Source: Devosia sediminis (GTDB taxonomy: Bacteria; Pseudomonadota; Alphaproteobacteria; Rhizobiales; Devosiaceae). From it: 64,000 nt of DNA. Below, piece after piece: positions 1-64,000 of this stretch; position 1 is the first letter of the stretch; every line of letters starts with the position of its first letter. A model generated the notes under the pieces. The model was not told where the DNA came from and ran no database searches. It saw nothing but the letters and a program-made list of their open reading frames with translations. Location of the stretch: the NCBI RefSeq assembly GCF_016411825.1, contig NZ_JAEKMH010000001.1, forward strand, positions 1,116,001-1,180,000, given 5' to 3'. The position numbers and the translations under genes are program-made.

Positions 1-2
1 AG

Positions 3-512
3 GGCGCATTCAACAATCTGCCAACCAGCAATTCCGAAATCAGCCGGGAGCTCGAGCCCAGTTCATTCGTGCGGAGCGACGACAGGCTGGTGGCCATTTT
101 CCGCGACCAGGGGAATAGCTTCTACAAGATTGCTTCCCTGAGCGATGACGAAGGCGAGACCTGGTCCGACCCAGTGCTGACCAACATGCCGGATTCCCGC
201 ACCAAGCAGAGTGCCGGCAACCTTCCCGACGGAACCGTCTATTCAGTCGGCAATCCGCATCCGAACAAGGCCCGCATGCCGCTGGCCGTGGTGCTCAGCG
301 CCGACGGCTACATGTTCGACCGGGCATTCCTGCTGCGCGCCGCCAGCGACATGCAGCCGCTGCGTTTCGAAGGCCAGTACAAGCGCCCCAGCTATTCCTA
401 TCCCAAGTCGATCGTCTGGGGTGACCACCTCTATGTGAGCTATGCGACCAACAAGGAAGACGTGGAGCTGACCCGCGTGCCGCTGGCCTCGCTTGAGGCT
501 CCGGCCGAATAG
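3..512 (+). CDS. Sialidase-like (BNR/Asp-box) protein, C-terminal part
   Basis: The frame is open from the left edge to a TAG ending at 512, so only the last 169 or so residues are visible and the start lies outside the window. An Asp-box (S-x-D-x-G-x-T-W, in SDDEGETWSDP) is present, followed by a long stretch without motifs and a conserved-looking YSYPKS segment near the end. These are typical of the six-bladed propeller of sialidase-like glycoside hydrolases. Substrate cannot be inferred, and many such proteins are not true sialidases. A strong hairpin terminator follows. I am fairly sure of the fold and unsure of the activity. Confidence 0.65.
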   Translation, partial: GAFNNLPTSNSEISRELEPSSFVRSDDRLVAIFRDQGNSFYKIASLSDDEGETWSDPVLTNMPDSRTKQSAGNLPDGTVYSVGNPHPNKARMPLAVVLSADGYMFDRAFLLRAASDMQPLRFEGQYKRPSYSYPKSIVWGDHLYVSYATNKEDVELTRVPLASLEAPAE

Positions 513-534
513 CGCCTGCCGCGACTGTCCCCAG

Positions 535-560
535 GCCCACCGCCACGGCGGTGGGCTTTT
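535..560 (+). terminator. Rho-independent terminator after the sialidase-like gene
   Basis: Two perfectly complementary 10-base arms (535-544 and 547-556) with a two-base loop are followed by TTTT. It lies 23 bases after the stop codon of the partial gene at the left edge and points the same way. Confidence 0.8.
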
Positions 561-666
561 GCATTTGGGGGCGACACGGCAAGGCCCGGCTTGGCAAGGC
601 CGGTGGAAATCTACTAGAGCAGGTCCGACCGGTCCTGACCGCCCACAGCCAGCGAAAGAAACAGCC

Positions 667-903
667 ATGAGCCGCAAGGAATTCGACGCTTCGCGCATGC
701 GGCGCATGAAACGGGTGGCGGGACGGCATGGGCTGACCATCCTGACGGCCGAGAAGATCAAGGTGTTGGGGCAGGCCGGCGGGCACCAGGTGCGCGACGA
801 CGAGACGTTCAAAATTGTCTATGGCGATGTGCCCAAGCCGTTTTCCGCCTCGCTCGACGATGTCGAAATCTGGCTCGAGGCGCTGGACAACGAATCGGAA
901 TAG
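667..903 (+). CDS. Small hypothetical protein, 78 aa
   Basis: An ATG at 667 opens a 78-residue frame with a GC-rich codon pattern like its neighbours. The N-terminal third is basic (RMRRMKRVAGRH), the C-terminal half acidic (SLDDVEIWLEALDNE). No signal peptide, membrane segment or known motif is seen. A purine stretch (gcgaaagaaa) ends a few bases before the ATG and may be the ribosome site. The frame is open for another 58 codons upstream, but that part crosses the terminator at 535-560, so the ATG at 667 is preferred. Function unknown. Confidence 0.6.
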   Translation: MSRKEFDASRMRRMKRVAGRHGLTILTAEKIKVLGQAGGHQVRDDETFKIVYGDVPKPFSASLDDVEIWLEALDNESE

Positions 904-1193
904 GCGACGGGGTCGGCATCGATCCGAGCAACCTGTTGCCCGATCAACCGTTTCCGGGCTGTACGACGTTTGTGTGAAAGCGCGCGAAGCGTAAGCGAGG
1001 CTGACCTGCCCGGCAAGCCGGGTTGAGAGGACCTTCAAGCCATATCCGTTATTCAAGCGGTAATGGAATCGACGCACACTCAGCTTCGTAGGCTCGTCTG
1101 GAGCCGGTCTGGTTCCAGACTATTGTGGTTGCGGGCTTCTGCGGAAACCCTTCCTACTTCCGCATCCCGCTTCAGTGTGGAGGCGCGTTCCTC
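904..1193. other. Non-coding leader-like region with hairpins
   Basis: No convincing gene is seen here. Two short hairpins can be drawn: a CCCGG/CCGGG stem around 1009-1022 and a TGCGGA/TCCGCA stem (1140-1145 with 1159-1164) just upstream of the small gene at 1194. It may be an untranslated leader for that gene. No T-run marks a terminator and no tRNA-like fold was found. Confidence 0.3.
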
Positions 1194-1370
1194 ATGTTTA
1201 CCTTGATCAACGCCGACGCCGAAGAAGATGACGCCGAAATCACCGACCCCCAGGAAATCGCTGAACTGTTTGCGGCCATCGCCGCCGTGGCCATCGAGGC
1301 TATCGGTGCCGGTCAGGCCCGCACGCTGTTCGAAGCGGTTGTGGAGCAGGAGGGTCGCGACCCCAACTGA
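1194..1370 (+). CDS. Small acidic hypothetical protein, 58 aa
   Basis: An ATG at 1194 follows a GTGGAGG ribosome site at about 10 bases and gives a 58-residue, strongly acidic protein. Residues about 10-25 are rich in D and E, and the middle is an alanine/isoleucine-rich stretch likely to be a helix (FAAIAAVAIEAIGAGQA). The frame can be extended 23 codons to a GTG at 1125, but the ribosome site favours the ATG. No known family is recognised. It stands alone, 132 bases before pxpB. Confidence 0.5.
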   Translation: MFTLINADAEEDDAEITDPQEIAELFAAIAAVAIEAIGAGQARTLFEAVVEQEGRDPN

Positions 1371-1501
1371 GCCCGGAAGTCCCCGACCTGACCATTATCG
1401 AGCCGTTCCAGCATCCTGTCCGCAATTGCGGATGACAGCACCTTGACGGAACGCGGTGCGCTCTGACTCACTGCGTTCCCAAGGGAAGACACTGGATTGC
1501 C

Positions 1502-2164
1502 ATGAGCGGATTTGACAGCGCCACGCCGCGCAGAGCTGAGATTTTGCCCCTGGGTGACTGCGCGCTGCTGGTGCGGTTCGGGGAGAGGCTCGACGACGCT
1601 GCCAACCAGGCGGCGCTGGTCCTGGCGGACCGGCTGGCCGGAGCAGGCATTATGGGGATCAAGGAAATCGTGCCGAGCCTGGTCTCGGTGCTGGTGCGAT
1701 ATGCGCCCGAGATGATCGGACCCAATCGGCTGGCCGGTGAAATAGCGCTGCTGCTCGGGGCCAAGGCAGCCGAACGGCAGGCTCCCATCCATGACATCGA
1801 AGTGCGGTTCGACGGCCCGGACGTGGCCGAAGTCGCGGCCGCGCTCGGTCTCGGGGTCGATGACTTTATTTTGCGCCACAACGCAGCGCCGCTGCGGGTG
1901 CTGACGACCGGGTTTGCGCCCGGCTTTGTGTATTGCGGATTGCACGAGGAGGCGCTGGTGCTGCCGCGGCGGACCAGCGTGTGGCCGATGGTGCCGGCGG
2001 GTAGTGTGTTGTTCGCGGCCGGGCAGACGGCGATCGTGGCCACCGACATTCCTACCGGATGGCATGTCATCGGGCAGACCGCGTTCCGTAATTTTCGCCC
2101 CGATGCCGATCCGCCGACGCTGCTGCGGGCAGGCGATCTCATCCGTTTTACGAGTGTGCCGTGA
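1502..2164 (+). CDS. pxpB: 5-oxoprolinase subunit PxpB (KipI family)
   Basis: 220 residues, the usual length for PxpB/KipI. With PxpA and PxpC it forms the ATP-dependent bacterial 5-oxoprolinase, which opens pyroglutamate to glutamate in the cytoplasm. The family signature is visible in the C-terminal cyclophilin-like half: TTGFAPGFVYCG, then LPRR and VPAGSV, then TDIPTGWHVIGQT. The gene starts an operon: its TGA overlaps the GTG of pxpC by four bases, and pxpC in turn overlaps pxpA. In Bacillus, KipI is known as a kinase inhibitor, but the three-gene set here argues for the enzyme role. Confidence 0.9.
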   Translation: MSGFDSATPRRAEILPLGDCALLVRFGERLDDAANQAALVLADRLAGAGIMGIKEIVPSLVSVLVRYAPEMIGPNRLAGEIALLLGAKAAERQAPIHDIEVRFDGPDVAEVAAALGLGVDDFILRHNAAPLRVLTTGFAPGFVYCGLHEEALVLPRRTSVWPMVPAGSVLFAAGQTAIVATDIPTGWHVIGQTAFRNFRPDADPPTLLRAGDLIRFTSVP

Positions 2165-3060
2165 GCGCCCGGTTGCGCATCCTGCGAGCAGGGCCGCTGA
2201 CGACCATCCAGGATGGCGGGCGCGAAGGATTGCTGGTGCATGGCATCAGCGCCTCGGGACCTATGGATCGCAGCAGTTTTGACCGGGCGGGCCGGCTTGC
2301 GGGAGCCAGTGCCGAGGCCGGGGTCGAATTCACCCAGGCGGGAATCGATGTGGCGGTCGAGGCGGGCACGCTGCGTCTCGGCTGGGCCGGAGGGGCATTT
2401 GTGATATCCGTGAACGGCGTGGCGCAGGACTGGCCGGGGAGCGCGGAACTGCATGCCGGGGACCGGCTATCAATCACGCCGGGTGCCTGGGGCAATTATG
2501 GGTACCTGCGGTTCGGCCCGGGCCTCGACCTGCCGCTGGTGATGGGGAGCCAGTCGACCAGTACGCGTGCGCGGCTGGGTGGCGTAGACGGGCGGGCCTT
2601 GGTGGCAGGCGATGTGCTGAAGCTGGTCGGGCAAGGTAAGGCGCCCGAGGCGGTGGAGGCAGCACACCGACAGGATGGGCCTATTCGCTTCATCTGGGGC
2701 ATTCACGCACGCCATTTCACCCAAAACGTACGCGAAAAATTCGTAACCGCTGTGTTCCGGATCAGTCCGATGATGGACCGGATGGGCGTGCGGATTGTCG
2801 ACGAGAACAGGGTTTTCGAGGAGGCCAGCATTCTGTCGCTGGTGTCCGACCCCATTCTGCCGGGAGACATCCAGATCCTCGGCGATGGCACGCCGATCGT
2901 GCTGATGCGCGACCACCAGCCGACTGGTGGCTATCCGCGAATCGGCACCATCATCACCGCCGATCTCGACCGGCTTTCGCAGATGCGACCAGGCCAAACA
3001 GTTGCCTTTGCACCCGTTAGCGTGGAGCATGCCCAGCACCTGTTGCGGAGCAGTGCATGA
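2161..3060 (+). CDS. pxpC: 5-oxoprolinase subunit PxpC (KipA / biotin-dependent carboxyltransferase-like family)
   Basis: 299 residues starting with GTG, overlapping the pxpB stop as GTGA. The N-terminal motif LRILRAGPLTTIQDGGR and the following GISASGPMDRSSF are hallmark PxpC/KipA features. Further on come YGYLRFGPGLDLP and, near the end, DHQPTGGYPRIGTI, both conserved in the family. It is the partner of PxpB in the ATP-dependent cleavage of 5-oxoproline. Its stop overlaps the ATG of pxpA (ATGA), so translation of the three subunits is probably coupled. Related proteins form the allophanate hydrolase subunit 2, but no urea carboxylase gene is nearby. Confidence 0.9.
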   Translation: MSARLRILRAGPLTTIQDGGREGLLVHGISASGPMDRSSFDRAGRLAGASAEAGVEFTQAGIDVAVEAGTLRLGWAGGAFVISVNGVAQDWPGSAELHAGDRLSITPGAWGNYGYLRFGPGLDLPLVMGSQSTSTRARLGGVDGRALVAGDVLKLVGQGKAPEAVEAAHRQDGPIRFIWGIHARHFTQNVREKFVTAVFRISPMMDRMGVRIVDENRVFEEASILSLVSDPILPGDIQILGDGTPIVLMRDHQPTGGYPRIGTIITADLDRLSQMRPGQTVAFAPVSVEHAQHLLRSSA

Positions 3061-3827
3061 CCAGCATCGATCTCAATGCCGACCTCGGCGAGGGCATGGG
3101 AACGGACGATGACCTGTTGGCCATCGTGTCCAGCGCCTCGATTGCCTGCGGCGGACATGCCGGCGACGCGGCGACGATCCGGCGCATTCTCAAGATCTGC
3201 AAAGCACGCGGTGTGCGTGCCGGGGCTCACCCAGGCTACAGTGATCCCAAACGCTTCGGACGGTTCCGCCTGGTCATGCCGCTCGAACAATTGCTGGGGC
3301 AGATCCGCAGCCAGCTTTTCCTTGTGCGCCATATCGCAGACGAGGTCGATGTGCCGCTGTCCTATGTGAAACTGCATGGCGCACTGGCCAACCAGACAGC
3401 CGAGGAGCTGGCTTTCGCCGTCGGCATTTTTGCCTCGATCCAGGCCATGGATCCAAAAATCGCAGTGCTGGCGCTCGACAACAGCCAGCAGGTGAGGGCC
3501 GCCAAGGCCGTCGGCCTGCCGCTGATCCGCGAGGCCTATGCCGATCGTGCCTATACGGCCGAGGGCCTGCTGGTGTCGCGGACGGAAACGGGAGCGGTCA
3601 TTCATGACCCCGAAGCGGTGATCGAGCGCTGCCTGCGGCTGGCCAAGACGGGCGAAATCGTCGCGGTGGATGGGACGGTGCTGAAATCCTCGGCGCGATC
3701 GATATGCCTCCATGGCGACACGCCGGGAGCGGTGGACCTCGCCCGAGAGGTCAGGGATGCGCTCGAGGGCGAGGGCATCACCATTGCGCCGGCGGAGCCG
3801 GAAGAGGACTTACCCTGGGACCTCTGA
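3057..3827 (+). CDS. pxpA: 5-oxoprolinase subunit PxpA (LamB/YcsF family)
   Basis: 256 residues, the normal family length. The N-terminus begins with IDLNADLGEGMGTDD, the LamB/YcsF signature. It continues with ACGGHAGD, GVRAGAHPGYSD and, in the C-terminal part, ICLHGDTPGA. The fold is a deacetylase-like barrel and it completes the PxpABC 5-oxoprolinase. It is the last gene of the pxpBCA operon; no T-tract terminator follows, but a palindromic repeat lies about 75 bases downstream. Convergent transport genes on the other strand begin ending at 3996. Confidence 0.92.
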   Translation: MTSIDLNADLGEGMGTDDDLLAIVSSASIACGGHAGDAATIRRILKICKARGVRAGAHPGYSDPKRFGRFRLVMPLEQLLGQIRSQLFLVRHIADEVDVPLSYVKLHGALANQTAEELAFAVGIFASIQAMDPKIAVLALDNSQQVRAAKAVGLPLIREAYADRAYTAEGLLVSRTETGAVIHDPEAVIERCLRLAKTGEIVAVDGTVLKSSARSICLHGDTPGAVDLAREVRDALEGEGITIAPAEPEEDLPWDL

Positions 3828-3899
3828 AGGGGGAGAGGTGAAATCGGCGACATGCCTTGAATTTCAGAGGACCCAGGGTAGCTTGGCCACACCACCGGC

Positions 3900-3969
3900 T
3901 GTCATCCCGGCGAAAGCCGGGATCCATCTTGTGATCTCAGGATGGGCCCCGGCTTTCGCCGGGGTGACA
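3900..3969. repeat. Intergenic palindromic repeat (family A)
   Basis: Two inverted arms of about 20 bases, reading GTCATCCCGGCGAAAGCCGG on the left and its near-complement ending GGGGTGAC on the right, are separated by about 25 bases. Each arm also contains a small internal hairpin around GGCGAAAGCC. It sits between the convergent ends of pxpA and the livF-like gene and could act as a bidirectional terminator or mRNA-end stabiliser. Only one copy was noticed in this window. Confidence 0.7.
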
Positions 3970-3995
3970 ATCCGGGGGTGGGAAGAGTTACGAAG

Positions 3996-4766
3996 CTAGA
4001 TCGCCAGGTATTCCTGGCGGAGTTCGGCATTGTCCAAGACTTCCTTGGCGGTGCCGGCGAAGGCGACTTCGCCGGTGTCGAGGATGACGGCGCGGTCAGC
4101 CAGTTTCAGCGCCGCCACGGCGTTTTGCTCCACGATGATGGTGGTGATGCCGAGCGGCTTGATCGAATGCAGGATGCGCTCGATCTCCTGCACGATGACA
4201 GGCGCCAGACCTTCATACGGCTCGTCGAGCAGCAGGAGTTTCAGATCGCGGGCGAGGGCGCGGGCAATGGCCAGCATCTGCTGCTCGCCGCCGGAAAGGG
4301 TCACGCCTTCCTGCTTGCGGCGTTCGGCGAGGCGCGGAAAGCTCTCGTAGATCTGCTCAAGGCTCCAGCCATTGCCAGGCGAGACTTTTGCGAGGGTGAT
4401 GTTTTCCTCGACGGTCAGGCCCTGGATGATGCGGCGATCCTCCGGGACAAGCTGGATGCCGGATCGGGCAGCTTCAAAACTCTTCATCTTGTGGATGGGC
4501 TGATCGTCGAGCCAAATTTCGCCCTGGCGCATCTGCGGATTGTCGACGCGGGCGATGGTCCGGAGTGTCGAGGTCTTGCCAGCGCCGTTGCGGCCGAGAA
4601 GTGCGAGGATTTCGCCCCGGCGGATGTCGAGCGACACGCCTTGCACGATATAGCTTTCGCCATAGTAGGCATGCATATCCCGGACCGAGAAGAAGGGGCG
4701 GGTGGTTTCGTGTGTCGCGGCCTGGCTGCCGGCGGCGGTATCAGTTTGCATGGCAACAGAACTCAT
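3996..4766 (-). CDS. livF: ABC transporter ATPase, LivF type
   Basis: 256 residues. The ATPase core shows Walker A (GRNGAGKTST), the Q-loop with PEDRRI, the ABC signature LSGGEQQ and Walker B LLLLDEP followed by YEGLAP, which marks LivF-type subunits. An extra N-terminal 25 residues precede the usual start. Its ATG overlaps the stop of the livG-like gene (TGATG). It should energise import through the LivH/LivM-like channel at the inner membrane. The substrate is set by the binding protein at 7856-9214 and is not clear. Confidence 0.88.
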   Translation of the reverse strand: MSSVAMQTDTAAGSQAATHETTRPFFSVRDMHAYYGESYIVQGVSLDIRRGEILALLGRNGAGKTSTLRTIARVDNPQMRQGEIWLDDQPIHKMKSFEAARSGIQLVPEDRRIIQGLTVEENITLAKVSPGNGWSLEQIYESFPRLAERRKQEGVTLSGGEQQMLAIARALARDLKLLLLDEPYEGLAPVIVQEIERILHSIKPLGITTIIVEQNAVAALKLADRAVILDTGEVAFAGTAKEVLDNAELRQEYLAI

Positions 4767-5530
4767 CAGTGAGTCCCCCCGAGATAGGCTTCCTGCACCT
4801 TGGGATTGCCGCGGACCTCGTCCGGGGTGCCGTCGGCGATGATACGTCCCTGTGCGAGCACGGAAATCTTGTCGGCCAGCGAGAACACGACATGCATGTC
4901 GTGCTCGATGATGACCTTGGTCATGCCGCGGCTCTTGATCTTCTTGAGAAGCTCGATGGTGGTGTTGGTGTCATGGCGGCTCATGCCGGCCGTGGGTTCG
5001 TCCAGCAGCAACAGCCGCGGGTGCTGGATGAGGCACATGGCCAGTTCCATGCGGCGCTTGTCGCCGCGGCTGAGGCTGGCCGCCTGCATGTCCTTGCGGT
5101 TGAGCATGCCCACATCCTCGAGCATGTGCTCGGCTTCCTGGCGGATGCCTGTTTCGCTATCGAGCGAGCGCAGCATGTTGAGGGTGAAGGTGCCGTCGCG
5201 CTTGGCGAAGGCCGGGATCATGACGTTGTGCAGCACCGAGAGATCGGCAAAGATTTCCGGTGTCTGGAAGACGCGGGCAATGCCGAGCTGGTTGATCTGG
5301 TAGGGCTTGCGGCCGGTGAGGATCGCGCCGTCAAAAACCACCTGACCACTGGTCGGCGCAAGCTTGCCGATGATGACGTTGAGCAGGGTCGATTTGCCCG
5401 CGCCGTTGGGGCCGATGATCGCATGGGTCTGGCCTTCTTCGACCTGGAGGTCGATATCGGCCAGGGCATGCAGGCCGCCGAAGCGCTTGTGGACGTCCGC
5501 GACGTGCAGGACAACGTTGGAATTTGCCAT
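4766..5530 (-). CDS. livG: ABC transporter ATPase, LivG type
   Basis: 254 residues. Walker A is GPNGAGKSTL, followed by the LivG-typical GIARVFQTPEIF segment. The signature loop reads LSRGDKRRME instead of the canonical LSGGQ, a variation seen in part of the LivG/UrtD group. Walker B is LLLLDEPTAGM, then IIEHDMHVVFSLADKI. It pairs with the LivF-type ATPase (overlapping start) and lies 11 bases after the livM-like gene. The modified signature loop together with SRHDTN resembles UrtD-like proteins, so a urea-type or other polar substrate rather than branched-chain amino acids is possible. Confidence 0.86.
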   Translation of the reverse strand: MANSNVVLHVADVHKRFGGLHALADIDLQVEEGQTHAIIGPNGAGKSTLLNVIIGKLAPTSGQVVFDGAILTGRKPYQINQLGIARVFQTPEIFADLSVLHNVMIPAFAKRDGTFTLNMLRSLDSETGIRQEAEHMLEDVGMLNRKDMQAASLSRGDKRRMELAMCLIQHPRLLLLDEPTAGMSRHDTNTTIELLKKIKSRGMTKVIIEHDMHVVFSLADKISVLAQGRIIADGTPDEVRGNPKVQEAYLGGTH

Positions 5531-5541
5531 TTCGCCTGTCC

Positions 5542-6681
5542 TTATTCAGCCGGCTGCGTTTGGGTCTTGGCCGCCGGGGTGCCGGAGCGGCGGACGGCGG
5601 CGGCGATGCGCCGGACGCCTTCCATGATGCCGCCGGGCAGGAAGATCACGATGATCACGAACAGCAGCCCGAGGGTCAGGTGCCAGCCATCACCCACGAA
5701 CTTGCTGGTGACGGTGACCATGAAGTCGGCCATGCCATCAGGCAGGAAGCTCCAGAAGCGGGCGAGGATGTTGTCGTTGAGCGCCGAGAGGATGTTCTCG
5801 AAGTATTTGATGATCCAGGCGCCGATGACGGGCCCGACCAGAGTACCGACGCCGCCGAGGATGGTCATCAGCACGACTTCGCCCGAAGCGGTCCACTGCA
5901 TGCGCTCGGCACCGGCCAACGGATCGGTGACGGCCAGGAGGGCACCGGCAAGGCCGGCATACATGCCCGAGATGACGAAGGCCGAGAGGGCATAGGGTCT
6001 TGTGTTGAAGCCGGTGAACTGCATGCGCGTCTGGTTGGACTTGATCGATTTCAGCATCATGCCGAAAGGCGAGCCGGTGATGCGCTGGGCAAAGAAGAAA
6101 GCCAGGATCAGGAAGCCGGCGCAGAAGTAGAAGCCGGCATAGCCCGAGAGCTGCTGGCCGAAGAGCGTCGGCACAGGCTGGCCGACAAAGGTCTGGCCGA
6201 TGGCGGCGTCCAGCACGCGCGGATCGTTGAGCGTGAGCTGGAGGCCGGTCTCGCCATTGGTGATGGGCGTCAGTACCGAATAGGCGAGGTTATAGCTCAT
6301 CTGGGCGAAGGCCAGGGTGAGGATGGAGAAGTATATGCCGGAGCGCCGGAGGCAGAGGAAGCCGATGACCAGCGCGAAGAGGGCCGAGACGATTACCGCG
6401 AAGACCATTGCCGGGATGGCGTCGAGGGTCAGCAGCTTGAACGACCAGACGGCGGTGTAGGAACCGACGCCGAAGAAGGCGGCGTGGCCAAAACTGAGGT
6501 AACCGGTCAGGCCGAAGAGGATGTTAAAGCCGACGGCGAAGATGCCGTAGATCATGAAGCGTTGCAGCAGGTCCGGGTAGCCCGCGCCGAAGGGCGCCAG
6601 CCAGATCGGCATGGCCAGAACGACGATGGTGAAGCCGAGGAAAAGAAGCAGGTCGTTGCGGGACATGAACGTAGTGGGCAT
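5542..6681 (-). CDS. livM: ABC transporter permease, LivM type
   Basis: 379 residues, mostly hydrophobic, with about eight to ten membrane helices. [21 protein letters not shown] and the later [13 protein letters not shown] are conserved blocks of LivM permeases. A polar cytoplasmic tail ([21 protein letters not shown]) ends the protein. The start at 6681 lies one base from the stop of the livH-like gene; an internal Met six codons in (6666) is an alternative start. It is the second half of the inner-membrane channel of this importer. Confidence 0.88.
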
Positions 6682-6682
6682 G

Positions 6683-7714
6683 TCAGCTCTCCATCACGCC
6701 GCGGCGGCCAAGTAGGCCACGGGGGCGAACGAGTAGAATGACCACGGCAACTAGGTAGATGATGATCTGGTCGATGCCGGGAACGATGGCCTTCACCTGC
6801 GTCATCGAGGCGAAGGACTGGAGAATGCCGAGCAGGAACCCGGCAGCCACGGCGCCGGGCAGGGAGCCCATGCCGCCCACGACCACGACCACGAAGGAAA
6901 GGACCAGGAAGTCCATACCCAGGTGATAGTTGGGCGGGAGCAGGGGCGTGTACATGACGCCGGCCATGCCCGCGACCACGGCGGCAAGGCCGAACATCAC
7001 GGTGAAGCGCCGGTCGATGTTGATGCCGAGGAGGCCCACCGTTTCACGGTCCGCCATGCCGGCGCGGACGACCATGCCGAAAGTGGTGAACTGGAGGAAG
7101 GCGAAGACGCCGGCAATGACTACTGCCGAGAAGACGAAGTAAATCAGGCGCCAGAGCGGATAGGTGATGACATTGGCCTGCATGCCGAGGAAAGCGCCGA
7201 TATCGGCGGCCCCACGTAGGTCGGTCGGCATGGGTTGGGGAATGGGGTTGGGTCCGAAGATCGACTTGATGACTTCCTGCGCCACGATGGCAAGGCCGAA
7301 GGTCACGAGGATCTGCTCGGCATGGGGGCGCTTGTAGAAGTGCTTGATGATGCCGCGCTCGAGCGCAATGCCGACCAGGAGCATGATCGGAATGGTGATC
7401 AGGATCGAGAACGGCACTGAATAGTTCACCAGCACCGCACCGAAGTCGCCCAGCCAGGCCTGTACCAACGGCTCGCGTACTTCCAGCGGCGATCCCCAGG
7501 GGGAGAGCTTTGTCGGGTCGATGGTGACGGTTTCCATGGTGAGGAACATGCGCACGGTGACGGCGCAGAAGGCCCCGAGCATGAACAGGGCACCGTGGGC
7601 GAAATTGACGACGCCCAGCGTGCCGAACACCAGGGTCAGCCCCAGGGCGATCAGCGCATAGGCAGCGCCTTTATCGAGCCCGTTGAGGAATTGCAGAAAG
7701 ATGACTTCGAACAT
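6683..7714 (-). CDS. livH: ABC transporter permease, LivH type
   Basis: 343 residues with many membrane helices. The N-terminus [20 protein letters not shown] and [20 protein letters not shown] are the standard LivH opening. A family-typical [19 protein letters not shown] loop and [17 protein letters not shown] follow. Compared with short LivH proteins it has an additional periplasmic-looking segment after the second helix (about residues 45-75), as seen in longer family members. A GGAG ribosome site precedes the ATG. It is separated from the binding-protein gene by a GC-rich repeat, which may allow different transcript stability for the binding protein. Confidence 0.88.
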
Positions 7715-7732
7715 TTGATGCTCCGTTCTTCA

Positions 7733-7850
7733 CCTCTCCCTTTGGGGGGAGGTCGGCGCGAAAGCGCCGGGCGAGGGGGCCTCCTGCAAGGAAAGGCCCC
7801 CTCACCCCAACCCTCTCGCCTGGGGGAGAGGGGGCGGTTCAGCGTGCGTC
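7733..7850. repeat. GC-rich inverted repeat between livK-like and livH-like genes
   Basis: The 140-base gap holds purine/pyrimidine-rich arms: CCTCTCCCTTTGGGGGGAGG at the left and a CTCTCGCCTGGGGGAGAG-type arm at the right, with a GGCGCGAAAGCGCC mini-hairpin and GGGGGCCTCC/AAGGCCCCCT arms between them. It resembles the C-family intergenic elements at 36941, 42186 and 63478. In binding-protein transporters such stems often make the first gene's mRNA more stable; that is inference here. Confidence 0.6.
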
Positions 7851-7855
7851 GTGAC

Positions 7856-9214
7856 TCAAGCGCACATCGGGGCCGGTTCGGCCGGGCCGAGGTCGCCGCC
7901 GAAGATCGACGGATCGTAGGCCACGGTTTCGCGGTCGATTTCCTGCACCACGTTGAGCACGTCGTATTCGCTGGTCGGGCTTTCATTGCCCTGCACAACG
8001 AGAACCGACTTGATGCACTGGTGATCTTCGGCGCGGTAGAGCGTCTTGCCGTTGCCCATGCCGTCGAACTCGTGACCTTCCAGCGCCTTGATGACTTCGG
8101 GCGGGTAGAAGGTGCCGGCGCGTTCGCAGGCATCTGCGTAAAGCAGAGCCTGGACATAGGCGGTGTGGGCGGCCTGCGACGGCGGCGAGCCATAGGCGGC
8201 GCCGAACGATTTCGTGAAGGCAATGGAGCCCGGATCCTGGAGGTTCCAGTGCCAGTTGGAGGTGCCGAAGATACCCTTGACGCTTTCGCCGGCACCCTTG
8301 GCCATGAGCTCGGAGATGAGCGGGGTGACGATCTGGAAGTCCTTGCCGTTGGCCTGGCGGTCACGCATGCCGAACTGCACGGCCTGGGTGAGCGAATTCA
8401 CCATGTCGAGGCCGTAGTGGTTGAGGATCAGCACGTCGGCGCCGGAATTGAGGATCGGCGTCAAGTACTGCGAGTAGTCGGTGGCGCCGAGCGGGGTGCG
8501 CACGGCGGCAACGGTTTCCCAACCGAGGGCTTCGGTCGCCGCCTTGATCGATTCTTCCTGGGTCCAGCCCCAGGTGTAGTCGGCGGTGAGGTGATAGGCG
8601 CGGCGATCATTGCCATAGGACTGGCCGAGCACCGGCGCGAGGCCGATACCGGACTGGTAGGCATTGAAGAAGTGGCGGAAGCCGTAGCGGCGCTTGTCCT
8701 TGCCCGTGGTGTCGTTGGAATGGGTGAGGCCCGCCATGAAGATGACGCCCATTTCCTGGCAGAGACCCTGCACAGCGATGGCTTCGCCAGAGGACGAACC
8801 GCCGGTGATCATGATGGCGCCATCGCGCTCGATCATGCGGGTGGCGCCGGCGCGGGCCACGTCGGACTTGGTCTGGCTGTCGGACGAGACGTAGACGACC
8901 TTCTTGCCCAGGATGCCGTTACCCTTGAGGGCGGACGGGGCGAGGACGTTGAGCAGGCCGCCGTCGCCTTCACCATTGAGGTGGGCGATCGCCAGTTCAT
9001 AAGCCTTCTGCTCGTCGGCGCCTTCTTCGGCATAGGTGCCGGTCAGGGGCAGGTTGAGGCCAAAGGTGACAGTGTCCCCAGTGGGATTGTTGCAGAACTC
9101 CTGCGCCCAGGCGCCCTTGGTGAACATCATGGGCGCAACGCCCGTGCCGATAATGCCGGCCATGCCGGTCTGCAGAACCCTGCGGCGGGTGAGCCCGCGC
9201 GTCAAAAGTGTCAT
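7856..9214 (-). CDS. Periplasmic substrate-binding protein, LivK/HAAT superfamily, Tat-exported
   Basis: 452 residues from an ATG with a very good AAGGAGGAGA ribosome site. The N-terminus carries a twin-arginine signal (LTRRRVLQTGMAG, then a hydrophobic run ending near AWA). The mature part opens with VTFGLNLPLTGTYAEEG, characteristic of type I periplasmic binding proteins for amino acids, amides and urea. It lies at the head of the livHMGF-like operon and should deliver the ligand to that permease. It is longer than typical LivK and has a distinctive C-terminal half (TLYRAEDHQCIKSVLVVQG). The ligand cannot be assigned. The nearby but convergent pxp operon makes 5-oxoproline or glutamate-related compounds worth testing. 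Confidence 0.85.
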   Translation of the reverse strand: MTLLTRGLTRRRVLQTGMAGIIGTGVAPMMFTKGAWAQEFCNNPTGDTVTFGLNLPLTGTYAEEGADEQKAYELAIAHLNGEGDGGLLNVLAPSALKGNGILGKKVVYVSSDSQTKSDVARAGATRMIERDGAIMITGGSSSGEAIAVQGLCQEMGVIFMAGLTHSNDTTGKDKRRYGFRHFFNAYQSGIGLAPVLGQSYGNDRRAYHLTADYTWGWTQEESIKAATEALGWETVAAVRTPLGATDYSQYLTPILNSGADVLILNHYGLDMVNSLTQAVQFGMRDRQANGKDFQIVTPLISELMAKGAGESVKGIFGTSNWHWNLQDPGSIAFTKSFGAAYGSPPSQAAHTAYVQALLYADACERAGTFYPPEVIKALEGHEFDGMGNGKTLYRAEDHQCIKSVLVVQGNESPTSEYDVLNVVQEIDRETVAYDPSIFGGDLGPAEPAPMCA

Positions 9215-9406
9215 TGATCTCCTCCTTGAGGCGCGGGGCGACCGATACATTGCCGGTCACTCACCACGCCTGCCCAGTATTCGACACATTTGAAAATGAC
9301 GGCAATAGGCCGTTGTAAACACTGGCGTAATTTGTCGATTGTTGATCTGCGCCCTATCGCTTATTGTAAATTCGTTGACAGGCGACGCGTCGAGGAGGGG
9401 AGACCC
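9215..9406. promoter_or_regulatory. Divergent control region between the transporter operon and the XRE regulator
   Basis: This 192-base gap separates divergent genes. It is AT-richer than its surroundings (9285-9375) and holds two direct copies of TTGTAAA (9313-9319 and 9364-9370). The second lies just before TTGACA at 9375-9380. The repeated heptamers could be operator half-sites for the adjacent XRE regulator, since regulators of this family often control their own promoter. No match to a named operator is claimed. Confidence 0.4.
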
Positions 9407-11029
9407 ATGCGTGCACCGATCGGTTTTCGGATCAGCAACAGACGGAAATCCCTAAGGATTTCGCAGGCGGCGCTGGCCCGCCTCGTCGGTATATCGCCGA
9501 GCTACCTGAACCTCATCGAGAACAACAAACGCGACATCGGCGGGGCGCTCCTGCAGCGCGTGGCGCTGCATCTGGACATCGGCATCGACGATCTCACTGG
9601 CAATGCCGAACAGAAGCTGCTGCAGGACCTGGAAGAGGCCTATGCCGATCCGATGGTCGAGTCGTTGCCCTTCCAGGCCGACGAGCGGCGCCAGATGGTG
9701 GCACAGTATCCCGCCAGCGCCGCCGCCATGGCACGGCTGCATCGCGCCTATGCCGACGCCGTGGCCAATGCCGATGCCTATGCCGACCGGCTGCGGTCCG
9801 ATCCCATGCTGGGGCAGATGCTGCACCAGATTCTCTCCGGTATCACCGCCGTGCGTTCGAGCGCTGAAATCCTCGAGGACGTGCCTGACCTCGATGACAG
9901 CGAGAAGCAGAAATTCGTCGGCGCCATCGGTCGCGAGGCGCGGGTGTTGAGCGATGTGGTGCGCAGCCTCATCGGGCAGTTCGAAAGCACCAGCCAGACC
10001 GCCAGCCGCATGTCGGCGCTGCGCGAAATCGACGATCTCATCATCGAGCACCGCAACTACTTTCCCGAACTGGAAGGGACAGCGGTGCAGATCCGGGCGG
10101 AAGTCGAGCGGCAGGGCCGGTTCGACCTCGCGACCCTGACCCAGTATCTCGAGGAGCGGTTCGGCGTGACCGTGCGGATCGGCGGGCGACCCGACCTGCC
10201 GGATTTTCCGGGGCAGTACCGGTTTCAGCGCGACGAGCGGGTGATGTGGTTCCAGGGCACCACGACGCAGGCGACACGGCTGTTCCAGATGGCACGGCTG
10301 CTTGGCGAGCTGACGGCGCCAGACGTGCTGCGGCAGACGCTTGATGGCGCGGTGCTCACCTCGCCGACAGCGCGCCGGCTGGCGGCGCGCGCCATGGGAT
10401 CCTACCTCGCCGGGGCGATGGTCTTTCCCTATTCGCAATTCCTGGCCCAGGCCGAGGCATCGGCATACGACATCGACCAGTTGCGCCAGGCCTTCAACGG
10501 CAGCGTCGAGCAGGTGGCGCATCGCCTCGTGTCGCTGCGCAGGCCGGGCGAGGAGGGTATTCCCTTCGGCTTCCTGCGCTCAGACCCCGCAGGACGGCTG
10601 ACCAAGCATTTTCCACTGCCGGGCCTCCTGCTGCCCAATGCCGGCCATGCCTGCCCGCTTTGGGCGATCTATGGCGCGTTCCGGCAGCCGGACACGCTGT
10701 TGCGCCAGGTGGTGCGGTTCTCGGACGGGTCGCGCTACCTCTTCCTGGCAAGGACACTGCAGCACCGGCCGAACTCCTATCGCGACCAGCCGACGGTGAT
10801 TTCGGTGATGCTGGCCTGCGACGTGCTCCACGCCGATCGCACCGTCTATGGCGCGGGGCTCAATCTCTCGGACCAGAGCGCCGACGTGCCTGTGGGGCCC
10901 AGCTGCCGGTTGTGCCCGCGACGGGATTGTTCGGCACGCCAGGAGGAGATGCTGGGGCCTGGCGGACAGCGTTCGGTGACGCGCCTGCCGTTGATCCCGC
11001 AAGAATTCGGCCTTGGCGAAAACGGCTGA
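9407..11029 (+). CDS. ScfR/RamB-like XRE regulator with an inserted DHp-like helical segment
   Basis: 540 residues; the ATG at 9407 follows a GAGGAGGGG ribosome site. Residues about 8-62 form an XRE helix-turn-helix (ISQAALARLVGISPSYLNLI). The C-terminal half matches the short-chain acyl-CoA regulator family: an IrrE/peptidase-like domain (about 225-380) in which the HExxH-type metal motif is not conserved, then a DUF2083-like domain with clustered cysteines (CRLCPRRDC, C500/C503/C508). Between them, residues about 134-195 look like the dimerisation/phospho-acceptor helices of a histidine kinase, including a histidine at 140. This insertion makes the protein longer than simple ScfR-type regulators. 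Together with the signalling genes downstream it probably controls carboxylate or short-chain fatty acid use. Confidence 0.8.
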   Translation: MRAPIGFRISNRRKSLRISQAALARLVGISPSYLNLIENNKRDIGGALLQRVALHLDIGIDDLTGNAEQKLLQDLEEAYADPMVESLPFQADERRQMVAQYPASAAAMARLHRAYADAVANADAYADRLRSDPMLGQMLHQILSGITAVRSSAEILEDVPDLDDSEKQKFVGAIGREARVLSDVVRSLIGQFESTSQTASRMSALREIDDLIIEHRNYFPELEGTAVQIRAEVERQGRFDLATLTQYLEERFGVTVRIGGRPDLPDFPGQYRFQRDERVMWFQGTTTQATRLFQMARLLGELTAPDVLRQTLDGAVLTSPTARRLAARAMGSYLAGAMVFPYSQFLAQAEASAYDIDQLRQAFNGSVEQVAHRLVSLRRPGEEGIPFGFLRSDPAGRLTKHFPLPGLLLPNAGHACPLWAIYGAFRQPDTLLRQVVRFSDGSRYLFLARTLQHRPNSYRDQPTVISVMLACDVLHADRTVYGAGLNLSDQSADVPVGPSCRLCPRRDCSARQEEMLGPGGQRSVTRLPLIPQEFGLGENG

Positions 11030-11043
11030 TTGCACTCGGTCCT

Positions 11044-11135
11044 GGTCTTGTCGCGTTTTCCGAGCCGCAAGACCGTTGCCACTTTTGCTGGAAAACGCTC
11101 TAGTGGGAAAGTTCGCGGTGGGGAGACCGCGAACT
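11044..11135 (+). promoter_or_regulatory. Structured RNA linker before the receiver gene
   Basis: The 119-base gap between the XRE regulator and the receiver gene contains three perfect inverted repeats. Arms 11044-11050 and 11068-11074 pair over 7 bases. Arms 11053-11061 and 11090-11098 pair over 9 bases, and the first of these lies in the loop of the previous stem, so the two are mutually exclusive or form a pseudoknot. Arms 11110-11119 and 11126-11135 pair over 10 bases and end two bases before the first possible TTG start. No T-run follows the last hairpin, so translational control fits better than termination. Confidence 0.45.
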
Positions 11136-11148
11136 ATTGGGGGGAAAT

Positions 11149-11532
11149 TTGGCCGTCGATGTTTTGATCGCCGAAGATGAGCCAAGCATTCTGGAGTCGC
11201 TGGACTTCATCCTGCGCCGCGCAGGATGGAGCATCGATTCAGCGACCGATGGCGAGGCCGTGCTGGAAAAAGTGCGGCGCAGCCGGCCGCGGGTGCTGGT
11301 GCTCGATGTGATGCTGCCGCGGCGCAGCGGCTTTGACGTGCTCAAGACGCTGCGCGCCGATGGCGAAACCAAGGACCTGCCGGTGCTGATCCTGACCGCC
11401 AAGGGCCAGCAGCAGGATCGGCGCATCGCCGAGGAGCTGGGCGCTGACGGGTTCGTCACAAAGCCCTATTCCAATGCCGAGGTGGTGGGAGCAGTGCGGC
11501 AACTGCTGGGTGAAGATGGCGGACCGGCGTAG
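11149..11532 (+). CDS. Receiver-only (CheY-like) response regulator
   Basis: 127 residues made only of a receiver domain. The acidic pocket is AEDEP near residue 10, the phospho-acceptor is D53 in VLVLDVMLP, the conserved threonine is in LILTAKG and the lysine in VTKPY. There is no DNA-binding or enzymatic output domain. The TTG at 11149 is chosen because a GGGGGGAAA ribosome site precedes it; a TTG at 11137 would add four residues. Its end overlaps the next gene by 17 bases, and the kinase follows, so it is very likely the partner of that kinase. Unlike CrbR, which pairs with a similar symporter-kinase and has a LuxR-type output, it must act through another protein. Confidence 0.88.
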   Translation: MAVDVLIAEDEPSILESLDFILRRAGWSIDSATDGEAVLEKVRRSRPRVLVLDVMLPRRSGFDVLKTLRADGETKDLPVLILTAKGQQQDRRIAEELGADGFVTKPYSNAEVVGAVRQLLGEDGGPA

Positions 11533-11749
11533 GGTCGTCGGCGGCATGCTGGTGCTGACGGTGGCGGGTTTCCTGCTGCTGGTGCCACCGCTGGTGCAGC
11601 TCTTCAACCACCCGGTGATGTTCCTCGGCGTGCCCCAAATCGTGGTGTATCTGTTCGGGGTCTGGCTGGCGCTGATCCTCGGGACCGTGGCGCTGACCCG
11701 ACACCTCCAGGCGGACCAGATCGACCCCGCCGAAGACGGTGACACCTGA
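11516..11749 (+). CDS. Small two-helix membrane protein linked to the symporter-kinase
   Basis: 77 residues with two predicted membrane helices (about 8-28 and 38-62), a basic start (MADRRR) and an acidic tail. Its start lies inside the receiver gene and its TGA overlaps the ATG of the symporter-kinase (TGATG), so the three are translationally coupled. Small two-helix proteins of the DUF3311/DUF485/DUF4212 kind commonly precede SLC5 symporters and are regarded as accessory subunits. The LLLVPPLVQLFNHP and FLGVPQIVVYLFGVW blocks resemble the first of these. The family assignment is tentative. Confidence 0.7.
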   Translation: MADRRRVVGGMLVLTVAGFLLLVPPLVQLFNHPVMFLGVPQIVVYLFGVWLALILGTVALTRHLQADQIDPAEDGDT

Positions 11750-14466
11750 TGCTGTCCGCCGATTTCGTCATCGCCACGTCAGTCGCCTATGTTGGCCTCC
11801 TGTTCGTGCTCGCTTATTTCGGCGATCGGCGGGCGCGGCGCAACAAGCGCAGCTGGCTGCACTCGCCGGCTGTCTACACCCTCTCCATTTCGGTCTATTG
11901 CACCAGTTGGACCTTCTACGGCGCCGTGGGCAATGCGGCGCGTAGCGGCCTTGAGTTCCTCACTATCTATCTCGGGCCGACCTTGGTCTTCGTGGGCTGG
12001 TATTTCTTGCTCAGGAGACTGGTGCGCATCAGCCACCTGCACCGCATCACCTCGGTGGCGGATCTCTTGTCGTCGCGCTTCGGCAAATCGAGCCGGTTGG
12101 GCGTGCTCGTGACCTGCATCGCGGTGATCGGCATTGCGCCCTATATCGCGCTGCAGCTCAAGGCCGTGACATCGTCCATCCAGGCTGTGGCTGGTGCATC
12201 AGAATTCGGGCGGGGAAGCCTGACAGGCATTGACGATGTGGGCCTGGCGCTTGGCGTGGCGGCAGCCATGGCGCTGTTCACGATCCTCTTCGGAACGCGC
12301 CACGTCGATGCCAAGGAGCAGCATCACGGCGTGGTCGCGGCCATTGCTTTCGAGGCGGTGGTAAAGCTGGCGGCGCTGGTCGCGGTGGGGGTGTTCGTCG
12401 TCTATATCGGCGGCGGGCTCGAGGCGATCTTCACCCGGGCCAGCGACATGGGCATCGTGGTGGATACATCGGTGGCCTTTGACAGCCGCTGGATAACCAC
12501 GCTGGTGCTCTCCATTGCCGCGATCGTCTGCCTGCCGCGCCAGTTCCAGGTGACTGTGGTGGAGAATTCCGACGAGAACCACCTTCGCGTCGCCGGCTGG
12601 GCTTTTCCCGCCTACATGATGGCGATGAGCATCTTCATCCTGCCCATCGCCGTCTACGGGCTGACGGTGATGCCGGCTGGATCGAACCCCGACATGTTCG
12701 CGCTGACCCTGCCGTTGGCGGCCGGGCAAAACGGGCTGGCGCTGTTTGCCTTTATCGGGGGCTTTTCGTCAGCGACATCGATGATTATCCTCGAATCCAT
12801 CGCGCTCTCGATCATGGTCTCGAACCACATCATCATGCCGCTGGTGCTGCGCTTCAGTACCTCGGAATTGTCGGCGGACGGGCAAGGGGTGAGCCGGCTG
12901 CTCCTGGTGGCGCGGCGCTTTTCCATCGTGCTGATCCTGTCACTGGGATTTTTCTACTTCTTCTTCACACGCGATTCCGACGCGCTGGCACCGATCGGGC
13001 TGATCTCCTTCACCGCCATCGCGCAGTTCTTTCCAGCGCTGCTGGCCGCCATTTTCTGGAAGGATGCCTCGCTCAAGGCGGTAACTGCTGCGATCCTCGC
13101 CGGCTTTGCCGTCTGGGCATGGTGCTGCTTCCTGCCCTCGTTCGAGTCGGTGTCGGAATCGGTAGCGACGCTGTTACAGTTCGGCCCCTGGGGCATCGGT
13201 TGGCTGCGACCGGAAGCAATGTTCGGGCTGGAGGGCTGGGACCCGCTTACCCACGCGGCGTTCTGGAGCCTTTCCATCAACGTGGTCATCCTGACCATCG
13301 GCTCGCTGCTGACCAATCCGTCGGCGCTGGAGCGCATCCAGGCGACGGCCTTCGTGGACGTCTTCCGCCGCAGTGGGTTGCCGCAGGGCAATTTTGTGCG
13401 TGGCTCGGCGACCGCCAATGACCTGTTTTTCGTGGCCGAGCGCGTGCTGGGCGAGAAGCGGGCTGCGGCCTTGTTCGAAACGGCGGCGCGGGAGCGGGGG
13501 GTCGATCCGGCGGTGTTGGAGCCGACGCCCGATTTCATCGCCCGCCTGGAGCGCGAGCTTGCCGGTTCCATCGGCGCGGCTTCGGCGCATGTGATGCTCT
13601 CGAAGGTGGTGGCTGGCGGCGACGTGTCGCTGGAGGAAATGATGCAGATGGCCGACGAGACGCAGCAGGCCATCGAATATTCGCAGGAGCTGGAGCGGAC
13701 CTCGGCCGAGCTGCGGCTGACGGCGCGTAAGCTCGAGGACGCCAATGCGCAACTGCGCGAACTCGACAGCCAGAAGGATGAATTCCTGAGCCAGGTGAGC
13801 CACGAAGTGCGCACGCCGATGACCTCCATCCGATCGTTCTCGGAAATCCTCATGGAGCCCGGTGATCTCAATGACAGCCAGCGGCGGCGGTTCGTCTCGA
13901 CCATCCACCAGGAGAGCCTGCGGCTGACAAAGCTGCTCGACGAAATCCTCGACCTCAGCGCCCTCGAGCGTGGCGAGCGGAACTGGCGCAATGTGCCTGT
14001 GGATGCCGAGGCGGCGCTGGACCAGGCGATTGCCGTCTGTGACGCGCTGCTGCGGCAGAGGGGCATGCGCGTGGAGTTCGGCGAGCGGGCGCGGGCCACG
14101 ATGGTGGAGGGTGACGGCGACCGGCTGTGCCAGGTGTTCATCAACCTCATCTCCAATGCGGTCAAATACAACGATGCCGACAATCCGGTGGTGAAAATCA
14201 CCTCGGGAGTGAAGTCGGGCCAGTTCGTAGTCGATGTCGCGGACAATGGCCCAGGCATTTCCAAGGGCGACCGGAAGCTGATCTTCGAGAAGTTCTGGCG
14301 GGGCGTGGAGGGCGGCGGCGACCAGGGTGGGGCAGGCCTCGGCCTCGCCATCAGCCGGCAGATCGTGGCCCGGATGAACGGTTCGCTGGAGCTCGTGCCG
14401 GGCCCGCTGCCGGGCGCCTGTTTCCGGGTGCGGCTGCCGGTGGTCAAGCAGGTCGCGCCGGCTTAG
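11749..14466 (+). CDS. SLC5 (PutP-like) symporter fused to a sensor histidine kinase (CrbS/CbrA type)
   Basis: 905 residues. The first 500 or so form a sodium/solute symporter-like domain with about 13 membrane helices (RRLVRISHLHRITSVADLLS and FGTRHVDAKEQHHGVVAAIA are recognisable blocks). A coiled linker (about 630-675) leads to a HisKA domain with the phospho-acceptor H685 in SHEVRTPMTSI, then a HATPase domain with N-box INLISNAVKYN, G1 DVADNGPGIS and G2 GGAGLGLAIS. No receiver or PAS domain is evident. In known relatives (CrbS, CbrA) the symporter part senses or transports acetate or histidine. The ligand here is unknown, but pairing with an ScfR-like regulator suggests a short carboxylate. 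Confidence 0.9.
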   Translation: MLSADFVIATSVAYVGLLFVLAYFGDRRARRNKRSWLHSPAVYTLSISVYCTSWTFYGAVGNAARSGLEFLTIYLGPTLVFVGWYFLLRRLVRISHLHRITSVADLLSSRFGKSSRLGVLVTCIAVIGIAPYIALQLKAVTSSIQAVAGASEFGRGSLTGIDDVGLALGVAAAMALFTILFGTRHVDAKEQHHGVVAAIAFEAVVKLAALVAVGVFVVYIGGGLEAIFTRASDMGIVVDTSVAFDSRWITTLVLSIAAIVCLPRQFQVTVVENSDENHLRVAGWAFPAYMMAMSIFILPIAVYGLTVMPAGSNPDMFALTLPLAAGQNGLALFAFIGGFSSATSMIILESIALSIMVSNHIIMPLVLRFSTSELSADGQGVSRLLLVARRFSIVLILSLGFFYFFFTRDSDALAPIGLISFTAIAQFFPALLAAIFWKDASLKAVTAAILAGFAVWAWCCFLPSFESVSESVATLLQFGPWGIGWLRPEAMFGLEGWDPLTHAAFWSLSINVVILTIGSLLTNPSALERIQATAFVDVFRRSGLPQGNFVRGSATANDLFFVAERVLGEKRAAALFETAARERGVDPAVLEPTPDFIARLERELAGSIGAASAHVMLSKVVAGGDVSLEEMMQMADETQQAIEYSQELERTSAELRLTARKLEDANAQLRELDSQKDEFLSQVSHEVRTPMTSIRSFSEILMEPGDLNDSQRRRFVSTIHQESLRLTKLLDEILDLSALERGERNWRNVPVDAEAALDQAIAVCDALLRQRGMRVEFGERARATMVEGDGDRLCQVFINLISNAVKYNDADNPVVKITSGVKSGQFVVDVADNGPGISKGDRKLIFEKFWRGVEGGGDQGGAGLGLAISRQIVARMNGSLELVPGPLPGACFRVRLPVVKQVAPA

Positions 14467-14468
14467 CT

Positions 14469-15287
14469 TCAGCCCTCGCCTTCATCGGGAATGTTGAGCA
14501 GGTGGCCGCAGGCCTTGCAGTGGACGGCGTCGTGGTCATGACGAGTGAGCCCGCATTGTGGGCAAGGGAAATGCACCTTGATCGGGCGGAAGACGAGCTG
14601 CGCCAGACGGACGAACAGCGAAATGCCGATGATCATCACCACCACCGACGTCAGCTTGCCAAAGGTGCCCGGCAGCACGATGTCGCCAAAGCCGGTGGTC
14701 GTCATGGTGGTGACGGTGAAGTAGAGCGCGTCGACATAGCCCTCGATGCCGGCGTCGCGATCGATGAAGGCGGTATAGATGAAACCCGAGACGACGAAGA
14801 TGAAGACCAGGAGATTGATCGTCGCCTGGATCGTCTCGCGATAGGCTTTGAGGCCCCACTTGTTGAGATTGTGCCAGACGAGGCTGCTGCGGCTGAGGGT
14901 CCAGAGCCGGAGGATGCGCAGGAAGCCGAGGTTGAAGAACCAGGTAGGCAGCAAGAGCGTGATCAGGATGAAGATGTCGACGATAACAGGCATCTGGCCG
15001 AGCCAGCGCAACGGATGGTTCGAGGCGAGGCCCCGGGCAGCCAGATCGAGTGCCAGGATGGCTGCGATCGAATAGTCGATCCACAGGAAAACCTCGTCGT
15101 CCCGCAGGATCGGCGTGGCGATGAAGAAGGCGATGATCGCCAGATCGACGATGAGGATGAACGACTGGAAGCGCAGGGCGGCCGGCGTCTGACCGTGATA
15201 GAGGACGCGCAAATGCGACCGGAGCCGACCGAAGCCGCTCAGATCCTCGCCTTCAGGTGCTGCATCAGGTTTGCTGGTGTCGGCCAC
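14469..15287 (-). CDS. Voltage-gated-type potassium channel with C-terminal zinc ribbon
   Basis: 272 residues with six membrane segments. S4 is recognisable by spaced arginines (FLRILRLWTLSRSS). The pore helix and filter read YFTVTTMTTTGFGDIVL, so the filter is TGFGD instead of TGYGD. S6 (VVVMIIGISLFVRLAQLVF) follows. The cytoplasmic tail ends with a four-cysteine ribbon (CPQC ... CKAC, 11 residues between the pairs) and an acidic end. The gene converges on the symporter-kinase with only two bases between stop codons. It probably conducts potassium across the inner membrane; the ribbon may bind zinc and regulate gating or assembly. Confidence 0.85.
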   Translation of the reverse strand: MADTSKPDAAPEGEDLSGFGRLRSHLRVLYHGQTPAALRFQSFILIVDLAIIAFFIATPILRDDEVFLWIDYSIAAILALDLAARGLASNHPLRWLGQMPVIVDIFILITLLLPTWFFNLGFLRILRLWTLSRSSLVWHNLNKWGLKAYRETIQATINLLVFIFVVSGFIYTAFIDRDAGIEGYVDALYFTVTTMTTTGFGDIVLPGTFGKLTSVVVMIIGISLFVRLAQLVFRPIKVHFPCPQCGLTRHDHDAVHCKACGHLLNIPDEGEG

Positions 15288-15352
15288 GCGTATTCAACAC
15301 CATTGGGGCCAGCGCGGTTGCATTGCCATGCGACGCCTCGGCATGTGCAGAC

Positions 15353-15374
15353 GCCCTGATGCGGACATCAGGGC
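15353..15374 (-). terminator. Hairpin at the end of the FecR-domain gene
   Basis: Nine-base perfect arms (15353-15361 and 15366-15374) with a four-base loop overlap the stop codon of the minus-strand gene. No T-tract follows, so it may be a mRNA-end stabiliser and not a true intrinsic terminator. Confidence 0.4.
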
Positions 15375-16186
15375 ACACGCCTTTGCGGGAGGGGCACGGG
15401 CTGCGCCTGGGGCAAAGGCTGAGGCGTTGGCTCGGCCAGTGGTAGTTCCGGAGGCTGAGGCGAGGGACGGACCTGCGGGCTGCCGGTCTCGGTCGTGGTG
15501 ACCGAGGCGCCGCCTGTCGTATCGGGGGATGCCGTCAGGCAGGCCTGGGCGCCCGGGACCCGGAAGTCGGGCAGGAAGGCAGCCTGGATATTGGGCAGGG
15601 GAAACTTGGCCGCGGCGGGAGGATGGCGCTCATCGCTGCGCCCATAGAGATCGGCAAGGCCACCGCCAGTGACCGCGATGTCGCAGCGGTCTTCCAGATC
15701 GACACAGACGCCGTCATAGCATTGGGTGAGGGCGCCTTCGAAGAGCATGGTGAAGGTCTGTCCGCCCCCAACGGTCAGATCGAATTTCGTGCCGCGCACC
15801 GCGATCGACGCCGTGGGTGTATGGATGGAATAGACCGGCTTCGGGCTGTTGCCGGAAATGAAACGGAACGTGCCGCCCAGGGCGTTGACCGCGAAGCGAT
15901 CGGCACCGCTGCCGGTGAGCAGATAGGTCTCGATCTTGAGCCGGCTGCCGGGCCCCACGACCAGTCGCGTCTGGTCGTCGAACAGCAGTTGCACATGTCC
16001 CGAGGGACCTGTCGTGACCGTGTCACCCACCGAGACGTCCGACCCCACCACCAGGACGAGTTCGGCCGCGCCGCTTTGGGACGAGGCATCAGGCCTGACC
16101 CCGACGGCCGTCCCCTCGGCGTCGGCGAGGGCCGGTGCAGCGAGGACCAGGCAAGCAATGGCGGCAATGGCTGAGTGGTTCATCAT
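15368..16186 (-). CDS. Secreted FecR-domain protein with proline-rich tail
   Basis: 272 residues. The N-terminus is a signal peptide (AIAAIACLVLAAPALADAEG). Residues about 40-150 form a FecR domain: VSVGDTVTTGPSGHVQLLFDD, then LVVGPGSRLKIETY, GTFRFISG and IAVRGTKFDL. A cysteine-containing stretch follows and the last 60 residues are proline/glutamine-rich (PQPPELPLAEPTPQP). No sigma factor or TonB receptor is adjacent, so this is the stand-alone exported FecR type common in alphaproteobacteria, not an iron-siderophore anti-sigma factor. Two adjacent ATG codons (16186, 16183) can start it. Confidence 0.8.
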   Translation of the reverse strand: MMNHSAIAAIACLVLAAPALADAEGTAVGVRPDASSQSGAAELVLVVGSDVSVGDTVTTGPSGHVQLLFDDQTRLVVGPGSRLKIETYLLTGSGADRFAVNALGGTFRFISGNSPKPVYSIHTPTASIAVRGTKFDLTVGGGQTFTMLFEGALTQCYDGVCVDLEDRCDIAVTGGGLADLYGRSDERHPPAAAKFPLPNIQAAFLPDFRVPGAQACLTASPDTTGGASVTTTETGSPQVRPSPQPPELPLAEPTPQPLPQAQPVPLPQRRVP

Positions 16187-16380
16187 GATGAATACCGTGC
16201 AACTTCGCCGCTGAACCGGAGCTGAACCGACTTCTACTTCCTGGATCGTAGCAGAGACTAAGGAGAAGTGGAACGGATGGAGTGCCGATCCGCACACATC
16301 CATGGAGGTTGCCGCAAGGGGCGCGGCGCGCTATGTGCTGCTCAACAAACAACCGGCGAAGTGCCGGGCAAGGGGACCCA

Positions 16381-17124
16381 ATGAAGCTCGCCTTCGTCAT
16401 TCCCGCCTATAATGAAGAAGCGCTGATCGGCAAATGCCTGGAATCGGTGCTGGCGGAAATCAAGCGCTCCGGCCGGGATGCCGACGTCATCGTCGTCAAT
16501 AATGCCTCCAAGGACCGTACCGGCGAAATCGCCCGCAGTTTTGCCGGCGTACGCGTGGTGGACGAGCCCAAGAAGGGCCTGGTGAATGCGCGCGATGCGG
16601 GCTTTGCCGCCAGCGAGGGCTATGATCTCGTTGCCAATATCGACAGCGACACGATCGTGCCCGAGGGCTGGCTCGATACGGTGTTCAGCGAATTCGCCAA
16701 GGACGACAAGCTGGTCTGCCTGAGCGGGCCCTATATCTATTACGACATGGCCTGGCACAATCGGGCGCTGATCGGACTGTTCTATGGGCTGACTTATCTC
16801 ATCTATCTCCTCAACCGCTTTGCGCTGCGGGTTGGGTCGGTGGTGCAGGGCGGCAATTTCGTCTTCAAGCGCGCGGCCTGGGCGGCGGTCGGCGGATATG
16901 ACCGGTCGATCGAGTTTTTCGGCGAAGACACCGACGTGGCGGTGCGTCTCTCCAAGGTGGGCGGGGTCAAATGGACCTTTGCCCTCAAGATGAAGACATC
17001 CGGACGCCGGCTCGAGAGCGAGGGCGTGTTCCGCACGGCGGGTACCTATACGCTCAACTTCTTTTGGGTGACATTCCGTGGCAAGCCCAAGACCAAGGCC
17101 TATAACGACATCCGCAAGCAGTAA
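16381..17124 (+). CDS. Family 2 glycosyltransferase
   Basis: 247 residues with a GT-A fold. FVIPAYNEEALIGKCLESV is the usual GT2 opening. VIVVNNASKDRT and the DSD metal/nucleotide motif in ANIDSDTIVPEGW follow, and an ED motif appears in FFGEDTDVAVRL. A hydrophobic stretch (LIGLFYGLTYLIYLLNRF) may sit in the membrane surface. An ATG after AAGGGGACCCA is well placed. It stands alone, followed by a flagellar-type gene, so the acceptor (lipid, surface polysaccharide) is not indicated by context. Confidence 0.85.
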   Translation: MKLAFVIPAYNEEALIGKCLESVLAEIKRSGRDADVIVVNNASKDRTGEIARSFAGVRVVDEPKKGLVNARDAGFAASEGYDLVANIDSDTIVPEGWLDTVFSEFAKDDKLVCLSGPYIYYDMAWHNRALIGLFYGLTYLIYLLNRFALRVGSVVQGGNFVFKRAAWAAVGGYDRSIEFFGEDTDVAVRLSKVGGVKWTFALKMKTSGRRLESEGVFRTAGTYTLNFFWVTFRGKPKTKAYNDIRKQ

Positions 17125-17202
17125 GCGGTTCGGGCTGGCGCGACCAAGGCGTTGCGCTAAAGTCGGACCGAGCCACATGCCGTGGCCGGAGTCGGCTGGC
17201 CG

Positions 17203-19083
17203 ATGAGCATAACGTCTCAACTCCCGCCTATTTCCCTGGCCCAGGCCAGTGCGGGCCTGCGCGCCCTGGCACAAGCTGCCGGGCAGACGGTCGAGGCGCG
17301 GGTGCTGAGCCTGAATGTCAATGGCACGACGCAGGTGCAGATCGGGCGGCAGGTGATGAGCCTGACGCTGCCCGAACGGCAGCCGGTCGGGGCGACGCTG
17401 ACCCTTTCGGTACAACAGTCCGACGGGCAGTTGCGGCTGGCGCTGGTCAGCGTGCGGCTGCCCGATCTGCCGTCCATCCCCCAGCCTCAGAACTTGGCAC
17501 CCGCGACATCGGTGCAACTGTCGGCTGCGGCGCTGGCAAGCAGCGCGAGTGCGCCATCGGTGAACCCGGCTCCGGCAGCCAATGGCGCACCCCCTCCGCC
17601 TGTGAGCGGGCAGACTGTGACGTCAGGCCCGACGCCAGCGGGACAAGTGGCAGCTTCCGTCGACGCGCCGCCAGGCGTGTCGTCAGCGTCACCTGCAAAC
17701 CCAGCGCCTTTGCCTGCGGCTTCCGCCGTTCCAACCGCGAGTACTAGACCGGGTGCAGCTCCAGCCGTGCCGGTGACCGGAGCCGGGGCACCGGCCGTTG
17801 CACCGGCCACTACAGGGCAGACGGGAACGAACATCCAGGCGCAGGCAAATGTGGGGTCGCCATCGGCTGCCGCTGCTGCGCCCACACCGATCCCCGCTGC
17901 ACCTAGTCCGAGTGTACCAGCCGGCGCGGCGCCCGGCCTGGTTATGGTCGAGGGCGCAGCCGCGCGACCGGGCATTCCCTATGCCGTGGCGGCGCCTGCG
18001 ACCGTCCCCCTGCCGACGGCAGGCAATCGCAGCACTGCTGCGCCGACCTTGCCGCCCGTGGGGCAGGCATTGTCGGCGAGCATGGTGGGGCAGCATGCGG
18101 CATCACCCAATATGGGGGGCGGCGTGATTTCGGCATCGGTAACCCCGCAGGCACCGGTCGCGACCGCTCCGGCGACGAGTCCGCAGGCGGCGCTGGCCCA
18201 GATGGTGCAACAGGCTCTGCCGCGGCAGGACAGCATTCTGGGGCTCACCCGCGCGCTGACGGCGATTGCCGGCAAGGTGGCGCTGCCCGAGCCTGTGGCC
18301 AAGGCCGCCCAGCAGGTGCTGGCAGCGCGGCTGCTACTCGACGGTGGCAAACTGGGCGGCGCGGCGCTCAAGGTGGCCATCCAGCAGTCGGGCGTATTCC
18401 AGGAGGCCATGCTGGCTTCCGGTCAGGCGGCGGGTGGCGAACTCAAAGGCGCGTTGTTAACGCTGCGCCAGGGGCTGGGGGCTTGGCTCGGCAACCAGGC
18501 GCCGGTGGCGCAGGTGGGTACGGTGCCACCGCCGATCCGGGGCCACGTGCCGCGGGCGCGGGCGGGCGAGGGCGCGCCGCCGGACATGCCGGACGATCCC
18601 ATAGAGGCAGGTAAAGTGCTGCTGGAGCGAACCGAGGCGGCGCTGTCCCGACTGCGGCTGCATCAGAACGCCTCGCTGCCCGACCCCAATCCGGCGCGGC
18701 AGGATGCGCAGTGGAGCATGGACCTGCCCGTCATCGTGGCCGGGCAGAACCAGATCCTGCACCTGCAGATCCAGCGCGACGCGGAGCAGGAGGCCGAGCG
18801 CAGCGAGGAGCGGAGCTGGCAGGTGCGCTTTGCCATCAACCTGGCTGAACGCGGCGAGGTCGGGGCGCAAATTTCACTGCGGGCGAAAAATACCAGCGTG
18901 CTGCTCTGGGCCGACCAGGTGTCTACGGCACAGTCATTGGGTGTGGCAGTCGAAGAGTTGCGCGAGGAGCTGGCGGGTGTCGGCCTCGTGCCCGGTGCCA
19001 TCGTGGTGCGGGCAGGGGTGCCGGCGGAGGAACCGGTGCACCCACCGGGGTTGGGCGGTCATGTGGTGGATGCGACGCGATGA
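17203..19083 (+). CDS. FliK-like hook-length control-type protein
   Basis: 626 residues from the ATG at 17203. The N-terminal 90 residues look folded (RVLSLNVNGTTQVQIGRQVM). Residues about 95-330 are a low-complexity Ala/Pro/Thr/Ser linker. The C-terminal 120 residues resemble the FliK C-terminal domain: WSMDLPVIVAGQNQILHLQI, RSWQVRFAINLAERGEVGAQI, then VLLWADQ. Its stop overlaps the start of the FhlB-like gene (ATGA). FliK domains contact the FlhB switch, so the pair fits together. No other flagellar gene is in the window, so it may be a FliK paralogue or belong to another export function. Confidence 0.7.
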   Translation: MSITSQLPPISLAQASAGLRALAQAAGQTVEARVLSLNVNGTTQVQIGRQVMSLTLPERQPVGATLTLSVQQSDGQLRLALVSVRLPDLPSIPQPQNLAPATSVQLSAAALASSASAPSVNPAPAANGAPPPPVSGQTVTSGPTPAGQVAASVDAPPGVSSASPANPAPLPAASAVPTASTRPGAAPAVPVTGAGAPAVAPATTGQTGTNIQAQANVGSPSAAAAAPTPIPAAPSPSVPAGAAPGLVMVEGAAARPGIPYAVAAPATVPLPTAGNRSTAAPTLPPVGQALSASMVGQHAASPNMGGGVISASVTPQAPVATAPATSPQAALAQMVQQALPRQDSILGLTRALTAIAGKVALPEPVAKAAQQVLAARLLLDGGKLGGAALKVAIQQSGVFQEAMLASGQAAGGELKGALLTLRQGLGAWLGNQAPVAQVGTVPPPIRGHVPRARAGEGAPPDMPDDPIEAGKVLLERTEAALSRLRLHQNASLPDPNPARQDAQWSMDLPVIVAGQNQILHLQIQRDAEQEAERSEERSWQVRFAINLAERGEVGAQISLRAKNTSVLLWADQVSTAQSLGVAVEELREELAGVGLVPGAIVVRAGVPAEEPVHPPGLGGHVVDATR

Positions 19084-19352
19084 GTGACGACGAAATCCGC
19101 GAGCGGGCGTTAGCCGTCGCGCTGCATTACGAAAAAGGCTCGAAGGAAGCGCCGCGCGTCGTTGCCAAGGGCAGGGGCCTCGTGGCGGAGCGGATTATTG
19201 CCCTTGCCGAGGAGAACGGCGTCGTCATCGAAACCAATCCGCTCCTTGCCGAAGCACTGAGCGGGGTGGAGCTCGATGACACTATTCCGCACGAACTCTA
19301 CGACGCCATCGCCGTTGTGATTGGCTATGTGCTGCAGCAAACGCGGCGTTGA
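19080..19352 (+). CDS. FhlB-like protein (isolated FlhB cytoplasmic domain)
   Basis: 90 residues matching the short FhlB family (C-terminal domain of the export switch FlhB without its membrane part). The pattern ALHYEKGSKEAPRVVAKGRG, then AERIIALAEENGVVIETNP, is close to FlhB, but the NPTH autocleavage site is not conserved; the region reads ALAVALHYEK. It overlaps the FliK-like gene by four bases. In species where FhlB was studied it can partly replace FlhB-C. Here it probably works with the neighbouring FliK-like protein. Confidence 0.85.
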   Translation: MSDDEIRERALAVALHYEKGSKEAPRVVAKGRGLVAERIIALAEENGVVIETNPLLAEALSGVELDDTIPHELYDAIAVVIGYVLQQTRR

Positions 19353-19409
19353 GACTTGTGGGCCGGGCCAACGTTACCCATGTCTTGATGACGAAAAGGG
19401 AGATTGGCC

Positions 19410-19970
19410 ATGTTGAGACATGAGGACGAGACCGCGATCGAGGACCTGTTCGAGCGCCTGCGGCGCGTCGAGGGCAAGAGCGGGCCACGCGATGCCGACG
19501 CCGAGGCCCTGATCCGCCAGCGTCTCTCGGAAAATCCGGCGGCGGCCTATTACATGGCGCAGGCCATCATCGTGCAGGAAGCGGCGCTGCGCGAACAGCA
19601 GGCGCGGCTGGAAGAACTGGAAGCCCGCGCCGAACGCGGGCGCTCCGGTTTCCTGGGCGGCATTTTTGGCGACGACGAACCACAACGGCAGCCGCGTCAG
19701 CCGGTGGAACCTCAGCGCAATGCCGGACCCTGGGGGCGCCAGGAGCGCCAGGACGGTGGCGGCTTCCTCGCGGGCGCAGCACAGACGGCGCTTGGCGTGA
19801 CGGGCGGCCTGCTGCTCGGCTCGGCCATTGCCGGAATGTTTTCAGGTTCCGCTGCGGCAGAGGAGCATGCGCCCGAAGAACCAGCCGATGAGCCGGTAGC
19901 CGATGAAGGTTTCGATGGTGGCGGCGATGACTGGGGTGGTGGCGGCTTCGATATCGGCGGCGAGTTCTAG
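19410..19970 (+). CDS. DUF2076-type periplasmic ligand-binding-like protein
   Basis: 186 residues. The start at ATG 19410 is preferred over a TTG two codons earlier because of an AAAAGGGAG ribosome site. Residues about 10-70 are helical and charged (DLFERLRRVEGKSGPRDADA, YYMAQAIIVQEAALREQQAR), matching the DUF2076 opening. A glycine/alanine-rich hydrophobic stretch follows (GVTGGLLLGSAIAGMFSG), then an acidic, glycine- and tryptophan-rich tail ending with FDIGGEF. Function is unknown. Its TAG stop overlaps the stop of the convergent hydrolase in a shared CTAG. Confidence 0.75.
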   Translation: MLRHEDETAIEDLFERLRRVEGKSGPRDADAEALIRQRLSENPAAAYYMAQAIIVQEAALREQQARLEELEARAERGRSGFLGGIFGDDEPQRQPRQPVEPQRNAGPWGRQERQDGGGFLAGAAQTALGVTGGLLLGSAIAGMFSGSAAAEEHAPEEPADEPVADEGFDGGGDDWGGGGFDIGGEF

Positions 19971-20440
19971 CGCACCGTCCGCTTTTCGTAGAACTCGTTG
20001 CCGCCGGCTTCGAGCACATAGAACATGTTGTTGTAGGGGAATCGCAGACCGGCCGTGTGGAAATGCTGTGCATTCTGCACGCCGGGATGGCGCGAGCCCC
20101 TCAGCACCTGATCGGCAACCTGTGAGGCCAGAACGGCGCCGCTATCGGTCATTGGGCGGCTGAGCACGCCCTGGGCGAACTGGTTTTTCTGGCCAACGAC
20201 GCCACACACCGTTTTGGGATAGCGCGGGTCATTGTAGCGGTTCATCACCACCGTGCCGACTGCCAGCATGCCCTCGGCGCTGGATCGGTTGGATTCGAAA
20301 TACATGGCGCGCATCATGCATTCCTTCTCGCTCATCTGGTTCATGGCGAAATTGATGCCCATGAAGCTGCAGCCGCCCAGGCCCGTCGCGACGACGGCCA
20401 AGGCGGCAACGCGCAGAAGCGTGGAAGAAATGGCGCGCAT
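19967..20440 (-). CDS. SleB-like cell wall hydrolase, lipoprotein
   Basis: 157 residues. The N-terminus is a lipoprotein signal with lipobox LGGC (VVATGLGGCSFMG). The catalytic domain is of the SleB/Hydrolase_2 type: MMRAMYFESNRSSAEGMLAV includes the usual conserved glutamate, followed by VVMNRYNDPRYPKTVCGVV. The C-terminal QHFHTAGLRFPYNN block is also typical. It probably cleaves peptidoglycan glycan strands from the membrane surface. An upstream Met eight codons earlier is possible, but the charged residues it adds are not needed for export. Confidence 0.85.
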   Translation of the reverse strand: MRAISSTLLRVAALAVVATGLGGCSFMGINFAMNQMSEKECMMRAMYFESNRSSAEGMLAVGTVVMNRYNDPRYPKTVCGVVGQKNQFAQGVLSRPMTDSGAVLASQVADQVLRGSRHPGVQNAQHFHTAGLRFPYNNMFYVLEAGGNEFYEKRTVR

Positions 20441-20532
20441 GTCGATACTCCGGACTGTGACCAAAAGGCCGCTTGGTCCGAAAATGCGCGCTCAGGCTTA
20501 AGGAAAGCCTCAGCCGGACGGTGAATAAAGCG

Positions 20533-20853
20533 TTAGCGCCGCTGCAGCAGCCGGGCAAGCAGCAGGCCGGTGCCGACGACGGCAATCAGCGGCAGCGGAT
20601 CGCGCCGCACCATCTCCGCACCACGCCGCGCCTGCGACCCTGCAAGTTCAGCGAGCTGGACGGCCTGCCGACCTGCGTCCTGACCGAAATCGCTGAGCTG
20701 GCCGCTCCAGTCGTGCGCGCTATGGCCGACCTGGTGCGAGACGCCGCGCCCCATGCGGGCAATATCCCGGCGCAAAGCGTGAATCTGCTCAGCGAGGGTT
20801 GCTGGCCGGCTGGGTCGCAGGCCAAGCTGAGAGAGGACGGTGTCGAGGGACAT
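20533..20853 (-). CDS. Small protein with C-terminal membrane helix, 106 aa
   Basis: 106 residues from the ATG at 20853, preceded by a GGAG ribosome site. The first two-thirds are amphipathic helix (LAEQIHALRRDIARMG ... GRQAVQLAELAGSQARRGAE), and the C-terminus is a membrane anchor (PLPLIAVVGTGLLLARLLQRR). The layout resembles the small ElaB/YqjD-type ribosome- or membrane-associated proteins (DUF883), but length and motifs are not decisive. It is divergent from the small membrane gene at 20983. Function unknown. Confidence 0.65.
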   Translation of the reverse strand: MSLDTVLSQLGLRPSRPATLAEQIHALRRDIARMGRGVSHQVGHSAHDWSGQLSDFGQDAGRQAVQLAELAGSQARRGAEMVRRDPLPLIAVVGTGLLLARLLQRR

Positions 20854-20982
20854 GGGACGCTCCGTGGACAGATTGCACAATCGGCGGGAAGTCCTCATAA
20901 ACGAGATCGGGGGCAATGCGGTTCCGCCCCCCTTGACCTCATCTGGGCTGCGTTCCATCTAGAACCAAAGGACGGAGTCCCC

Positions 20983-21315
20983 ATGAGCAAAAGCGCAGAC
21001 CGGCTGAACAGGTTGTTTGACCGACTGGAACGGAGCGTTCCGGGCCTGGCCGCTGGCTGGCTGGCGCGCGTGCGCCGCCCGGAAGCGCGCTGGATCCGCA
21101 TCCCGCTCGGCGTGCTGCTGGTCTTGGGCGGAATTTTCAGCTTCCTGCCAGTGCTCGGCATCTGGATGTTGCCGCTGGGCCTGTTGCTGCTCGCGCTCGA
21201 CCTCATTTTTCTGCAGGGACCGGTCAACCTGGCGGTGCTCCGCGGCGGCCGCTGGTGGACACGCTGGCAGCGCTCGCGCCGCGACAAGAAGCGGGCCCGC
21301 GAACAGCAGAAATAG
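20983..21315 (+). CDS. Small membrane protein (PGPGW-like), 110 aa
   Basis: 110 residues. A basic N-terminus (RLNRLFDRLERSV, RVRRPEARWIR) is followed by two closely spaced hydrophobic helices (IPLGVLLVLGGIFSFLPVLG and WMLPLGLLLLALDLIFL) joined by a short turn. A basic, tryptophan-containing tail follows (RWWTRWQRSRRDKKRAREQQK region). The pattern resembles small transmembrane proteins with PGPGW-type turns. The ATG is preceded by GGACGGAG. Function is unknown, and its stop meets the convergent nucleosidase gene. Confidence 0.7.
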   Translation: MSKSADRLNRLFDRLERSVPGLAAGWLARVRRPEARWIRIPLGVLLVLGGIFSFLPVLGIWMLPLGLLLLALDLIFLQGPVNLAVLRGGRWWTRWQRSRRDKKRAREQQK

Positions 21316-21909
21316 TCAGGTTACTCTGGCGTGGTGGGCTTCCACCAGGTCCACCGCAGCGGCCAGCTTTTCATCGATGATGTGCAGATAGCGCGTCCAG
21401 TCGGCCATCTCCGTCAGCTCTGCCTTGCCATCGGAAATGCCCCGCAGGGCCAGGAGCGGCACGCCGAACGCCTGGCAGGCGCGCAATACCGCGAAGGTTT
21501 CCATATCCACCATGTCTTCGACGATGGCCGCGTAGGCGACGCCCGAAACGACGTTGGCGCCGGTGGAGAGGGTTGCTGGCGTGAGGCCCGGCACCAGGGG
21601 CGCCAGAGGCAGGGTCGCGGGAAGGTCGGTGAGCGGGGTGATGCCGCGCGGAAAGCCGAGAGCCGAGGCGTCCATGTCGCGATAGCTTACCGATTTGGCC
21701 TGATAGACCGCGCATTGCTCCAACCTTGCCGAGCCGGCCGAGCCCAGCGACACGACGAGTGTCGGGAGGTCATGCTGTCGCGCAGCCAGAGCGCGCGTCG
21801 CGTTGACGGCAGCTTCCACAGGACCAATGCCGATCATCACCGGCTCGATGCGGGCGCGCAGGTGCGGGCCGAATTCGGCATCGGCAGCCATCAGATAGAG
21901 AATGGTCAT
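21316..21909 (-). CDS. MTA/SAH nucleosidase-type phosphorylase superfamily protein
   Basis: 197 residues. The purine nucleoside phosphorylase fold is shown by an early acidic residue in AADAEFG, by VDMETFAVLRACQAFGVPL (the catalytic Met-Glu pair) and by LRGISDGK with the conserved aspartate. These correspond to the E. coli MtnN residues that hydrolyse methylthioadenosine and S-adenosylhomocysteine. It is shorter than MtnN (about 230) and the glycine-rich GIGPVEAA motif is present. It may be a broader nucleosidase (hopanoid-type HpnG relatives are another possibility). Confidence 0.8.
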   Translation of the reverse strand: MTILYLMAADAEFGPHLRARIEPVMIGIGPVEAAVNATRALAARQHDLPTLVVSLGSAGSARLEQCAVYQAKSVSYRDMDASALGFPRGITPLTDLPATLPLAPLVPGLTPATLSTGANVVSGVAYAAIVEDMVDMETFAVLRACQAFGVPLLALRGISDGKAELTEMADWTRYLHIIDEKLAAAVDLVEAHHARVT

Positions 21910-22027
21910 GACGCGACCCTAGCATTCGTGATCGGCCGGCCAAGCGGAATTTTCGGTTCGGTAACCAAGTGACCCCTAGGGTAAGGGCTTGCTGCGGCAG
22001 GATGCGCGCGGCCAAGGGTTCGCAAGA

Positions 22028-22318
22028 ATGCGTTTTGCAGTCATCAGGGATACACGCGAGTGGAGTGAGCCGCAGTCGAGGGTGCCCCAGTCGGGCCATA
22101 CGATCGACGCGGTCGAGGTCGAGAACGAAGCGCGGCGGCGCAAAAGCCTGTTACGCTTGGACGAGTGGCAGTTGCGGCAATTCGTGACCGACCGTCCGAT
22201 GCCGGAGCATGTCACGCAGATGTGCCGGCAAATCGACCTGGCCGCCGCGGCGCTGTCTCGGCTCTCGCCCATCCCCGCAGACTTTGCCGACGATCTCTAC
22301 TGGCCGCGCATGTGGTAG
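22028..22318 (+). CDS. Hypothetical protein, 96 aa
   Basis: 96 residues from an ATG at 22028. It is soluble-looking, with a basic central part (NEARRRKSLLRLDEWQLRQF) and a C-terminal helix ending in DLYWPRMW. No signal peptide or known motif was recognised. The codon pattern matches neighbouring genes. Divergent from the nucleosidase gene and convergent with a DUF2934 gene. Confidence 0.5.
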   Translation: MRFAVIRDTREWSEPQSRVPQSGHTIDAVEVENEARRRKSLLRLDEWQLRQFVTDRPMPEHVTQMCRQIDLAAAALSRLSPIPADFADDLYWPRMW

Positions 22319-22348
22319 GCGCGACCAGCGGAAGCGGGACTGGCCGGT

Positions 22349-22519
22349 TCAGGCGGCCTTCCTGACGCGGGCCGTGCGTTTGCGCGGTGGCTTGATGGCC
22401 TTGGCGGCTTCGGTGGTGATCTCGTGGACGGCCCTGAACCAATAGGACTGGTCCTGCCCGTGGGGGCGGCCGTCAGCCTCCCACAATGCATAGGCGCGAC
22501 GCTGTATATCTTCGTGCAT
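22349..22519 (-). CDS. DUF2934 mini-protein, 56 aa
   Basis: A 56-residue frame runs from ATG 22519 to TGA at 22349. It opens with IQRRAYALWEADGRPHGQD and continues QSYWFRA, the DUF2934 signature (R-A-Y-x-L-W-E-x-x-G-R-P-x-G-x-D). The tail is lysine/arginine-rich (KPPRKRTARVRKAA). The family is widespread in Hyphomicrobiales, of unknown function, and often encoded as tiny stand-alone genes. It is easy to miss because of its size. Confidence 0.82.
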   Translation of the reverse strand: MHEDIQRRAYALWEADGRPHGQDQSYWFRAVHEITTEAAKAIKPPRKRTARVRKAA

Positions 22520-22648
22520 AGCTGGATTCCTTGAAAGGGAGGCAAGTTCGAGCCTGCGCGCTTATGGTTGAGACATGGTAAAGGCTTTGGCTGTCGAAAA
22601 CGGCCGTGCTCGCTCGTCGTTTCCGTATCGAGTCCCTGGAGCGCCGAC

Positions 22649-23032
22649 ATGTCGCTGTCGCATTTTGAAGTCGTCACCCTGCTAGTTTCCGACATCGCCG
22701 CGACGCGCGCCTTTTACGAGAAGGTGTTTGCCGTCGACGTCGTCTATGCGGATGATGTGTCGGCGGTCTTCGCCTTCGAGGGCACCATGGTGAACCTCTT
22801 GGCCGAAAGCGAAGCGCCCGGCCTTGTCGCACCACTGCCGGTTGGCGGCAGTGGGAGCAGGGCGCTCTTCACGATAAAGGTGGATGATGTGGACGCCGCA
22901 TGCGCCCGGCTCGAGGGGTTTGGCGTCACCCTGCTCAACGGACCCATCGACCGGCCTTGGGGACGGCGGACCGCAGCATTTGCCGATCCGGCCGGGCATG
23001 TGTGGGAACTGGCGCAGGTTATCGACGCCTGA
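22649..23032 (+). CDS. VOC-superfamily (glyoxalase/bleomycin resistance-like) protein
   Basis: 127 residues. The paired beta-alpha-beta-beta-beta modules are visible: FEVVTLLVSDIAATRAFYEK at the start and LFTIKVDDVDAACARLEGFG in the second half, ending AFADPAGHVWELAQ with the metal-type glutamate. Substrate is not inferable. It is followed 66 bases later by a small NTF2-like gene on the same strand. Confidence 0.85.
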   Translation: MSLSHFEVVTLLVSDIAATRAFYEKVFAVDVVYADDVSAVFAFEGTMVNLLAESEAPGLVAPLPVGGSGSRALFTIKVDDVDAACARLEGFGVTLLNGPIDRPWGRRTAAFADPAGHVWELAQVIDA

Positions 23033-23098
23033 ACTGGATAGGTGTGTCGAACTCTGCCCGTGTCAGACGTCGCGTTGGCGTGACGCCAGGAGGACAGC

Positions 23099-23476
23099 AT
23101 GACGAGCGATGAGAAAGCCATTCGGCAGGTGATCGAGGATTGGGCCGCTGCAGTGCGGGCGCTCGAGATGGACGCCATTCTCGCCAACCACACGGCAGAC
23201 ATGGTGATGTTCGACGTGCCCGAGCCGCTGCAAAGCCTCGGCATGGCGGCCTACAAGCAGACCTGGGACCTGTTCTTCCAGTATTCGAAGGGTGGCCCTA
23301 CCGCTTTCAACATCCGTGAAATGCAGGTGACGGCGGGCGACACGGTCGCCTTCGTCACCGCTATCCTGACCATAGAGGGCGGACCGCTGCGCCTGACCGT
23401 TGGCCTGCGCAAGGAAAGCGGTCGCTGGCTGATCGCCCATGAACACCACAGCTATGCCGCCAAGATGGGTGAATAG
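23099..23476 (+). CDS. SnoaL/NTF2-like (YybH-type) protein
   Basis: 125 residues with the NTF2-like fold of the YybH/SnoaL group: KAIRQVIEDWAAAVRALEMD, ILANHTADMVMFDVPEP, then the beta-sheet half ending WLIAHEHHSYA. A GGAGGACAGC ribosome site precedes the ATG. Members of this group bind or transform small hydrophobic molecules, or have no known ligand. It is probably co-transcribed with the VOC gene. Confidence 0.82.
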   Translation: MTSDEKAIRQVIEDWAAAVRALEMDAILANHTADMVMFDVPEPLQSLGMAAYKQTWDLFFQYSKGGPTAFNIREMQVTAGDTVAFVTAILTIEGGPLRLTVGLRKESGRWLIAHEHHSYAAKMGE

Positions 23477-23572
23477 TCACTGACACGACCTGTCAGCGCC
23501 GCCCGATAATCGTTGAGCAAGAGGCGGCGCGCGCTTAGTGTCGCCGCCGGCCGCAAGAACTGGATTTTGGAT

Positions 23573-24925
23573 ATGACCCCGTTTCATCTGATCCTGGCGA
23601 ACAATCTTGTCGCCAATGTCACTAACTTCACCGTGTGGTTTGCCGTCACCTTCTGGGTGTTCCTCGAAACCAATTCGGTCTTTGCCACCGGCATGATCGC
23701 GGGCATCTACCTGATCTTCACGGCCTCGTTCGGTATCTGGTTCGGCTCGATCGTCGACCACAATTCCAAGACGCTTGCCATGGTCGGGTCGAGTGTGGTG
23801 TCCGGCATCCTCTATGCGGTGGGACTCGCCATGGTGCTGCTCGAGCCGGAAGGCGCGTTCACCAATCCCTATGGCCCCTACTTGTGGTCGTTCATTCTGG
23901 TGGTGATGCTGGGCGTGATCGCGGGCAATATCCGCTCGATCGCGCTGCCCACGCTGGTCACCATCCTCATTCCGGAAGACCGGCGCGACAAGGCCAACGG
24001 GCTGGTGGGCATGGTGAGCGGCATCGGCTTTTTGACCACGTCGGTGATCTCGGGTTTTCTCGTGGCCTATACGGGCATGCTCGGTGTCATGGTGCTGGCG
24101 CTGGCAGCCACGGCGCTTGTCCTGGTGCATATGATGTTCGTCAAGGTCGACGAAGGCCGGGTGGAGCCGAGTGCGGACACACCGGCCGAGCCCAAGCGCG
24201 TGGATCTTGCCGGGACCATCAAGGTAATCGCCGCGGTGCCTGGACTGTTCGCGCTGATCTTCTTTGCCTGCTTCAACAATTTCCTCGGCGGCGTCTTCAT
24301 GGCGCTGCTCGACGCCTATGGGCTGTCGCTGGTGCCGGTCGAGGTCTGGGGCCTGACCTTCGGCGTCTTGTCGCTTGGCTTCATCCTCAGCGGTATCATC
24401 ATTTCCAAGACCGGCCTGGGCAAGAACCCGTTGCGGACACTGCTGATGGTCAATGTCATCACCTGGTCGGTGTGCTGCGTCTTCACCATCCAGCCCTCGT
24501 TCTGGCTCTTGGTAGGCGGGTGTTTTGTCTGGATGTTCCTCGGGCCCTTCGCCGAGGCGGCCGAGCACACGACACTGCAGAAGGTGGTACCGCTGGAGCG
24601 CCAGGGCCGGGTGTTCGGCTTTGCCCAGTCCATCGAACAGTCAGCGTCGCCGCTGACGGCCTTCCTGATCGGGCCGCTGACGCAGTTCGTGGTCATCCCC
24701 TTCATGACCGACGGAGCCGGAGCCGACGCGATCGGGGGCTGGTTCGGCACAGGTCCGGACCGCGGCATGGCGCTGGTGTTCACGATCGCCGGCCTGATTG
24801 GCCTCCTGGTCACCATCATCGCCTTCAACTCCCGCTACTACCGCGAGCTGTCAGCGGCCTATGCGGCGGGCAAGGATGATGACGGGGAAGATGGCGGGGC
24901 GGCCGCTGTGGCCACCCCGGCCTGA
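23573..24925 (+). CDS. MFS transporter
   Basis: 450 residues from the ATG at 23573, with about 12 membrane helices. It opens LILANNLVANVTNFTVWFAV, and the MFS loop 2-3 is GIWFGSIVDHNSKT. The C-terminus is polar. A TTG at 23513 in the same frame adds 20 residues; neither start has a good ribosome site. Substrate unknown; the layout is that of a 12-helix exporter of the drug type. It converges on a second MFS gene. Confidence 0.8.
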   Translation: MTPFHLILANNLVANVTNFTVWFAVTFWVFLETNSVFATGMIAGIYLIFTASFGIWFGSIVDHNSKTLAMVGSSVVSGILYAVGLAMVLLEPEGAFTNPYGPYLWSFILVVMLGVIAGNIRSIALPTLVTILIPEDRRDKANGLVGMVSGIGFLTTSVISGFLVAYTGMLGVMVLALAATALVLVHMMFVKVDEGRVEPSADTPAEPKRVDLAGTIKVIAAVPGLFALIFFACFNNFLGGVFMALLDAYGLSLVPVEVWGLTFGVLSLGFILSGIIISKTGLGKNPLRTLLMVNVITWSVCCVFTIQPSFWLLVGGCFVWMFLGPFAEAAEHTTLQKVVPLERQGRVFGFAQSIEQSASPLTAFLIGPLTQFVVIPFMTDGAGADAIGGWFGTGPDRGMALVFTIAGLIGLLVTIIAFNSRYYRELSAAYAAGKDDDGEDGGAAAVATPA

Positions 24926-24933
24926 AGCGAGCG

Positions 24934-26157
24934 CTACGCCGGCAGCGCGTCTGTCGGCGTGGTCTCTTCCCGCTTGGGCGGGAAGGCCAGGGCCAGCATG
25001 GCGGCTCCCAGGCCTACGGCAGCCGAGGCCACATAGAGCCAGTGGTAATCGCCGAACGTATCGAATAGATAGCCGCCGCCGACCGGACCGAAAGCCATGC
25101 CGAGCGAGGAGGTCATGGTGATGCCGCCCAGGACAGTACCCAGCACGCCGGGGCCGAAATAGTCGCGGGCCAGCACCGAATAGAGCGGCATGACGCCGCC
25201 ATAGACCAGACCCAAGACGACGGCCAGCAGGTAGAAGTGGGTCAGCTCGGTGACGTAAATGTAGCTATAGATGCCCACGGCCTGGAGCAGCAGGCCGAGC
25301 ACGATGACGCGCTTGACGCCGATGCGGTCGGCCATGACACCGAAGATGACGCGGCCGAAGAGGCCGGCAAAACCCTCGACGCTGTAGATGCTGGCCGCCG
25401 CGAGCGCCGAGGCGCCGCAGAGCATGGCATAGCTCACGGTGTGGAAGATCGGGCCGGAATGGGCACCGCAGCAGAGGAAGAACACCGCCGCGAGGACGAT
25501 GAACTGCGGCGTGCGGAAAATGGCGCCGATGCTGGTGGGCGGTTTTTCGGCCGGGACGACGTCGCTGGCCGGGGTCGGGCTTTCCGCCAGGGCCTGCGGC
25601 GCGCGGCGGATAAGGAAGGCGGCTGGAACGATGAGCACGGTCGCGGCGATGGCTGTCATCATCATCGAGGTGCGCCAGCCATAGGTCTGGATCAGCACGG
25701 TGGCCAGGGGCGTGATGGTCATCGGCGCGACGCCGCCACCCAGTGACACCAGCGACACGGCGAGGCTGCGATGCTTGTCGAACCAGCCCAGCGTCGTGGC
25801 GATGAGCGGTGCGAAGAAGGCGCCGCCCGATGCGCCGACCAGCCCACCATAGGCGATCTGAAACACGAGCAGGTTGCTGGCGCGGCTGGCGATGAAGAGC
25901 CCGAGGCCGAGCATGATGGCCGCCACAAGGACCACCGGACGGGCGCCGATGCGATCGGTCAGCGTGCCCCAGAAGAAGCCGGCAATGCCCATGACGATGA
26001 AGCCAACCGTCATGGCGCCGGAAATGCCGGCGCGGGTCCAGCCGGTTTCGTCGGCAATGGGTTGGAGATAAACGGGCAGGGCGAACATGGCGCCCATTGC
26101 GAGACAGGTGATCACGGCCCCCGCCGCAACAATCACCCAGCCATAGTGTCGTTCCAT
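24934..26157 (-). CDS. MFS transporter, monocarboxylate/OFA-like
   Basis: 407 residues with 12 helices. The N-terminus HYGWVIVAAGAVITCLAMGA and LPVYLQPIADETGWTRAGIS is characteristic of OFA/MCT-type carboxylate transporters, with GFFWGTLTDRIGARPVVL as the loop 2-3 motif and RRAP after helix 6. It may import or exchange organic acids. Its divergent neighbour is the VWA-domain gene, so there is no operon partner. Confidence 0.85.
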   Translation of the reverse strand: MERHYGWVIVAAGAVITCLAMGAMFALPVYLQPIADETGWTRAGISGAMTVGFIVMGIAGFFWGTLTDRIGARPVVLVAAIMLGLGLFIASRASNLLVFQIAYGGLVGASGGAFFAPLIATTLGWFDKHRSLAVSLVSLGGGVAPMTITPLATVLIQTYGWRTSMMMTAIAATVLIVPAAFLIRRAPQALAESPTPASDVVPAEKPPTSIGAIFRTPQFIVLAAVFFLCCGAHSGPIFHTVSYAMLCGASALAAASIYSVEGFAGLFGRVIFGVMADRIGVKRVIVLGLLLQAVGIYSYIYVTELTHFYLLAVVLGLVYGGVMPLYSVLARDYFGPGVLGTVLGGITMTSSLGMAFGPVGGGYLFDTFGDYHWLYVASAAVGLGAAMLALAFPPKREETTPTDALPA

Positions 26158-26294
26158 TTTGGAAGGTCCCTCCTTGCAAGGAATTCTCCACAGCGACGGA
26201 TGGAGCGCCTCCCGTTCGACAGGCGCAAGCGAAATTTACCGCCCTCAGGCCGCTCCGACTTGCCGCTGGTGCCGCGGGGCCACATATTCCCCCT

Positions 26295-27014
26295 ATGAGC
26301 GAGAAAAATCCGACGCGGCGGGGAGACTCCATCGCCCCCGCGGGAAAGGTCCGCAGCGACGTCGCGGACTTTGTACGAAAGGTGGGCCAGTTGGCGCGGC
26401 CCAATGCCGGCGAGGACGGACGCCTGCTGTTTGCCATGGACGCGACGATGAGCCGGCAGCCCACCTGGGACATGGCCGTGTCGTTGCAGGCGGGCATGTT
26501 CGAGGCGATCCCCAAGGACGCGGCGCTGCAGGTGCAGCTCATCTATTTCCGTGGTCTTGGCGAATGCCGGGCTTCGAAATGGGTGGTGGATGCCAAGGCG
26601 CTGGGCCGGATGATGAGCACGATTGCCTGCCAGGGCGGCAATACGCAGATCGGGCGGGTGCTCAACCATGCGCGGGATGAGCACAGGCAGCGCCGCATCC
26701 ATGCATTGGTCTATGTGGGCGACGCCATCGAGGAGAATGTCGACGCGCTCTGCGCAAAGGCGGGCGAACTGGGGCTGATGGGCCTGCCGCTCTTCGTGTT
26801 CCAGGAGGGGCGCGACCCACGTGTCGAAGCCGCGTTCAAGGAGTTTGCGCGTCTTTCCAAGGGCGCCTATGCCCGGTTCAACAGTGGCGCGCCGCAGCAA
26901 CTGGCGGACCTGCTCAAGGCCGTGGCGGCCTATGCCAGCGGCGGTCGGGCCCAACTCAAGCTACAGCCGAGCGGCGCGGCGCGGGCCCTGCTGACGCAGA
27001 TCGAGGGACGATGA
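26295..27014 (+). CDS. VWA-type protein paired with a J-domain protein
   Basis: 239 residues. A von Willebrand A-like fold is suggested by LLFAMDATMSRQPTWDMAVS, where DATMS stands at the DxSxS metal site. IACQGGNTQIGRVLNHA supplies the conserved threonine-type loop and HALVYVGDAIEE the third acidic element. The final part is positively charged. Its stop overlaps the ATG of the J-domain gene (ATGA). A membrane-bound J-protein with a VWA partner suggests a protein-complex remodelling role; no direct evidence is present. Confidence 0.72.
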   Translation: MSEKNPTRRGDSIAPAGKVRSDVADFVRKVGQLARPNAGEDGRLLFAMDATMSRQPTWDMAVSLQAGMFEAIPKDAALQVQLIYFRGLGECRASKWVVDAKALGRMMSTIACQGGNTQIGRVLNHARDEHRQRRIHALVYVGDAIEENVDALCAKAGELGLMGLPLFVFQEGRDPRVEAAFKEFARLSKGAYARFNSGAPQQLADLLKAVAAYASGGRAQLKLQPSGAARALLTQIEGR

Positions 27015-27712
27015 GCTGGATTTTTCTCGGCGCGCTGGGGCTGATGGGCGTGCTCTGGCTGGTCTTCGCGCTGCGCAACATGGACCGGCGGCTGCTGATG
27101 CGCGGCCTGCGCTGGATCGTGGGTGGCGGCGCGGCCGTCATTGCGGTGGCAGCTTTGCTGCTGCGGCGCATCGACATTGCTATGATCGTCGGCGCCGTGG
27201 CCGCTTCTGTGTTGCTGCGCGGCCGGTTGGGGCAGTTTTCATTCGACAGCGTTGGCGGCGCGCCAGCCAATGTCTCCAAGGTGCAGAGCCGGTTCCTGGC
27301 CATGGAGCTCGATCATGATACGGGCGAACTCAGCGGGCGGGTGCTCGATGGGCAGTTTGCCGGCTGGGACCTGATGGACCTCGGCGAGGGCGAAACGCGG
27401 GCGCTGATCGAGGAGATCGGCCACGATGCGGAGAGCGTCAACCTGCTGGAGAGCTGGCTCGACACCAACAGGGCCGGCTGGCGCGAATATTTCGCCGAGC
27501 AGGAGGCGGGCGGTGCGAGCGCTGGCAGCGGGTCAGGCCGTGACCCGGTGGCAGAGGCCTATGCCGTGCTCGGCCTCAAGCCTGGAGCGAGCCACGAGGA
27601 GATCAAGGCGGCGCATCGCGAGCTGATGAAGGGCGTGCACCCCGATCGGGGCGGCTCGGAATTTCTGGCCGCCAAGATCAACGAGGCGCGCGACCTCTTA
27701 TTGGGGCGGTGA
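27011..27712 (+). CDS. Membrane-anchored J-domain (DnaJ-like) protein
   Basis: 233 residues. Two or three N-terminal helices (WIFLGALGLMGVLWLVFAL, WIVGGGAAVIAVAALLL and IAMIVGAVAASVLL) anchor it. A cytoplasmic linker follows, and residues about 180-233 form a J-domain: EAYAVLGLKPGASHEEIKAA, then HPD in KGVHPDRGGSEFLAAKINEA. It lacks the zinc and substrate domains of DnaJ and so resembles DjlA/Tim14-type co-chaperones that recruit DnaK to the membrane. It is translationally coupled to the VWA gene. Confidence 0.85.
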   Translation: MSWIFLGALGLMGVLWLVFALRNMDRRLLMRGLRWIVGGGAAVIAVAALLLRRIDIAMIVGAVAASVLLRGRLGQFSFDSVGGAPANVSKVQSRFLAMELDHDTGELSGRVLDGQFAGWDLMDLGEGETRALIEEIGHDAESVNLLESWLDTNRAGWREYFAEQEAGGASAGSGSGRDPVAEAYAVLGLKPGASHEEIKAAHRELMKGVHPDRGGSEFLAAKINEARDLLLGR

Positions 27713-27720
27713 CGCCGGCT

Positions 27721-28131
27721 TCAGTGCACGCCGATATTGATCATCCAGCGGGTGCCGAACTTGTCGATCAGCATGCCGAACGTGTCGCCCCAGGGCGCCT
27801 TGACCAGCGGCTCAATGATGGTTGCGCCCTCGGTGAGCCCATTCCAGTATCCAGTGAGCAGCGCTTCCTCGTCGCCGCTCAATGACACGGTGATGTTGCT
27901 GGCGTCGGCCAACTCCATGGTTTTGGGGGTGTCCGAGGCCATGATCGTCATGCCATTGGGGATGTTGATCTGGCCGTGCATGACGAGGTCGTTTTCGGAC
28001 GGGTCACGCGCGGCGCCATTGTCGCCGAAGGACATGATCTGCAGGTCGCCACCGAAGATGCCGTGATAGAAGCTCAGGGCGTCGCGGGCTTCGGTGCGAA
28101 AGCCGATATAGGGATTGAGGCGTGCGGTCAT
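27721..28131 (-). CDS. VOC protein, PhnB-like
   Basis: 136 residues. LNPYIGFRTEARDALSFYHG and IFGGDLQIMSFGD are the PhnB-type opening, and KAPWGDTFGMLIDKFGTRWM the closing part. These belong to the 3-demethylubiquinone-9 3-O-methyltransferase-like branch of VOC proteins. No substrate can be named. Its stop converges on the J-domain gene, eight bases apart. Confidence 0.87.
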   Translation of the reverse strand: MTARLNPYIGFRTEARDALSFYHGIFGGDLQIMSFGDNGAARDPSENDLVMHGQINIPNGMTIMASDTPKTMELADASNITVSLSGDEEALLTGYWNGLTEGATIIEPLVKAPWGDTFGMLIDKFGTRWMINIGVH

Positions 28132-28202
28132 GGGGGTTGCTCCCTTTGGTTGCCGGCGCGGCCAGTTTACGCTCAGCGCGTGACAGTTGATAGGAGGCGC
28201 GA

Positions 28203-28577
28203 ATGGCTGATGTGAGCGGCGGATGCCTGTGCGGCAAGGTGCGGCTGGTGGCCGAGGGCGAGCCGCTGCGGGTGGGCATCTGCCATTGCATGGATTGCCG
28301 CAAGCACCACGGCGCGCTGTTCTTCGCTGCGGCGATCTTTCCGCGGGACGCGGTGCGGATCGAGGGCGAGGTGCGCGACTTTCGCGGGCGCTGCTTCTGC
28401 CCCGAATGCGGCTCGTCGGTCTTTGCCGTCAGTGGCGACGAAATCGAGGTGCATCTGGGCGCGCTCGATGCACCGGACCAGTTCGTTCCGGGTTACGAAT
28501 GCTGGACGCTGCGGCGCGAGGCGTTTTTGCCGGAATTCGTGGGGCTGACGCACTATGAGCGGGACCGAGAGGCGTGA
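28203..28577 (+). CDS. GFA-family (glutathione-dependent formaldehyde-activating-like) protein
   Basis: 124 residues. GGCLCGKVRLVAEG and CHCMDCRKHHGALF carry the zinc cysteines of the GFA fold, and CFCPECGSSVFAV the second pair. The family is named for the S-hydroxymethylglutathione synthase of Paracoccus, but many members have other or unknown activity. Divergent from the PhnB-like gene. It is the last normal-looking gene before the AT-richer island. Confidence 0.87.
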   Translation: MADVSGGCLCGKVRLVAEGEPLRVGICHCMDCRKHHGALFFAAAIFPRDAVRIEGEVRDFRGRCFCPECGSSVFAVSGDEIEVHLGALDAPDQFVPGYECWTLRREAFLPEFVGLTHYERDREA

Positions 28578-29080
28578 GAGGCTGACGGTTCGGCCCCGTT
28601 GGCAAGGGCGTGCGGAAGCGCCGCCGGGATTGTCTCCCTGCGGATGGCGCTCGACCTTTGCCGGTGTTGCGGCATGGGGCGAAGTTCACTTCGGTGCCGG
28701 TCGTCCGGCGGAAGATAGAGGTGAAGCAAGCTTCGCCCCATGCTGACGGAGACTCTTCGGGAAGGACCGTCCGTGGCTTAATCCCGTGCCAAACGCTGGA
28801 GCCTCGCTCCGGACCGGGGGATCAGATCGATCCCGGATCATCCTTGTCCGAAGGATCACGGGCGACCCCGCAATCATCCGACATCCCCACACCGACCGTT
28901 CGTCGCGACCGCGCAGCTTGTGCGGAGATGGGTGGGAGAATGGGGGAGGATTTGGGGGCGGGGATGAGATTTTCGAGCGCGTCGCTCCGGCGAGCTTTTG
29001 AGATGCTTGCTCACAACCAGGACAAATCCTGTCGACACATTGCGTCCGGCAAGTAAACTCTCCTTTGGGGGGAGTGGGCG
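28578..29080. other. Long non-coding gap at the left edge of the DUF4041 island
   Basis: About 500 bases without a convincing gene; open frames exist but lack recognisable protein features or ribosome sites. It contains the 13-base inverted repeat annotated separately, a GGGATC/GATCCC stem near 28820-28835, and a strongly skewed G-rich run at 28925-28970. Base composition becomes AT-richer towards 29000. It may hold the promoter of the GIY-YIG gene. Confidence 0.5.
28672..28743. repeat. Perfect 13-base inverted repeat
   Basis: Arms GCATGGGGCGAAG (28672-28684) and CTTCGCCCCATGC (28731-28743) are perfect complements with a 46-base spacer. They sit in the gap ahead of the DUF4041 gene and could be a recombination site, a dimeric operator or the foot of a large hairpin. 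Confidence 0.55.
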
Positions 29081-30523
29081 ATGACTGAAAATCAATGGAT
29101 ATTAGTGGCGAGCCTCAGTTGCATTGTGCTGGCCTTTGCCATTCTGATGTACGTGATCATCCGGGATCGCGCCCAGGCTCGGCGAGCAATAGAGACCGAA
29201 ACCAAGAAGCGAATCGCGGTGGAGCGGCGCTTCTCGGTTGTCGTTGACGCCGACGCCGAAGCGCAGAAGATCATTGACCTAGCTAACCAACGGGCACAAG
29301 CACGGGAGGAGAAAGCCGCATCGGAAGTCGCTTCTGCGACCGCTCAGACGGAAGCATTGGCCGCCACTCTGTCCGAGCTTCAGCGATCATACTCTGAAAA
29401 GAAGACTATCTTTGACAGGCTCGCTAAGGAGGTAGCGATCTTTGACGACCGATTGGCGTTTGCGGAAATGGGGGTCTACGAACCCCATTTTGATTTTGAT
29501 ACGAGTGAAGAGTTCAAGGTCGCGATCAATCGTGTGCGGGATCATCAGAAGCTGATGGTATCCGGAAAGACCGCAGCGGTATGCCACATCCCTTGGACAG
29601 TGGATGGCAGTATTGCAAAAGGTCGAACGATGACCGAGCGCAATATCAGGCTAACTCTCCGGGCATTTAATGGGGAATGTGATGCTGCCATCGCCAACGT
29701 GCGGTGGAACAATGCGAACGCCATGGAAAAGCGCATAGAGAACGCTCGTACGCAGATCGACAAGCACAATGCATCGAACCATGTTGCAATTACCGAGCCC
29801 TACTTCCGGCTGAAGCTAGAGGAGCTTCGCCTGACACATGAGTTGCGCGAAAAGGTCAAGCAGGAGCGGGAGGAGAGAGCGGAAGACGCGAGGGCAGCCC
29901 GAGAAGAACAGAAGCTTTTGAGGGAAATGGAGCGCGCTGAAGAAGAGGAGGCGCGCTACCAGCGACTGTTGCAGAAGGCCCGCCAAGAGGCTGCTAGTGT
30001 GGATGGTCCTAAGTTGGAGGCGTACTCCCAGCAAATTGCAATACTGGAGCGGGACCTTGCCGAGGCCCATGCGAAGGCCGAGCGTGCGCGGGCCATGGCC
30101 GAGATGACGAAGACGGGGTACGTCTATGTCATTTCTAATATTGGTTCTTTCGGCCCTGATTTCGTGAAGATTGGCCTAACTCGGCGACTTGAGCCAGCCG
30201 ATCGGATACGTGAACTTGGCGACGCCAGCGTGCCGTTCCTCTTCGACACTCACGCTATGATTTATAGCGACGAGGCGCCGGCGCTGGAACGAGCGTTGCA
30301 CAACACGTTTGCGGCTAGGCGCGTCAACGCCACAAACTTCCGCAAGGAGTTTTTTCGGGTGTCCATTGATGAGGTGGAAGCTGCGGTTAAGCAACTTGCT
30401 CCGGGGGCGGCTTTCTTTAAAGACGTCGAGGCGCAAGAGTATCGAGAGACAATGGCGATCCGAAATGCCAATTTGGTGCAGCAGCAATTGATCGATGAGC
30501 TATCGTTTCCGTCGGCTATATAG
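29081..30523 (+). CDS. Membrane-anchored DUF4041 / T5orf172 (GIY-YIG) protein
   Basis: 480 residues. A single membrane helix (about 6-27) is followed by long coiled coil (about 30-115), then a DUF4041-like region (about 120-250; FDRLAKEVAIFDDRLAFAEM and FNGECDAAIANVRWNNANAM are recognisable), a second coiled coil very rich in E, K and R (about 255-345), and a T5orf172/MUG113-type GIY-YIG domain (346-430). The last shows GYVYVISN, FVKIGLTRR, RIRELGD and RKEFFRV, keeping the arginine and glutamate expected for catalysis. Codon use is AT-richer than in neighbouring genes, pointing to transfer. Related genes occur in phages and mobile elements; the biological role is not established to my knowledge. 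Confidence 0.8.
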   Translation: MTENQWILVASLSCIVLAFAILMYVIIRDRAQARRAIETETKKRIAVERRFSVVVDADAEAQKIIDLANQRAQAREEKAASEVASATAQTEALAATLSELQRSYSEKKTIFDRLAKEVAIFDDRLAFAEMGVYEPHFDFDTSEEFKVAINRVRDHQKLMVSGKTAAVCHIPWTVDGSIAKGRTMTERNIRLTLRAFNGECDAAIANVRWNNANAMEKRIENARTQIDKHNASNHVAITEPYFRLKLEELRLTHELREKVKQEREERAEDARAAREEQKLLREMERAEEEEARYQRLLQKARQEAASVDGPKLEAYSQQIAILERDLAEAHAKAERARAMAEMTKTGYVYVISNIGSFGPDFVKIGLTRRLEPADRIRELGDASVPFLFDTHAMIYSDEAPALERALHNTFAARRVNATNFRKEFFRVSIDEVEAAVKQLAPGAAFFKDVEAQEYRETMAIRNANLVQQQLIDELSFPSAI

Positions 30524-30847
30524 CCAGAATCCACTTCTCTACGTTGGCGCCTAATACGGGTTTTCGTACTTTGGTGTTGCCAATAATGCTGACATACGGC
30601 GATCAACTACATCCAATCGTCGTTCCAAGTGTTGCTCTCTGAACAAGTGCCATCCCTTCTTGCGAGCTTATGCCCGAAGCGCGTCAAAGAGGGGACGGGC
30701 TGATTGGGACGGGCTGAGGGCAGTGGGGGCCTGTCGATCTTCAGGGCTCCAACGCCGCGCATGGCGGTGACGGCAGCGCTTCTCGCTGACGTGGGTAGCG
30801 GGGGGTCTACTGATGGCACCAACCTGAGGCTTCCATGGATGGGTTAT
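30524..30847. other. Non-coding gap at the right edge of the DUF4041 island
   Basis: 324 bases without a credible gene. A tandem-like pair of 12-base direct repeats, GGGACGGGCTGA, lies at 30692-30703 and 30706-30717. The left part (30524-30660) is AT-rich like the upstream gene; the right part returns to the GC-rich background. No terminator with a T-run was recognised. Confidence 0.45.
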
Positions 30848-32032
30848 CTAATCGATCGCCCGCAGCCCGCGTCTTTGCCCGCGGTACACCCAGATGGCCA
30901 TAGGCAGCATGACGAGGCCGGCCCAGCCGTAGGCGGGGAGGATGCCGATGCGGTCGGCGAGGAGGCCGAAGGCGAGGGTGCCCAGGATGCCCGAGACGTT
31001 TTCGGCCATGACCAAAGCCGATGTGGTGGTGGCGCGACTGCGGCCTTCCATGACGCGGTGGAAGCGCGCTTCGGCTAGGACGCTGACCGGGGCCATAACC
31101 ACATAGGCGGCGCAGAGCAGCAGCACGAACCAGGGCGTGGTGCCGAGGGACGAAGCCACCAGGAGGGCGCCACCGAGCAGCGGCAGCAGCCAGGCGAGCC
31201 ACGGCCGGCCGGCGAGGCGATGGGCAAAGATGCTGGATACGGCGAAGACGAATTCGACGCCTGCGCCGGTGAGGCCCCAGGCCCAGACGGGCAGGGACAC
31301 CGCAAGGTAGTAGAGCTGGTCGAACTCCTCGATCAGCTCGAAGACCACGAGGCCGACGGCGATATAGGTGGTGACGAAGCGCAGGTCGGCGTGGTGGCAG
31401 AACTCGTTGGCGGCGTCGACGAAGTGGGACAGGTAGCCGGAAGGGGTTTCCTCCGGCTCCTCTGCTGCCTTGATCCGCCTGACGTCGCGGAGGCCGAGGG
31501 CCAGCAGCGCAGCGAGGACCAGCGGCGGGATGGAGAGCCATAGACCCCAATCAAAACTGAACCAGGCGACGAAGCCGCCCAGGAGCGTGCCGCAGCCGAT
31601 GCCCAGTTCCTCGGCGGCATTGTCGCGGCCGAGGACCTTGTCGAAATCCTCGCTGCGACCCTCATGCGCCATCCGCTCATAGAGCAGGGATTCGCGGGAG
31701 CCCGATTGCAGCGCCTGGGCGAGGCTCCAGAACAGGAAGCCGGCGGCGTAGAGCCAGAAATTGCCGGCTGCGACGGTCCAGAACAGGAAGGTCAGGCATT
31801 TGAACAGGGGCGCGGCGACCAAGAGCCAGCGCCGGTCGAAGTGATCGGACAGGGCGCCGGACGGCATTTCCAGCACGATGGCGGCGGCTGACCAGAGGGC
31901 GAACAGGAGGCCGATCTCGGTGATCGAGAGACCCTGGAGCTCGAACAGTGCCGTATAGAAGGCATAGGCGAGAATGAAATCGAAGAGGAAGACATAGGCG
32001 TAGTAGAGCCCGAGGAAACGGCGGAGGCTCAC
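30848..32032 (-). CDS. MFS transporter
   Basis: 394 residues with about 12 helices. FLGLYYAYVFLFDFILAYA opens it, SGALSDHFDRRWLLV is the loop 2-3 motif, and LAEARFHRVMEGRSRATTTS lies near helix 10. It has a long charged central loop (LRDVRRIKAAEEPEETPSGY). Its ATG overlaps the end of the phosphotransferase gene by four bases, so the two are probably co-transcribed and may form a self-protection pair (modification plus export). That pairing is inference. Confidence 0.82.
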   Translation of the reverse strand: MSLRRFLGLYYAYVFLFDFILAYAFYTALFELQGLSITEIGLLFALWSAAAIVLEMPSGALSDHFDRRWLLVAAPLFKCLTFLFWTVAAGNFWLYAAGFLFWSLAQALQSGSRESLLYERMAHEGRSEDFDKVLGRDNAAEELGIGCGTLLGGFVAWFSFDWGLWLSIPPLVLAALLALGLRDVRRIKAAEEPEETPSGYLSHFVDAANEFCHHADLRFVTTYIAVGLVVFELIEEFDQLYYLAVSLPVWAWGLTGAGVEFVFAVSSIFAHRLAGRPWLAWLLPLLGGALLVASSLGTTPWFVLLLCAAYVVMAPVSVLAEARFHRVMEGRSRATTTSALVMAENVSGILGTLAFGLLADRIGILPAYGWAGLVMLPMAIWVYRGQRRGLRAID

Positions 32033-32988
32033 GGCGCCGCGTCCAGGACCCGGGTGAGCAGCGCCGCGAGGCGGTTGCGCGTGGCCGGGTCAGAGGGCGC
32101 GGAATTGCCGTTGAAGACCATGCCATGCTCGGACATGAAGTTGAGAAGGAATTCAGCCACGTAGAAGGAAAACACGCCATCCTGCGGCAAGTGCATCCGG
32201 GCGAGCCACGGTTCGATGTAGTCGGCCGGGCCACCAAAGGCGAGGAGGGCAGCCCTGGTCAGGGCGGCGGCATAGCGCGGGTCGCCGAAGCAGAGGTCGT
32301 CCACATCGACAATGCCGGAAAATCGGCCTGTGTCGGCGACGATGACATTCTTGGTGGTGGTGTCGTGGAGGAAGGGCGTCGCGGCGATGGCGTCGAGCGC
32401 CGGGCGGTGGTGCTCGAAACGCGCGATGACGGGGGCGGCAATGCTGGGCGGAAAGAGACCGTTGGCGGCGATGCGGCGCGTGGACCGGTCGATGCCGGCC
32501 GCGATGACGTCGCCCCAGGTCCGGTGGGGTGCTGCCTCAGGGCGCGCCGCAAAGCCGAATGTCTGGCCGGGGCCCAGACGGGCCGTGGCCAGTTGTGCGT
32601 CGGCAACGGACTGGGCGATGGCGGTCCGTTGTGGCGCGGTCAGGCTCATCATGACATGGCCGAGATCGGTACCTTCGAGGCGGGTCATAATGACATAGGG
32701 CAGGTCAGCATCGGTGCCGTCGGCGAGGATGGCGGGCAGGGGGACGCCCAGCGGCGTGAGGCGGCGCCAGAGGGCGAGGCCTTCGGCCATGGACCCGGCC
32801 TGGTTGGGCAGGCCGATGCGCACGACCACGTTGTCCGGCCCGTGAAGCACGTCATAGACGTAAAAGGCCATCCCCGTCGTGAAGCGGCGCGCCTCTGCCG
32901 TGTTCCAGCCGAAGCGCTCGCGGACGATGGCCAGCACGGTGGCCTCGGTCGGAATTGCGGGGGTTGCGGTGGACTTCGGGCCGGACAT
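32029..32988 (-). CDS. Aminoglycoside phosphotransferase-family kinase (APH fold)
   Basis: 319 residues. The APH/choline kinase-like fold is shown by VVVRIGLPNQ (ATP-site lysine replaced by arginine), PYVIMTRLEGTDLG as hinge and FLHDTTTKNVIV as catalytic loop (H-D-x-x-x-x-N with threonines), followed by GIVDVDDLCFGDPRYAAA. The first aspartate of the HxD triad is displaced compared with true APH enzymes, so activity on drugs is not assured. The gene leads an operon with the MFS gene and is divergent from the complex I subunit gene. Confidence 0.78.
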   Translation of the reverse strand: MSGPKSTATPAIPTEATVLAIVRERFGWNTAEARRFTTGMAFYVYDVLHGPDNVVVRIGLPNQAGSMAEGLALWRRLTPLGVPLPAILADGTDADLPYVIMTRLEGTDLGHVMMSLTAPQRTAIAQSVADAQLATARLGPGQTFGFAARPEAAPHRTWGDVIAAGIDRSTRRIAANGLFPPSIAAPVIARFEHHRPALDAIAATPFLHDTTTKNVIVADTGRFSGIVDVDDLCFGDPRYAAALTRAALLAFGGPADYIEPWLARMHLPQDGVFSFYVAEFLLNFMSEHGMVFNGNSAPSDPATRNRLAALLTRVLDAAP

Positions 32989-33132
32989 GGGCGCATCTGA
33001 ACCCAGGCCCGCGACGTTGTCGAGAAGGCGCCATCAGGGCGCCCACTTTTCCCGATCATGCTCTAGGCTCACCTGCCTTCGCGTGCTAAACCGCCAAGGC
33101 AAATCGACCGCCTATCAATTCGGAATCGTCCC

Positions 33133-33534
33133 GTGGCCAAATCCGGTATCAAGCAGTTCCTGACCGAAATCTTCGCCTGGTGGGGCGGCAATACCTGGGG
33201 CACGCGCCTCTGGATCCGCCGCTTCGGCGACTATGTCGGCTCGGACGAGTTCGGCAACCGCTATTACCAGGACCGCAAGGCCAATCGCCGCTACGTGACC
33301 TATGCCGGTGGCTATGCCGATGCCTCGGCGATTCCGCCGGGCTGGCACGGCTGGATGCACCACCGGTCCGACGTGGTACCGGCCAATGCCAAGTATGAAC
33401 CGCGCGCCTGGGAAAAGCCGCACCAGCCGAACCTGACCGGTACGGCCGCGGCGTACCGTCCCGACGGGAGCCTGCTCAACAAGGGCGAGCGTCCGCGCGT
33501 CACCGGCGACTACCAGGCCTGGTCGCCCGAATAA
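33133..33534 (+). CDS. NDUFA12-type accessory subunit of NADH:ubiquinone oxidoreductase
   Basis: 133 residues from a GTG. FAWWGGNTWGTRLWI, GDYVGSDEFGNRYYQDR, RRYVTYAG and PPGWHGWMHH match the mitochondrial NDUFA12 (B17.2) subunit, which alphaproteobacterial complex I also has. It works at the membrane arm/matrix arm junction and in assembly. The tail after the conserved core (KPHQPNLTGTAAAYRPDG) is also typical. The DUF2155 gene follows 10 bases later. Confidence 0.92.
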   Translation: MAKSGIKQFLTEIFAWWGGNTWGTRLWIRRFGDYVGSDEFGNRYYQDRKANRRYVTYAGGYADASAIPPGWHGWMHHRSDVVPANAKYEPRAWEKPHQPNLTGTAAAYRPDGSLLNKGERPRVTGDYQAWSPE

Positions 33535-33544
33535 GGGACCGGTC

Positions 33545-33967
33545 TTGCAAAATACCTGCAAAACCATTCTGCGGCCGCTGCTGACAGCGGCCGTTTTGAC
33601 CTTGCCCGTGATGGCGCCCGTGCAGGCACAGCCCATGGCCAATCCGGTTGCGACGTTTGCCGGGCTCGACAAGATTACCGGGCGCATTACCCGCTTCGAC
33701 GTCTATATCGACGAGACCGTGCTGTTCGGCGCGCTCGAACTGACGCCGCGCGCCTGCTACGACCGGCCGAGCAGCGATACGCTGCAGCGCACCTCGGCCT
33801 TTCTCGAGGTCGATCAGCGCAGCCTCGACGGGACAACCGAGCGCATCTTTACCGGCTGGATGTTTGCCGACAGCCCGGCGCTCAATGCGGTCGACCACGC
33901 CGTCTATGACGTGTGGCTGATCGAGTGCAAAACCTCCACCAACGTGCCGCCGCCAGACCAGCGCTGA
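33545..33967 (+). CDS. Exported DUF2155 protein
   Basis: 140 residues from a TTG start. A signal peptide (LLTAAVLTLPVMAPVQAQP) precedes the DUF2155 core: ATFAGLDKITGRITRFDVYI, FGALELTPRACYDRP, AFLEVDQRS, RIFTGWMFADSPALNAVDHA and YDVWLIECK. The two conserved cysteines may form a disulfide. Function is unknown. It follows the complex I subunit gene closely and is commonly found there in alphaproteobacteria. Confidence 0.9.
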   Translation: MQNTCKTILRPLLTAAVLTLPVMAPVQAQPMANPVATFAGLDKITGRITRFDVYIDETVLFGALELTPRACYDRPSSDTLQRTSAFLEVDQRSLDGTTERIFTGWMFADSPALNAVDHAVYDVWLIECKTSTNVPPPDQR

Positions 33968-34049
33968 TTTTTTTCTCCTGAGCGTGTTCAATCCGCCGGC
34001 CCTCCTTCGTCGAGAGGGAAAGGCGTGGTGGCGCGCAGGGGAGGACAGC

Positions 34050-34835
34050 ATGTTGCTCAAGGACAAGGTGGCCGTGGTCTATGGGGGTAGCGGCGCGGTG
34101 GGAAGCACGGTCGCGCGGGCCTTTGCGCGGGAAGGGGCCATCGTGCACCTGGCAGCCCGCCGGCTGGAACCGCTCGAGGCCGTGGCGCGCTCCATCCGGG
34201 AAAGCGGCGGAACCGCCTATGCCGCCAAGGCCGATGCCTTGAGCCCGGATTCGGTCTCGGCGCATCTGGAGCAGGTGGTCAGCCAGAGCGGCCCGGTGAA
34301 GATCGCCTTCAGCGCCATCGACTGGGGCGACTCGCAGGGCAGGAGCCTCGTCGACCACAATTTCGAAACGTTCATGAGACCGGTGCAGAACGGGCTCAAA
34401 TCCTGGTTCAACGTTGGGACAGCCTCGGCCCGGCATATGGGCGAGAATGGCGGCGGGGTCATTCTCGGCTACACGGCAAATGCCGCGCGGCAGGCTTATG
34501 GGAATATGGGCGGCTTTGGTGTTGCCTCCGCCGCCGTCGAACACTTCCTCCGGCATCTGGCGGTCGAGAACGGACCCAAGGGCGTCCGCTGCTGCTGGGT
34601 GCGCTCGCCGGGGTCGCCGGATACGCCGGGGATCAAGGAAGTGTGGACCATTCACGCCAAGGAGCGCGGCATGACATTCGAGGAGATGCATGCCGAATTC
34701 GCCAAGGATACGCCGTTGCGGCACATCGCATCGCTGCGTCAATGCGCCGATGCCGCGGTGCTGCTCGCCAGCGACCTGGCGTCGAGCATGACCGCGACGC
34801 TGGCCAATACGACCGGCGGCGGACAAGTCGACTGA
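34050..34835 (+). CDS. SDR-fold protein with non-canonical active site
   Basis: 261 residues. The Rossmann start reads VAVVYGGSGAVGSTVARAFA, so the nucleotide loop is GxxGxxG, and EGAIVHLAARRLEPLEAVA is the usual second strand. The C-terminal SDR helix is recognisable as GFGVASAAVEHFLRHLA. At the positions of the YxxxK pair it has F156 and S160, and the serine 13 residues before the tyrosine is replaced by A143. Such a protein probably binds a dinucleotide but is unlikely to be a classical dehydrogenase. The ATG at 34050 follows GGGGAGGACAGC. The GyrI-like gene follows 14 bases later. Confidence 0.8.
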   Translation: MLLKDKVAVVYGGSGAVGSTVARAFAREGAIVHLAARRLEPLEAVARSIRESGGTAYAAKADALSPDSVSAHLEQVVSQSGPVKIAFSAIDWGDSQGRSLVDHNFETFMRPVQNGLKSWFNVGTASARHMGENGGGVILGYTANAARQAYGNMGGFGVASAAVEHFLRHLAVENGPKGVRCCWVRSPGSPDTPGIKEVWTIHAKERGMTFEEMHAEFAKDTPLRHIASLRQCADAAVLLASDLASSMTATLANTTGGGQVD

Positions 34836-34849
34836 ACGAGGAGGACAAG

Positions 34850-35347
34850 ATGCTGACACTGCCCAAGACCGAGAAGCGCAAGGCGCAGCCCTATATCTAC
34901 GTGCCGTTCACCGTGACCATGCGGCAGATGCAGAAGCCGGCGCGGGAGGGCTTCCCGCTGGTTTTCGCGCATCTGGAAAAGCATGGACTCAAACCGGTGG
35001 GCGCGGCCTTCTACAACTATCGCCGGATCAACATGTCGGAGACCCTCGATGTCGAGGCGGGCATCGCGGTCGAGAAGCTCGGGCCCGAAGAGGGCAAGGT
35101 GAAGAACGGCACCTTGCCCGCAGGAAAATTCATCGGCCTGAGCTGGACCGGGCATCCGGACAAGCTGATCACCGTGACCGGCATGCTGATCGGCTGGGTG
35201 CGGCAGTCCGGGCAGCAGCTCGACGTGGATGAAAAAGCCGATGGCGATCACTTCGCTTGCCGGCTGGAAATCTACGACACCGATCCGGAGGAAGAGCCGG
35301 ATATGGAAAAGTGGGTGACGACGCTGGCGTTCAAGCTGCGGGAGTGA
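34850..35347 (+). CDS. GyrI-like / AraC effector-binding-type small molecule-binding protein
   Basis: 165 residues from the ATG at 34850, preceded by GAGGAGGACAAG. The beta-alpha fold of the GyrI-like superfamily is suggested by PYIYVPFTVTMRQMQKPARE, FAHLEKHGLKPVGAAFYNYR, VEAGIAVEK and TLPAGKFIGLSWTGH, and the end EEEPDMEKWVTTLAFKL. Members bind small hydrophobic ligands. It appears co-transcribed with the SDR-like gene, so a shared ligand is plausible. Confidence 0.75.
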   Translation: MLTLPKTEKRKAQPYIYVPFTVTMRQMQKPAREGFPLVFAHLEKHGLKPVGAAFYNYRRINMSETLDVEAGIAVEKLGPEEGKVKNGTLPAGKFIGLSWTGHPDKLITVTGMLIGWVRQSGQQLDVDEKADGDHFACRLEIYDTDPEEEPDMEKWVTTLAFKLRE

Positions 35348-35380
35348 GGGTAGGCGCGATCTGCTCGCATGCTCTGCGCT

Positions 35381-35470
35381 GCCCTCGGGCTTGACCCGAG
35401 GGCCTTTCGTCACCGGCACAATCCCAGCGATGTGCGCCTTGAAACTGGCCCTCGGGTCAAGCCCGAGGGC
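35381..35470. repeat. Intergenic palindromic repeat, family B, copy 1
   Basis: Left arm 35381-35404 and right arm 35447-35470 are perfect complements over 24 bases. Each arm also folds on itself (CCTCGGG / CCCGAGG around CTTGA). The same element is at 63378-63460 with 26-base arms. Here it lies between convergent genes. Confidence 0.85.
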
Positions 35471-35501
35471 GGCTCGGTGGCGGTGATGGGCCAAGGCGCC
35501 T

Positions 35502-36278
35502 TCAGAACATCTCGTCCAGGGCGCAATAGTAGCTATACCTGGCCTCGTCCCATTCGGCGCCGTAGCGGGCCAGGAATGGGGCTACGTGTTCGCGGCCGAT
35601 ATTGTATTCGATACTGCGACAGGCCAGAGCCAGGTCCTGCCAGACATCGGCAAGGCCCAGGCGGCCGCAATCGACGAGACCAGAAAAGCGGCCATCCAGC
35701 GCCAGGACATTGGGCGTGGAGGCGTCGCCATGGGTGACGATGCGCTGACCCTCGGCCGGGCGGTTGGCATGCAGCCAGTCGAGCACCTGGCGACCAGTCC
35801 ACCCCGATCGTTCGTCGTCGAAGTCGGTTTCGTCGACCATACCAGCAACGAGCCGCGCTTCTGCGGCGGCGAGCCGGGCATCGAGGCTGTGGTCGAACGG
35901 ACAATTGGCGGTGTCCAGCGCGTGGATGCGCTTGAGACCTTGGACATAGGCGCGGATGACGGTGTCGGGCTCGTCCCCATAATGGGTCAGGTCCTCGCCG
36001 GGCACGGCGCTCATCAGCAGCCAGACACGGTCGGCCGACTGCTCGGTGTCGATGACGCGCGGCGCCTTGAAGCCCATGCGGGTGAGCCAGTTGAGACGCT
36101 CGATCTCGCCGGGCAGTTCGGCCAGCGGGTGTATAGGCTCGGACTTGAGGAATACGGAATTGCCTTCGCTGAGCACGATGCGCCAGATGGCGGCGCCGGA
36201 TTCACCGATGCTGACCGGCGTCCAGTCGAGATCGCGCAGCGGCGAGAAGCTTTCGGGCAGGATTTCGGGCTTGATCAT
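35502..36278 (-). CDS. APH(3')-like aminoglycoside phosphotransferase homologue
   Basis: 258 residues, the length of APH(3') enzymes. The catalytic loop reads VTHGDASTPNVL (HGDxxxxN) and the DFG-equivalent SGLVDCGRLGLADVWQDLAL is the APH(3')-type sequence. The N-lobe has SVFLKSE with the ATP lysine, and IERLNWLTRMGFKAPRV matches the APH helix. The C-terminus ends CALDEMF, like the final helix of APH(3'). It overlaps aat by four bases (ATGA), an unexpected partner for a drug-modifying enzyme. It could give low-level aminoglycoside resistance or phosphorylate an endogenous compound. Confidence 0.85.
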   Translation of the reverse strand: MIKPEILPESFSPLRDLDWTPVSIGESGAAIWRIVLSEGNSVFLKSEPIHPLAELPGEIERLNWLTRMGFKAPRVIDTEQSADRVWLLMSAVPGEDLTHYGDEPDTVIRAYVQGLKRIHALDTANCPFDHSLDARLAAAEARLVAGMVDETDFDDERSGWTGRQVLDWLHANRPAEGQRIVTHGDASTPNVLALDGRFSGLVDCGRLGLADVWQDLALACRSIEYNIGREHVAPFLARYGAEWDEARYSYYCALDEMF

Positions 36279-36907
36279 TTGCGGTCCCAGGCGTGCCAGT
36301 CAGCGTCCTGCGCCGTGGCGCGGACGAGGCGATCTTCGTAATCGGCACGGGTAATTTCGATACCACCGAGCGAAGCGAGGTGTTCGGTGAGGAATTGGGT
36401 GTCGAGCAATTCGAAGCCGCCCGCATTAAGCCGGTCGACCAAATGGGCCATGGCCATTTTCGACGCGTCGGTGCGGCGGTGGAACATGGACTCGCCAAAG
36501 AAGGCGGCGCCGATGGCAAGACCATAGAGCCCGCCGATCAGGTCGTCGCCGTCCCAGACTTCCACGGTGTGTGCCACACCGCGGGCAAAGAGCTCACCAT
36601 AGACCGATCGGATCGTGGCGTTGATCCAGGTCGTGTCTCGGTCCTCGCCGACCGTCGCGCACCCTTCGATGACGCCATCCCAGTCGGTGTCGACGCGAAT
36701 GTCCCAGCCGGATTTGCGCATGGTTTTGCGCAGGCTCTTGCTGGCGTGAAAGCCATCGAGCGGAATGATGCCGCGCATGTCAGGGCTGACCCAGAAGATG
36801 TCGGTATCCGTCGCGTCCTCGGCCATCGGAAAAATGCCGGCGCGATAGGCACGCACGATCAGCTCGGGCGTCAATTCGATGGCAAAGGGATCGGTGCGGC
36901 GGGCCAT
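36275..36907 (-). CDS. aat: Leucyl/phenylalanyl-tRNA--protein transferase
   Basis: 210 residues. FPMAEDATDTDIFWVSPDMR, GIIPLDGFHASKSLRKTMRK and GGLYGLAIGAAFFGESMFHR, then FELLDTQFLTEHLASLG, are the family's conserved blocks. The enzyme adds Leu or Phe from tRNA to proteins with N-terminal Lys or Arg, making N-degrons that ClpS recognises. It lies downstream of accC in the minus-strand series, with a palindromic repeat between, and overlaps the APH-like gene. Confidence 0.95.
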   Translation of the reverse strand: MARRTDPFAIELTPELIVRAYRAGIFPMAEDATDTDIFWVSPDMRGIIPLDGFHASKSLRKTMRKSGWDIRVDTDWDGVIEGCATVGEDRDTTWINATIRSVYGELFARGVAHTVEVWDGDDLIGGLYGLAIGAAFFGESMFHRRTDASKMAMAHLVDRLNAGGFELLDTQFLTEHLASLGGIEITRADYEDRLVRATAQDADWHAWDRK

Positions 36908-36940
36908 GGGTCTAATCTAGTGGCAACTGGGCCGAAACCA

Positions 36941-37056
36941 ACCCCCACCCGGCCTCCCCCTGACGAAGGGGGAGGGGCGCATCGGGTTTGCCTCGATGCC
37001 TTCGTACCTCACCGGACGGCTCCTCCCCCTTCTTCAGGGGGAGGTTGGGTGGGGGT
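36941..37056. repeat. Intergenic inverted repeat, family C
   Basis: Left arm 36941-36963 (ACCCCCACCCGGCCTCCCCC then TGA) and right arm 37034-37056 are complements with two mismatches. Inner G- and C-runs can also pair. It lies between accC and aat on the same strand and could stabilise the accC end of the transcript or attenuate read-through to aat. Confidence 0.8.
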
Positions 37057-37059
37057 GGC

Positions 37060-38406
37060 TTACGCCTTGTTGTTGGCGAGGAAATTTTCCAGCCAGTGGA
37101 TGTCGTAATTGCCGTTGAGAATGTCCGGCTGCTTGAGCAGGCGCTGGAACAGCGGCAGCGTGGTCTTGACGCCATCGATGACGAATTCGTCCACGGCGCG
37201 GCTGAGGCGCTTCAGACACTCTTCGCGGGTGCGGCCATAGACGATCAGCTTGCCGATCAACGAGTCGTAGTAAGGCGGGATCTTGTAGCCCTGATAGACC
37301 GCCGAATCGACGCGGATGCCGACGCCGCCGGCGGGGTGGTAGAAGGTGATGGTGCCGGGCGAGGGCGCAAAGGTCTGCGGATCCTCGGCATTGATGCGCA
37401 CTTCGATGGCATGGCCATAGAACTGCACCTGGTCCTGCGTCATCGACAGCTTTTCGCCCGAAGCGACCTTGATCTGCTCATAGACGATGTCGATGCCGGT
37501 GATGCGCTCGGTCACCGGATGCTCCACTTGAAGGCGGGTGTTCATTTCGATGAAATAGAACTCGCCGTTTTCGTAGAGGAATTCGATCGTGCCGGCGCCG
37601 GAATATTTCAGCTTGCGCATGGCGGCGGCGCAGATTTCGCCGATCTTGTCGCGTTCCTGCGGGGAAATGGTCGGACCACCGGCCTCTTCCCATACCTTCT
37701 GGTGCCGGCGCTGCAGCGAGCAATCGCGCACGCCGAGATGCACGGCATTGCCCTGGCCATCGCCGAGCACCTGCACCTCGATGTGGCGCGGCTTACCGAG
37801 ATACTTTTCCATATAGACGGAATCATTGCCGAAGGCGGCCTTGGCTTCGGTACGGGCCGTGGACCAGGCTTCGAGCAGGTCCCTTTCGGTCTTGGCGACC
37901 TTCATGCCACGGCCACCGCCGCCAGCAGTCGCCTTGATCAGCACCGGATAGCCGATGGATGCGGCGGTCTTCTTGGCGTCTTCCTCGGTCTCGACGGCGC
38001 CAGCAGAGCCGGGGACGACGGGAATGCCCAATTCGACGGCCGTCTTCTTGGCCGTGATCTTGTCGCCCATGATCTCGATATGGTGCGCCGAGGGGCCGAT
38101 GAAGGTGACGTTGTGTTCCGTCAGGATCTTGGCGAAGCGGGCGTTTTCCGAAAGGAAGCCATAGCCCGGATGCACGGCGTCAGCGCCGGTGATCTCGCAG
38201 GCCGCCATGATCGAGGGGATGTTGAGATAGCTGTCGCGCGCGGCATTGGGGCCGATGCAGACACTTTCGTCGGCGAGGCGGACATGCATGGCATTGGCGT
38301 CGGCCGTGGAATGCACGGCCACTGTTGCGATGCCCATTTCCTTGCACGCACGCAGGATGCGCAGGGCAATTTCGCCGCGGTTGGCGATGAGAACCTTCTG
38401 GAACAT
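37060..38406 (-). CDS. accC: Acetyl-CoA carboxylase biotin carboxylase subunit
   Basis: 448 residues, normal for AccC, from ATG 38406. MFQKVLIANRGEIALRILRA is the standard opening. The ATP-grasp glycine loop is KATAGGGGRGMKVA, the bicarbonate/biotin site HLGVRDCSLQRRHQKVWEEA and FIEMNTRLQVEHPVTE the metal-binding region. It carboxylates the biotin of AccB in the first step of fatty acid synthesis. It follows accB by 10 bases. Confidence 0.97.
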   Translation of the reverse strand: MFQKVLIANRGEIALRILRACKEMGIATVAVHSTADANAMHVRLADESVCIGPNAARDSYLNIPSIMAACEITGADAVHPGYGFLSENARFAKILTEHNVTFIGPSAHHIEIMGDKITAKKTAVELGIPVVPGSAGAVETEEDAKKTAASIGYPVLIKATAGGGGRGMKVAKTERDLLEAWSTARTEAKAAFGNDSVYMEKYLGKPRHIEVQVLGDGQGNAVHLGVRDCSLQRRHQKVWEEAGGPTISPQERDKIGEICAAAMRKLKYSGAGTIEFLYENGEFYFIEMNTRLQVEHPVTERITGIDIVYEQIKVASGEKLSMTQDQVQFYGHAIEVRINAEDPQTFAPSPGTITFYHPAGGVGIRVDSAVYQGYKIPPYYDSLIGKLIVYGRTREECLKRLSRAVDEFVIDGVKTTLPLFQRLLKQPDILNGNYDIHWLENFLANNKA

Positions 38407-38416
38407 GGTCGCCCCC

Positions 38417-38914
38417 TTACTCGATGACGACGAGCGGCTCGCCATATTCGACCGGCTGGGCGTCGTCCACGAGAATGCGGGTGACGGTGCCGGAGCGGTG
38501 CGCGGGGATCTGGTTCATGGTCTTCATCGCCTCGATGATGAGGACGGTCTGACCTTCGGTCACCTTGGTGCCGACATCAGCGAAAGCCGGCTTGCCCGGC
38601 TCAGGGGAGCGGTAGGCGGTGCCGACCATGGGAGAGGTCAGGGTGCCGGGATTGGAGGCAAGATCCTCGGCCTTGGCGGGCGCAGCGGCAGGAACCGAAC
38701 CGGCCGGTGCGCTCGGGGCAGCAGCGGGAGCAGGTGCCGGAGCGGCCATATACTGCATGGGAGCGGGCGCATAGGCCGGCGCCTCGACGGGGTAGGAACG
38801 CGTGACGCGGACCCGCAGGTCGTCCTGCTCGATTTCGATCTCGGCAAGGTTTTCCTTGTTGAGCAGTTCGGCGATGGCGCGGATCAGGTCCTGATCCACT
38901 GATGACTTGGTCAT
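38417..38914 (-). CDS. accB: Biotin carboxyl carrier protein of acetyl-CoA carboxylase
   Basis: 165 residues. An N-terminal helical segment ([19 protein letters not shown]) is followed by a proline/alanine-rich linker (about 44-80) and a C-terminal biotinyl domain. The biotin site is EAMKTM with K131. The linker gives mobility between AccC and the carboxyltransferase. It forms an operon with accC and follows aroQ by 33 bases. Confidence 0.97.
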
Positions 38915-38947
38915 TCTGTCGGTCTCCCGGCTTCTCGCGTCGAAGCG

Positions 38948-39385
38948 TTATTTGAGTTTTTCGGCCATGGCCACGAGGGCCAGCTTATATCCAAGCGAGC
39001 CGAAGCCGCAAATGACGCCGAATGCGACCGACGACACATAGGAATGGTGCCGGAACGCTTCACGCTGGTGGATATTGGTGAGGTGGACTTCGGCCACGGG
39101 CAGGCTCACGGCCCTGAGGGCATCGTGGATGGCGACCGAGGTGTGGGAATAGGCAGCCGGATTGATCAGGATGCCATCGGCGGTCTTGCGGGCATCCTGG
39201 ATCCAGGTGACCAGCTCGCCTTCATGGTTGGACTGGCGGAAATCGAGGCTGAGCCCCAGTTCGTCCGCCGCCGCCTTGCACAGGTTCTCGACATCCTTGA
39301 GGGTTTCCGACCCATAAGTGCCCGGCTCGCGCGTGCCGAGCAGGTTGAGGTTCGGGCCATTGAGGACGAGAACGCGTTTGGTCAT
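38948..39385 (-). CDS. aroQ: Type II 3-dehydroquinate dehydratase
   Basis: 145 residues from ATG 39385. [20 protein letters not shown] contains the active-site arginine and tyrosine. [17 protein letters not shown] and [19 protein letters not shown], with [18 protein letters not shown]-type segment in the last third, are conserved. It converts 3-dehydroquinate to 3-dehydroshikimate in the shikimate pathway. It is placed before accB, as in many alphaproteobacteria. Confidence 0.97.
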
Positions 39386-39479
39386 GATCCAAGCCTTGTG
39401 CACCGGCGCTTTTGACCGGCGCAAGGGCGGTTACACGAAATGCACTAAAAAGCAAACAAGGCAGAAGCAAGCCCTGGCA

Positions 39480-40352
39480 TCAGCTGCACTGGCTCTGGCC
39501 GCAGGCGCGCATGTCGGCGATGCGGGCGCGCAGTTCGTCGACGCCGATGGCACCAGGAATGATTTCGTTACCGATGATGTAGGTCGGGGTGCCGGTAATG
39601 CCCAGCGCCTGGGCGATTTCGTAGGAGCCCTGAATGGTCTGGGCGACCGTGGGGTCGTTCATCTGGGCTTCCAGTTCGGCGGGCGAAAGACCAAGCGACT
39701 GGGCGGCGGCAAGGGCCACGTCCTTGTCGACCTTGCCCCGGCTGGTGAACAGCGCCTGATGGAAATCCCAGTAGTCGGCGTCGCTGGCGCCGACGAGCAC
39801 GCCGACGCGGGCGGCGTCGATGGATTCGTTGGAGAGGATGGGGAATTCCTTGAGGACGACCTTGAGGTTCGGATCCTCGGCGAGCAGCGCTGCCATGTCG
39901 GGCAGGGCCGCACGGCAATAGCCGCAATTGTAGTCGAAGAATTCCACCAGGGTCACATCGCCATCGGGATTGCCCAGAATAATCTGGTCGGGCGCGTTGA
40001 AGATGCGGTCCTTGAATTCGGCCATGGCCGTTTCGGTGCGGGCCGTTTCCTCCTGCCGCAGGGTCACTTCGAGCGCCGAGGACACGCGCTGGAGCACTTT
40101 GGGGTCGCTGAGCAGGTATTGCTCGATCATGGGATTGAGCACGGCCGGATCGATGGCAGCGGTTTCGACAGGAGCGGGGCTGACCGAAGCACTGACGGCA
40201 GCGAGAGCGGCTTGTTCCGAAAGGACCTGCTCGACAATGGCGCGGACTGCGACAGCGTCGGTCTGGGGCTCCGGCTGGTTGAGCAGGGAATATCCCAGGG
40301 CGCCGGCAAGCAGGCCGGCAGTGGCGGCCAGGACGATGGAAAGGCGATTCAT
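39480..40352 (-). CDS. DsbA/DsbG-like thiol-disulfide oxidoreductase
   Basis: 290 residues. A signal sequence or N-terminal anchor (LSIVLAATAGLLAGALGYSL) is followed by a helical DUF-like region (about 30-125). The thioredoxin fold has the active site CGYC in VEFFDYNCGYCRAALPD and the cis-proline loop GTPTYIIGN. It should oxidise or isomerise periplasmic proteins. It lies at the start of the aroQ-accB-accC direction with a 94-base gap. Confidence 0.92.
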   Translation of the reverse strand: MNRLSIVLAATAGLLAGALGYSLLNQPEPQTDAVAVRAIVEQVLSEQAALAAVSASVSPAPVETAAIDPAVLNPMIEQYLLSDPKVLQRVSSALEVTLRQEETARTETAMAEFKDRIFNAPDQIILGNPDGDVTLVEFFDYNCGYCRAALPDMAALLAEDPNLKVVLKEFPILSNESIDAARVGVLVGASDADYWDFHQALFTSRGKVDKDVALAAAQSLGLSPAELEAQMNDPTVAQTIQGSYEIAQALGITGTPTYIIGNEIIPGAIGVDELRARIADMRACGQSQCS

Positions 40353-40501
40353 GAGGCGCTCCAGGCGAGTCAGTGCGAACTTTCTAGCAGACCGCGCCAG
40401 AAACACGCAGTGCGTTGTCGTGTGCGGAATGTCAGCGCCATCAATTGTGGTTGAGAAGCGGGGCGGAAGCGCGCTAGTCGGAAAGCCAGGCCGGAGGCAA
40501 C

Positions 40502-41677
40502 ATGACCGACAATTCGAGCGCGCTTTCCAACCGATGGACCGATGGCATCAGGCCATTCCTCGCCATGGACATCCTCAAGCGGGCGCGCGAACTGGAGGGC
40601 GAGGGGCGCAGCGTCGCGCATCTGGAACTCGGCGAGCCGGGTGCGGCGCCGGCGCCACGCGTGCTGGAGGCAGTGGCCAGGGCCCTGCCGGAGCCGCAGG
40701 GTTATACAAATGCCAAGGGTCTCACGAGCCTGAGACAGGGCCTGGCCTCCTATTATGAACGACAGCACGGCGTCAGCGTCGACCCGGACCTGATCATGGC
40801 GACGATGGGGTCGTCCTCGGGCTTCATCCTGGCCTTTCACGCGGCATTCAAGCCGGGCGCACGCATCGCGGTGACGCGGCCCGGATATCCGGCCTATCTC
40901 AATACGCTCGCCGGACTGGGATTCAATCCAGTGGAAATTCCGGTCTCGGCCGGCAATGGCTGGCGCCTGACGGGCGCCGATATCGAGCAGGCGTTCTGGA
41001 AGATGCCGTTCGACGGTCTGCTGTTTGCCAGCCCGGCCAATCCGACCGGCGCGTCGCTGAATCGCGCCGGGCTGCAGGACGTCGTGGCCACTTGCAAGCG
41101 GCTGGGGATCCAGCTCATTTCCGACGAAATCTATCACGGGCTCGACTATTCGGGACCTTCGGTGAGCGCGCTGGAACTGACGCGCGATGCGATCGTCATC
41201 AACAGTTTTTCCAAATATTACTGCATGACCGGCTGGCGCATCGGCTGGATGGTGCTGCCAGAAAGCCTGATCCGGCGGGCCGAAATCCTGCAGCAGAACC
41301 TCTTCATTTCGGCGCCGACGCTGAGCCAGATCGGTGCCACCGTGGCGTTGGGCGAGCGTGACTATGCCGAAGAGCAGAAGGCGGCCTATGCGCGCAACCG
41401 GACGCTGCTTGGCCAGGGCCTGCGCGAACTTGGCTTCGACCTGCCTGATGATGGCGACGGGGCATTCTACGCCTATGCGGGGATCGGCAGGTTTTCCAAT
41501 GACGCGCTGGATTTCTGCCTCACCATGCTCGACAGGGCCGGGGTGGCCGCGACGCCGGGCGTGGATTTCGACCGCATCGACGGCAATGGCTTCGTACGGT
41601 TCAGCTATGCCGGGACGGAACGTTCGATGGAGCAGGCGCTGGAGCGAATGCGCATGTTCCTGAAAGCGGGTGGATAG
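40502..41677 (+). CDS. PLP-dependent aminotransferase, class I
   Basis: 391 residues. The cofactor lysine is K238 in NSFSKYYCMTGWRIGW. Other class I features are YTNAKGLTSLRQGLASYY, RPGYPAYLNTLAGLGF, SPANPTGASLNRAGLQDV and SDEIYHGLDY. The short FSKYYCMTGWRIGW motif is typical of the aspartate aminotransferase-like group in alphaproteobacteria. Its substrate is not clear. A GNAT gene begins immediately after its stop codon. Confidence 0.9.
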   Translation: MTDNSSALSNRWTDGIRPFLAMDILKRARELEGEGRSVAHLELGEPGAAPAPRVLEAVARALPEPQGYTNAKGLTSLRQGLASYYERQHGVSVDPDLIMATMGSSSGFILAFHAAFKPGARIAVTRPGYPAYLNTLAGLGFNPVEIPVSAGNGWRLTGADIEQAFWKMPFDGLLFASPANPTGASLNRAGLQDVVATCKRLGIQLISDEIYHGLDYSGPSVSALELTRDAIVINSFSKYYCMTGWRIGWMVLPESLIRRAEILQQNLFISAPTLSQIGATVALGERDYAEEQKAAYARNRTLLGQGLRELGFDLPDDGDGAFYAYAGIGRFSNDALDFCLTMLDRAGVAATPGVDFDRIDGNGFVRFSYAGTERSMEQALERMRMFLKAGG

Positions 41678-42178
41678 ATGAGCAGCATTCCGACGCTGCA
41701 GACGGAGCGGCTGGTGCTGCGGGCGCCTGTCATGGCCGATTATCCGGCCTATGCCGATTTCATGGCCTCGGAACGATCGCGGATGATGGGCGGCCCGCAC
41801 CTGCGTTGGGCGGCCTGGGGGATGTTCTGCAGCGACGTTGCCATGTGGGAACTCTATGGCCACGGGGCGCTGATGATCGATCTGCGGGAAACCGGGGAGT
41901 GTGTCGGGCAGGTGGGCATCAATCACGGACCGATGTTCCCGGAAAAGGAACTGGGCTGGATGCTCTACGAGGGTTTCGAGGGCAGGGGTTTTGCGACGGA
42001 AGCCGGCCGGGCGTTGCAGGACTGGGCGTTCGAGACGCTGAGGCTGGAAACGCTGGTGAGCTATTTCGATCCGGCCAACGAGAAGTCCATGGCTGTGTCG
42101 GCGCGGCTGGGTGGCGTGCGCGACCACAGCGCGACGCCGCAGGATGAGGGGGACGTGGTGTTCCGGTATTTTGCCTAG
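41678..42178 (+). CDS. GNAT acetyltransferase, RimJ/RimL-like
   Basis: 166 residues. LQTERLVLRAPVMADYPAYA is the Acetyltransf_3 opening and ELGWMLYEGFEGRGFATEAG the acetyl-CoA loop region; LETLVSYFDPANEKSMAVSA and RLGGVRD finish it. It starts directly after the aminotransferase gene and is probably co-transcribed. The acceptor (protein N-terminus or small molecule) is unknown. Confidence 0.88.
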   Translation: MSSIPTLQTERLVLRAPVMADYPAYADFMASERSRMMGGPHLRWAAWGMFCSDVAMWELYGHGALMIDLRETGECVGQVGINHGPMFPEKELGWMLYEGFEGRGFATEAGRALQDWAFETLRLETLVSYFDPANEKSMAVSARLGGVRDHSATPQDEGDVVFRYFA

Positions 42179-42185
42179 CTTAAGA

Positions 42186-42293
42186 ACCCCCACCCTTGGT
42201 CCCTCCCCACAAGGGGGAGGGAGACGATGAACACTGGCGACCGATGCCTGCGCCTCCCTCCCCTCAATGGGGAGGGAAGGAGGGTGGGGTGGC
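42186..42293. repeat. Intergenic inverted repeat, family C
   Basis: The left arm (CCCCACCCTTGGTCCCTCCC from about 42187) and right arm (GGGAGGGAAGGAGGGTGGGG to about 42289) are near-complements; inner CCCTCCCC/GGGGGAGGG arms can form nested stems. It lies between convergent genes, next to the rne terminator. Confidence 0.75.
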
Positions 42294-42313
42294 CCTTCTG
42301 AATTTGTGACATG

Positions 42314-42340
42314 AAAAAGGGCGACCCGAGGGCCGCCCTT
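42314..42340 (-). terminator. Intrinsic terminator of rne
   Basis: On the minus strand an AAGGGCG / CGCCCTT stem (42334-42340 with 42317-42323) is followed by a T-run (42318-42314). It lies eight bases beyond the RNase E stop codon. Confidence 0.85.
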
Positions 42341-42347
42341 GCTGTTT

Positions 42348-45020
42348 CTAGCCGAGGCCGAGGCGGCGCTGCCACCAGCCGGCCTTTTTCTTGGGCGGCT
42401 CGGGCTCGCCTTCGGCGGGCGCGACAGGCTCCTCGGCAGCGGCCGGGCTCGATGTCACCACCACGCCTTCGGGCGGCAGCTCCTTCTTCACGCGCCGCGA
42501 ACGCGCCGGCTTTTCGTCCTCGGTCGCAGCGGCAACCGGCTCTGCGGCCGGAGCTTCCGCCGGCGCCGCCTTGGCCTTGCGGGCGCGCGGCGCCTTGGCC
42601 GGGGCAGTCTCGGTCAGAGCCACATCGGCGGCGGCCTCGGCGGTTTCTGCCTTGGGCTTGCGGGCGCGCGGCTTGCGCTTGGGCTTCTCGTCGTCGGCGG
42701 TTTCAGCAGACGCATCGGCGGTTGCCTCGACCGGCGTGGTTTCGGCGGGCGCCGATTCCTCGGTTTCGGTGACCTTCTTGCGGCGGCTGCGGCGCGGCTT
42801 TTCAGCCGGCGCTTCCTCGGCGGCAGCTTCGGCCGGGGCCTCGGCATTCACCTCGACATGGTCGACGACGGCGTCGGCCGGTGCGGAGACAGCGGCCTCG
42901 GCAGTGTCGCTGCCGCCTTCGCCGTTCTCGCGACGGTTGCGACGGCCACCACGGCGGCCACGGCGGCGGCGGCGGCGGCCTTCGCCATCGCTGTCGCCAT
43001 CGGCCCGCGCGACGGCGCTCTCATCGCTATCGGCATCTTCGCCTTCGGCATCGCCATCGGCGTCCGGTTCGCTGCCGGCTTCGGCAACCTGCTGGTTCGG
43101 ATGATCCCCGCCACGACCACCGCGACGGCGGCGACGGCGGCGGCGGCGGCCATTGCCGTCCCCTTCACCCTGCTGCTCGGACGAGCGGGCTTCGGTTTCT
43201 TCAACCTCTTCGGCTTCCGCCTCGTCTTCTTCCTCGACCGCGTCCTCGATGACGGCGCTGTCGACGCGCACATGGGCGGCGGCGCGCTGATCGGCATAGG
43301 CGGACACGCGGGTCTCGCCCTTTTCGATGGCGAACTGGTGCCCGGTCATCTTGCCATCGGCAGTGATGGTGATGGAGAGGTTGTTCCGCACTTCGAGCTG
43401 CGAAAGGGTGTCGCGCTTGTAATTGAGGATATAGAGCGCGACTTCGACGGGCACGCGGACATTGATCGACTGGCCCTGCTTGCGCAGGACGTGATCCTCG
43501 ATGTGGCGCATGATCATCAGCGCCAGCGATTCAGTCGAGCGCACGAGGCCGGTGCCGTCGCAGATCGGGCACTTGTGGGTGGACGATTCCACCACGCCGA
43601 AGCGGATGCGCTGGCGGCTCATTTCCATGAGGCCGAAATGGGAGATGCGGCCCACCTGGATGCGGGCGCGGTCGTCCTTGAGGCAATCCTTGAGCTTGCG
43701 CTCGACGGCCCGGTTGGAGCGGTTCTCCATCATGTCGATGAAGTCGATGACGATGAGACCGGCCAGGTCGCGCAGGCGGAGCTGGCGGGCCACTTCCTCG
43801 GCCGCTTCCAGATTGGTCTGGAGGGCGGTGTCCTCGATATTGTGCTCCTTGGTGGAGCGGCCCGAGTTCACGTCGATGGAAACGAGCGCTTCGGTCGGGT
43901 TGATGACGATATAGCCGCCGGAGGGCAGGGTGACCGTGGGCGAGAACATCTGGTCGAGCTGGTTCTCGACGCCGAACTTGGAGAAGAGCGGCTGCTCTTC
44001 GCCATAGGGCTTCACGTTCTTGGCGTGGGACGGCATGATCATCTTCATGAAGTCCTTTGCCTCGCGGTAGGCATTGTCGCCTGCCACCAGAACTTCATCG
44101 ATGTCCTTGTTGTAGAGATCGCGGATGGTGCGCTTGATCAGCGAGCCTTCCTCGTAGACGAGGCACGGCGCCGAGCTTTCCAGCGTCAGCGTGCGCACGC
44201 TTTCCCACAGGCGCATCAGATATTCAAAGTCGCGCTTCACCTCGGCCTTGGTGCGCGAAGCACCGGCCGTGCGCAGGATCACGCCCATGCCCTGCGGCAC
44301 TTCGAGATCGGCGGTGATTTCCTTGAGGCGCTTGCGGTCGGCCGCATTGGTGATCTTGCGCGAGATGCCGCCGCCACGGGCGGTATTGGGCATCAGAACC
44401 GAGTAGCGACCGGCGAGCGAGAGATAGGTGGTAAGGGCTGCGCCCTTGTTGCCGCGCTCTTCCTTGACCACCTGCACCAGCATCACCTGGCGGCGCTTGA
44501 TGACTTCCTGGATCTTGTACTGGTGACGGCGCTGCTGGCTGGAGCGGCGACGCTCCGGCACTTCCTCGAGCGCGTCCGCCCCGCCGATCGATTCGACCGG
44601 TTCGCTGTTGGCGGGGGCTTGCTCGATATGGCTGGCATCGCCGGGTTCCTGCGGATCGGCTTCGGCGTCCGGCTCGGTCACGCCTTCGGGCACCGAGACG
44701 GTGTCTTCGGCTTCCTCGTGGTGATCGTCTTCCGTTTCCTCATCGCGCAGCAGCGCTTCGCGGTCGGCAACGGGGATCTGGTAGTAGTCGGGATGGATTT
44801 CCGAAAAGGCGAGGAAGCCGTGGCGATTGCCGCCATATTCGACAAAGGCGGCCTGCAGGCTGGGTTCAACCCGCGTCACCTTGGCGAGGTAGATATTTCC
44901 CCGCAACTGGCGGCGTGCCGCCGATTCGAAATCGAACTCCTCGAGCCGGTTACCTGATGTAACGACAATCCGTGTTTCTTCCGGGTGGATGGCATCCACC
45001 AGCATTCTCTTGGTCGCCAT
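42348..45020 (-). CDS. rne: Ribonuclease E
   Basis: 890 residues. The catalytic half starts KRMLVDAIHPEETRIVV; an S1 domain (AKVTRVEPSLQAAFVEYG) is interrupted by an acidic insert (about 85-165) typical of alphaproteobacteria. The catalytic metal site is IVINPTEALVSIDVNSGR and LIVIDFIDMM, and the zinc-link is HKCPICDGTG. After about residue 600 the protein is a disordered tail of acidic, arginine-rich and alanine-rich blocks, the degradosome scaffold. It governs mRNA decay and rRNA processing at the membrane. The gene has its own terminator and a long upstream gap. Confidence 0.96.
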   Translation of the reverse strand: MATKRMLVDAIHPEETRIVVTSGNRLEEFDFESAARRQLRGNIYLAKVTRVEPSLQAAFVEYGGNRHGFLAFSEIHPDYYQIPVADREALLRDEETEDDHHEEAEDTVSVPEGVTEPDAEADPQEPGDASHIEQAPANSEPVESIGGADALEEVPERRRSSQQRRHQYKIQEVIKRRQVMLVQVVKEERGNKGAALTTYLSLAGRYSVLMPNTARGGGISRKITNAADRKRLKEITADLEVPQGMGVILRTAGASRTKAEVKRDFEYLMRLWESVRTLTLESSAPCLVYEEGSLIKRTIRDLYNKDIDEVLVAGDNAYREAKDFMKMIMPSHAKNVKPYGEEQPLFSKFGVENQLDQMFSPTVTLPSGGYIVINPTEALVSIDVNSGRSTKEHNIEDTALQTNLEAAEEVARQLRLRDLAGLIVIDFIDMMENRSNRAVERKLKDCLKDDRARIQVGRISHFGLMEMSRQRIRFGVVESSTHKCPICDGTGLVRSTESLALMIMRHIEDHVLRKQGQSINVRVPVEVALYILNYKRDTLSQLEVRNNLSITITADGKMTGHQFAIEKGETRVSAYADQRAAAHVRVDSAVIEDAVEEEDEAEAEEVEETEARSSEQQGEGDGNGRRRRRRRRRGGRGGDHPNQQVAEAGSEPDADGDAEGEDADSDESAVARADGDSDGEGRRRRRRGRRGGRRNRRENGEGGSDTAEAAVSAPADAVVDHVEVNAEAPAEAAAEEAPAEKPRRSRRKKVTETEESAPAETTPVEATADASAETADDEKPKRKPRARKPKAETAEAAADVALTETAPAKAPRARKAKAAPAEAPAAEPVAAATEDEKPARSRRVKKELPPEGVVVTSSPAAAEEPVAPAEGEPEPPKKKAGWWQRRLGLG

Positions 45021-45587
45021 ATTGAGCTCCGCGCACCCGCGCGCCGACAAGGGGACGCCGGGAGGCCGGCATCCTGGTCATGGCGCATTGCGGGGCGAAT
45101 AGGTTTGATGTTGGGCGGCGCGAACCTCTCACGTTCAGCGCCATGGTGTTTTCGGTCAGGGCCGGCATTGAGGGCGAAGCAAAGCGGCAATCGGTAGTCT
45201 CGATCGCGTCGCGCTCTGTTCGCCAGCGGGCCATATGACCTCTTCCTATTGGGTGTCAGGCCAAGCGCCTGGCACCGTCCGGCCCGGTTGGGCCGAAATT
45301 CGTTCATGCAGGAGGTTGAAACCGCAACTTCCGCTCCGGGCCATAGAGGGTGTCGTCAACACCCCGAAAACGACCGCGGAACATACGCACCTGCACTCTA
45401 AGCGTGTAGAAAAGTTGCGCCGGAATGGCAACAGGAAAGTCAAATTGGTCTCGCTGGGGCGGTTTTCCAGGTTCATTCCTTGGCCCGTGGCGCAAATCAT
45501 CGCATAAGGCCATATCTGCCGAAGAATCGCCGTAACTGCGCGGCAACTAGCGGCCCGGATTTTTGGGAGCCGGTCGACGTCTTGACC
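45021..45587. promoter_or_regulatory. Long divergent control region of rne and amiC
   Basis: 567 bases separate the divergent genes rne and amiC. A stem-loop at 45253-45275 (9-base arms, 5-base loop) and a mildly AT-rich stretch near 45380-45450 were noticed. RNase E mRNAs in other bacteria have long 5' leaders that are targets for autoregulatory cleavage, which would fit a leader within 45021-45300. No gene is seen. Confidence 0.45.
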
Positions 45588-46811
45588 ATGCGATTTCTGA
45601 TACGCCTCGCCTTGGGCGCGCTGGCCATGGTGGCCGGTCTTGCTGTGGCTCAGGCGCAGGACGCTGCCGTCCTGCCGCCGCTTCCCAATGTCATCGATGC
45701 GCGCGTGACCGCCACGGCCGATCGCGCGCGGCTGGTGGTCGACCTCGCCGAGCGCACTGCATTCTCCTTTGTTTCCCTCGCAGACCCGCAGCGGCTGGCG
45801 ATCGACGTGCGGGCCGGCACCTTTTCCGTGCCCGAACCTTCGGGCGCACCGGCAGAAGGCCTCGTCGAAGCCTATGTCATCGAACAGGCAGCGGCGGACC
45901 GCGTGCGCACGACGTTGACCCTGCGCGGGCCGGCACAGGTGCAGCAGGCCTATGTGCTCGACGCCTTCGAGGGCCAGCCGGCCCGGCTGGTGGTCGACAT
46001 CATTCCCGCCACGGCCGAGGAATTCGCCGCCAATGTGGAGCGCGACAAGCAGGGTTCGGAGGCCGTTGCCGCGCCAGCCGTCTCGACGCCCGCGGGCGGC
46101 TCGGAAGTGGCCAGCGACAGCCGGCCGCTCGTGGTGATCGATCCCGGCCATGGCGGCATCGACAGCGGCGCGGAGACGCCGGAGGGCGTCAAGGAAAAGG
46201 ATATCGTCCTGGCCTTCTCGCTGCGCCTGCAGGAACTGCTCGTGGCATCGGGGCGGTTCGACGTGGCCCTGACCCGCGAGGACGATTCCTACCTGCGGCT
46301 CGAGGAGCGCGTGGAACTGGCGCGTCAGAACAAGGCCGACCTTTTCATCTCTCTGCATGCCGATAGTTTCCAGCAGCCGGAAATCCGCGGCGCTTCGGTC
46401 TATACGCGTGACGAGAACGCCACCGACGTGCTCGACAAGGTGCTGGCGGACAACGAGAACGCCTCGGACGTGATCGCGGGCTTTGCCATGCCCACGACCA
46501 TGGCGCCGGAAGTGGTCGATATCCTGCTGGACCTGATGCGGCGGGAGATGCGCGTGCAGTCCTTCATGGCCGCCCAGTCGATCGTGCATCAACTGGAGCC
46601 CAGCGTGCAGTTGCGGCGCTTCCCCGTGCGGCAGGCCGACTTTTTCGTGCTGCAAGCGCCCGATGTTCCATCCGTGCTGGTGGAACTGGGTTTCCTCTCC
46701 AACGCCAGCGACATGGCCAACCTGATGCAATCCGATTGGCGGGATCGCACGGCCGAAGCCATTGCGCGCGGCATTTCCACCTATTTCGACGGTCTCGAGG
46801 AACAGCCGTGA
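45588..46811 (+). CDS. amiC: N-acetylmuramoyl-L-alanine amidase (AmiC type)
   Basis: 407 residues from ATG 45588. A signal peptide (LALGALAMVAGLAVAQAQ) is followed by an AMIN domain (about 30-140, ARLVVDLAERTAFSFVSLAD) and an Amidase_3 domain. The zinc motifs are VVIDPGHGGIDSGA (histidine), the following glutamate in VKEKDIVLAF, and LFISLHADSF (second histidine). The catalytic glutamate is in SVLVELGFLSN. It cleaves peptide stems from glycan during cell separation. PBP1A follows 85 bases later on the same strand. Confidence 0.95.
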   Translation: MRFLIRLALGALAMVAGLAVAQAQDAAVLPPLPNVIDARVTATADRARLVVDLAERTAFSFVSLADPQRLAIDVRAGTFSVPEPSGAPAEGLVEAYVIEQAAADRVRTTLTLRGPAQVQQAYVLDAFEGQPARLVVDIIPATAEEFAANVERDKQGSEAVAAPAVSTPAGGSEVASDSRPLVVIDPGHGGIDSGAETPEGVKEKDIVLAFSLRLQELLVASGRFDVALTREDDSYLRLEERVELARQNKADLFISLHADSFQQPEIRGASVYTRDENATDVLDKVLADNENASDVIAGFAMPTTMAPEVVDILLDLMRREMRVQSFMAAQSIVHQLEPSVQLRRFPVRQADFFVLQAPDVPSVLVELGFLSNASDMANLMQSDWRDRTAEAIARGISTYFDGLEEQP

Positions 46812-46895
46812 ATCGCGTTCGAGTGATCAACAGGGCGGTTCGCTTCTGGTATGATTCCGTGAAGGCCGCTTCGGCAGCCGGGAGAGTCTGACCAG

Positions 46896-49376
46896 ATGTT
46901 TCGTCTGCTTGGCTGGCTGTTTGGCTTCGGCATGTTCCTCGCCCTGGGCGGGGTTGCGGCGGCGGCCGTCTATCTGAGCGTCGTTTCGGCGCAATTGCCC
47001 GACTATACGGTGTTGCAGGACTACCAGCCGCCCGTTACTACCCGCGTGCACGCCGCCGACGGGACGCTGCTGGCCGAATATGCGCGCGAACGGCGCCTGT
47101 TCCAGCCGATCGAGACCGTGCCGCCATTGGTGGTCGAGGCCTTCCTCTCGGCCGAGGACAAGGATTTTTACAGCCATAGCGGCATTGCCGTAGACGGCGT
47201 GATCCGCGCCCTGCGTGACAACGTCATGGCGCGCATGGATGGCGACAGCTCGATCCAGGGTGGCGGCTCCTCGATCACCCAGCAGGTGGCCAAGAATTTC
47301 CTCCTGACCTCGGAACAGACCTGGGACCGCAAGATCCAGGAAGCGGTGCTGGCGCTGCGGATCGAATCGACTTTTTCCAAGGACAAGATCCTCGAGCTCT
47401 ATCTCAACGAGATCTTCCTCGGCCTCAATTCCTACGGGGTGGCGGCGGCGGCGCTGAATTATTTCGACAAGGCGCTCTATCAACTGACGCTGCCGGAGGC
47501 GGCCTATATCGCTGCCCTGCCCAAGGGACCGAACAACTACCATCCGTTCCGTCGCGCCGAAGCGGCCATCGAGCGCCGCAACTGGGTGATCGACCGCATG
47601 GTCGAGAATGGCTATGTCACCTATGAAGAGGCGGCGGCCGCACAGAAGGAGCCGCTGAACGTCATTCCGCGTGCCGCCGGCAGCCAGCTCTATTCGGCGG
47701 AATATTTCACCGAGGAAGTGCGCCGCGACCTCGCCAAGCTCTACGGCGAGGACCAGCTTTATGGCGGGGGCCTGTCGGTGCGCACGACGCTGGAGCCGCG
47801 CCTGCAGGAATATGCGCGGCGGGCGCTGATGGACGGACTGGTGGATTTCGACCATGCCCGCGGCTTCCGCGGTCCCGTGGCCAGCGTGGAACTGGGCGAT
47901 GACTGGGGCGCTGCCGTCGCGGCCATCGAACCGCTCAGCGACGTGCCGGAATGGCAGCTCGCCGTCGTGCTGGACGTTGGCAACAACCAGGCGCGCATCG
48001 GGCTGCGGCCCGAAGACGATGTCGATGGCGCGGTGACTTCGGCGCGCGTCGAGGGGACGCTTTCCGGGCCGGAGATTCGCTGGATTTCCCAGCCGGTGCA
48101 GGACATCCTGAAGGTCGGCGACGTGGTCTATGTGTCCCCGGTATCGGGGCAGGACGGCGTCTTCACGCTCGAGCAGGTGCCCGAGATCGAGGGTGCGCTG
48201 GTGGCGATGGATCCGCGCACCGGCCGCGTCCTGGCCATGGTGGGCGGGTTCTCGTTTGCCGAAAGCGAGTTCAACCGCGCCACGCAGGCGCTGCGGCAGC
48301 CCGGTTCGTCGTTCAAGCCCATCGTCTATGCGGCGGCACTCGACAATGGTTATACGCCGGCTTCCGTGGTGCTGGATGCGCCGGTGGAAGTGCGGATGGC
48401 GGATGGTTCAGTCTGGCGGCCGGAAAACTATTCGCAGGAATTCTACGGGCCGCAGACCTTGCGGCGCGGCATCGAGCGCAGCCGAAACGTCATGACCGTG
48501 CGCCTGGCGCGCGATATCGGCATGCCGCTGATCGCCGACTATGCCCAGCTCTTCGGCATTTATGACAATATGCAGCCGGTGCTGGCCATGGCGCTGGGTG
48601 CCGGGGAAACGACGGCGATGCGGATGACGGCGGCCTATGCGACCATCGCCAATGGCGGGCGCAAGATCGTGCCGACGCTGATCGACCGTATCCAGGACCG
48701 CTATGGCGAAACCGTTTATCGCCACGACCAGCGGGTCTGCGACGGCTGCGAAGCGGCGGACTGGCACGGGCAGGGGGAGCCGCGCATCCTCGACAATCGC
48801 CCGCAGGTGCTCGACCCGATGACCGCCTACCAGATCACCTCGATGATGGAAGGCGTGATCCAGCGCGGCACCGGCACCAAGGCCCGCGCGCTCAATCGGC
48901 CGGTGGCAGGCAAGACCGGCACCACCAATGACTACAAGGATGCCTGGTTCGTCGGCTTTACGCCCGAGTTGGCCGTCGGCATCTATGTCGGCTACGACCA
49001 GCCGCGCTCCATGGGTTCGGCATCGACCGGCGGCGACATGGCCGTGCCGATCTTCACCAGCTTCATGGCCAATGCGCTCCAGGGCAAGCCGGCGACGCCG
49101 TTCAACGTGCCGGATGGCATGCAGGAGACGTGGATCAACCCATCGACGGGCGTCAAGGCGTTCGAGGGCGAGGAGGCCATCGCCGAAGCGTTCAAGCCCG
49201 GCACGGGGCCGAACCTGATGACCTCGGTCATCGGGCTCGATGTGCAGGCGTTCGACGCCATCCAGCGCGAACAGATGATGCAGCAGCAGTATGGCGCCGG
49301 CTTCACGACCACCCAGCCGAGCGGCAATGGCAGCTTCCTCGATCCCAGCTTCGAGGAGAGCACCGGACGCTGGTGA
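46896..49376 (+). CDS. mrcA: Penicillin-binding protein 1A (transglycosylase/transpeptidase)
   Basis: 826 residues. An N-terminal membrane helix is followed by a GT51 transglycosylase domain with FLSAEDKDFYSHSGI and GGGSSITQQVAKNF, then the OB-like insert and transpeptidase domain. The transpeptidase motifs are SSFK (S471 nucleophile, K474), SRN in IERSRNVMTV, and KTGT (K673). It polymerises and cross-links peptidoglycan. The gene is next to amiC and followed by tRNA-Leu. Confidence 0.96.
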   Translation: MFRLLGWLFGFGMFLALGGVAAAAVYLSVVSAQLPDYTVLQDYQPPVTTRVHAADGTLLAEYARERRLFQPIETVPPLVVEAFLSAEDKDFYSHSGIAVDGVIRALRDNVMARMDGDSSIQGGGSSITQQVAKNFLLTSEQTWDRKIQEAVLALRIESTFSKDKILELYLNEIFLGLNSYGVAAAALNYFDKALYQLTLPEAAYIAALPKGPNNYHPFRRAEAAIERRNWVIDRMVENGYVTYEEAAAAQKEPLNVIPRAAGSQLYSAEYFTEEVRRDLAKLYGEDQLYGGGLSVRTTLEPRLQEYARRALMDGLVDFDHARGFRGPVASVELGDDWGAAVAAIEPLSDVPEWQLAVVLDVGNNQARIGLRPEDDVDGAVTSARVEGTLSGPEIRWISQPVQDILKVGDVVYVSPVSGQDGVFTLEQVPEIEGALVAMDPRTGRVLAMVGGFSFAESEFNRATQALRQPGSSFKPIVYAAALDNGYTPASVVLDAPVEVRMADGSVWRPENYSQEFYGPQTLRRGIERSRNVMTVRLARDIGMPLIADYAQLFGIYDNMQPVLAMALGAGETTAMRMTAAYATIANGGRKIVPTLIDRIQDRYGETVYRHDQRVCDGCEAADWHGQGEPRILDNRPQVLDPMTAYQITSMMEGVIQRGTGTKARALNRPVAGKTGTTNDYKDAWFVGFTPELAVGIYVGYDQPRSMGSASTGGDMAVPIFTSFMANALQGKPATPFNVPDGMQETWINPSTGVKAFEGEEAIAEAFKPGTGPNLMTSVIGLDVQAFDAIQREQMMQQQYGAGFTTTQPSGNGSFLDPSFEESTGRW

Positions 49377-49431
49377 CAGGGCCGCGCAGGCTGTTGCGCG
49401 GCGCCCACTTCTCGGCTAGGAACCGAGCCGT

Positions 49432-49515
49432 GCCCCTCTGGCGGAATGGTAGACGCAGAGGACTCAAAATCCTCCGCCGCGAGGCGTGCCGGTTCGAGTC
49501 CGGCGGGGGGCACCA
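49432..49515 (+). tRNA. tRNA-Leu (anticodon CAA)
   Basis: 84 bases including the encoded CCA. The acceptor stem is GCCCCTC with GGGGGGC (one G-U pair), the anticodon stem GAGGA/TCCTC encloses loop CTCAAAA with anticodon CAA (reads UUG), and the T-arm GCCGG-TTCGAGT-CCGGC is canonical. The long variable arm fits leucine. Confidence 0.93.
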
Positions 49516-49782
49516 TTCCTTCCAATCCGATCCGGACATGGATTGCGGCGACGACCGCCGGGCAGTCGTCGCGCGCCTGTTGCGGCACCGCAATTGACGC
49601 TCCGCCGGGCGAGGCGTATGCAAGCCGCCGTCATTGCCCAAGCCTCCAGCGCCCGTCCAGCCGGCACCGCAATTGCGCGGTGTGAATTGGTCCCCCCGGC
49701 CGCCTGCCAGGTATTTTCGACAGCAGCCGGATTGGGGCCAGAGCCGTGACGCGCCCTTTGTTGCATTTTCCGGAGCGTTCGC

Positions 49783-51144
49783 ATGAACCCCCAATCCACC
49801 CGCCCCCTCTGGCAGCGGTTTGCCTTTTTCCTGGTGCCTCTGATGGCATCGAATATCCTTCAGGCGCTCTCGGGCACGATCAATTCTATTTATGTTGGGC
49901 AGATGATCGGCGTGGAGGCGTTGGCCGCCACCGCGACCTTCTTCCCCATCATGTTCTTCCTGATGAGTTTTATCATCGGCCTGTCGTCCGGCTCGACCGT
50001 GCTGATCGGGCAGGCCTGGGGCGCACGTGACATCGACAAGGTGAAGCGGATCACCGGCACCACGCTGACCGCGGCGATCGCCCTGGGACTGGTCGTGGCC
50101 TTTGTCGGCGGCATCTTCACCGAGCAGATCATGACGGTGCTGGGGGCGCCGGAAAACATCCTCCACATGGCCGTGGGCTATGCGCGGATCGTGCTGATCG
50201 GCATGCCTGGCTTTTTCCTCTTCCTCGTTGTCACCTCGGTGCTGCGCGGGGTCGGCGACACGATCACGCCGCTCCTTTCGCTGATCATGTCCATGGCCGT
50301 GAGTCTGGTGGTGACGCCGGCGCTGATCCAGGGATGGTTCGGCCTGCCACAACTGGGCGTCGATGCCGCTGCCTGGGGCATGATCGCCGGCTTCCTCACC
50401 GTGCTGGTCTTCCTGTTCGTCTATATGCGCGCCCGCAACATGCCGCTTGCCCCCGACGCGGTGTTGCTCGGCGCCATGCTGCGTCCTGACTTCAGGCTGC
50501 TCGGGCTGATCCTGAAACTGGGCGTGCCCGCAGGCCTGCAGATGGTGATCTCCTCCATCGCCGGCATTGTTGTGGTGGGCCTCGTCAACCGGTTCGGTTC
50601 CGATGCCACGGCCGCCTATGGCGCGCTGGGGCAGGTGATGAGCTATGTGCAGTTTCCGGCCATGTCGATCGGGATTGCCGCCTCGATCTTCGCGGCCCAG
50701 GCGATCGGCGCGCGCCGCAACGATCAGATCGGGGAGATCACCCGCACGGCGGTGGTGCTGAACCTCATCATCACGGGCGGGCTGATCATCCTGGCCTATC
50801 TGTTCAGCCAGCATGTCGTGGCCCTGTTCATCACCGATCCGGAGGTCGTGGAGCTGACCGAGACGCTGCTGCATGTGGTGCTGTGGAGCATCCTCTGCTT
50901 CGGCTGGAGCGTGGTGTTCTCGGGCATCATGCGCGCCAGCGGCACCGTCTATGCGCCGATGATCCTGTCGCTGGCCTGTATTCTCCTGATCGAGCTTCCC
51001 GGCGCGGTGTGGCTGAGCCAGACCAGCCTCGGGCTGACCGGCATCTGGGTGGCTTATGCGGCGAGCTTCACCATGATGCTGGTGCTGCAAGCGGCCTGGT
51101 ACCAGTTCGTGTGGAAGAAGAAGGAGATCGTGGCGCTCGTTTGA
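49783..51144 (+). CDS. MATE-family multidrug efflux protein
   Basis: 453 residues with 12 helices. ASNILQALSGTINSIYVGQM, SSGSTVLIGQAWGARDIDKV, LRGVGDTITPLLSLIM and the C-terminal repeat (IFAAQAIGARRNDQIGEITR, GIMRASGTVYAPMILSL) are MATE signatures. It should export cationic compounds in exchange for sodium or protons. It stands alone after the tRNA; its stop codon lies in a hairpin shared with the convergent VOC gene. Confidence 0.92.
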   Translation: MNPQSTRPLWQRFAFFLVPLMASNILQALSGTINSIYVGQMIGVEALAATATFFPIMFFLMSFIIGLSSGSTVLIGQAWGARDIDKVKRITGTTLTAAIALGLVVAFVGGIFTEQIMTVLGAPENILHMAVGYARIVLIGMPGFFLFLVVTSVLRGVGDTITPLLSLIMSMAVSLVVTPALIQGWFGLPQLGVDAAAWGMIAGFLTVLVFLFVYMRARNMPLAPDAVLLGAMLRPDFRLLGLILKLGVPAGLQMVISSIAGIVVVGLVNRFGSDATAAYGALGQVMSYVQFPAMSIGIAASIFAAQAIGARRNDQIGEITRTAVVLNLIITGGLIILAYLFSQHVVALFITDPEVVELTETLLHVVLWSILCFGWSVVFSGIMRASGTVYAPMILSLACILLIELPGAVWLSQTSLGLTGIWVAYAASFTMMLVLQAAWYQFVWKKKEIVALV

Positions 51145-51150
51145 GCGCCA
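51131..51150. terminator. Hairpin at the convergent end of the MATE and VOC genes
   Basis: Arms TGGCGCTC (51131-51138) and GAGCGCCA (51143-51150) pair perfectly around GTTT and overlap the MATE stop codon. No T-run follows, so its effect is uncertain. Confidence 0.4.
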
Positions 51151-51159
51151 CGACACCGA

Positions 51160-51594
51160 TCAGACAGCCCGCGCTGCGGCTACGGCCAGGTAGTGCGGGT
51201 TGTACATCAATGCCAGGATGTGGCCGAAGGGATCGATCACCGAGGCGCCGATGAACCCGCGGCCGAAGTCGCGTGCCGGTTGATGCAGCGTAGCGCCGAG
51301 GCTGACGAGGCGCGCCAGCTCGGCCTCGATATCGTCGACATGCCAATAGACGATGGCGCCACCGGCCGCAGCGGGCGCCTGGGCGAAGCCACCCGACATC
51401 GGGACGTTCAGAAGACCGAATTCATGCTGGTAGTCCCCGACCCGGAACTCGGCATAGGCCGGCGTGTCCATATAGGGCGCAATCCCGAAGACTTTGGTGT
51501 ACCAGCTCTTGGCGGCGTCGAAATCGGTGACCGGAAAGACAACGGTCGTGAGGCCGCGCAGCGGCGACGGGATGGGGTCGGTTTCGGTACTCAT
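51160..51594 (-). CDS. VOC-superfamily protein
   Basis: 144 residues. LTTVVFPVTDFDAAKSWYTK starts it, with GIAPYMDTPAYAEFRVGDY, and the second half has VYWHVDDIEAELARLVSLGA and FIGASVIDPFGHILALMYNP with a likely metal-type histidine region. It resembles the glyoxalase-like/bleomycin-resistance group. No substrate is indicated. Confidence 0.85.
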   Translation of the reverse strand: MSTETDPIPSPLRGLTTVVFPVTDFDAAKSWYTKVFGIAPYMDTPAYAEFRVGDYQHEFGLLNVPMSGGFAQAPAAAGGAIVYWHVDDIEAELARLVSLGATLHQPARDFGRGFIGASVIDPFGHILALMYNPHYLAVAAARAV

Positions 51595-51676
51595 GCTGGG
51601 TCTCCTTTTGAAACGAGGCCAGCATGGAGGAGCGGGGCGTCAGTTTTCGTCAGCTGACGCCGGATGTCAGGAGACC

Positions 51677-51949
51677 TCAGCCCTGGCCGAGGGTCAGCCG
51701 CAGCGCGCGCTTGCCGCCGGGGGCGAAGACATCGACTTCGACATGGACCGGGTCCTGCGCCATGCGGCGGGTGCGGGCCGAGAGCGCCATGACCACGCCG
51801 AGCAGGTCGCCCACCGAGCGCTTCTGGCGCGGCAGCATCCGCTCGGTCATGCCACTCAGCGCCTTGTTGCGGACCTTCATGTCCGGCGAGGCGAGGGGTG
51901 AGCGGCCAACGAAATTGGCCAGCTCGATAAGAGCATTGCGGTCACTCAT
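51677..51949 (-). CDS. Hypothetical protein, 90 aa
   Basis: 90 residues from ATG 51949. It is a basic protein with helices (LIELANFVGRSPLASP, KVRNKALSGMTERMLPRQKR) and a hydrophobic stretch (SVGDLLGVVMALSARTRRMA). The tail VHVEVDVFAPGGKRALRLTL may be beta. No family was recognised. It is preceded by the carboxypeptidase gene on the same strand, 120 bases away. Confidence 0.5.
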   Translation of the reverse strand: MSDRNALIELANFVGRSPLASPDMKVRNKALSGMTERMLPRQKRSVGDLLGVVMALSARTRRMAQDPVHVEVDVFAPGGKRALRLTLGQG

Positions 51950-52069
51950 TGGGCTACTCCATACACAAGCACCAATTGATCCCCGGAGACGGCAATACGC
52001 GCCGTCCATTTGCTTGGGCCGGTTAGGGGCCCGCGGCCGGCGGTAGGTCCGCCGTGCCGAAGCTTGCTG

Positions 52070-53647
52070 TTACCCCTGCATGGCCAGGCACGACATGTCC
52101 TGGTCCTTGAGGTGATTGCACATGGTGGTCGCGGCATCGCGGTCGCCGAAGCCGACGAAGCGGGCGCGGTAGAAGGTCTGGCCGTTCTTCTCGAAGGGTT
52201 CGACATAGGACCGGAAGTCGCCGAGCGAACCGACCTTGCTGGCCGCGTCGGACAGCATGGCGCGGGCGCTGGTCTCGGAAGGGCCTGCGCCGATCTGGAC
52301 GATCCAGCCGCTGACCGGGGCTGCGTCGGCGACGGAACCCGAATGCATCAGGTCGACCGGCTGGCCGGCGGCGGGAGCGGCATTGTTGTCGACCGATCCG
52401 GGCGGCAGCAGTGGGCTCGAGGGCGCGGTCTGGCCGAGCGCGGCCGGCGGGGCGCCGAGATTATAGGTCTCGCTGAGCCAGGCGCCGATGACATCCTCGT
52501 TGGGATAGATCGGCTCGGCCTGGCTGGGAGCGGCAAGGACGGTGGCAGCATGAACGGCCGGCGACAGGCCGAGGTCGGCCGGGGCAGGGGTGGGCAGCGC
52601 CACCGGGGCAGCCGAAGCGACGGCGACCTGGGGCTGCGCGCCATTGGCCGCAACCAGCGCCGCAAGCCGGAAATCGGGCATGGGCGTGGGCATGGCGAAA
52701 GTGGGCTTGCGCGGCTGGGCCAGCGCGAACTGGGTATTGCCCTGGCGACCCGGGACCGGAACCATGGCGGTCTGCAAGTAGTCGCCGCGGCGGCCCTTGT
52801 CGAGATAGTTGGAGACGAGCTGGCGGACCTTCTCATCGCGCGATGCGGCGGAGTTGAAGCCGAAGGCGACGACCACGATGTGGCGGTCGTTCTTGCGGGC
52901 AGCGGTCAGGAGGTTCGAGCCGGCAGCATTGATGTAGCCGGTCTTGATGCCGTCGACGGCGCCCATATAGCCCAGCACGCGGTTGTGGTTGCCATAGGTC
53001 TTGCCGCCATAGCGGAACGACGTGGTCTGGAAGAATTCGTAGTATTGCGGGAAGTGCTGGTAGACGGCGATGCCGAGGATGGCCTGGTCGCGCACGGTGG
53101 TGACCTGGCCGCCATCGGGCAGACCCGAGGCATTGCGATAGGTCGTGCTGCTCATGCCCATGGCGCGAGCCGTGGCGGTCATGCGCTCGGCGAATTTCGA
53201 TTCAGTGCCGGAAATGTGTTCGGCAATGACGCGGGCCATGTCGTTGGCCGACAGCGTCACGAGGGACTTGATGGCGTCTTCCACTGAAATGGTCGACCCG
53301 GCGCGCAGACCCAGTTTGGTGGGGACGGCCGAGGCGGCGTGACGGGAGACGGTCATCTTGGTGGAGAGGCTGAGATTGCCTGCCTGCAGCTCCTGGAAGA
53401 GCACGTAGAGCGTCATCACCTTGGCCACGGAGGCCGGGTAACGCCTTGAATCGGCTTGCTCCTCATAGAGGATACTGCCGGATTTGGCGTCCACGACGAT
53501 GCCCGCATATTTGCGCAGGTTCTCAATGGCGTGGGCCGGCGCCGCAGCTGAGAGGCTGACGGTCAGAACAAAAAGAACGGCCGCAACAGCGCGAAAAATG
53601 GCGACGTGAAAGGGGGTCTTTGCCAGGAAAATCACCCGGTACTCCAA
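52070..53647 (-). CDS. D-alanyl-D-alanine carboxypeptidase with SPOR domain (PBP5/DacF type)
   Basis: 525 residues. An N-terminal signal peptide (AVLFVLTVSLSAAAPAHA) is followed by a peptidase S11 domain with SVAK (S73, K76), SAND (S133-N135) and KTG (K235-G237). A long proline/alanine-rich linker (about 295-440) leads to a C-terminal SPOR domain (SGWIVQIGAGPSETSARAML ... FYRARFVGF) that binds denuded glycan at division sites. It trims the terminal D-Ala of stem peptides and should concentrate at the septum. Divergent from clpS. Confidence 0.93.
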   Translation of the reverse strand: MEYRVIFLAKTPFHVAIFRAVAAVLFVLTVSLSAAAPAHAIENLRKYAGIVVDAKSGSILYEEQADSRRYPASVAKVMTLYVLFQELQAGNLSLSTKMTVSRHAASAVPTKLGLRAGSTISVEDAIKSLVTLSANDMARVIAEHISGTESKFAERMTATARAMGMSSTTYRNASGLPDGGQVTTVRDQAILGIAVYQHFPQYYEFFQTTSFRYGGKTYGNHNRVLGYMGAVDGIKTGYINAAGSNLLTAARKNDRHIVVVAFGFNSAASRDEKVRQLVSNYLDKGRRGDYLQTAMVPVPGRQGNTQFALAQPRKPTFAMPTPMPDFRLAALVAANGAQPQVAVASAAPVALPTPAPADLGLSPAVHAATVLAAPSQAEPIYPNEDVIGAWLSETYNLGAPPAALGQTAPSSPLLPPGSVDNNAAPAAGQPVDLMHSGSVADAAPVSGWIVQIGAGPSETSARAMLSDAASKVGSLGDFRSYVEPFEKNGQTFYRARFVGFGDRDAATTMCNHLKDQDMSCLAMQG

Positions 53648-53970
53648 TTACTTATCGGACTTCTGCCCGTACGCACTCGTTTGACGCAGCCGGTTTTCGA
53701 TTGGCCCCAAACCTCGAAATCCAGCCTCAGTGCAGATTAGCCACAGGCCGTTACGAATCTGTAAAATGCGATGGATTTTTGGCGCCTCACGGCATTTTGC
53801 CGGCTCACTGTGGGCAGTTGGCTGCACCAGTTCCCGAAAAAGGTTGCCTGGCGCGAACTAAGACCCAGGTCACATTTTCGGGATGGGATGGCCCTTAACA
53901 TGGCGCTGATTTTGCCTACATAATGGGTCCAACCAACTGCTTCGTTTCCTCCGGCGACAGTACGACTGCC

Positions 53971-54390
53971 ATGACCATGACTTCCCCTTTGCCCGATCTC
54001 ATCCTGCCGTCCGCCAGCCGGTTCGCTTCGCCTTTGCGCGTCGTTGCCGGCCCCAAGGATGACGACGGGCGCCGACCAGGCGGAAACGATGCGGATTTCG
54101 AAACCGGGACGGTGACCAAGACGCGTCCCAAAACCAAGCGCCCGAACCTTTACCGGGTGCTGCTGCTCAACGACGACTACACGCCGATGGAGTTCGTCGT
54201 TCTGGTGCTTCAGGACGTCTTCAACAAGTCACGCGAAGACGCCATGCGCATCATGCTGCACGTCCACCAGAAGGGGGTCGGTGAGTGCGGCGTATATCCA
54301 TACGAGGTGGCCGAGACCAAGGTGACCCGCGTCATGGATACGGCACGCAAGAACCAGCATCCGCTGCAATGCGTGATGGAAAAACAGTAG
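53971..54390 (+). CDS. clpS: ClpS, N-recognin adaptor of ClpA
   Basis: 139 residues from the ATG at 53971; ATG 53977 and ATG 53923 (155 residues) are alternatives and none has a clear ribosome site. The folded core is typical: [20 protein letters not shown], then [40 protein letters not shown] and the end [12 protein letters not shown]. The first 50 or so residues are an unusually long disordered extension ([20 protein letters not shown]). ClpS hands N-degron proteins to ClpA, encoded nine bases downstream. Confidence 0.92.
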
Positions 54391-54399
54391 GAACATCAT

Positions 54400-56742
54400 A
54401 TGCCCTCATTTTCGCGCGGACTCGAAAAGGCCCTGCACCAGGCGATGAACCTGGCTCGTGAGCGCAACCATGAGTTTGCCACGCTCGAGCACCTGCTCCT
54501 GGCCCTGACCGATGACCGCGACACCGTGGCCGTGCTGACCGGGTGCGACGTCGATATCGACGCGCTCAAGAGCGACCTCGAAGACTTCATTAATGAAGAA
54601 CTGGACAGCCTGGTCGTGCAGAACGGCCAGGATGCGCGGCCGACTGCCGCCTTCCAGCGCGTCATCCAGCGCGCGGTGATCCACGTCCAGTCATCCGGTC
54701 GCGAAGAGGTTACGGGTGCGAACGTGCTCGTCGCCATCTTTGCCGAACGCGAAAGCCATGCCGCCTATTTCCTCGAGCAGCAGGACATGAGCCGGCTCGA
54801 CGCGGTGAATTTCATCTCCCACGGCATCACCAAGTCAGGCCCCAGCGAAGAGCGCAAGGTGCGCGGCTCCGAAGAGGGCGAAAACGGCCATGCCGAAGGC
54901 GGACCGGAGGCCAAGAAGAGCTCGGCCCTCGCCGATTTCTGCGTCAACCTCAACGAGAAGGCGCGCCTCGGGAAGATCGACCCGCTGATCGGCCGCGATG
55001 CCGAGCTGCGCCGTACCATCCAGGTGCTGTGCCGTCGGTCCAAGAACAACCCGCTTTATGTGGGTGACGCGGGCGTGGGCAAGACGGCCATCGCCGAAGG
55101 CCTGGCGCGCAAGATCATCGAAGGCGACGTCCCCGAAGTGCTGCAGGAAGCGGTCATCTATGCGCTCGACATGGGCGCGCTGCTGGCCGGCACGCGTTAT
55201 CGCGGCGACTTCGAAGAGCGTCTCAAGGCGGTGATGAAGGAACTCGAGAAGATGCCCAATGCGGTGCTCTTCATCGACGAGATCCACACCATGATCGGCG
55301 CCGGCGCCACCTCGGGTGGCGCGCTCGATGCATCGAACCTACTGAAGCCTGCTTTGGCGTCGGGTGCGATCCGCTGCATCGGCTCGACCACCTACAAGGA
55401 ATATCGCCAGTTCTTCGAGAAGGACCGGGCTCTCGTGCGTCGCTTCCAGAAGATCGACGTCAACGAGCCGACCGTTCCTGACGCCATCGAGATCGTGAAG
55501 GGCCTGAAGCCCTATTTCGAGGACTTCCACAAGGTCACCTATACCGACGAGGCCATCAAGTCGGCAGTGGAACTGAGCGCCCGCTACATCACCGACCGCA
55601 AGCTGCCGGACAAGGCGATCGACGTCATCGACGAAACCGGGGCCAGCCAGAAGCTGCTGCCGGAAGGCGAGCGCAAGAAGGTGATCGATGTCGAGGACAT
55701 CGAAGCCACCATTGCCACGATCGCGCGCATTCCGCCCAAGTCGGTCAGCAAGTCCGATGCGGAGCTGCTCTCGGGGCTCGAACAGAGCCTCAAGACGGTG
55801 GTGTTCGGGCAGGATTCCGCCATCACGGCGCTGTCCTCGGCGATCAAGCTGGCGCGCGCCGGCCTGCGCGAACCGGAAAAGCCGATCGGCTCCTACCTGT
55901 TCACCGGCCCGACCGGCGTAGGCAAGACCGAAGTCGCCAAGCAGCTCGCCGATACGCTCGGCGTCGAACTGCTGCGCTTCGACATGTCCGAATATATGGA
56001 GCGCCACACGATCAGCCGGTTGCTGGGCGCCCCTCCGGGCTATGTCGGCTTCGACCAGGGGGGCCTTCTTACGGACGGCGTGGACCAGCATCCGCATAGC
56101 GTGGTGCTGCTCGATGAAATCGAGAAGGCCCATCCGGATCTCTACAACGTCCTGTTGCAGGTGATGGACCACGGCAAGCTGACCGATCACAACGGCAAGG
56201 CGGTAGATTTCCGCAATGTCATCCTGATCATGACGTCCAATGTCGGCGCCGCCGAACTGGCCCGCTCGCCCATCGGCTTCGGCCGCAAGCGTGAGCAGGG
56301 GGACGACGAAGAGGCGATCAACCGCACCTTCTCGCCCGAGTTCCGCAACCGGCTCGACGCGATCATCTCCTTTGCGCCGCTGCCGCGCGAAGTGGTCCGT
56401 CGCGTGGTGGAAAAGTTCGTGCTGCAGCTCGAAGGCCAGCTGGCCGAGCGCGGTGTCACGATCAACCTCACGCCGGAAGCGGCCGACTGGCTGGCCGAGC
56501 ACGGCTATGATGAACGCATGGGCGCGCGCCCGCTGGGCCGCGTGATCCAGGAACACGTTAAGAAGCCGCTGGCCGACCAGGTGCTGTTTGGCGAACTGGT
56601 CAATGGTGGCTCCGTCACCGTGGCCGTGGTCGGCGAGGGCACGGAGGCCAAGCTGGAGCTGGTGGCCGTGCCGCCGCGTCCGGCCAAGCCCAAGGCGCTG
56701 CCGCGGCCCAAAAAGCCGAAGGCGACCGCCGACAAGAGCTGA
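54400..56742 (+). CDS. clpA: ClpA, AAA+ unfoldase of ClpAP
   Basis: 780 residues. The N-domain has ATLEHLLLALTDDRDTVAVL, the first AAA+ module GDAGVGKTAIAEGLARKIIE (Walker A) and LFIDEIHTMIGAG (Walker B), the second GPTGVGKTEVAKQLADTLGV and VLLDEIEKAHPD. The ClpA-type end lacks the ClpB middle domain. The tail is basic (PKALPRPKKPKATADKS). It unfolds substrates for ClpP and, with ClpS, N-degron proteins. A strong terminator follows. Confidence 0.96.
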   Translation: MPSFSRGLEKALHQAMNLARERNHEFATLEHLLLALTDDRDTVAVLTGCDVDIDALKSDLEDFINEELDSLVVQNGQDARPTAAFQRVIQRAVIHVQSSGREEVTGANVLVAIFAERESHAAYFLEQQDMSRLDAVNFISHGITKSGPSEERKVRGSEEGENGHAEGGPEAKKSSALADFCVNLNEKARLGKIDPLIGRDAELRRTIQVLCRRSKNNPLYVGDAGVGKTAIAEGLARKIIEGDVPEVLQEAVIYALDMGALLAGTRYRGDFEERLKAVMKELEKMPNAVLFIDEIHTMIGAGATSGGALDASNLLKPALASGAIRCIGSTTYKEYRQFFEKDRALVRRFQKIDVNEPTVPDAIEIVKGLKPYFEDFHKVTYTDEAIKSAVELSARYITDRKLPDKAIDVIDETGASQKLLPEGERKKVIDVEDIEATIATIARIPPKSVSKSDAELLSGLEQSLKTVVFGQDSAITALSSAIKLARAGLREPEKPIGSYLFTGPTGVGKTEVAKQLADTLGVELLRFDMSEYMERHTISRLLGAPPGYVGFDQGGLLTDGVDQHPHSVVLLDEIEKAHPDLYNVLLQVMDHGKLTDHNGKAVDFRNVILIMTSNVGAAELARSPIGFGRKREQGDDEEAINRTFSPEFRNRLDAIISFAPLPREVVRRVVEKFVLQLEGQLAERGVTINLTPEAADWLAEHGYDERMGARPLGRVIQEHVKKPLADQVLFGELVNGGSVTVAVVGEGTEAKLELVAVPPRPAKPKALPRPKKPKATADKS

Positions 56743-56763
56743 CAATTCAGCTCGGACGAAATG

Positions 56764-56793
56764 AAGAAGGCCCGGAGCGATCCGGGCCTTCTT
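56764..56793 (+). terminator. Terminator after clpA
   Basis: Twelve-base perfect arms (56764-56775 and 56782-56793) with a six-base loop and a short T-containing end close the clpSA operon. Confidence 0.85.
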
Positions 56794-56893
56794 GCTGTGT
56801 GAGCGATCGGAGTCAGTCGGCGCCGCTGATGCCAGCAGGGATGCGCCCACTTGGAGAAATGGCATCGGCCGGGCAGCGGCCTCGGTCCCTTGC

Positions 56894-56907
56894 TTGATCC
56901 AGGTCAA
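56894..56907 (+). promoter_or_regulatory. FNR/FixK-type anaerobox upstream of a GNAT gene
   Basis: The sequence TTGATCCAGGTCAA matches the TTGAT-N4-ATCAA operator of FNR/FixK-type regulators with one mismatch. Its centre is at about 56900.5. A -10-like TATAGG at 56930-56935 would put transcription start near 56942, so the box is at about -41.5, the class II activation position. The GNAT gene starts at 56971. Confidence 0.7.
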
Positions 56908-56970
56908 CGTACCCGCTGATTGGTTGACGTATAGGGAAGGGTAAGGGCACACGCAGGAAGGCGGTACGGA

Positions 56971-57483
56971 ATGGACCAACAATTTACGCAACTGATCACG
57001 CGCAGCGGCCTCACCCTGCGGGTGCGGCCGGTTCGTCCCGGCGATGAAGCGGCGCTGGCGAAATTTTTCGAAGAGGTCACAGCCGAGGACAGGCGGTTCC
57101 GCTTTCTGAGCGTCGTGCGGGTGGGGCGCGAGCATGTTGCGGCCATGACCCAGGTCGATCACCACCAGACCGAAAGTTACGTGGCCCTCGACGAAACCGG
57201 CACCACCATTCTCGGGACGGCCATGCTGGCCTGCGATCCAATGCTCGAAACGGGCGAAGTGGCGATCTCGGTGCGCGGGGATCAGAAGAACCGCGGAATC
57301 GGTTGGGAATTGCTGCGCCATGTCGAACGCCAGGCCGAGGCCAGGGGCGTCAAGCGCCTGATGAGCATCGAAAACTGCGCCAACAAGTCCGCCATCCAGA
57401 TCGAGCGGGAAATGGGATTCGACGCGCATGCCTATGACGGCGACATGACCCTGGTGGTGCTGCAAAAGGGTCTGGCGGCCTGA
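56971..57483 (+). CDS. GNAT acetyltransferase, probably oxygen-regulated
   Basis: 170 residues. LTLRVRPVRPGDEAALAKFF and FLSVVRVGREHVAAMTQVDH open it; EVAISVRGDQKNRGIGWELL holds the acetyl-CoA loop and CANKSAIQIEREMGFDAHA the final part. It resembles the GNAT domain of Pat-type protein acetyltransferases and the stress-linked GNATs next to universal stress protein genes. The FNR-like box upstream supports low-oxygen induction. It has no close partner gene. Confidence 0.87.
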   Translation: MDQQFTQLITRSGLTLRVRPVRPGDEAALAKFFEEVTAEDRRFRFLSVVRVGREHVAAMTQVDHHQTESYVALDETGTTILGTAMLACDPMLETGEVAISVRGDQKNRGIGWELLRHVERQAEARGVKRLMSIENCANKSAIQIEREMGFDAHAYDGDMTLVVLQKGLAA

Positions 57484-57656
57484 TCGGGTAGCCGCATCAC
57501 GCTGGCCGGACATGGTTCCGGCGCCTGGTGCGAGGCCAGTGCCCGTGCCGACCCCGTACGCAGATAGGGACGCCGACCATGGTTGCGGGACGCAATGCCA
57601 TTCGCAGCGGGCCGGGGCGGGATAGGCTGGCGCATCCAAAAGCCAATGGGTGCGTC

Positions 57657-59039
57657 ATGAGGGTCTATTCCACAGTGCAGTCCAGCGAGCGCTTGAGGCT
57701 GCGAGCCGCCGTCTCCACAGCATTGCTGCTCATCGCTGCCCCGGCCGCCATGGCCCAGCCGATGCAGGAGACAGTGATCTTCGAGAATGTCCGGATTTTT
57801 GACGGACAGTCTGAAACGCTGTCGGAGCCTAGCAATGTCCTCGTGAGCGAGGGACTGATCTCAAGCATATCTGCCAGCCCCATTACCGAGGAGGGTGCCG
57901 TCGTCATCGATGGCGAGGGCATGGTGTTGATGCCGGGGCTTATCGATGCGCATTGGCATACTATGCTGATCCGCAATACGGCGCCGCAGAGCATTGTCGG
58001 CGACGTCGGCTACAACAATATCGCCGCAGCCGACGAAGCGGCCGATACGCTGATGCGCGGCTTCACCACTGTGCGGGACGTCGGCGGGCCTGCCTTCGGG
58101 CTCAAGCAGGCTATCGACGAGGGGCTGATCGAAGGGCCGCGGATCTATCCGTCCGGCGCGATGATCACCGTGACATCAGGTCACGGCGATTTCCGCCAGT
58201 TGCACGAATTGCCGCGCACCATCGGCGGGCACATGTCGCGCATGGAGGTGATCGGCGGCGCCATGGTGGCCGACAGTCCGGACGAAGTGCGGGTGCGGGT
58301 GCGTGAGCAGTTGATGCAGGGCGCCAGCCAGATCAAGCTGACGGCCGGGGGCGGGGTGTCGTCGCCATTCAGCCCGGTGGACGTCTCTACCTTCACGCTC
58401 GAGGAACTGACGGCAGCGGTGGAAGCGGCCGAAAACTGGGGCACCTATGTGACCGCCCATGCCTTTACGTCAGCAGCCATCCGGCGTTCCATCGAGGCAG
58501 GTGTGAAGGTGATCGAGCACGGCTTCCTGATGGATGAGGAAACGGCGCAATTGATCGCCGAAAAGGATGTCTGGCTCAGCCTGCAGCCATTGCCCGAGGC
58601 GCTGCGGCTGGGCTTTCCGGAAGGATCAGTGCAGCGTGTCAGCGCCGATCAGGTTTTTCCCGGCATCGGGCCGACTTATGAGTTGGCCAAGAAATACAAC
58701 ATCAAGACGGCCTGGGGCACGGACGTGCTGTTTTCCCAGGCGCTGGCGCAGCAGCAAGGTGCGATCCTGGCCTCGCTGGAACAGTGGTACACGCCGGCCG
58801 AGGCTTTGATCATGGCCACCAGCGCCAATGCCGAAATGCTGGCGCTGTCGGGCCCGCGCAATCCCTATCCGGGTGCGCTCGGCGTGGTCGAGGACGGCGC
58901 GCTGGCCGACCTGCTGCTTGTGGACGGCAATCCGCTGGAGGACCTTGGCCTCGTGGCCGACCCGGCAAACTTCGTGGTGATCATGAAGGATGGGGTCATC
59001 TACAAGAACACACTTGATGAGGAGCCGTCGGATCCCTAG
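57657..59039 (+). CDS. Secreted amidohydrolase (imidazolonepropionase/prolidase-like)
   Basis: 460 residues from ATG 57657. The signal peptide ends near AAMAQP. The metal motif is PGLIDAHWHT (HxH, here HWH). GGPAFGLKQAIDEGLIEGPR and GASQIKLTAGGGVSSPFSPV contain the carboxylated lysine region, AHAFTSAAIRRSIEAG and VIEHGFLMDEETAQ the further histidines, and WGTDVLFSQ the aspartate. Such periplasmic amidohydrolases act on dipeptides or organophosphate-like compounds. Its stop overlaps that of the convergent DUF1295 gene. Confidence 0.88.
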   Translation: MRVYSTVQSSERLRLRAAVSTALLLIAAPAAMAQPMQETVIFENVRIFDGQSETLSEPSNVLVSEGLISSISASPITEEGAVVIDGEGMVLMPGLIDAHWHTMLIRNTAPQSIVGDVGYNNIAAADEAADTLMRGFTTVRDVGGPAFGLKQAIDEGLIEGPRIYPSGAMITVTSGHGDFRQLHELPRTIGGHMSRMEVIGGAMVADSPDEVRVRVREQLMQGASQIKLTAGGGVSSPFSPVDVSTFTLEELTAAVEAAENWGTYVTAHAFTSAAIRRSIEAGVKVIEHGFLMDEETAQLIAEKDVWLSLQPLPEALRLGFPEGSVQRVSADQVFPGIGPTYELAKKYNIKTAWGTDVLFSQALAQQQGAILASLEQWYTPAEALIMATSANAEMLALSGPRNPYPGALGVVEDGALADLLLVDGNPLEDLGLVADPANFVVIMKDGVIYKNTLDEEPSDP

Positions 59040-59851
59040 CCGAGGTAGACCTTGAGGTTCTTGAGCGAATAGAGCGGCACCAGCGGCAGCAGGATAGGGA
59101 CGCGACGCTCATAGCCCCGGAACTCCGCATCGTCGCCATAGCGCTCCGCCTGCTTGAATTCGAGACGGCGGGCGGAGCCAAGCATGATGAGCTGGATGCA
59201 GATCAGGCCCGCAAGCGCCAGGGCCCAATCGAGAAGGCTCGCATAGGCCGATAGGCCGGAGACGAAAATGCCGAGCCAGAAAACCATTTCGCCGAAATAG
59301 TTCGGGCAGCGGACCATGGAAAAGAGGCCGGTGTCGCAGAAGCGCTGCGGATAGGCTTTCTTGAATTGGGTCTTCTGCCAATCGGCAAGCGCTTCGAGAG
59401 CAAGCCCGAGCGCCGCGACCGAAAGCCCCCATGGCAGCGAGGACAGGTCGGCACCGTCCGCCCGCGCGGAGAGGCTGATCAGCGCCGGCGCATACATGGC
59501 GACGTAGAGCGCCGCCACGCTGACCCAGATCACCAGTTTCAAACCACCCTTGATATGGCGGCTGCGCTCCTTCGAGGCCTCGAGCTCGCGGGCAAAGCTC
59601 GGCTGGCGTTCGCGGGCGATCAGGTGGCTCGAGAGCCGTAGGCCATAGGCCAGCAGCAGTCCAGACTGCGCCAGCGTAAAGAGATCGAGCTGAGGCTGGT
59701 AGGCCAGCGGGAAAGCCACCGCGAGCAGGGCGATGGAAAAGCCATAGCCGAGACTGACGAAGTAATCGGTGCGGATGAAGCCCAGCGCCGAAACCAAAAG
59801 GGTGAGGACGAGGGCAGCCGGCAAAGCGGGCCAGGGATAGGCTAGCAGCAT
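59036..59851 (-). CDS. DUF1295 steroid 5-alpha-reductase-like membrane protein
   Basis: 271 residues from ATG 59851. Seven or so helices; the C-terminal signature KAYPQRFCDTGLFSMVRCPN, YFGEMVFWLGIFVSGLSAYA and the RRLEFKQAERYGDDAEFRGY end match the DUF1295/isoprenylcysteine methyltransferase-like superfamily (NADPH-dependent reductase fold). Substrate unknown, probably a lipid or steroid-like compound. Its stop codon (59036-59038) overlaps the amidohydrolase stop (59037-59039) in a CTAG. Confidence 0.85.
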   Translation of the reverse strand: MLLAYPWPALPAALVLTLLVSALGFIRTDYFVSLGYGFSIALLAVAFPLAYQPQLDLFTLAQSGLLLAYGLRLSSHLIARERQPSFARELEASKERSRHIKGGLKLVIWVSVAALYVAMYAPALISLSARADGADLSSLPWGLSVAALGLALEALADWQKTQFKKAYPQRFCDTGLFSMVRCPNYFGEMVFWLGIFVSGLSAYASLLDWALALAGLICIQLIMLGSARRLEFKQAERYGDDAEFRGYERRVPILLPLVPLYSLKNLKVYLG

Positions 59852-60015
59852 GGGACGTCTCCGGATCGCAGAGCACAACGCAGCAAGTGGCGCTCTGGAT
59901 TGCCCGCGAGCGCAACCTTTGCGGCTGCATATGGCGGATCGGAGGTGCAGCCAGTCTGCGATTGAGTTGCTCGGTCGCAATGTTTATCTAGGGCGAAGTT
60001 CCCTGAGGCAAAATT

Positions 60016-61026
60016 GTGCTCCGTACTGCGCGTCTTTTAGCAATCTGGCCCGGACTCCTTCTCAGTATGGGTGTCGCCGCCCTGGCCGCCGGAGTGGAAT
60101 GGGCGGAAGTAACCCTCAGCGGGCATCGTTGGATCGATGGTCTGGTGCTGGCCATTCTGTTCGGTACCGGCATCCACACTGCGTTTGGGCTCGATCCCCG
60201 GTTTCGTGCGGGCGTCAATTTCGCTGCGAAAATCGTGCTGGAACTGGCGGTGGTGGCGCTCGGCGCGACGATCAGCGGGGCGGCGATTCTGGGATCCGGT
60301 GCGCCCTTGCTGGCGGCCATTGTCGTGGTCGTGGTCGTGGCACTGGGTGCCAGCTACGCAATCGGCCGGCTGGTCGGGCTCAACCGGCGTCAGGCGGTGC
60401 TGGTTGCCTGCGGCAATTCCATCTGCGGTAATTCGGCGATCATGGCGGCGGCGCCGGTGATCGAGGCCAAGGCCGAGGACGTGGCGGCTTCGATCGGCTT
60501 TACGGCGGTGCTGGGCATTCTGGTGGTGCTGCTGCTGCCGGGGACCCTGCTGCTACTCGACCTGTCAGCGGGCCAGTATGGCATTGTGGCCGGCTTGTCC
60601 GTTTATGCGGTGCCGCAGGTGCTGGCGGCAACGGCACAGACCGGGCCGGTGAGCAGCCAGATCGCGACGGTGGTAAAGCTCGTGCGCGTGCTGATGCTGG
60701 GGCCGGTTGTGCTTGTGCTCGGTCTCATTACCGGCAGGCGGCAGCGGCGCCGGGTGGCCCCCGGGCTGCTCGTGCCATGGTTCATCATCGGCTTTCTGGT
60801 GTTGATGCTGCTGCGAAGCGCCGGTGCGCTGCCGCAAGGCGCCATCGACCTGCTCGGCGTAGTGTCCGGCCACCTGACGCTGGTGGCGATGGCCGCGCTC
60901 GGGCTGTCCGTCGACCTGCGATCCATAGTTGCCGCAGGCGGAAAGGTGCTGCTGGCCGGAAGCCTATCCATTGCCATGCTGGTGACGCTGGCACTGATCG
61001 CGGTGGCGGTGCTGCCGCCGATCTAG
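60016..61026 (+). CDS. YeiH/UPF0324-type putative sulfate exporter
   Basis: 336 residues from a GTG. About ten helices; GLVLAILFGTGIHTAFGLDP, FAAKIVLELAVVALGATISG, LVACGNSICGNSAIMAAAPV and YAVPQVLAATAQTGPVSSQI are family landmarks. The family is predicted to export sulfate or sulfite-related anions, but is not well studied. Divergent from the DUF1295 gene. Confidence 0.87.
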   Translation: MLRTARLLAIWPGLLLSMGVAALAAGVEWAEVTLSGHRWIDGLVLAILFGTGIHTAFGLDPRFRAGVNFAAKIVLELAVVALGATISGAAILGSGAPLLAAIVVVVVVALGASYAIGRLVGLNRRQAVLVACGNSICGNSAIMAAAPVIEAKAEDVAASIGFTAVLGILVVLLLPGTLLLLDLSAGQYGIVAGLSVYAVPQVLAATAQTGPVSSQIATVVKLVRVLMLGPVVLVLGLITGRRQRRRVAPGLLVPWFIIGFLVLMLLRSAGALPQGAIDLLGVVSGHLTLVAMAALGLSVDLRSIVAAGGKVLLAGSLSIAMLVTLALIAVAVLPPI

Positions 61027-61090
61027 AGTGTCACAGAATCGAAATACGCCTAGCTTATCGGTTCGCTGACCTCCTTCCGGTGCTACCACC

Positions 61091-62260
61091 TTGCACGCTC
61101 TGCGATACCTGCTTGTCCTTGCCATTGGCCAGAATGTCGGCTGGGGCACGATCGGCCTGCTCACCGTGCTGGGCGCCGATATCGCGGCGGGTCTCGATAT
61201 GTCGCTGCCTTCAGCCTTCATGGGCAGCACGGTGTTCTACGTCACCATGGGCCTTGTCGCCCCCGTGATGGGGGCTGCTTTCGTGCGCTTGGGCGCGCGT
61301 CGCCTGCTGGTGGCTGGGTCGCTTGGCCTGGCGCTGGGCTTTGCCGCGCTCGGAGCGAGTCAGGACATCGTGACTTACCTGGCAGCCTGGCTGGTGCTGG
61401 GCCTGTCGGGGGCGACCTCGCTGTCCACGGCGGCCCATATTGCGCTCAACGAAGCGCTGGGCGCCAAGGCCGGGCGCGCCATCGGGGCCTTGATGATCGC
61501 ATCGGGTCTGTCGGGAACGATTTTCTGGCCAATCACTGCCTATCTCAGCCAGGGCATGGACTGGCGACTGGTCTGCGCGCTCTACGCTGCGCTGCTGGTG
61601 GCCACCGCCGTGTTGTATCTCGGGGGACTGCCCATGAGGCCCAATGCGGAGCCGGGCACGAACAAGGGCGTCGAAGCCCCGCCGCCTGTGGAGCTGGGTG
61701 GCACATTCTACATTGTCGCCGCGGCCATTTCGCTCAATGCCTTCGTGACCTTCGGTTTTTCGGGCATCATCATCGAACTGCTCAAGAGCTATGGCCTGCC
61801 GCTGGCGACTGCCACGACACTCGCGTCGTCTCTGGGGATCATCCAGATTTCTGCGCGCGCCCTGGATTTTCTTGGCGGTCAGCGCTGGGACGGCCTCAAC
61901 ACGGCGCTGGTCGCCGGCCCGACGCTGCTGGCGTCATTGCTGCTGCTGCTGGTGATGCCGGAGCCGAGCCTCGTTGCCATCATCGGTTTCATCGTGATCT
62001 ACGGCTTTGGGGCGGGAGCGCTCGCCGTGTCGCGGGCGACGATGCCGCTGGTGTTCTACGACCGGGCTGACTATGCGCGGGCGCTGTCGCGGATTGCCCT
62101 GCCGCTGAACCTGCTCTCGGCTGCGGCGCCGCCGATCCTCGTCGCCCTGCTCGAGGGCATCGGGCCCTCGCTCATGCTGCTGGTCGCGTCGACCTGCTCT
62201 GCCGCGGCGCTGGGCCTACTCGTCATGCTGCACCTGCGCCGGCCGGCACAACGCCGCTGA
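61091..62260 (+). CDS. MFS transporter
   Basis: 389 residues from a TTG at 61091; no strong ribosome site was seen, so the start is uncertain. About 12 helices; VLAIGQNVGWGTIGLLTVLG begins it and VRLGARRLLVAGSLGLALGF is the loop 2-3 region. It is of the UhpC/BcrA-like 12-helix kind, without substrate hints. It converges on the DUF1275 gene. Confidence 0.82.
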   Translation: MHALRYLLVLAIGQNVGWGTIGLLTVLGADIAAGLDMSLPSAFMGSTVFYVTMGLVAPVMGAAFVRLGARRLLVAGSLGLALGFAALGASQDIVTYLAAWLVLGLSGATSLSTAAHIALNEALGAKAGRAIGALMIASGLSGTIFWPITAYLSQGMDWRLVCALYAALLVATAVLYLGGLPMRPNAEPGTNKGVEAPPPVELGGTFYIVAAAISLNAFVTFGFSGIIIELLKSYGLPLATATTLASSLGIIQISARALDFLGGQRWDGLNTALVAGPTLLASLLLLLVMPEPSLVAIIGFIVIYGFGAGALAVSRATMPLVFYDRADYARALSRIALPLNLLSAAAPPILVALLEGIGPSLMLLVASTCSAAALGLLVMLHLRRPAQRR

Positions 62261-62262
62261 TT

Positions 62263-62907
62263 TCAAGCGTGCAGCCGACCTGCCCACAGATGGGCGAGGG
62301 TGAAGGCCGCGTAGATGGCGAGGGGTAGCAGCAGGGTGAAAATGCCGACGAAACGATAGGCGAAGGCGCCGAGGACCGCGCCACCAAGCAGGCCGAACCA
62401 AACCGCCAGATGCTGGAGCCAGCGGAGGGGCGGCGCCAACCGGCGTAGCGCCAGCGCCAGGTCCTGCCCGGCGGCATAGAGCGTTCCTGTCACGAAGGTG
62501 GCGCCGAGCCGCACCGCGCCGCGCATGGGCAGAATGGCATTCTGCGCGCCGGCAGTGGCCGCCAGCACCAGCATGGTCTGTCGCGCCGGGTAGCCCGCAA
62601 CGGTCAAGGCCAGCGTGGCGGCAGTACCGGCGAAGACTGCGCCGCTCGCCAGCGCCGGACCCCATCGCGTTCCCGAATGCGCAAGGAAGGCGCCGATCGC
62701 GCTGCCGATAAAGAAGAGAAGGATCAGCGAGCCCGTCAGGACGACCGTGGGCCAAACACCGTCCACAAAGGCGGCGCCGCCTTGGGTGGTGTTGCCGCTC
62801 ATGAAGGACGTGAAATAGCCACCCAGCTCGATAAAGCCGACGGCGTCTATAATGCCGGCCGACGCCGTGAGCACCATGCCGGACGCAAGAAGACGAGCGG
62901 GTGTCAC
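62263..62907 (-). CDS. DUF1275 (YoaK) membrane protein
   Basis: 214 residues from a GTG seven bases after the HIT stop. Six helices; SAGIIDAVGFIELGGYFTSF, MSGNTTQGG and AAGAQNAILPMRGAVRLGAT are the DUF1275 signature blocks. Function is unknown. It appears to be co-transcribed with the HIT gene. Confidence 0.85.
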   Translation of the reverse strand: MTPARLLASGMVLTASAGIIDAVGFIELGGYFTSFMSGNTTQGGAAFVDGVWPTVVLTGSLILLFFIGSAIGAFLAHSGTRWGPALASGAVFAGTAATLALTVAGYPARQTMLVLAATAGAQNAILPMRGAVRLGATFVTGTLYAAGQDLALALRRLAPPLRWLQHLAVWFGLLGGAVLGAFAYRFVGIFTLLLPLAIYAAFTLAHLWAGRLHA

Positions 62908-62914
62908 GATAGGG

Positions 62915-63331
62915 TCAGAGCTGGGCCGCGATGGACTTGGCCAGCGCCGCCAGTTCGGCATCGTCGGCGCGGCCGGAAGCGTGGGCCCCCGGTGCGATGC
63001 CCTCATAGGCCGGGATGAGGTGGAAATGCAGGTGAAAGACGGTCTGTCCGGCAGGCGCCTCATTGTACTGGGCGAAGCGCAAGCCGTCGGCATTGGTCAC
63101 AGTTTTGAGGGCTCTGGCGACGCGCTGGACGAGGGGCATGACGGCCGCGAGGTCGCCCGGATCGGCATCGAGCAGGTTACGCGACGGGGCCTTGGGAATG
63201 ATGAGCGTATGCCCCTTGGATTGCGGAAAAATGTCCATCATCACGAGGGCGGTGTCATCGTCGTAGACCTTGTGGCAGGGCAGTTCGCCCTTGAGGATCT
63301 TTGCGAAGATGTTGGTGGGATCGTAGGTCAT
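62915..63331 (-). CDS. HIT-family protein (histidine triad hydrolase)
   Basis: 138 residues from ATG 63331. NIFAKILKGELPCHKVYDDD and MDIFPQSKGHTLIIPK open it; the histidine triad is TVFHLHFHLIPAY. It should hydrolyse AMP-linked substrates such as AMP-lysine or aminoacyl-AMP. It heads the operon with the DUF1275 gene. Confidence 0.93.
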   Translation of the reverse strand: MTYDPTNIFAKILKGELPCHKVYDDDTALVMMDIFPQSKGHTLIIPKAPSRNLLDADPGDLAAVMPLVQRVARALKTVTNADGLRFAQYNEAPAGQTVFHLHFHLIPAYEGIAPGAHASGRADDAELAALAKSIAAQL

Positions 63332-63377
63332 GGACTTCCTCTCAGGCACACTCGCAGAAGCCCTCAACACCCCGATC

Positions 63378-63460
63378 GTCACCCTCGGGCTTGACCCGAG
63401 GGCCTGCGCTTGATCTAGGCATTGCAAGTATAGAGCCCTCGGGTCAAGCCCGAGGGTGAC
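63378..63460. repeat. Intergenic palindromic repeat, family B, copy 2
   Basis: Arms at 63378-63403 and 63435-63460 are perfect complements over 26 bases, each with internal symmetry. The core is identical to copy 1 at 35381-35470. It lies between two minus-strand genes. Confidence 0.85.
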
Positions 63461-63477
63461 GCGCGGTGATGGCGAAT

Positions 63478-63515
63478 ACCCCCACCCGACCTCCCCCTGA
63501 AGGAGGGGGAGGAGA
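63478..63515. repeat. Family C repeat, single arm
   Basis: A half element (CCCCCACCCGACCTCCCCCT, then GAAGGAGGGGGAGG) matches the left arm of the 36941 element. It folds as a short hairpin just beyond the stop codon of the partial gene at the right edge. Confidence 0.65.
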
Positions 63516-63519
63516 AGAG

Positions 63520-64000
63520 CTACCGTTCCTGCCGCTCGCCTTTGCGGAAGGGCATAAAAGTCTCCAGCAGCTCCTGCTGGTGTTCGATGGCCGGGCGTTC
63601 GTCTTCGAGATAGTCGGCGACGGCGCGGCGCAGGCCGGGGTGGGCAATCCAGTGGACGGAGTGGGTCAGCACCGGTTCGTAGCCGCGGGCCAGCTTGTGT
63701 TCGCCCTGGGCCCCGGCCTCGACCACGGCCAGCTTGTGGGCAATGGCATAGTCGATGGCCTGATAGTAGCAGACCTCGAAATGGAGGAAGGGCACGTCGC
63801 GGACGGCGCCCCAATTGCGGCCGTAAAGCCGGTCCTTGCCCCGGAAGTTTATGGCACCGGCAATCGGAATATCGCCGTCATAGGCGAGCATCAGCACGAC
63901 ACGCTCGGCCATGTATTCGCCGAGCAGCGAAAAAAAGGAGCGATTGAGATAGGGACGGCCCCATTTGCGGGCGCCGGTATCCTCGTAGAAGTCGAAGAAG
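63520..64000 (-). CDS. GNAT-like protein of the DUF482 (COG3146) family, partial
   Basis: The frame is open to the right edge, giving the last 159 residues. KWGRPYLNRSFFSLLGEYMA, GAINFRGKDRLYGRNWGAV, FLHFEVCYYQAIDYAIAHKL, VVEAGAQGEHKLARGYEPVL and TYSVHW-type segment (THSVHWIAHPGL) match the DUF482/peptidoglycan-associated acyltransferase family. The start lies outside the window. Function is unproven, possibly aminoacyl or acyl transfer. Confidence 0.88.
   Translation of the reverse strand, partial: FFDFYEDTGARKWGRPYLNRSFFSLLGEYMAERVVLMLAYDGDIPIAGAINFRGKDRLYGRNWGAVRDVPFLHFEVCYYQAIDYAIAHKLAVVEAGAQGEHKLARGYEPVLTHSVHWIAHPGLRRAVADYLEDERPAIEHQQELLETFMPFRKGERQER

Follow-up and report, generated by a model that had tools for sequence, protein, structure and literature searches.

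In two-component systems, the output usually resides in the response regulator and the DHp domain in the kinase. In the Spo0F/Spo0B step of the sporulation phosphorelay, a stand-alone receiver has as its partner a phosphotransfer protein of the DHp type that lacks an active CA domain. Among systems built on SLC5-STAC kinases, CbrXA/CbrB of Pseudomonas, in the partial description available, joins an SLC5-STAC-DHp-CA kinase to a small, overlapping two-helix gene directly upstream, and CbrX was found bound to, and packed on, the SLC5 domain of CbrA (excerpts of PMC13022988). CrbS/CrbR (acetate) and RpuS/RpuR (pyruvate) are SLC5-STAC systems tied to monocarboxylate use, and the available portions of their descriptions give hybrid kinases with a C-terminal receiver and LuxR-type regulators (PMC9100948; PMC5715377). 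MrrA, a hub in Alphaproteobacteria, is an output-less receiver in a relay; it is linked to PhyR and to the general stress response, and the excerpts of PMC5964349 mention no DHp transcription factor.

The locus described here lies in a 64,000-nucleotide window of Devosia sediminis DNA (genome size, 4.09 Mb). Four of its genes, here called REG, REC, TM2, and HK, form a conserved, widespread signaling unit. It shares with CbrXA the kinase architecture and the small overlapping gene; however, CbrA has a PAS domain and the CbrB-type regulator has AAA+ and HTH domains, whereas HK has neither a PAS match nor a C-terminal receiver in Pfam and its partner REC is a receiver only. No DNA-binding partner regulator of the CrbR or CbrB kind was found among the neighbors annotated, the hybrid kinase and LuxR-type regulator of CrbS/CrbR and RpuS/RpuR are absent, and the output would instead be provided by REG, an ScfR protein encoded on its own that bears a DHp domain. 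Like the ScfR/IsaR regulators PrpR, RamB, and PccR, as far as the consulted parts of PMC6765138 and PMC10370305 describe them, REG has an HTH domain followed by IrrE-N-like and ScfRs parts, four Fe-S cysteines, a partial CoA pocket, paired boxes, and a gene position beside its target. It differs from them in the DHp domain between the HTH and the acyl-CoA half and in its partnership with REC and HK. No description of a DHp-bearing ScfR/XRE regulator, of this gene set, or of the REG-REC-TM2-HK architecture was found in the open-licence PMC literature, and the available portion of PMC12632250 mentions no such system; the ScfR classification of Carter and Alber (2015) may already name a class with these proteins.

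Gene and domain content of the locus

The first-pass annotation placed four genes on one strand, and all four are present on the + strand (Table 1). It also treated them as a unit, which holds for REC, TM2, and HK, as TM2 starts within REC and HK starts within the stop codon of TM2. However, 119 nt separate the end of REG from the start of REC, and REG may therefore be transcribed apart from REC, TM2, and HK. In the same-genus loci, the stem of the hairpin in the REC leader is preserved through compensatory changes, the two of 30 leaders without the hairpin having been left out of the fold. Divergent from REG, on the - strand, five genes (3996-9250) make up a conserved UrtABCDE-like ABC operon; it is part of the unit, although the first-pass annotation did not include it.

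Table 1. Features of the locus, with positions counted from the first letter of the window
Feature	Position	Strand	Description
UrtBCDE-like permeases and ATPases	6683-7714, 5542-6681, 4766-5530, 3996-4766	-	Below urea-transporter cut-offs
UrtA-like substrate-binding protein	7856-9250	-	Peripla_BP_6, 7.6e-68
Candidate operator box TTGTAAA	9313-9319	+	TGTAAA common upstream of REG in relatives
Degenerate box TTGTCGA	9332-9338	+	Read by eye; 32 bp before the box at 9364
Candidate operator box TTGTAAA	9364-9370	+	
REG	9407-11029	+	ScfR/PrpR-type XRE regulator, 540 aa: HTH, DHp, IrrE-N-like, ScfRs
DHp domain (HisKA-type) of REG	9785-9985	+	Residues ~127-193; His140 codon 9824-9826
Hairpin in REC leader	11110-11135	+	Conserved in 28/30 same-genus loci
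REC	11149-11532	+	Stand-alone receiver; TTG at 11149 is the most likely start
TM2	11516-11749	+	Two-helix membrane protein; ORF overlaps REC and HK; 12-member family alignment
HK	11749-14466	+	Non-hybrid SLC5-STAC-DHp-CA histidine kinase; phospho-acceptor His685

REG has Pfam matches to HTH_3 (3.8e-12), Peptidase_M78/IrrE-N-like (9.7e-8), and ScfRs (7.5e-43). The ScfRs match (PF09856) reaches 146.5 bits against a cut-off of 24, which places REG in the ScfR/IsaR family. Of the earlier label, ScfR/RamB-like, the first half therefore stands; the second does not, as REG scores 304 bits and falls far short of the NCBIfam RamB equivalog cut-off of 700. A DHp-less ScfR paralogue in the same genome adjoins isocitrate lyase and, by this position, fits RamB better than REG does, despite a RamB score (394 bits) that is also below the cut-off. 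The 1,073-residue frame of an ScfR paralogue in another genome (G151) was considered as a possible fusion and, on inspection by eye, reads as a normal ScfR preceded by another open frame.

Residues ~200 to 517 of REG match PrpR of M. tuberculosis in both sequence (phmmer, 3.4e-54) and fold (Foldseek, 1.7e-24); the AF2 model of REG, built with 85 sequences, has a mean pLDDT of 88. The Fe-S cysteines form a C-X2-C-X4-C motif (C500, C503, and C508, kept in 82/85 REGs) with a distal Cys (C416, kept in 81/85). Counted by hand along the alignment, 4 of the 7 mapped CoA contacts of PrpR have the same residue in the window REG (PrpR F240, H319, R338, and K347 correspond to F293, H372, R391, and K400), and the equivalents of PrpR F155, K217, and K410 (REG positions 205, 270, and 463) have changed, with the ligand position F155 being L205. 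In 12 of the 85 REGs the IrrE-N-like half is much lost, with less than 60% of residues 225 to 330 present, and all 12 retain the DHp domain and its His. The available text of PMC6765138 reports that residues 81 to 154 of PrpR were unseen in the structure and that the helix after them, which contains Phe155, determines the choice of acyl-CoA and, as proposed there, moves the HTH domains. It follows that the DHp domain of REG sits at the signaling joint.

The description of REC as a receiver without output is borne out by its only Pfam match, Response_reg (2.2e-26). Among 85 aligned receivers, the Lys, the acidic pair, and the Asp that accepts the phosphoryl group are invariant and the switch position is T in 80 and S in 5; the tails behind the domain do not exceed 28 residues, and a C-terminal output domain is accordingly absent from all of them. 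No separate DNA-binding response regulator was found in place of REC among the neighbors annotated.

HK has Pfam matches to HisKA and HATPase_c. Pfam SSF misses it and matches one of six members of its family; the HK profile, however, has a match to the solved SLC5-STAC structure of CbrA (10ED) that spans positions 5 to 616 (1e-102). With an SLC5 fold, STAC, and DHp-CA, HK is thus an SLC5/STAC histidine kinase, as the earlier symporter-kinase label had it. TM2 is CbrX-like in topology, gene position, and gene overlap, and its match to the CbrX sequence (10ed_X) is not significant (E = 6.1).

Occurrence and arrangement in other genomes

REG is found in 55 of 61 genomes of the same genus (own genome included; E < 1e-190), and REG together with HK occurs in five other families of the order. 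Six loci (L061 to L066) have the same gene order and a divergent UrtA-like gene, one genome's unit being cut by a contig end (L061/L062). For the class, 385 evenly drawn genomes were sampled, with the best few candidates per genome scored and the counts based on the matches listed and on locus readings. At least 45 of these genomes (own included) have a DHp-type REG, and at least 53 of the 385 have a non-hybrid SLC5 kinase. Among the matches listed, 44 of the 45 genomes with a DHp-type REG also encode such a kinase, the exception (G164) being 68% complete, and nine genomes have a kinase of this kind without a DHp-type REG. The sequences of 41 of the 45 REGs were inspected; the other 4 are counted from full-length matches in genera for which a REG had been inspected. 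In a sample of 398 genomes from the phylum, seven have full-length REG matches (own included), all in the same class. The unit is also present in Rubrivivax and a Burkholderiales MAG, and REG in Lautropia, Rhodocyclus, and another Burkholderiales MAG, all of which we take to be Betaproteobacteria. Several of these betaproteobacterial records bear MAG names.

Further analysis covered 85 non-redundant loci with a DHp-type REG (7 identical loci were dropped), and 42 DHp-less ScfR loci were set apart as paralogues. The gene order on which the first-pass annotation had staked its circuit recurs across these loci, far outside the genus. The kinase gene is adjacent to REG in 67 of the 79 loci with enough sequence and nonadjacent in 12. 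Over all 85 loci, 63 have it downstream on the same strand (plus one with an insert) and 3 have it convergent; in 2 it sits elsewhere in the locus, 10 loci do not contain it, and in 6 a contig end truncates it. At one locus (L142), REG, TM2, and HK are present and REC was not found. In six split units (G467, G311, G322, G217, G435, and G101), REG remains with the transporter while REC and HK lie together elsewhere, with TM2 detected in four of the six. Two of these genomes have a receiver of the standard type near REG even though the kinase unit is elsewhere (adjacent in G101 and ~3 kb away in G435), and this receiver is closer to the window REC than the kinase-side one is (118 versus 93 and 120 versus 88, respectively). 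Neither TM2 nor a standard receiver was found at any of the 42 DHp-less loci, and an SLC5 kinase is near only one of them (L062), where it belongs to the DHp-type REG on L061.

A kinase tree of 84 rows contains a clade of 56 (54 REG linked) and a second group of 28. The latter comprises nine kinases without REG, six from loci of the SSF type, four of the six from split loci, four others (Sneathiella type and Kiloniella type), and five that are REG linked. In both REG-less kinase loci examined (L161 and L166), an RNase_T exonuclease protein is encoded between REC and HK, and that of L161 also has a PAS domain.

A kinase-like DHp domain within the regulator

The DHp-like segment that had been noted in the regulator is recovered at the family level. 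The HisKA match of the window REG is subthreshold (residues 135 to 188; E = 0.0064; 17.0 versus 26.9 bits), and HisKA is matched by 14 of 23 family members (window included; E values up to 0.1), the best at 9.6e-10. The family profile also matches the DHp domains of sensor kinase 2C2A (3e-4), which we take to be HK853, and of DivL (0.0011). By these profile matches, a HisKA-type DHp domain in the REG family is a solid call. The AF2 model has it as a helical hairpin (residues 133 to 158 and 164 to 199), with block pLDDT values of 74 to 95 over residues 131 to 190 and 55 over residues 191 to 200.

REG His140 aligns with HK H685. The DHp domain of REG was compared with 29 of the 30 HisKA proteins that the window genome encodes besides REG; HK is the nearest to it (score 101; next, 59), and it is the best match for 52/52 orthologous REG DHp domains by alignment score and for 50/52 by ungapped helix-1 score. 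This suggests that the HK domain gave rise to the REG domain or that the latter has been kept similar to it. As its nearest relative is the partner kinase's own DHp domain, it is the likely point of contact for REC. Docking residues of REG and HK covary more in their own pairs than in shuffled ones (11.51 versus 11.20; 1 of 1,000 shuffles as high), a result that is not relied on because relatedness is still in the score.

With moderate confidence, we favor a pathway in which HK would signal through REC to the DHp domain of REG and from there to a monocarboxylate uptake operon, so that the output would lie on the transmitter side of the two-component pathway. DHp domains dimerize, and the REG domain could instead meet HK itself, in mixed four-helix bundles or by direct phosphorylation, with REC as a sink or feedback branch. 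That the DHp domain of REG is closest to that of HK would suit such a contact, but HK is membrane bound whereas REG has no membrane part, and in G435 and G101 REG has a receiver close by whereas the kinase unit is elsewhere; we regard this arrangement as very improbable.

Residue conservation bears on what the domain may do. His140 is kept in 77 of the 85 REGs (the replacements are Q in 4, F in 2, and Y in 2), and conservation at this position is 0.91, compared to 0.28 at -1 and 0.36 at +1. The acidic residue at H+1 occurs in only 14/85 REGs (Q in the window), against 89/89 scorable HKs. At H+4, 81/85 REGs have T, S, or N, and on the docking side R+10 and S+11 are each kept in 78/85 and I+15 in 84/85. 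According to the consulted part of PMC3510030, the H+1 acid of HisKA proteins is needed for autokinase activity only and T or N at H+4 for phosphatase activity only. HATPase_c is absent from REG (Pfam) and from the families shown for 23 REG members and, with the H+1 acid mostly lost and no CA domain, REG cannot be a kinase. It does retain what a receiver needs for docking, for back-transfer to the His, or for dephosphorylation.

We infer docking and phosphotransfer from these comparisons: the link of REC to REG through the DHp domain is well supported by them, and transfer of the phosphoryl group to His140 is likely. A related but rather unlikely reading has docking without phosphotransfer, such that REC~P or REC would be an allosteric ligand of the DHp domain, with no phospho-REG signal, and His140 and the T/S/N at +4 would serve binding or dephosphorylation of REC~P. 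It would account for the phosphatase-type residue at H+4 and for the retention of the segment, whose columns are at least 98% filled in all 85 REGs (a set defined by having the DHp domain), where His140 has been lost. This loss, in 8/85 REGs, took at least five changes on a FastTree tree of REG without the DHp columns. Two of the eight (L063 and L224) still have REC adjacent; from these losses, the phospho-His is not indispensable. Against docking alone, however, His140 is far more conserved than its neighbors, and the other six His-less REGs are no longer beside REC.

Loss of the His was compared with linkage to REC, leaving out two of the 85 loci that are cut at contig ends (L196 and L214). 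The His is missing in 6 of 11 unlinked REGs and in 2 of 72 linked ones (Fisher, 3e-5). One locus (L167) was counted as linked on the basis of a receiver-like frame 1.7 kb away; its contig ends early, and the kinase nearby is non-SLC5 (90 bits). A lineage-controlled test gave ~1.8 pairs that agree, 0.1 that disagree, and 3.2 ties, which is not significant with so few pairs. Loss of the His together with loss of REC adjacency is thus suggestive.

The DHp domain might also be a relic or a plain dimerization spacer in a regulator that answers acyl-CoA only, with the linkage of the genes reflecting shared physiology. The 4 of 7 CoA-contacting positions and all four Fe-S cysteines kept in the window REG would be expected of such a protein. 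The conserved His and docking side would not, nor would the near-strict co-occurrence of REG and kinase among the matches listed; moreover, it is the acyl-CoA half that is truncated in 12/85 REGs, whereas the DHp domain is complete in all 85 of this DHp-defined set. We consider a relic or spacer highly unlikely.

Candidate operators, the divergent transporter, and the proposed pathway

The motif TGTAAA, in the form YTGTAAA, is present in 76 of 83 regions upstream of REG, versus 12.1 expected. Box pairs are most commonly spaced by 31 to 32 bp (21 same-orientation pairs), and at 41 to 43 bp there are 11 same-orientation and 10 inverted pairs. These distances are start to start and differ from those for RamB of Paracoccus, for which the excerpts of PMC10370305 give two boxes with an 18-bp spacer. 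In the window, the perfect boxes at 9313 and 9364 are 51 bp apart. The pattern TGTAAA-N25/26-TGTAAA has 24 matches across 22 whole genomes, chosen as each having a DHp-type REG, versus 12 for the reversed control pattern. Of the 24, 15 are just upstream of REG, each in a different genome, and the window genome contributes one in front of its DHp-less ScfR paralogue; seven of the 22 genomes, including the window genome, have no perfect pair of this form at REG. As the paired boxes are mostly at the REG locus, the target is likely local, and the conserved regulatory target is likely the divergent transporter operon together with the promoter of REG. The first-pass annotation had proposed ScfR-type control of carboxylate use; the ScfR-type regulator is there, but the conserved target would be the transporter and REG itself and not carboxylate use in general.

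REG has a divergent transporter in 78 of 82 assessable loci: an UrtABCDE-like ABC transporter in 71 and an SSF symporter in 7. Neither an UrtA-like nor an SSF gene is divergent in the other four, and the contig is too short in the remaining 3 of the 85 loci. The label of urea transporter was rejected since the UrtA-, UrtB-, UrtC-, UrtD-, and UrtE-like scores are all below the NCBIfam urea cut-offs. The solved binding proteins nearest to the UrtA-like protein are labeled as branched-chain amino acid binding.

Acetyl-CoA synthetase genes occur at REG-HK loci in several lineages. Five loci, L175, L176, L179, L203 (Maritalea), and L204 (Pelagibacterium), contain an acetate-CoA ligase gene that scores above the curated cut-off and is located after UrtE or before REC. 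Propionate-CoA-ligase-like genes in L063 and L217 are below the cut-off, the CoA-ligase match in L140 is malonyl-CoA-synthase-like, and acs of the window genome is located away from the locus. From the synteny in other lineages and the precedent of CrbS, our best guess is that the carboxylate signal is probably acetate or a near relative. The earlier notion of a sensed carboxylate is thereby narrowed, on the strength of synteny in lineages other than that of the window.

In the pathway that we favor, HK with the CbrX-like TM2 would detect a monocarboxylate outside the cell (probably acetate or a close relative), and HK would phosphorylate the stand-alone REC. REC~P would then dock on the DHp domain of REG through the surface with which it also docks on HK. 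Transfer of the phosphoryl group to His140, or its exchange with this residue, would probably follow in most lineages, as in the step from Spo0F to Spo0B. Spo0B hands it on to a DNA-binding response regulator, whereas here the phosphotransfer domain would itself be part of the transcription factor. Docking or phosphorylation may shift the joint between the sensor half of REG and its HTH domain, which in PrpR is the proposed route of the acyl-CoA signal. If this joint is moved, REG would combine a signal from outside (REC~P) with signals from inside (acyl-CoA and Fe-S state). We also infer the ligand and the binding of REG to DNA, for which the paired YTGTAAA boxes between REG and the divergent transporter operon would be the site of action.

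More tentatively, and at somewhat less than even chances, these proteins may represent a reversed two-component class that extends across Alphaproteobacteria and some Betaproteobacteria. Its output would be fused to a DHp domain copied from the kinase and phosphorylated by a free receiver, it would merge external phospho-signals with acyl-CoA/Fe-S signals, and its target may be an ABC importer of acetate or of a related short-chain acid. We are aware of no ABC importer with such a substrate.

REG is a metabolic transcription factor with a kinase-like DHp domain in which the acceptor His is kept and the autokinase residue is mostly lost. If the proposed pathway is correct, it would explain how an output-less receiver beside a transceptor kinase reaches DNA, and it would provide a natural example of the duplication of a specificity surface. 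It would also give a testable function and substrate class to a widespread UrtABCDE-like transporter that resembles importers of urea and branched-chain amino acids.

Neighbourhood of the unit

Two features flank the signalling unit and the UrtABCDE-like ABC operon in the window (table). The ion channel gene has a possible C-terminal zinc ribbon, the match for which is below the cut-off, and is retained after the SLC5-STAC histidine kinase (HK) in seven more loci, all of them from Devosia or its closest relatives. In seven compared loci (L169, L172, L174, L216, L218, L222, and L224), an SSF symporter replaces the ABC operon divergent from the ScfR-type regulator (REG); the H-box of REG in L174 is the canonical HELRT.

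Features and their coordinates
Feature	Location	Position
5-oxoprolinase-like genes (PxpC- and PxpA-like)	window 2161-3827	adjoin ABC operon
Hairpin	window 11110-11135	REC leader
Ion channel (Ion_trans_2)	window 14469-15287	after HK, opposite strand
ScfR paralogue lacking DHp	L353:3015-6179 (G000:C11)	divergent from isocitrate lyase

Departures from the standard unit

Loci L158 to L166 carry SLC5 kinases, and REG was not seen in them. Two of these loci, L161 and L166, depart further from the standard arrangement: the output-less receiver (REC) and HK are separated there by an RNase_T exonuclease protein, for which PAS was matched as well in L161. Among the sampled genomes with a DHp-type REG, G164 was the only one in which no SLC5 kinase was found. 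On its 3.6 kb contig (L167), REG is directly followed by a convergent frame that resembles a different kind of kinase, and the contig stops at that point.

ScfR paralogues

The isocitrate lyase match in L353 is above the cut-off, and a TGTAAA pair lies immediately in front of the paralogue. The window genome thereby also carries a RamB-like pair, formed by these two genes. In L366 (G151), an ScfR paralogue occupies a PccR-like position: the gene divergent from it resembles, on visual inspection, propionyl-CoA carboxylase beta.

Leader of the receiver gene

One word of the REC-leader hairpin, GGGGAGACC, is also present directly before the REG start codon. The hairpin, which has a GGGGAG-type loop, is kept in 28 of 30 same-genus loci, across which its stem displays compensatory changes. 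The hairpin possibly exerts translational control over the unit formed by REC, the two-helix membrane protein, and HK.
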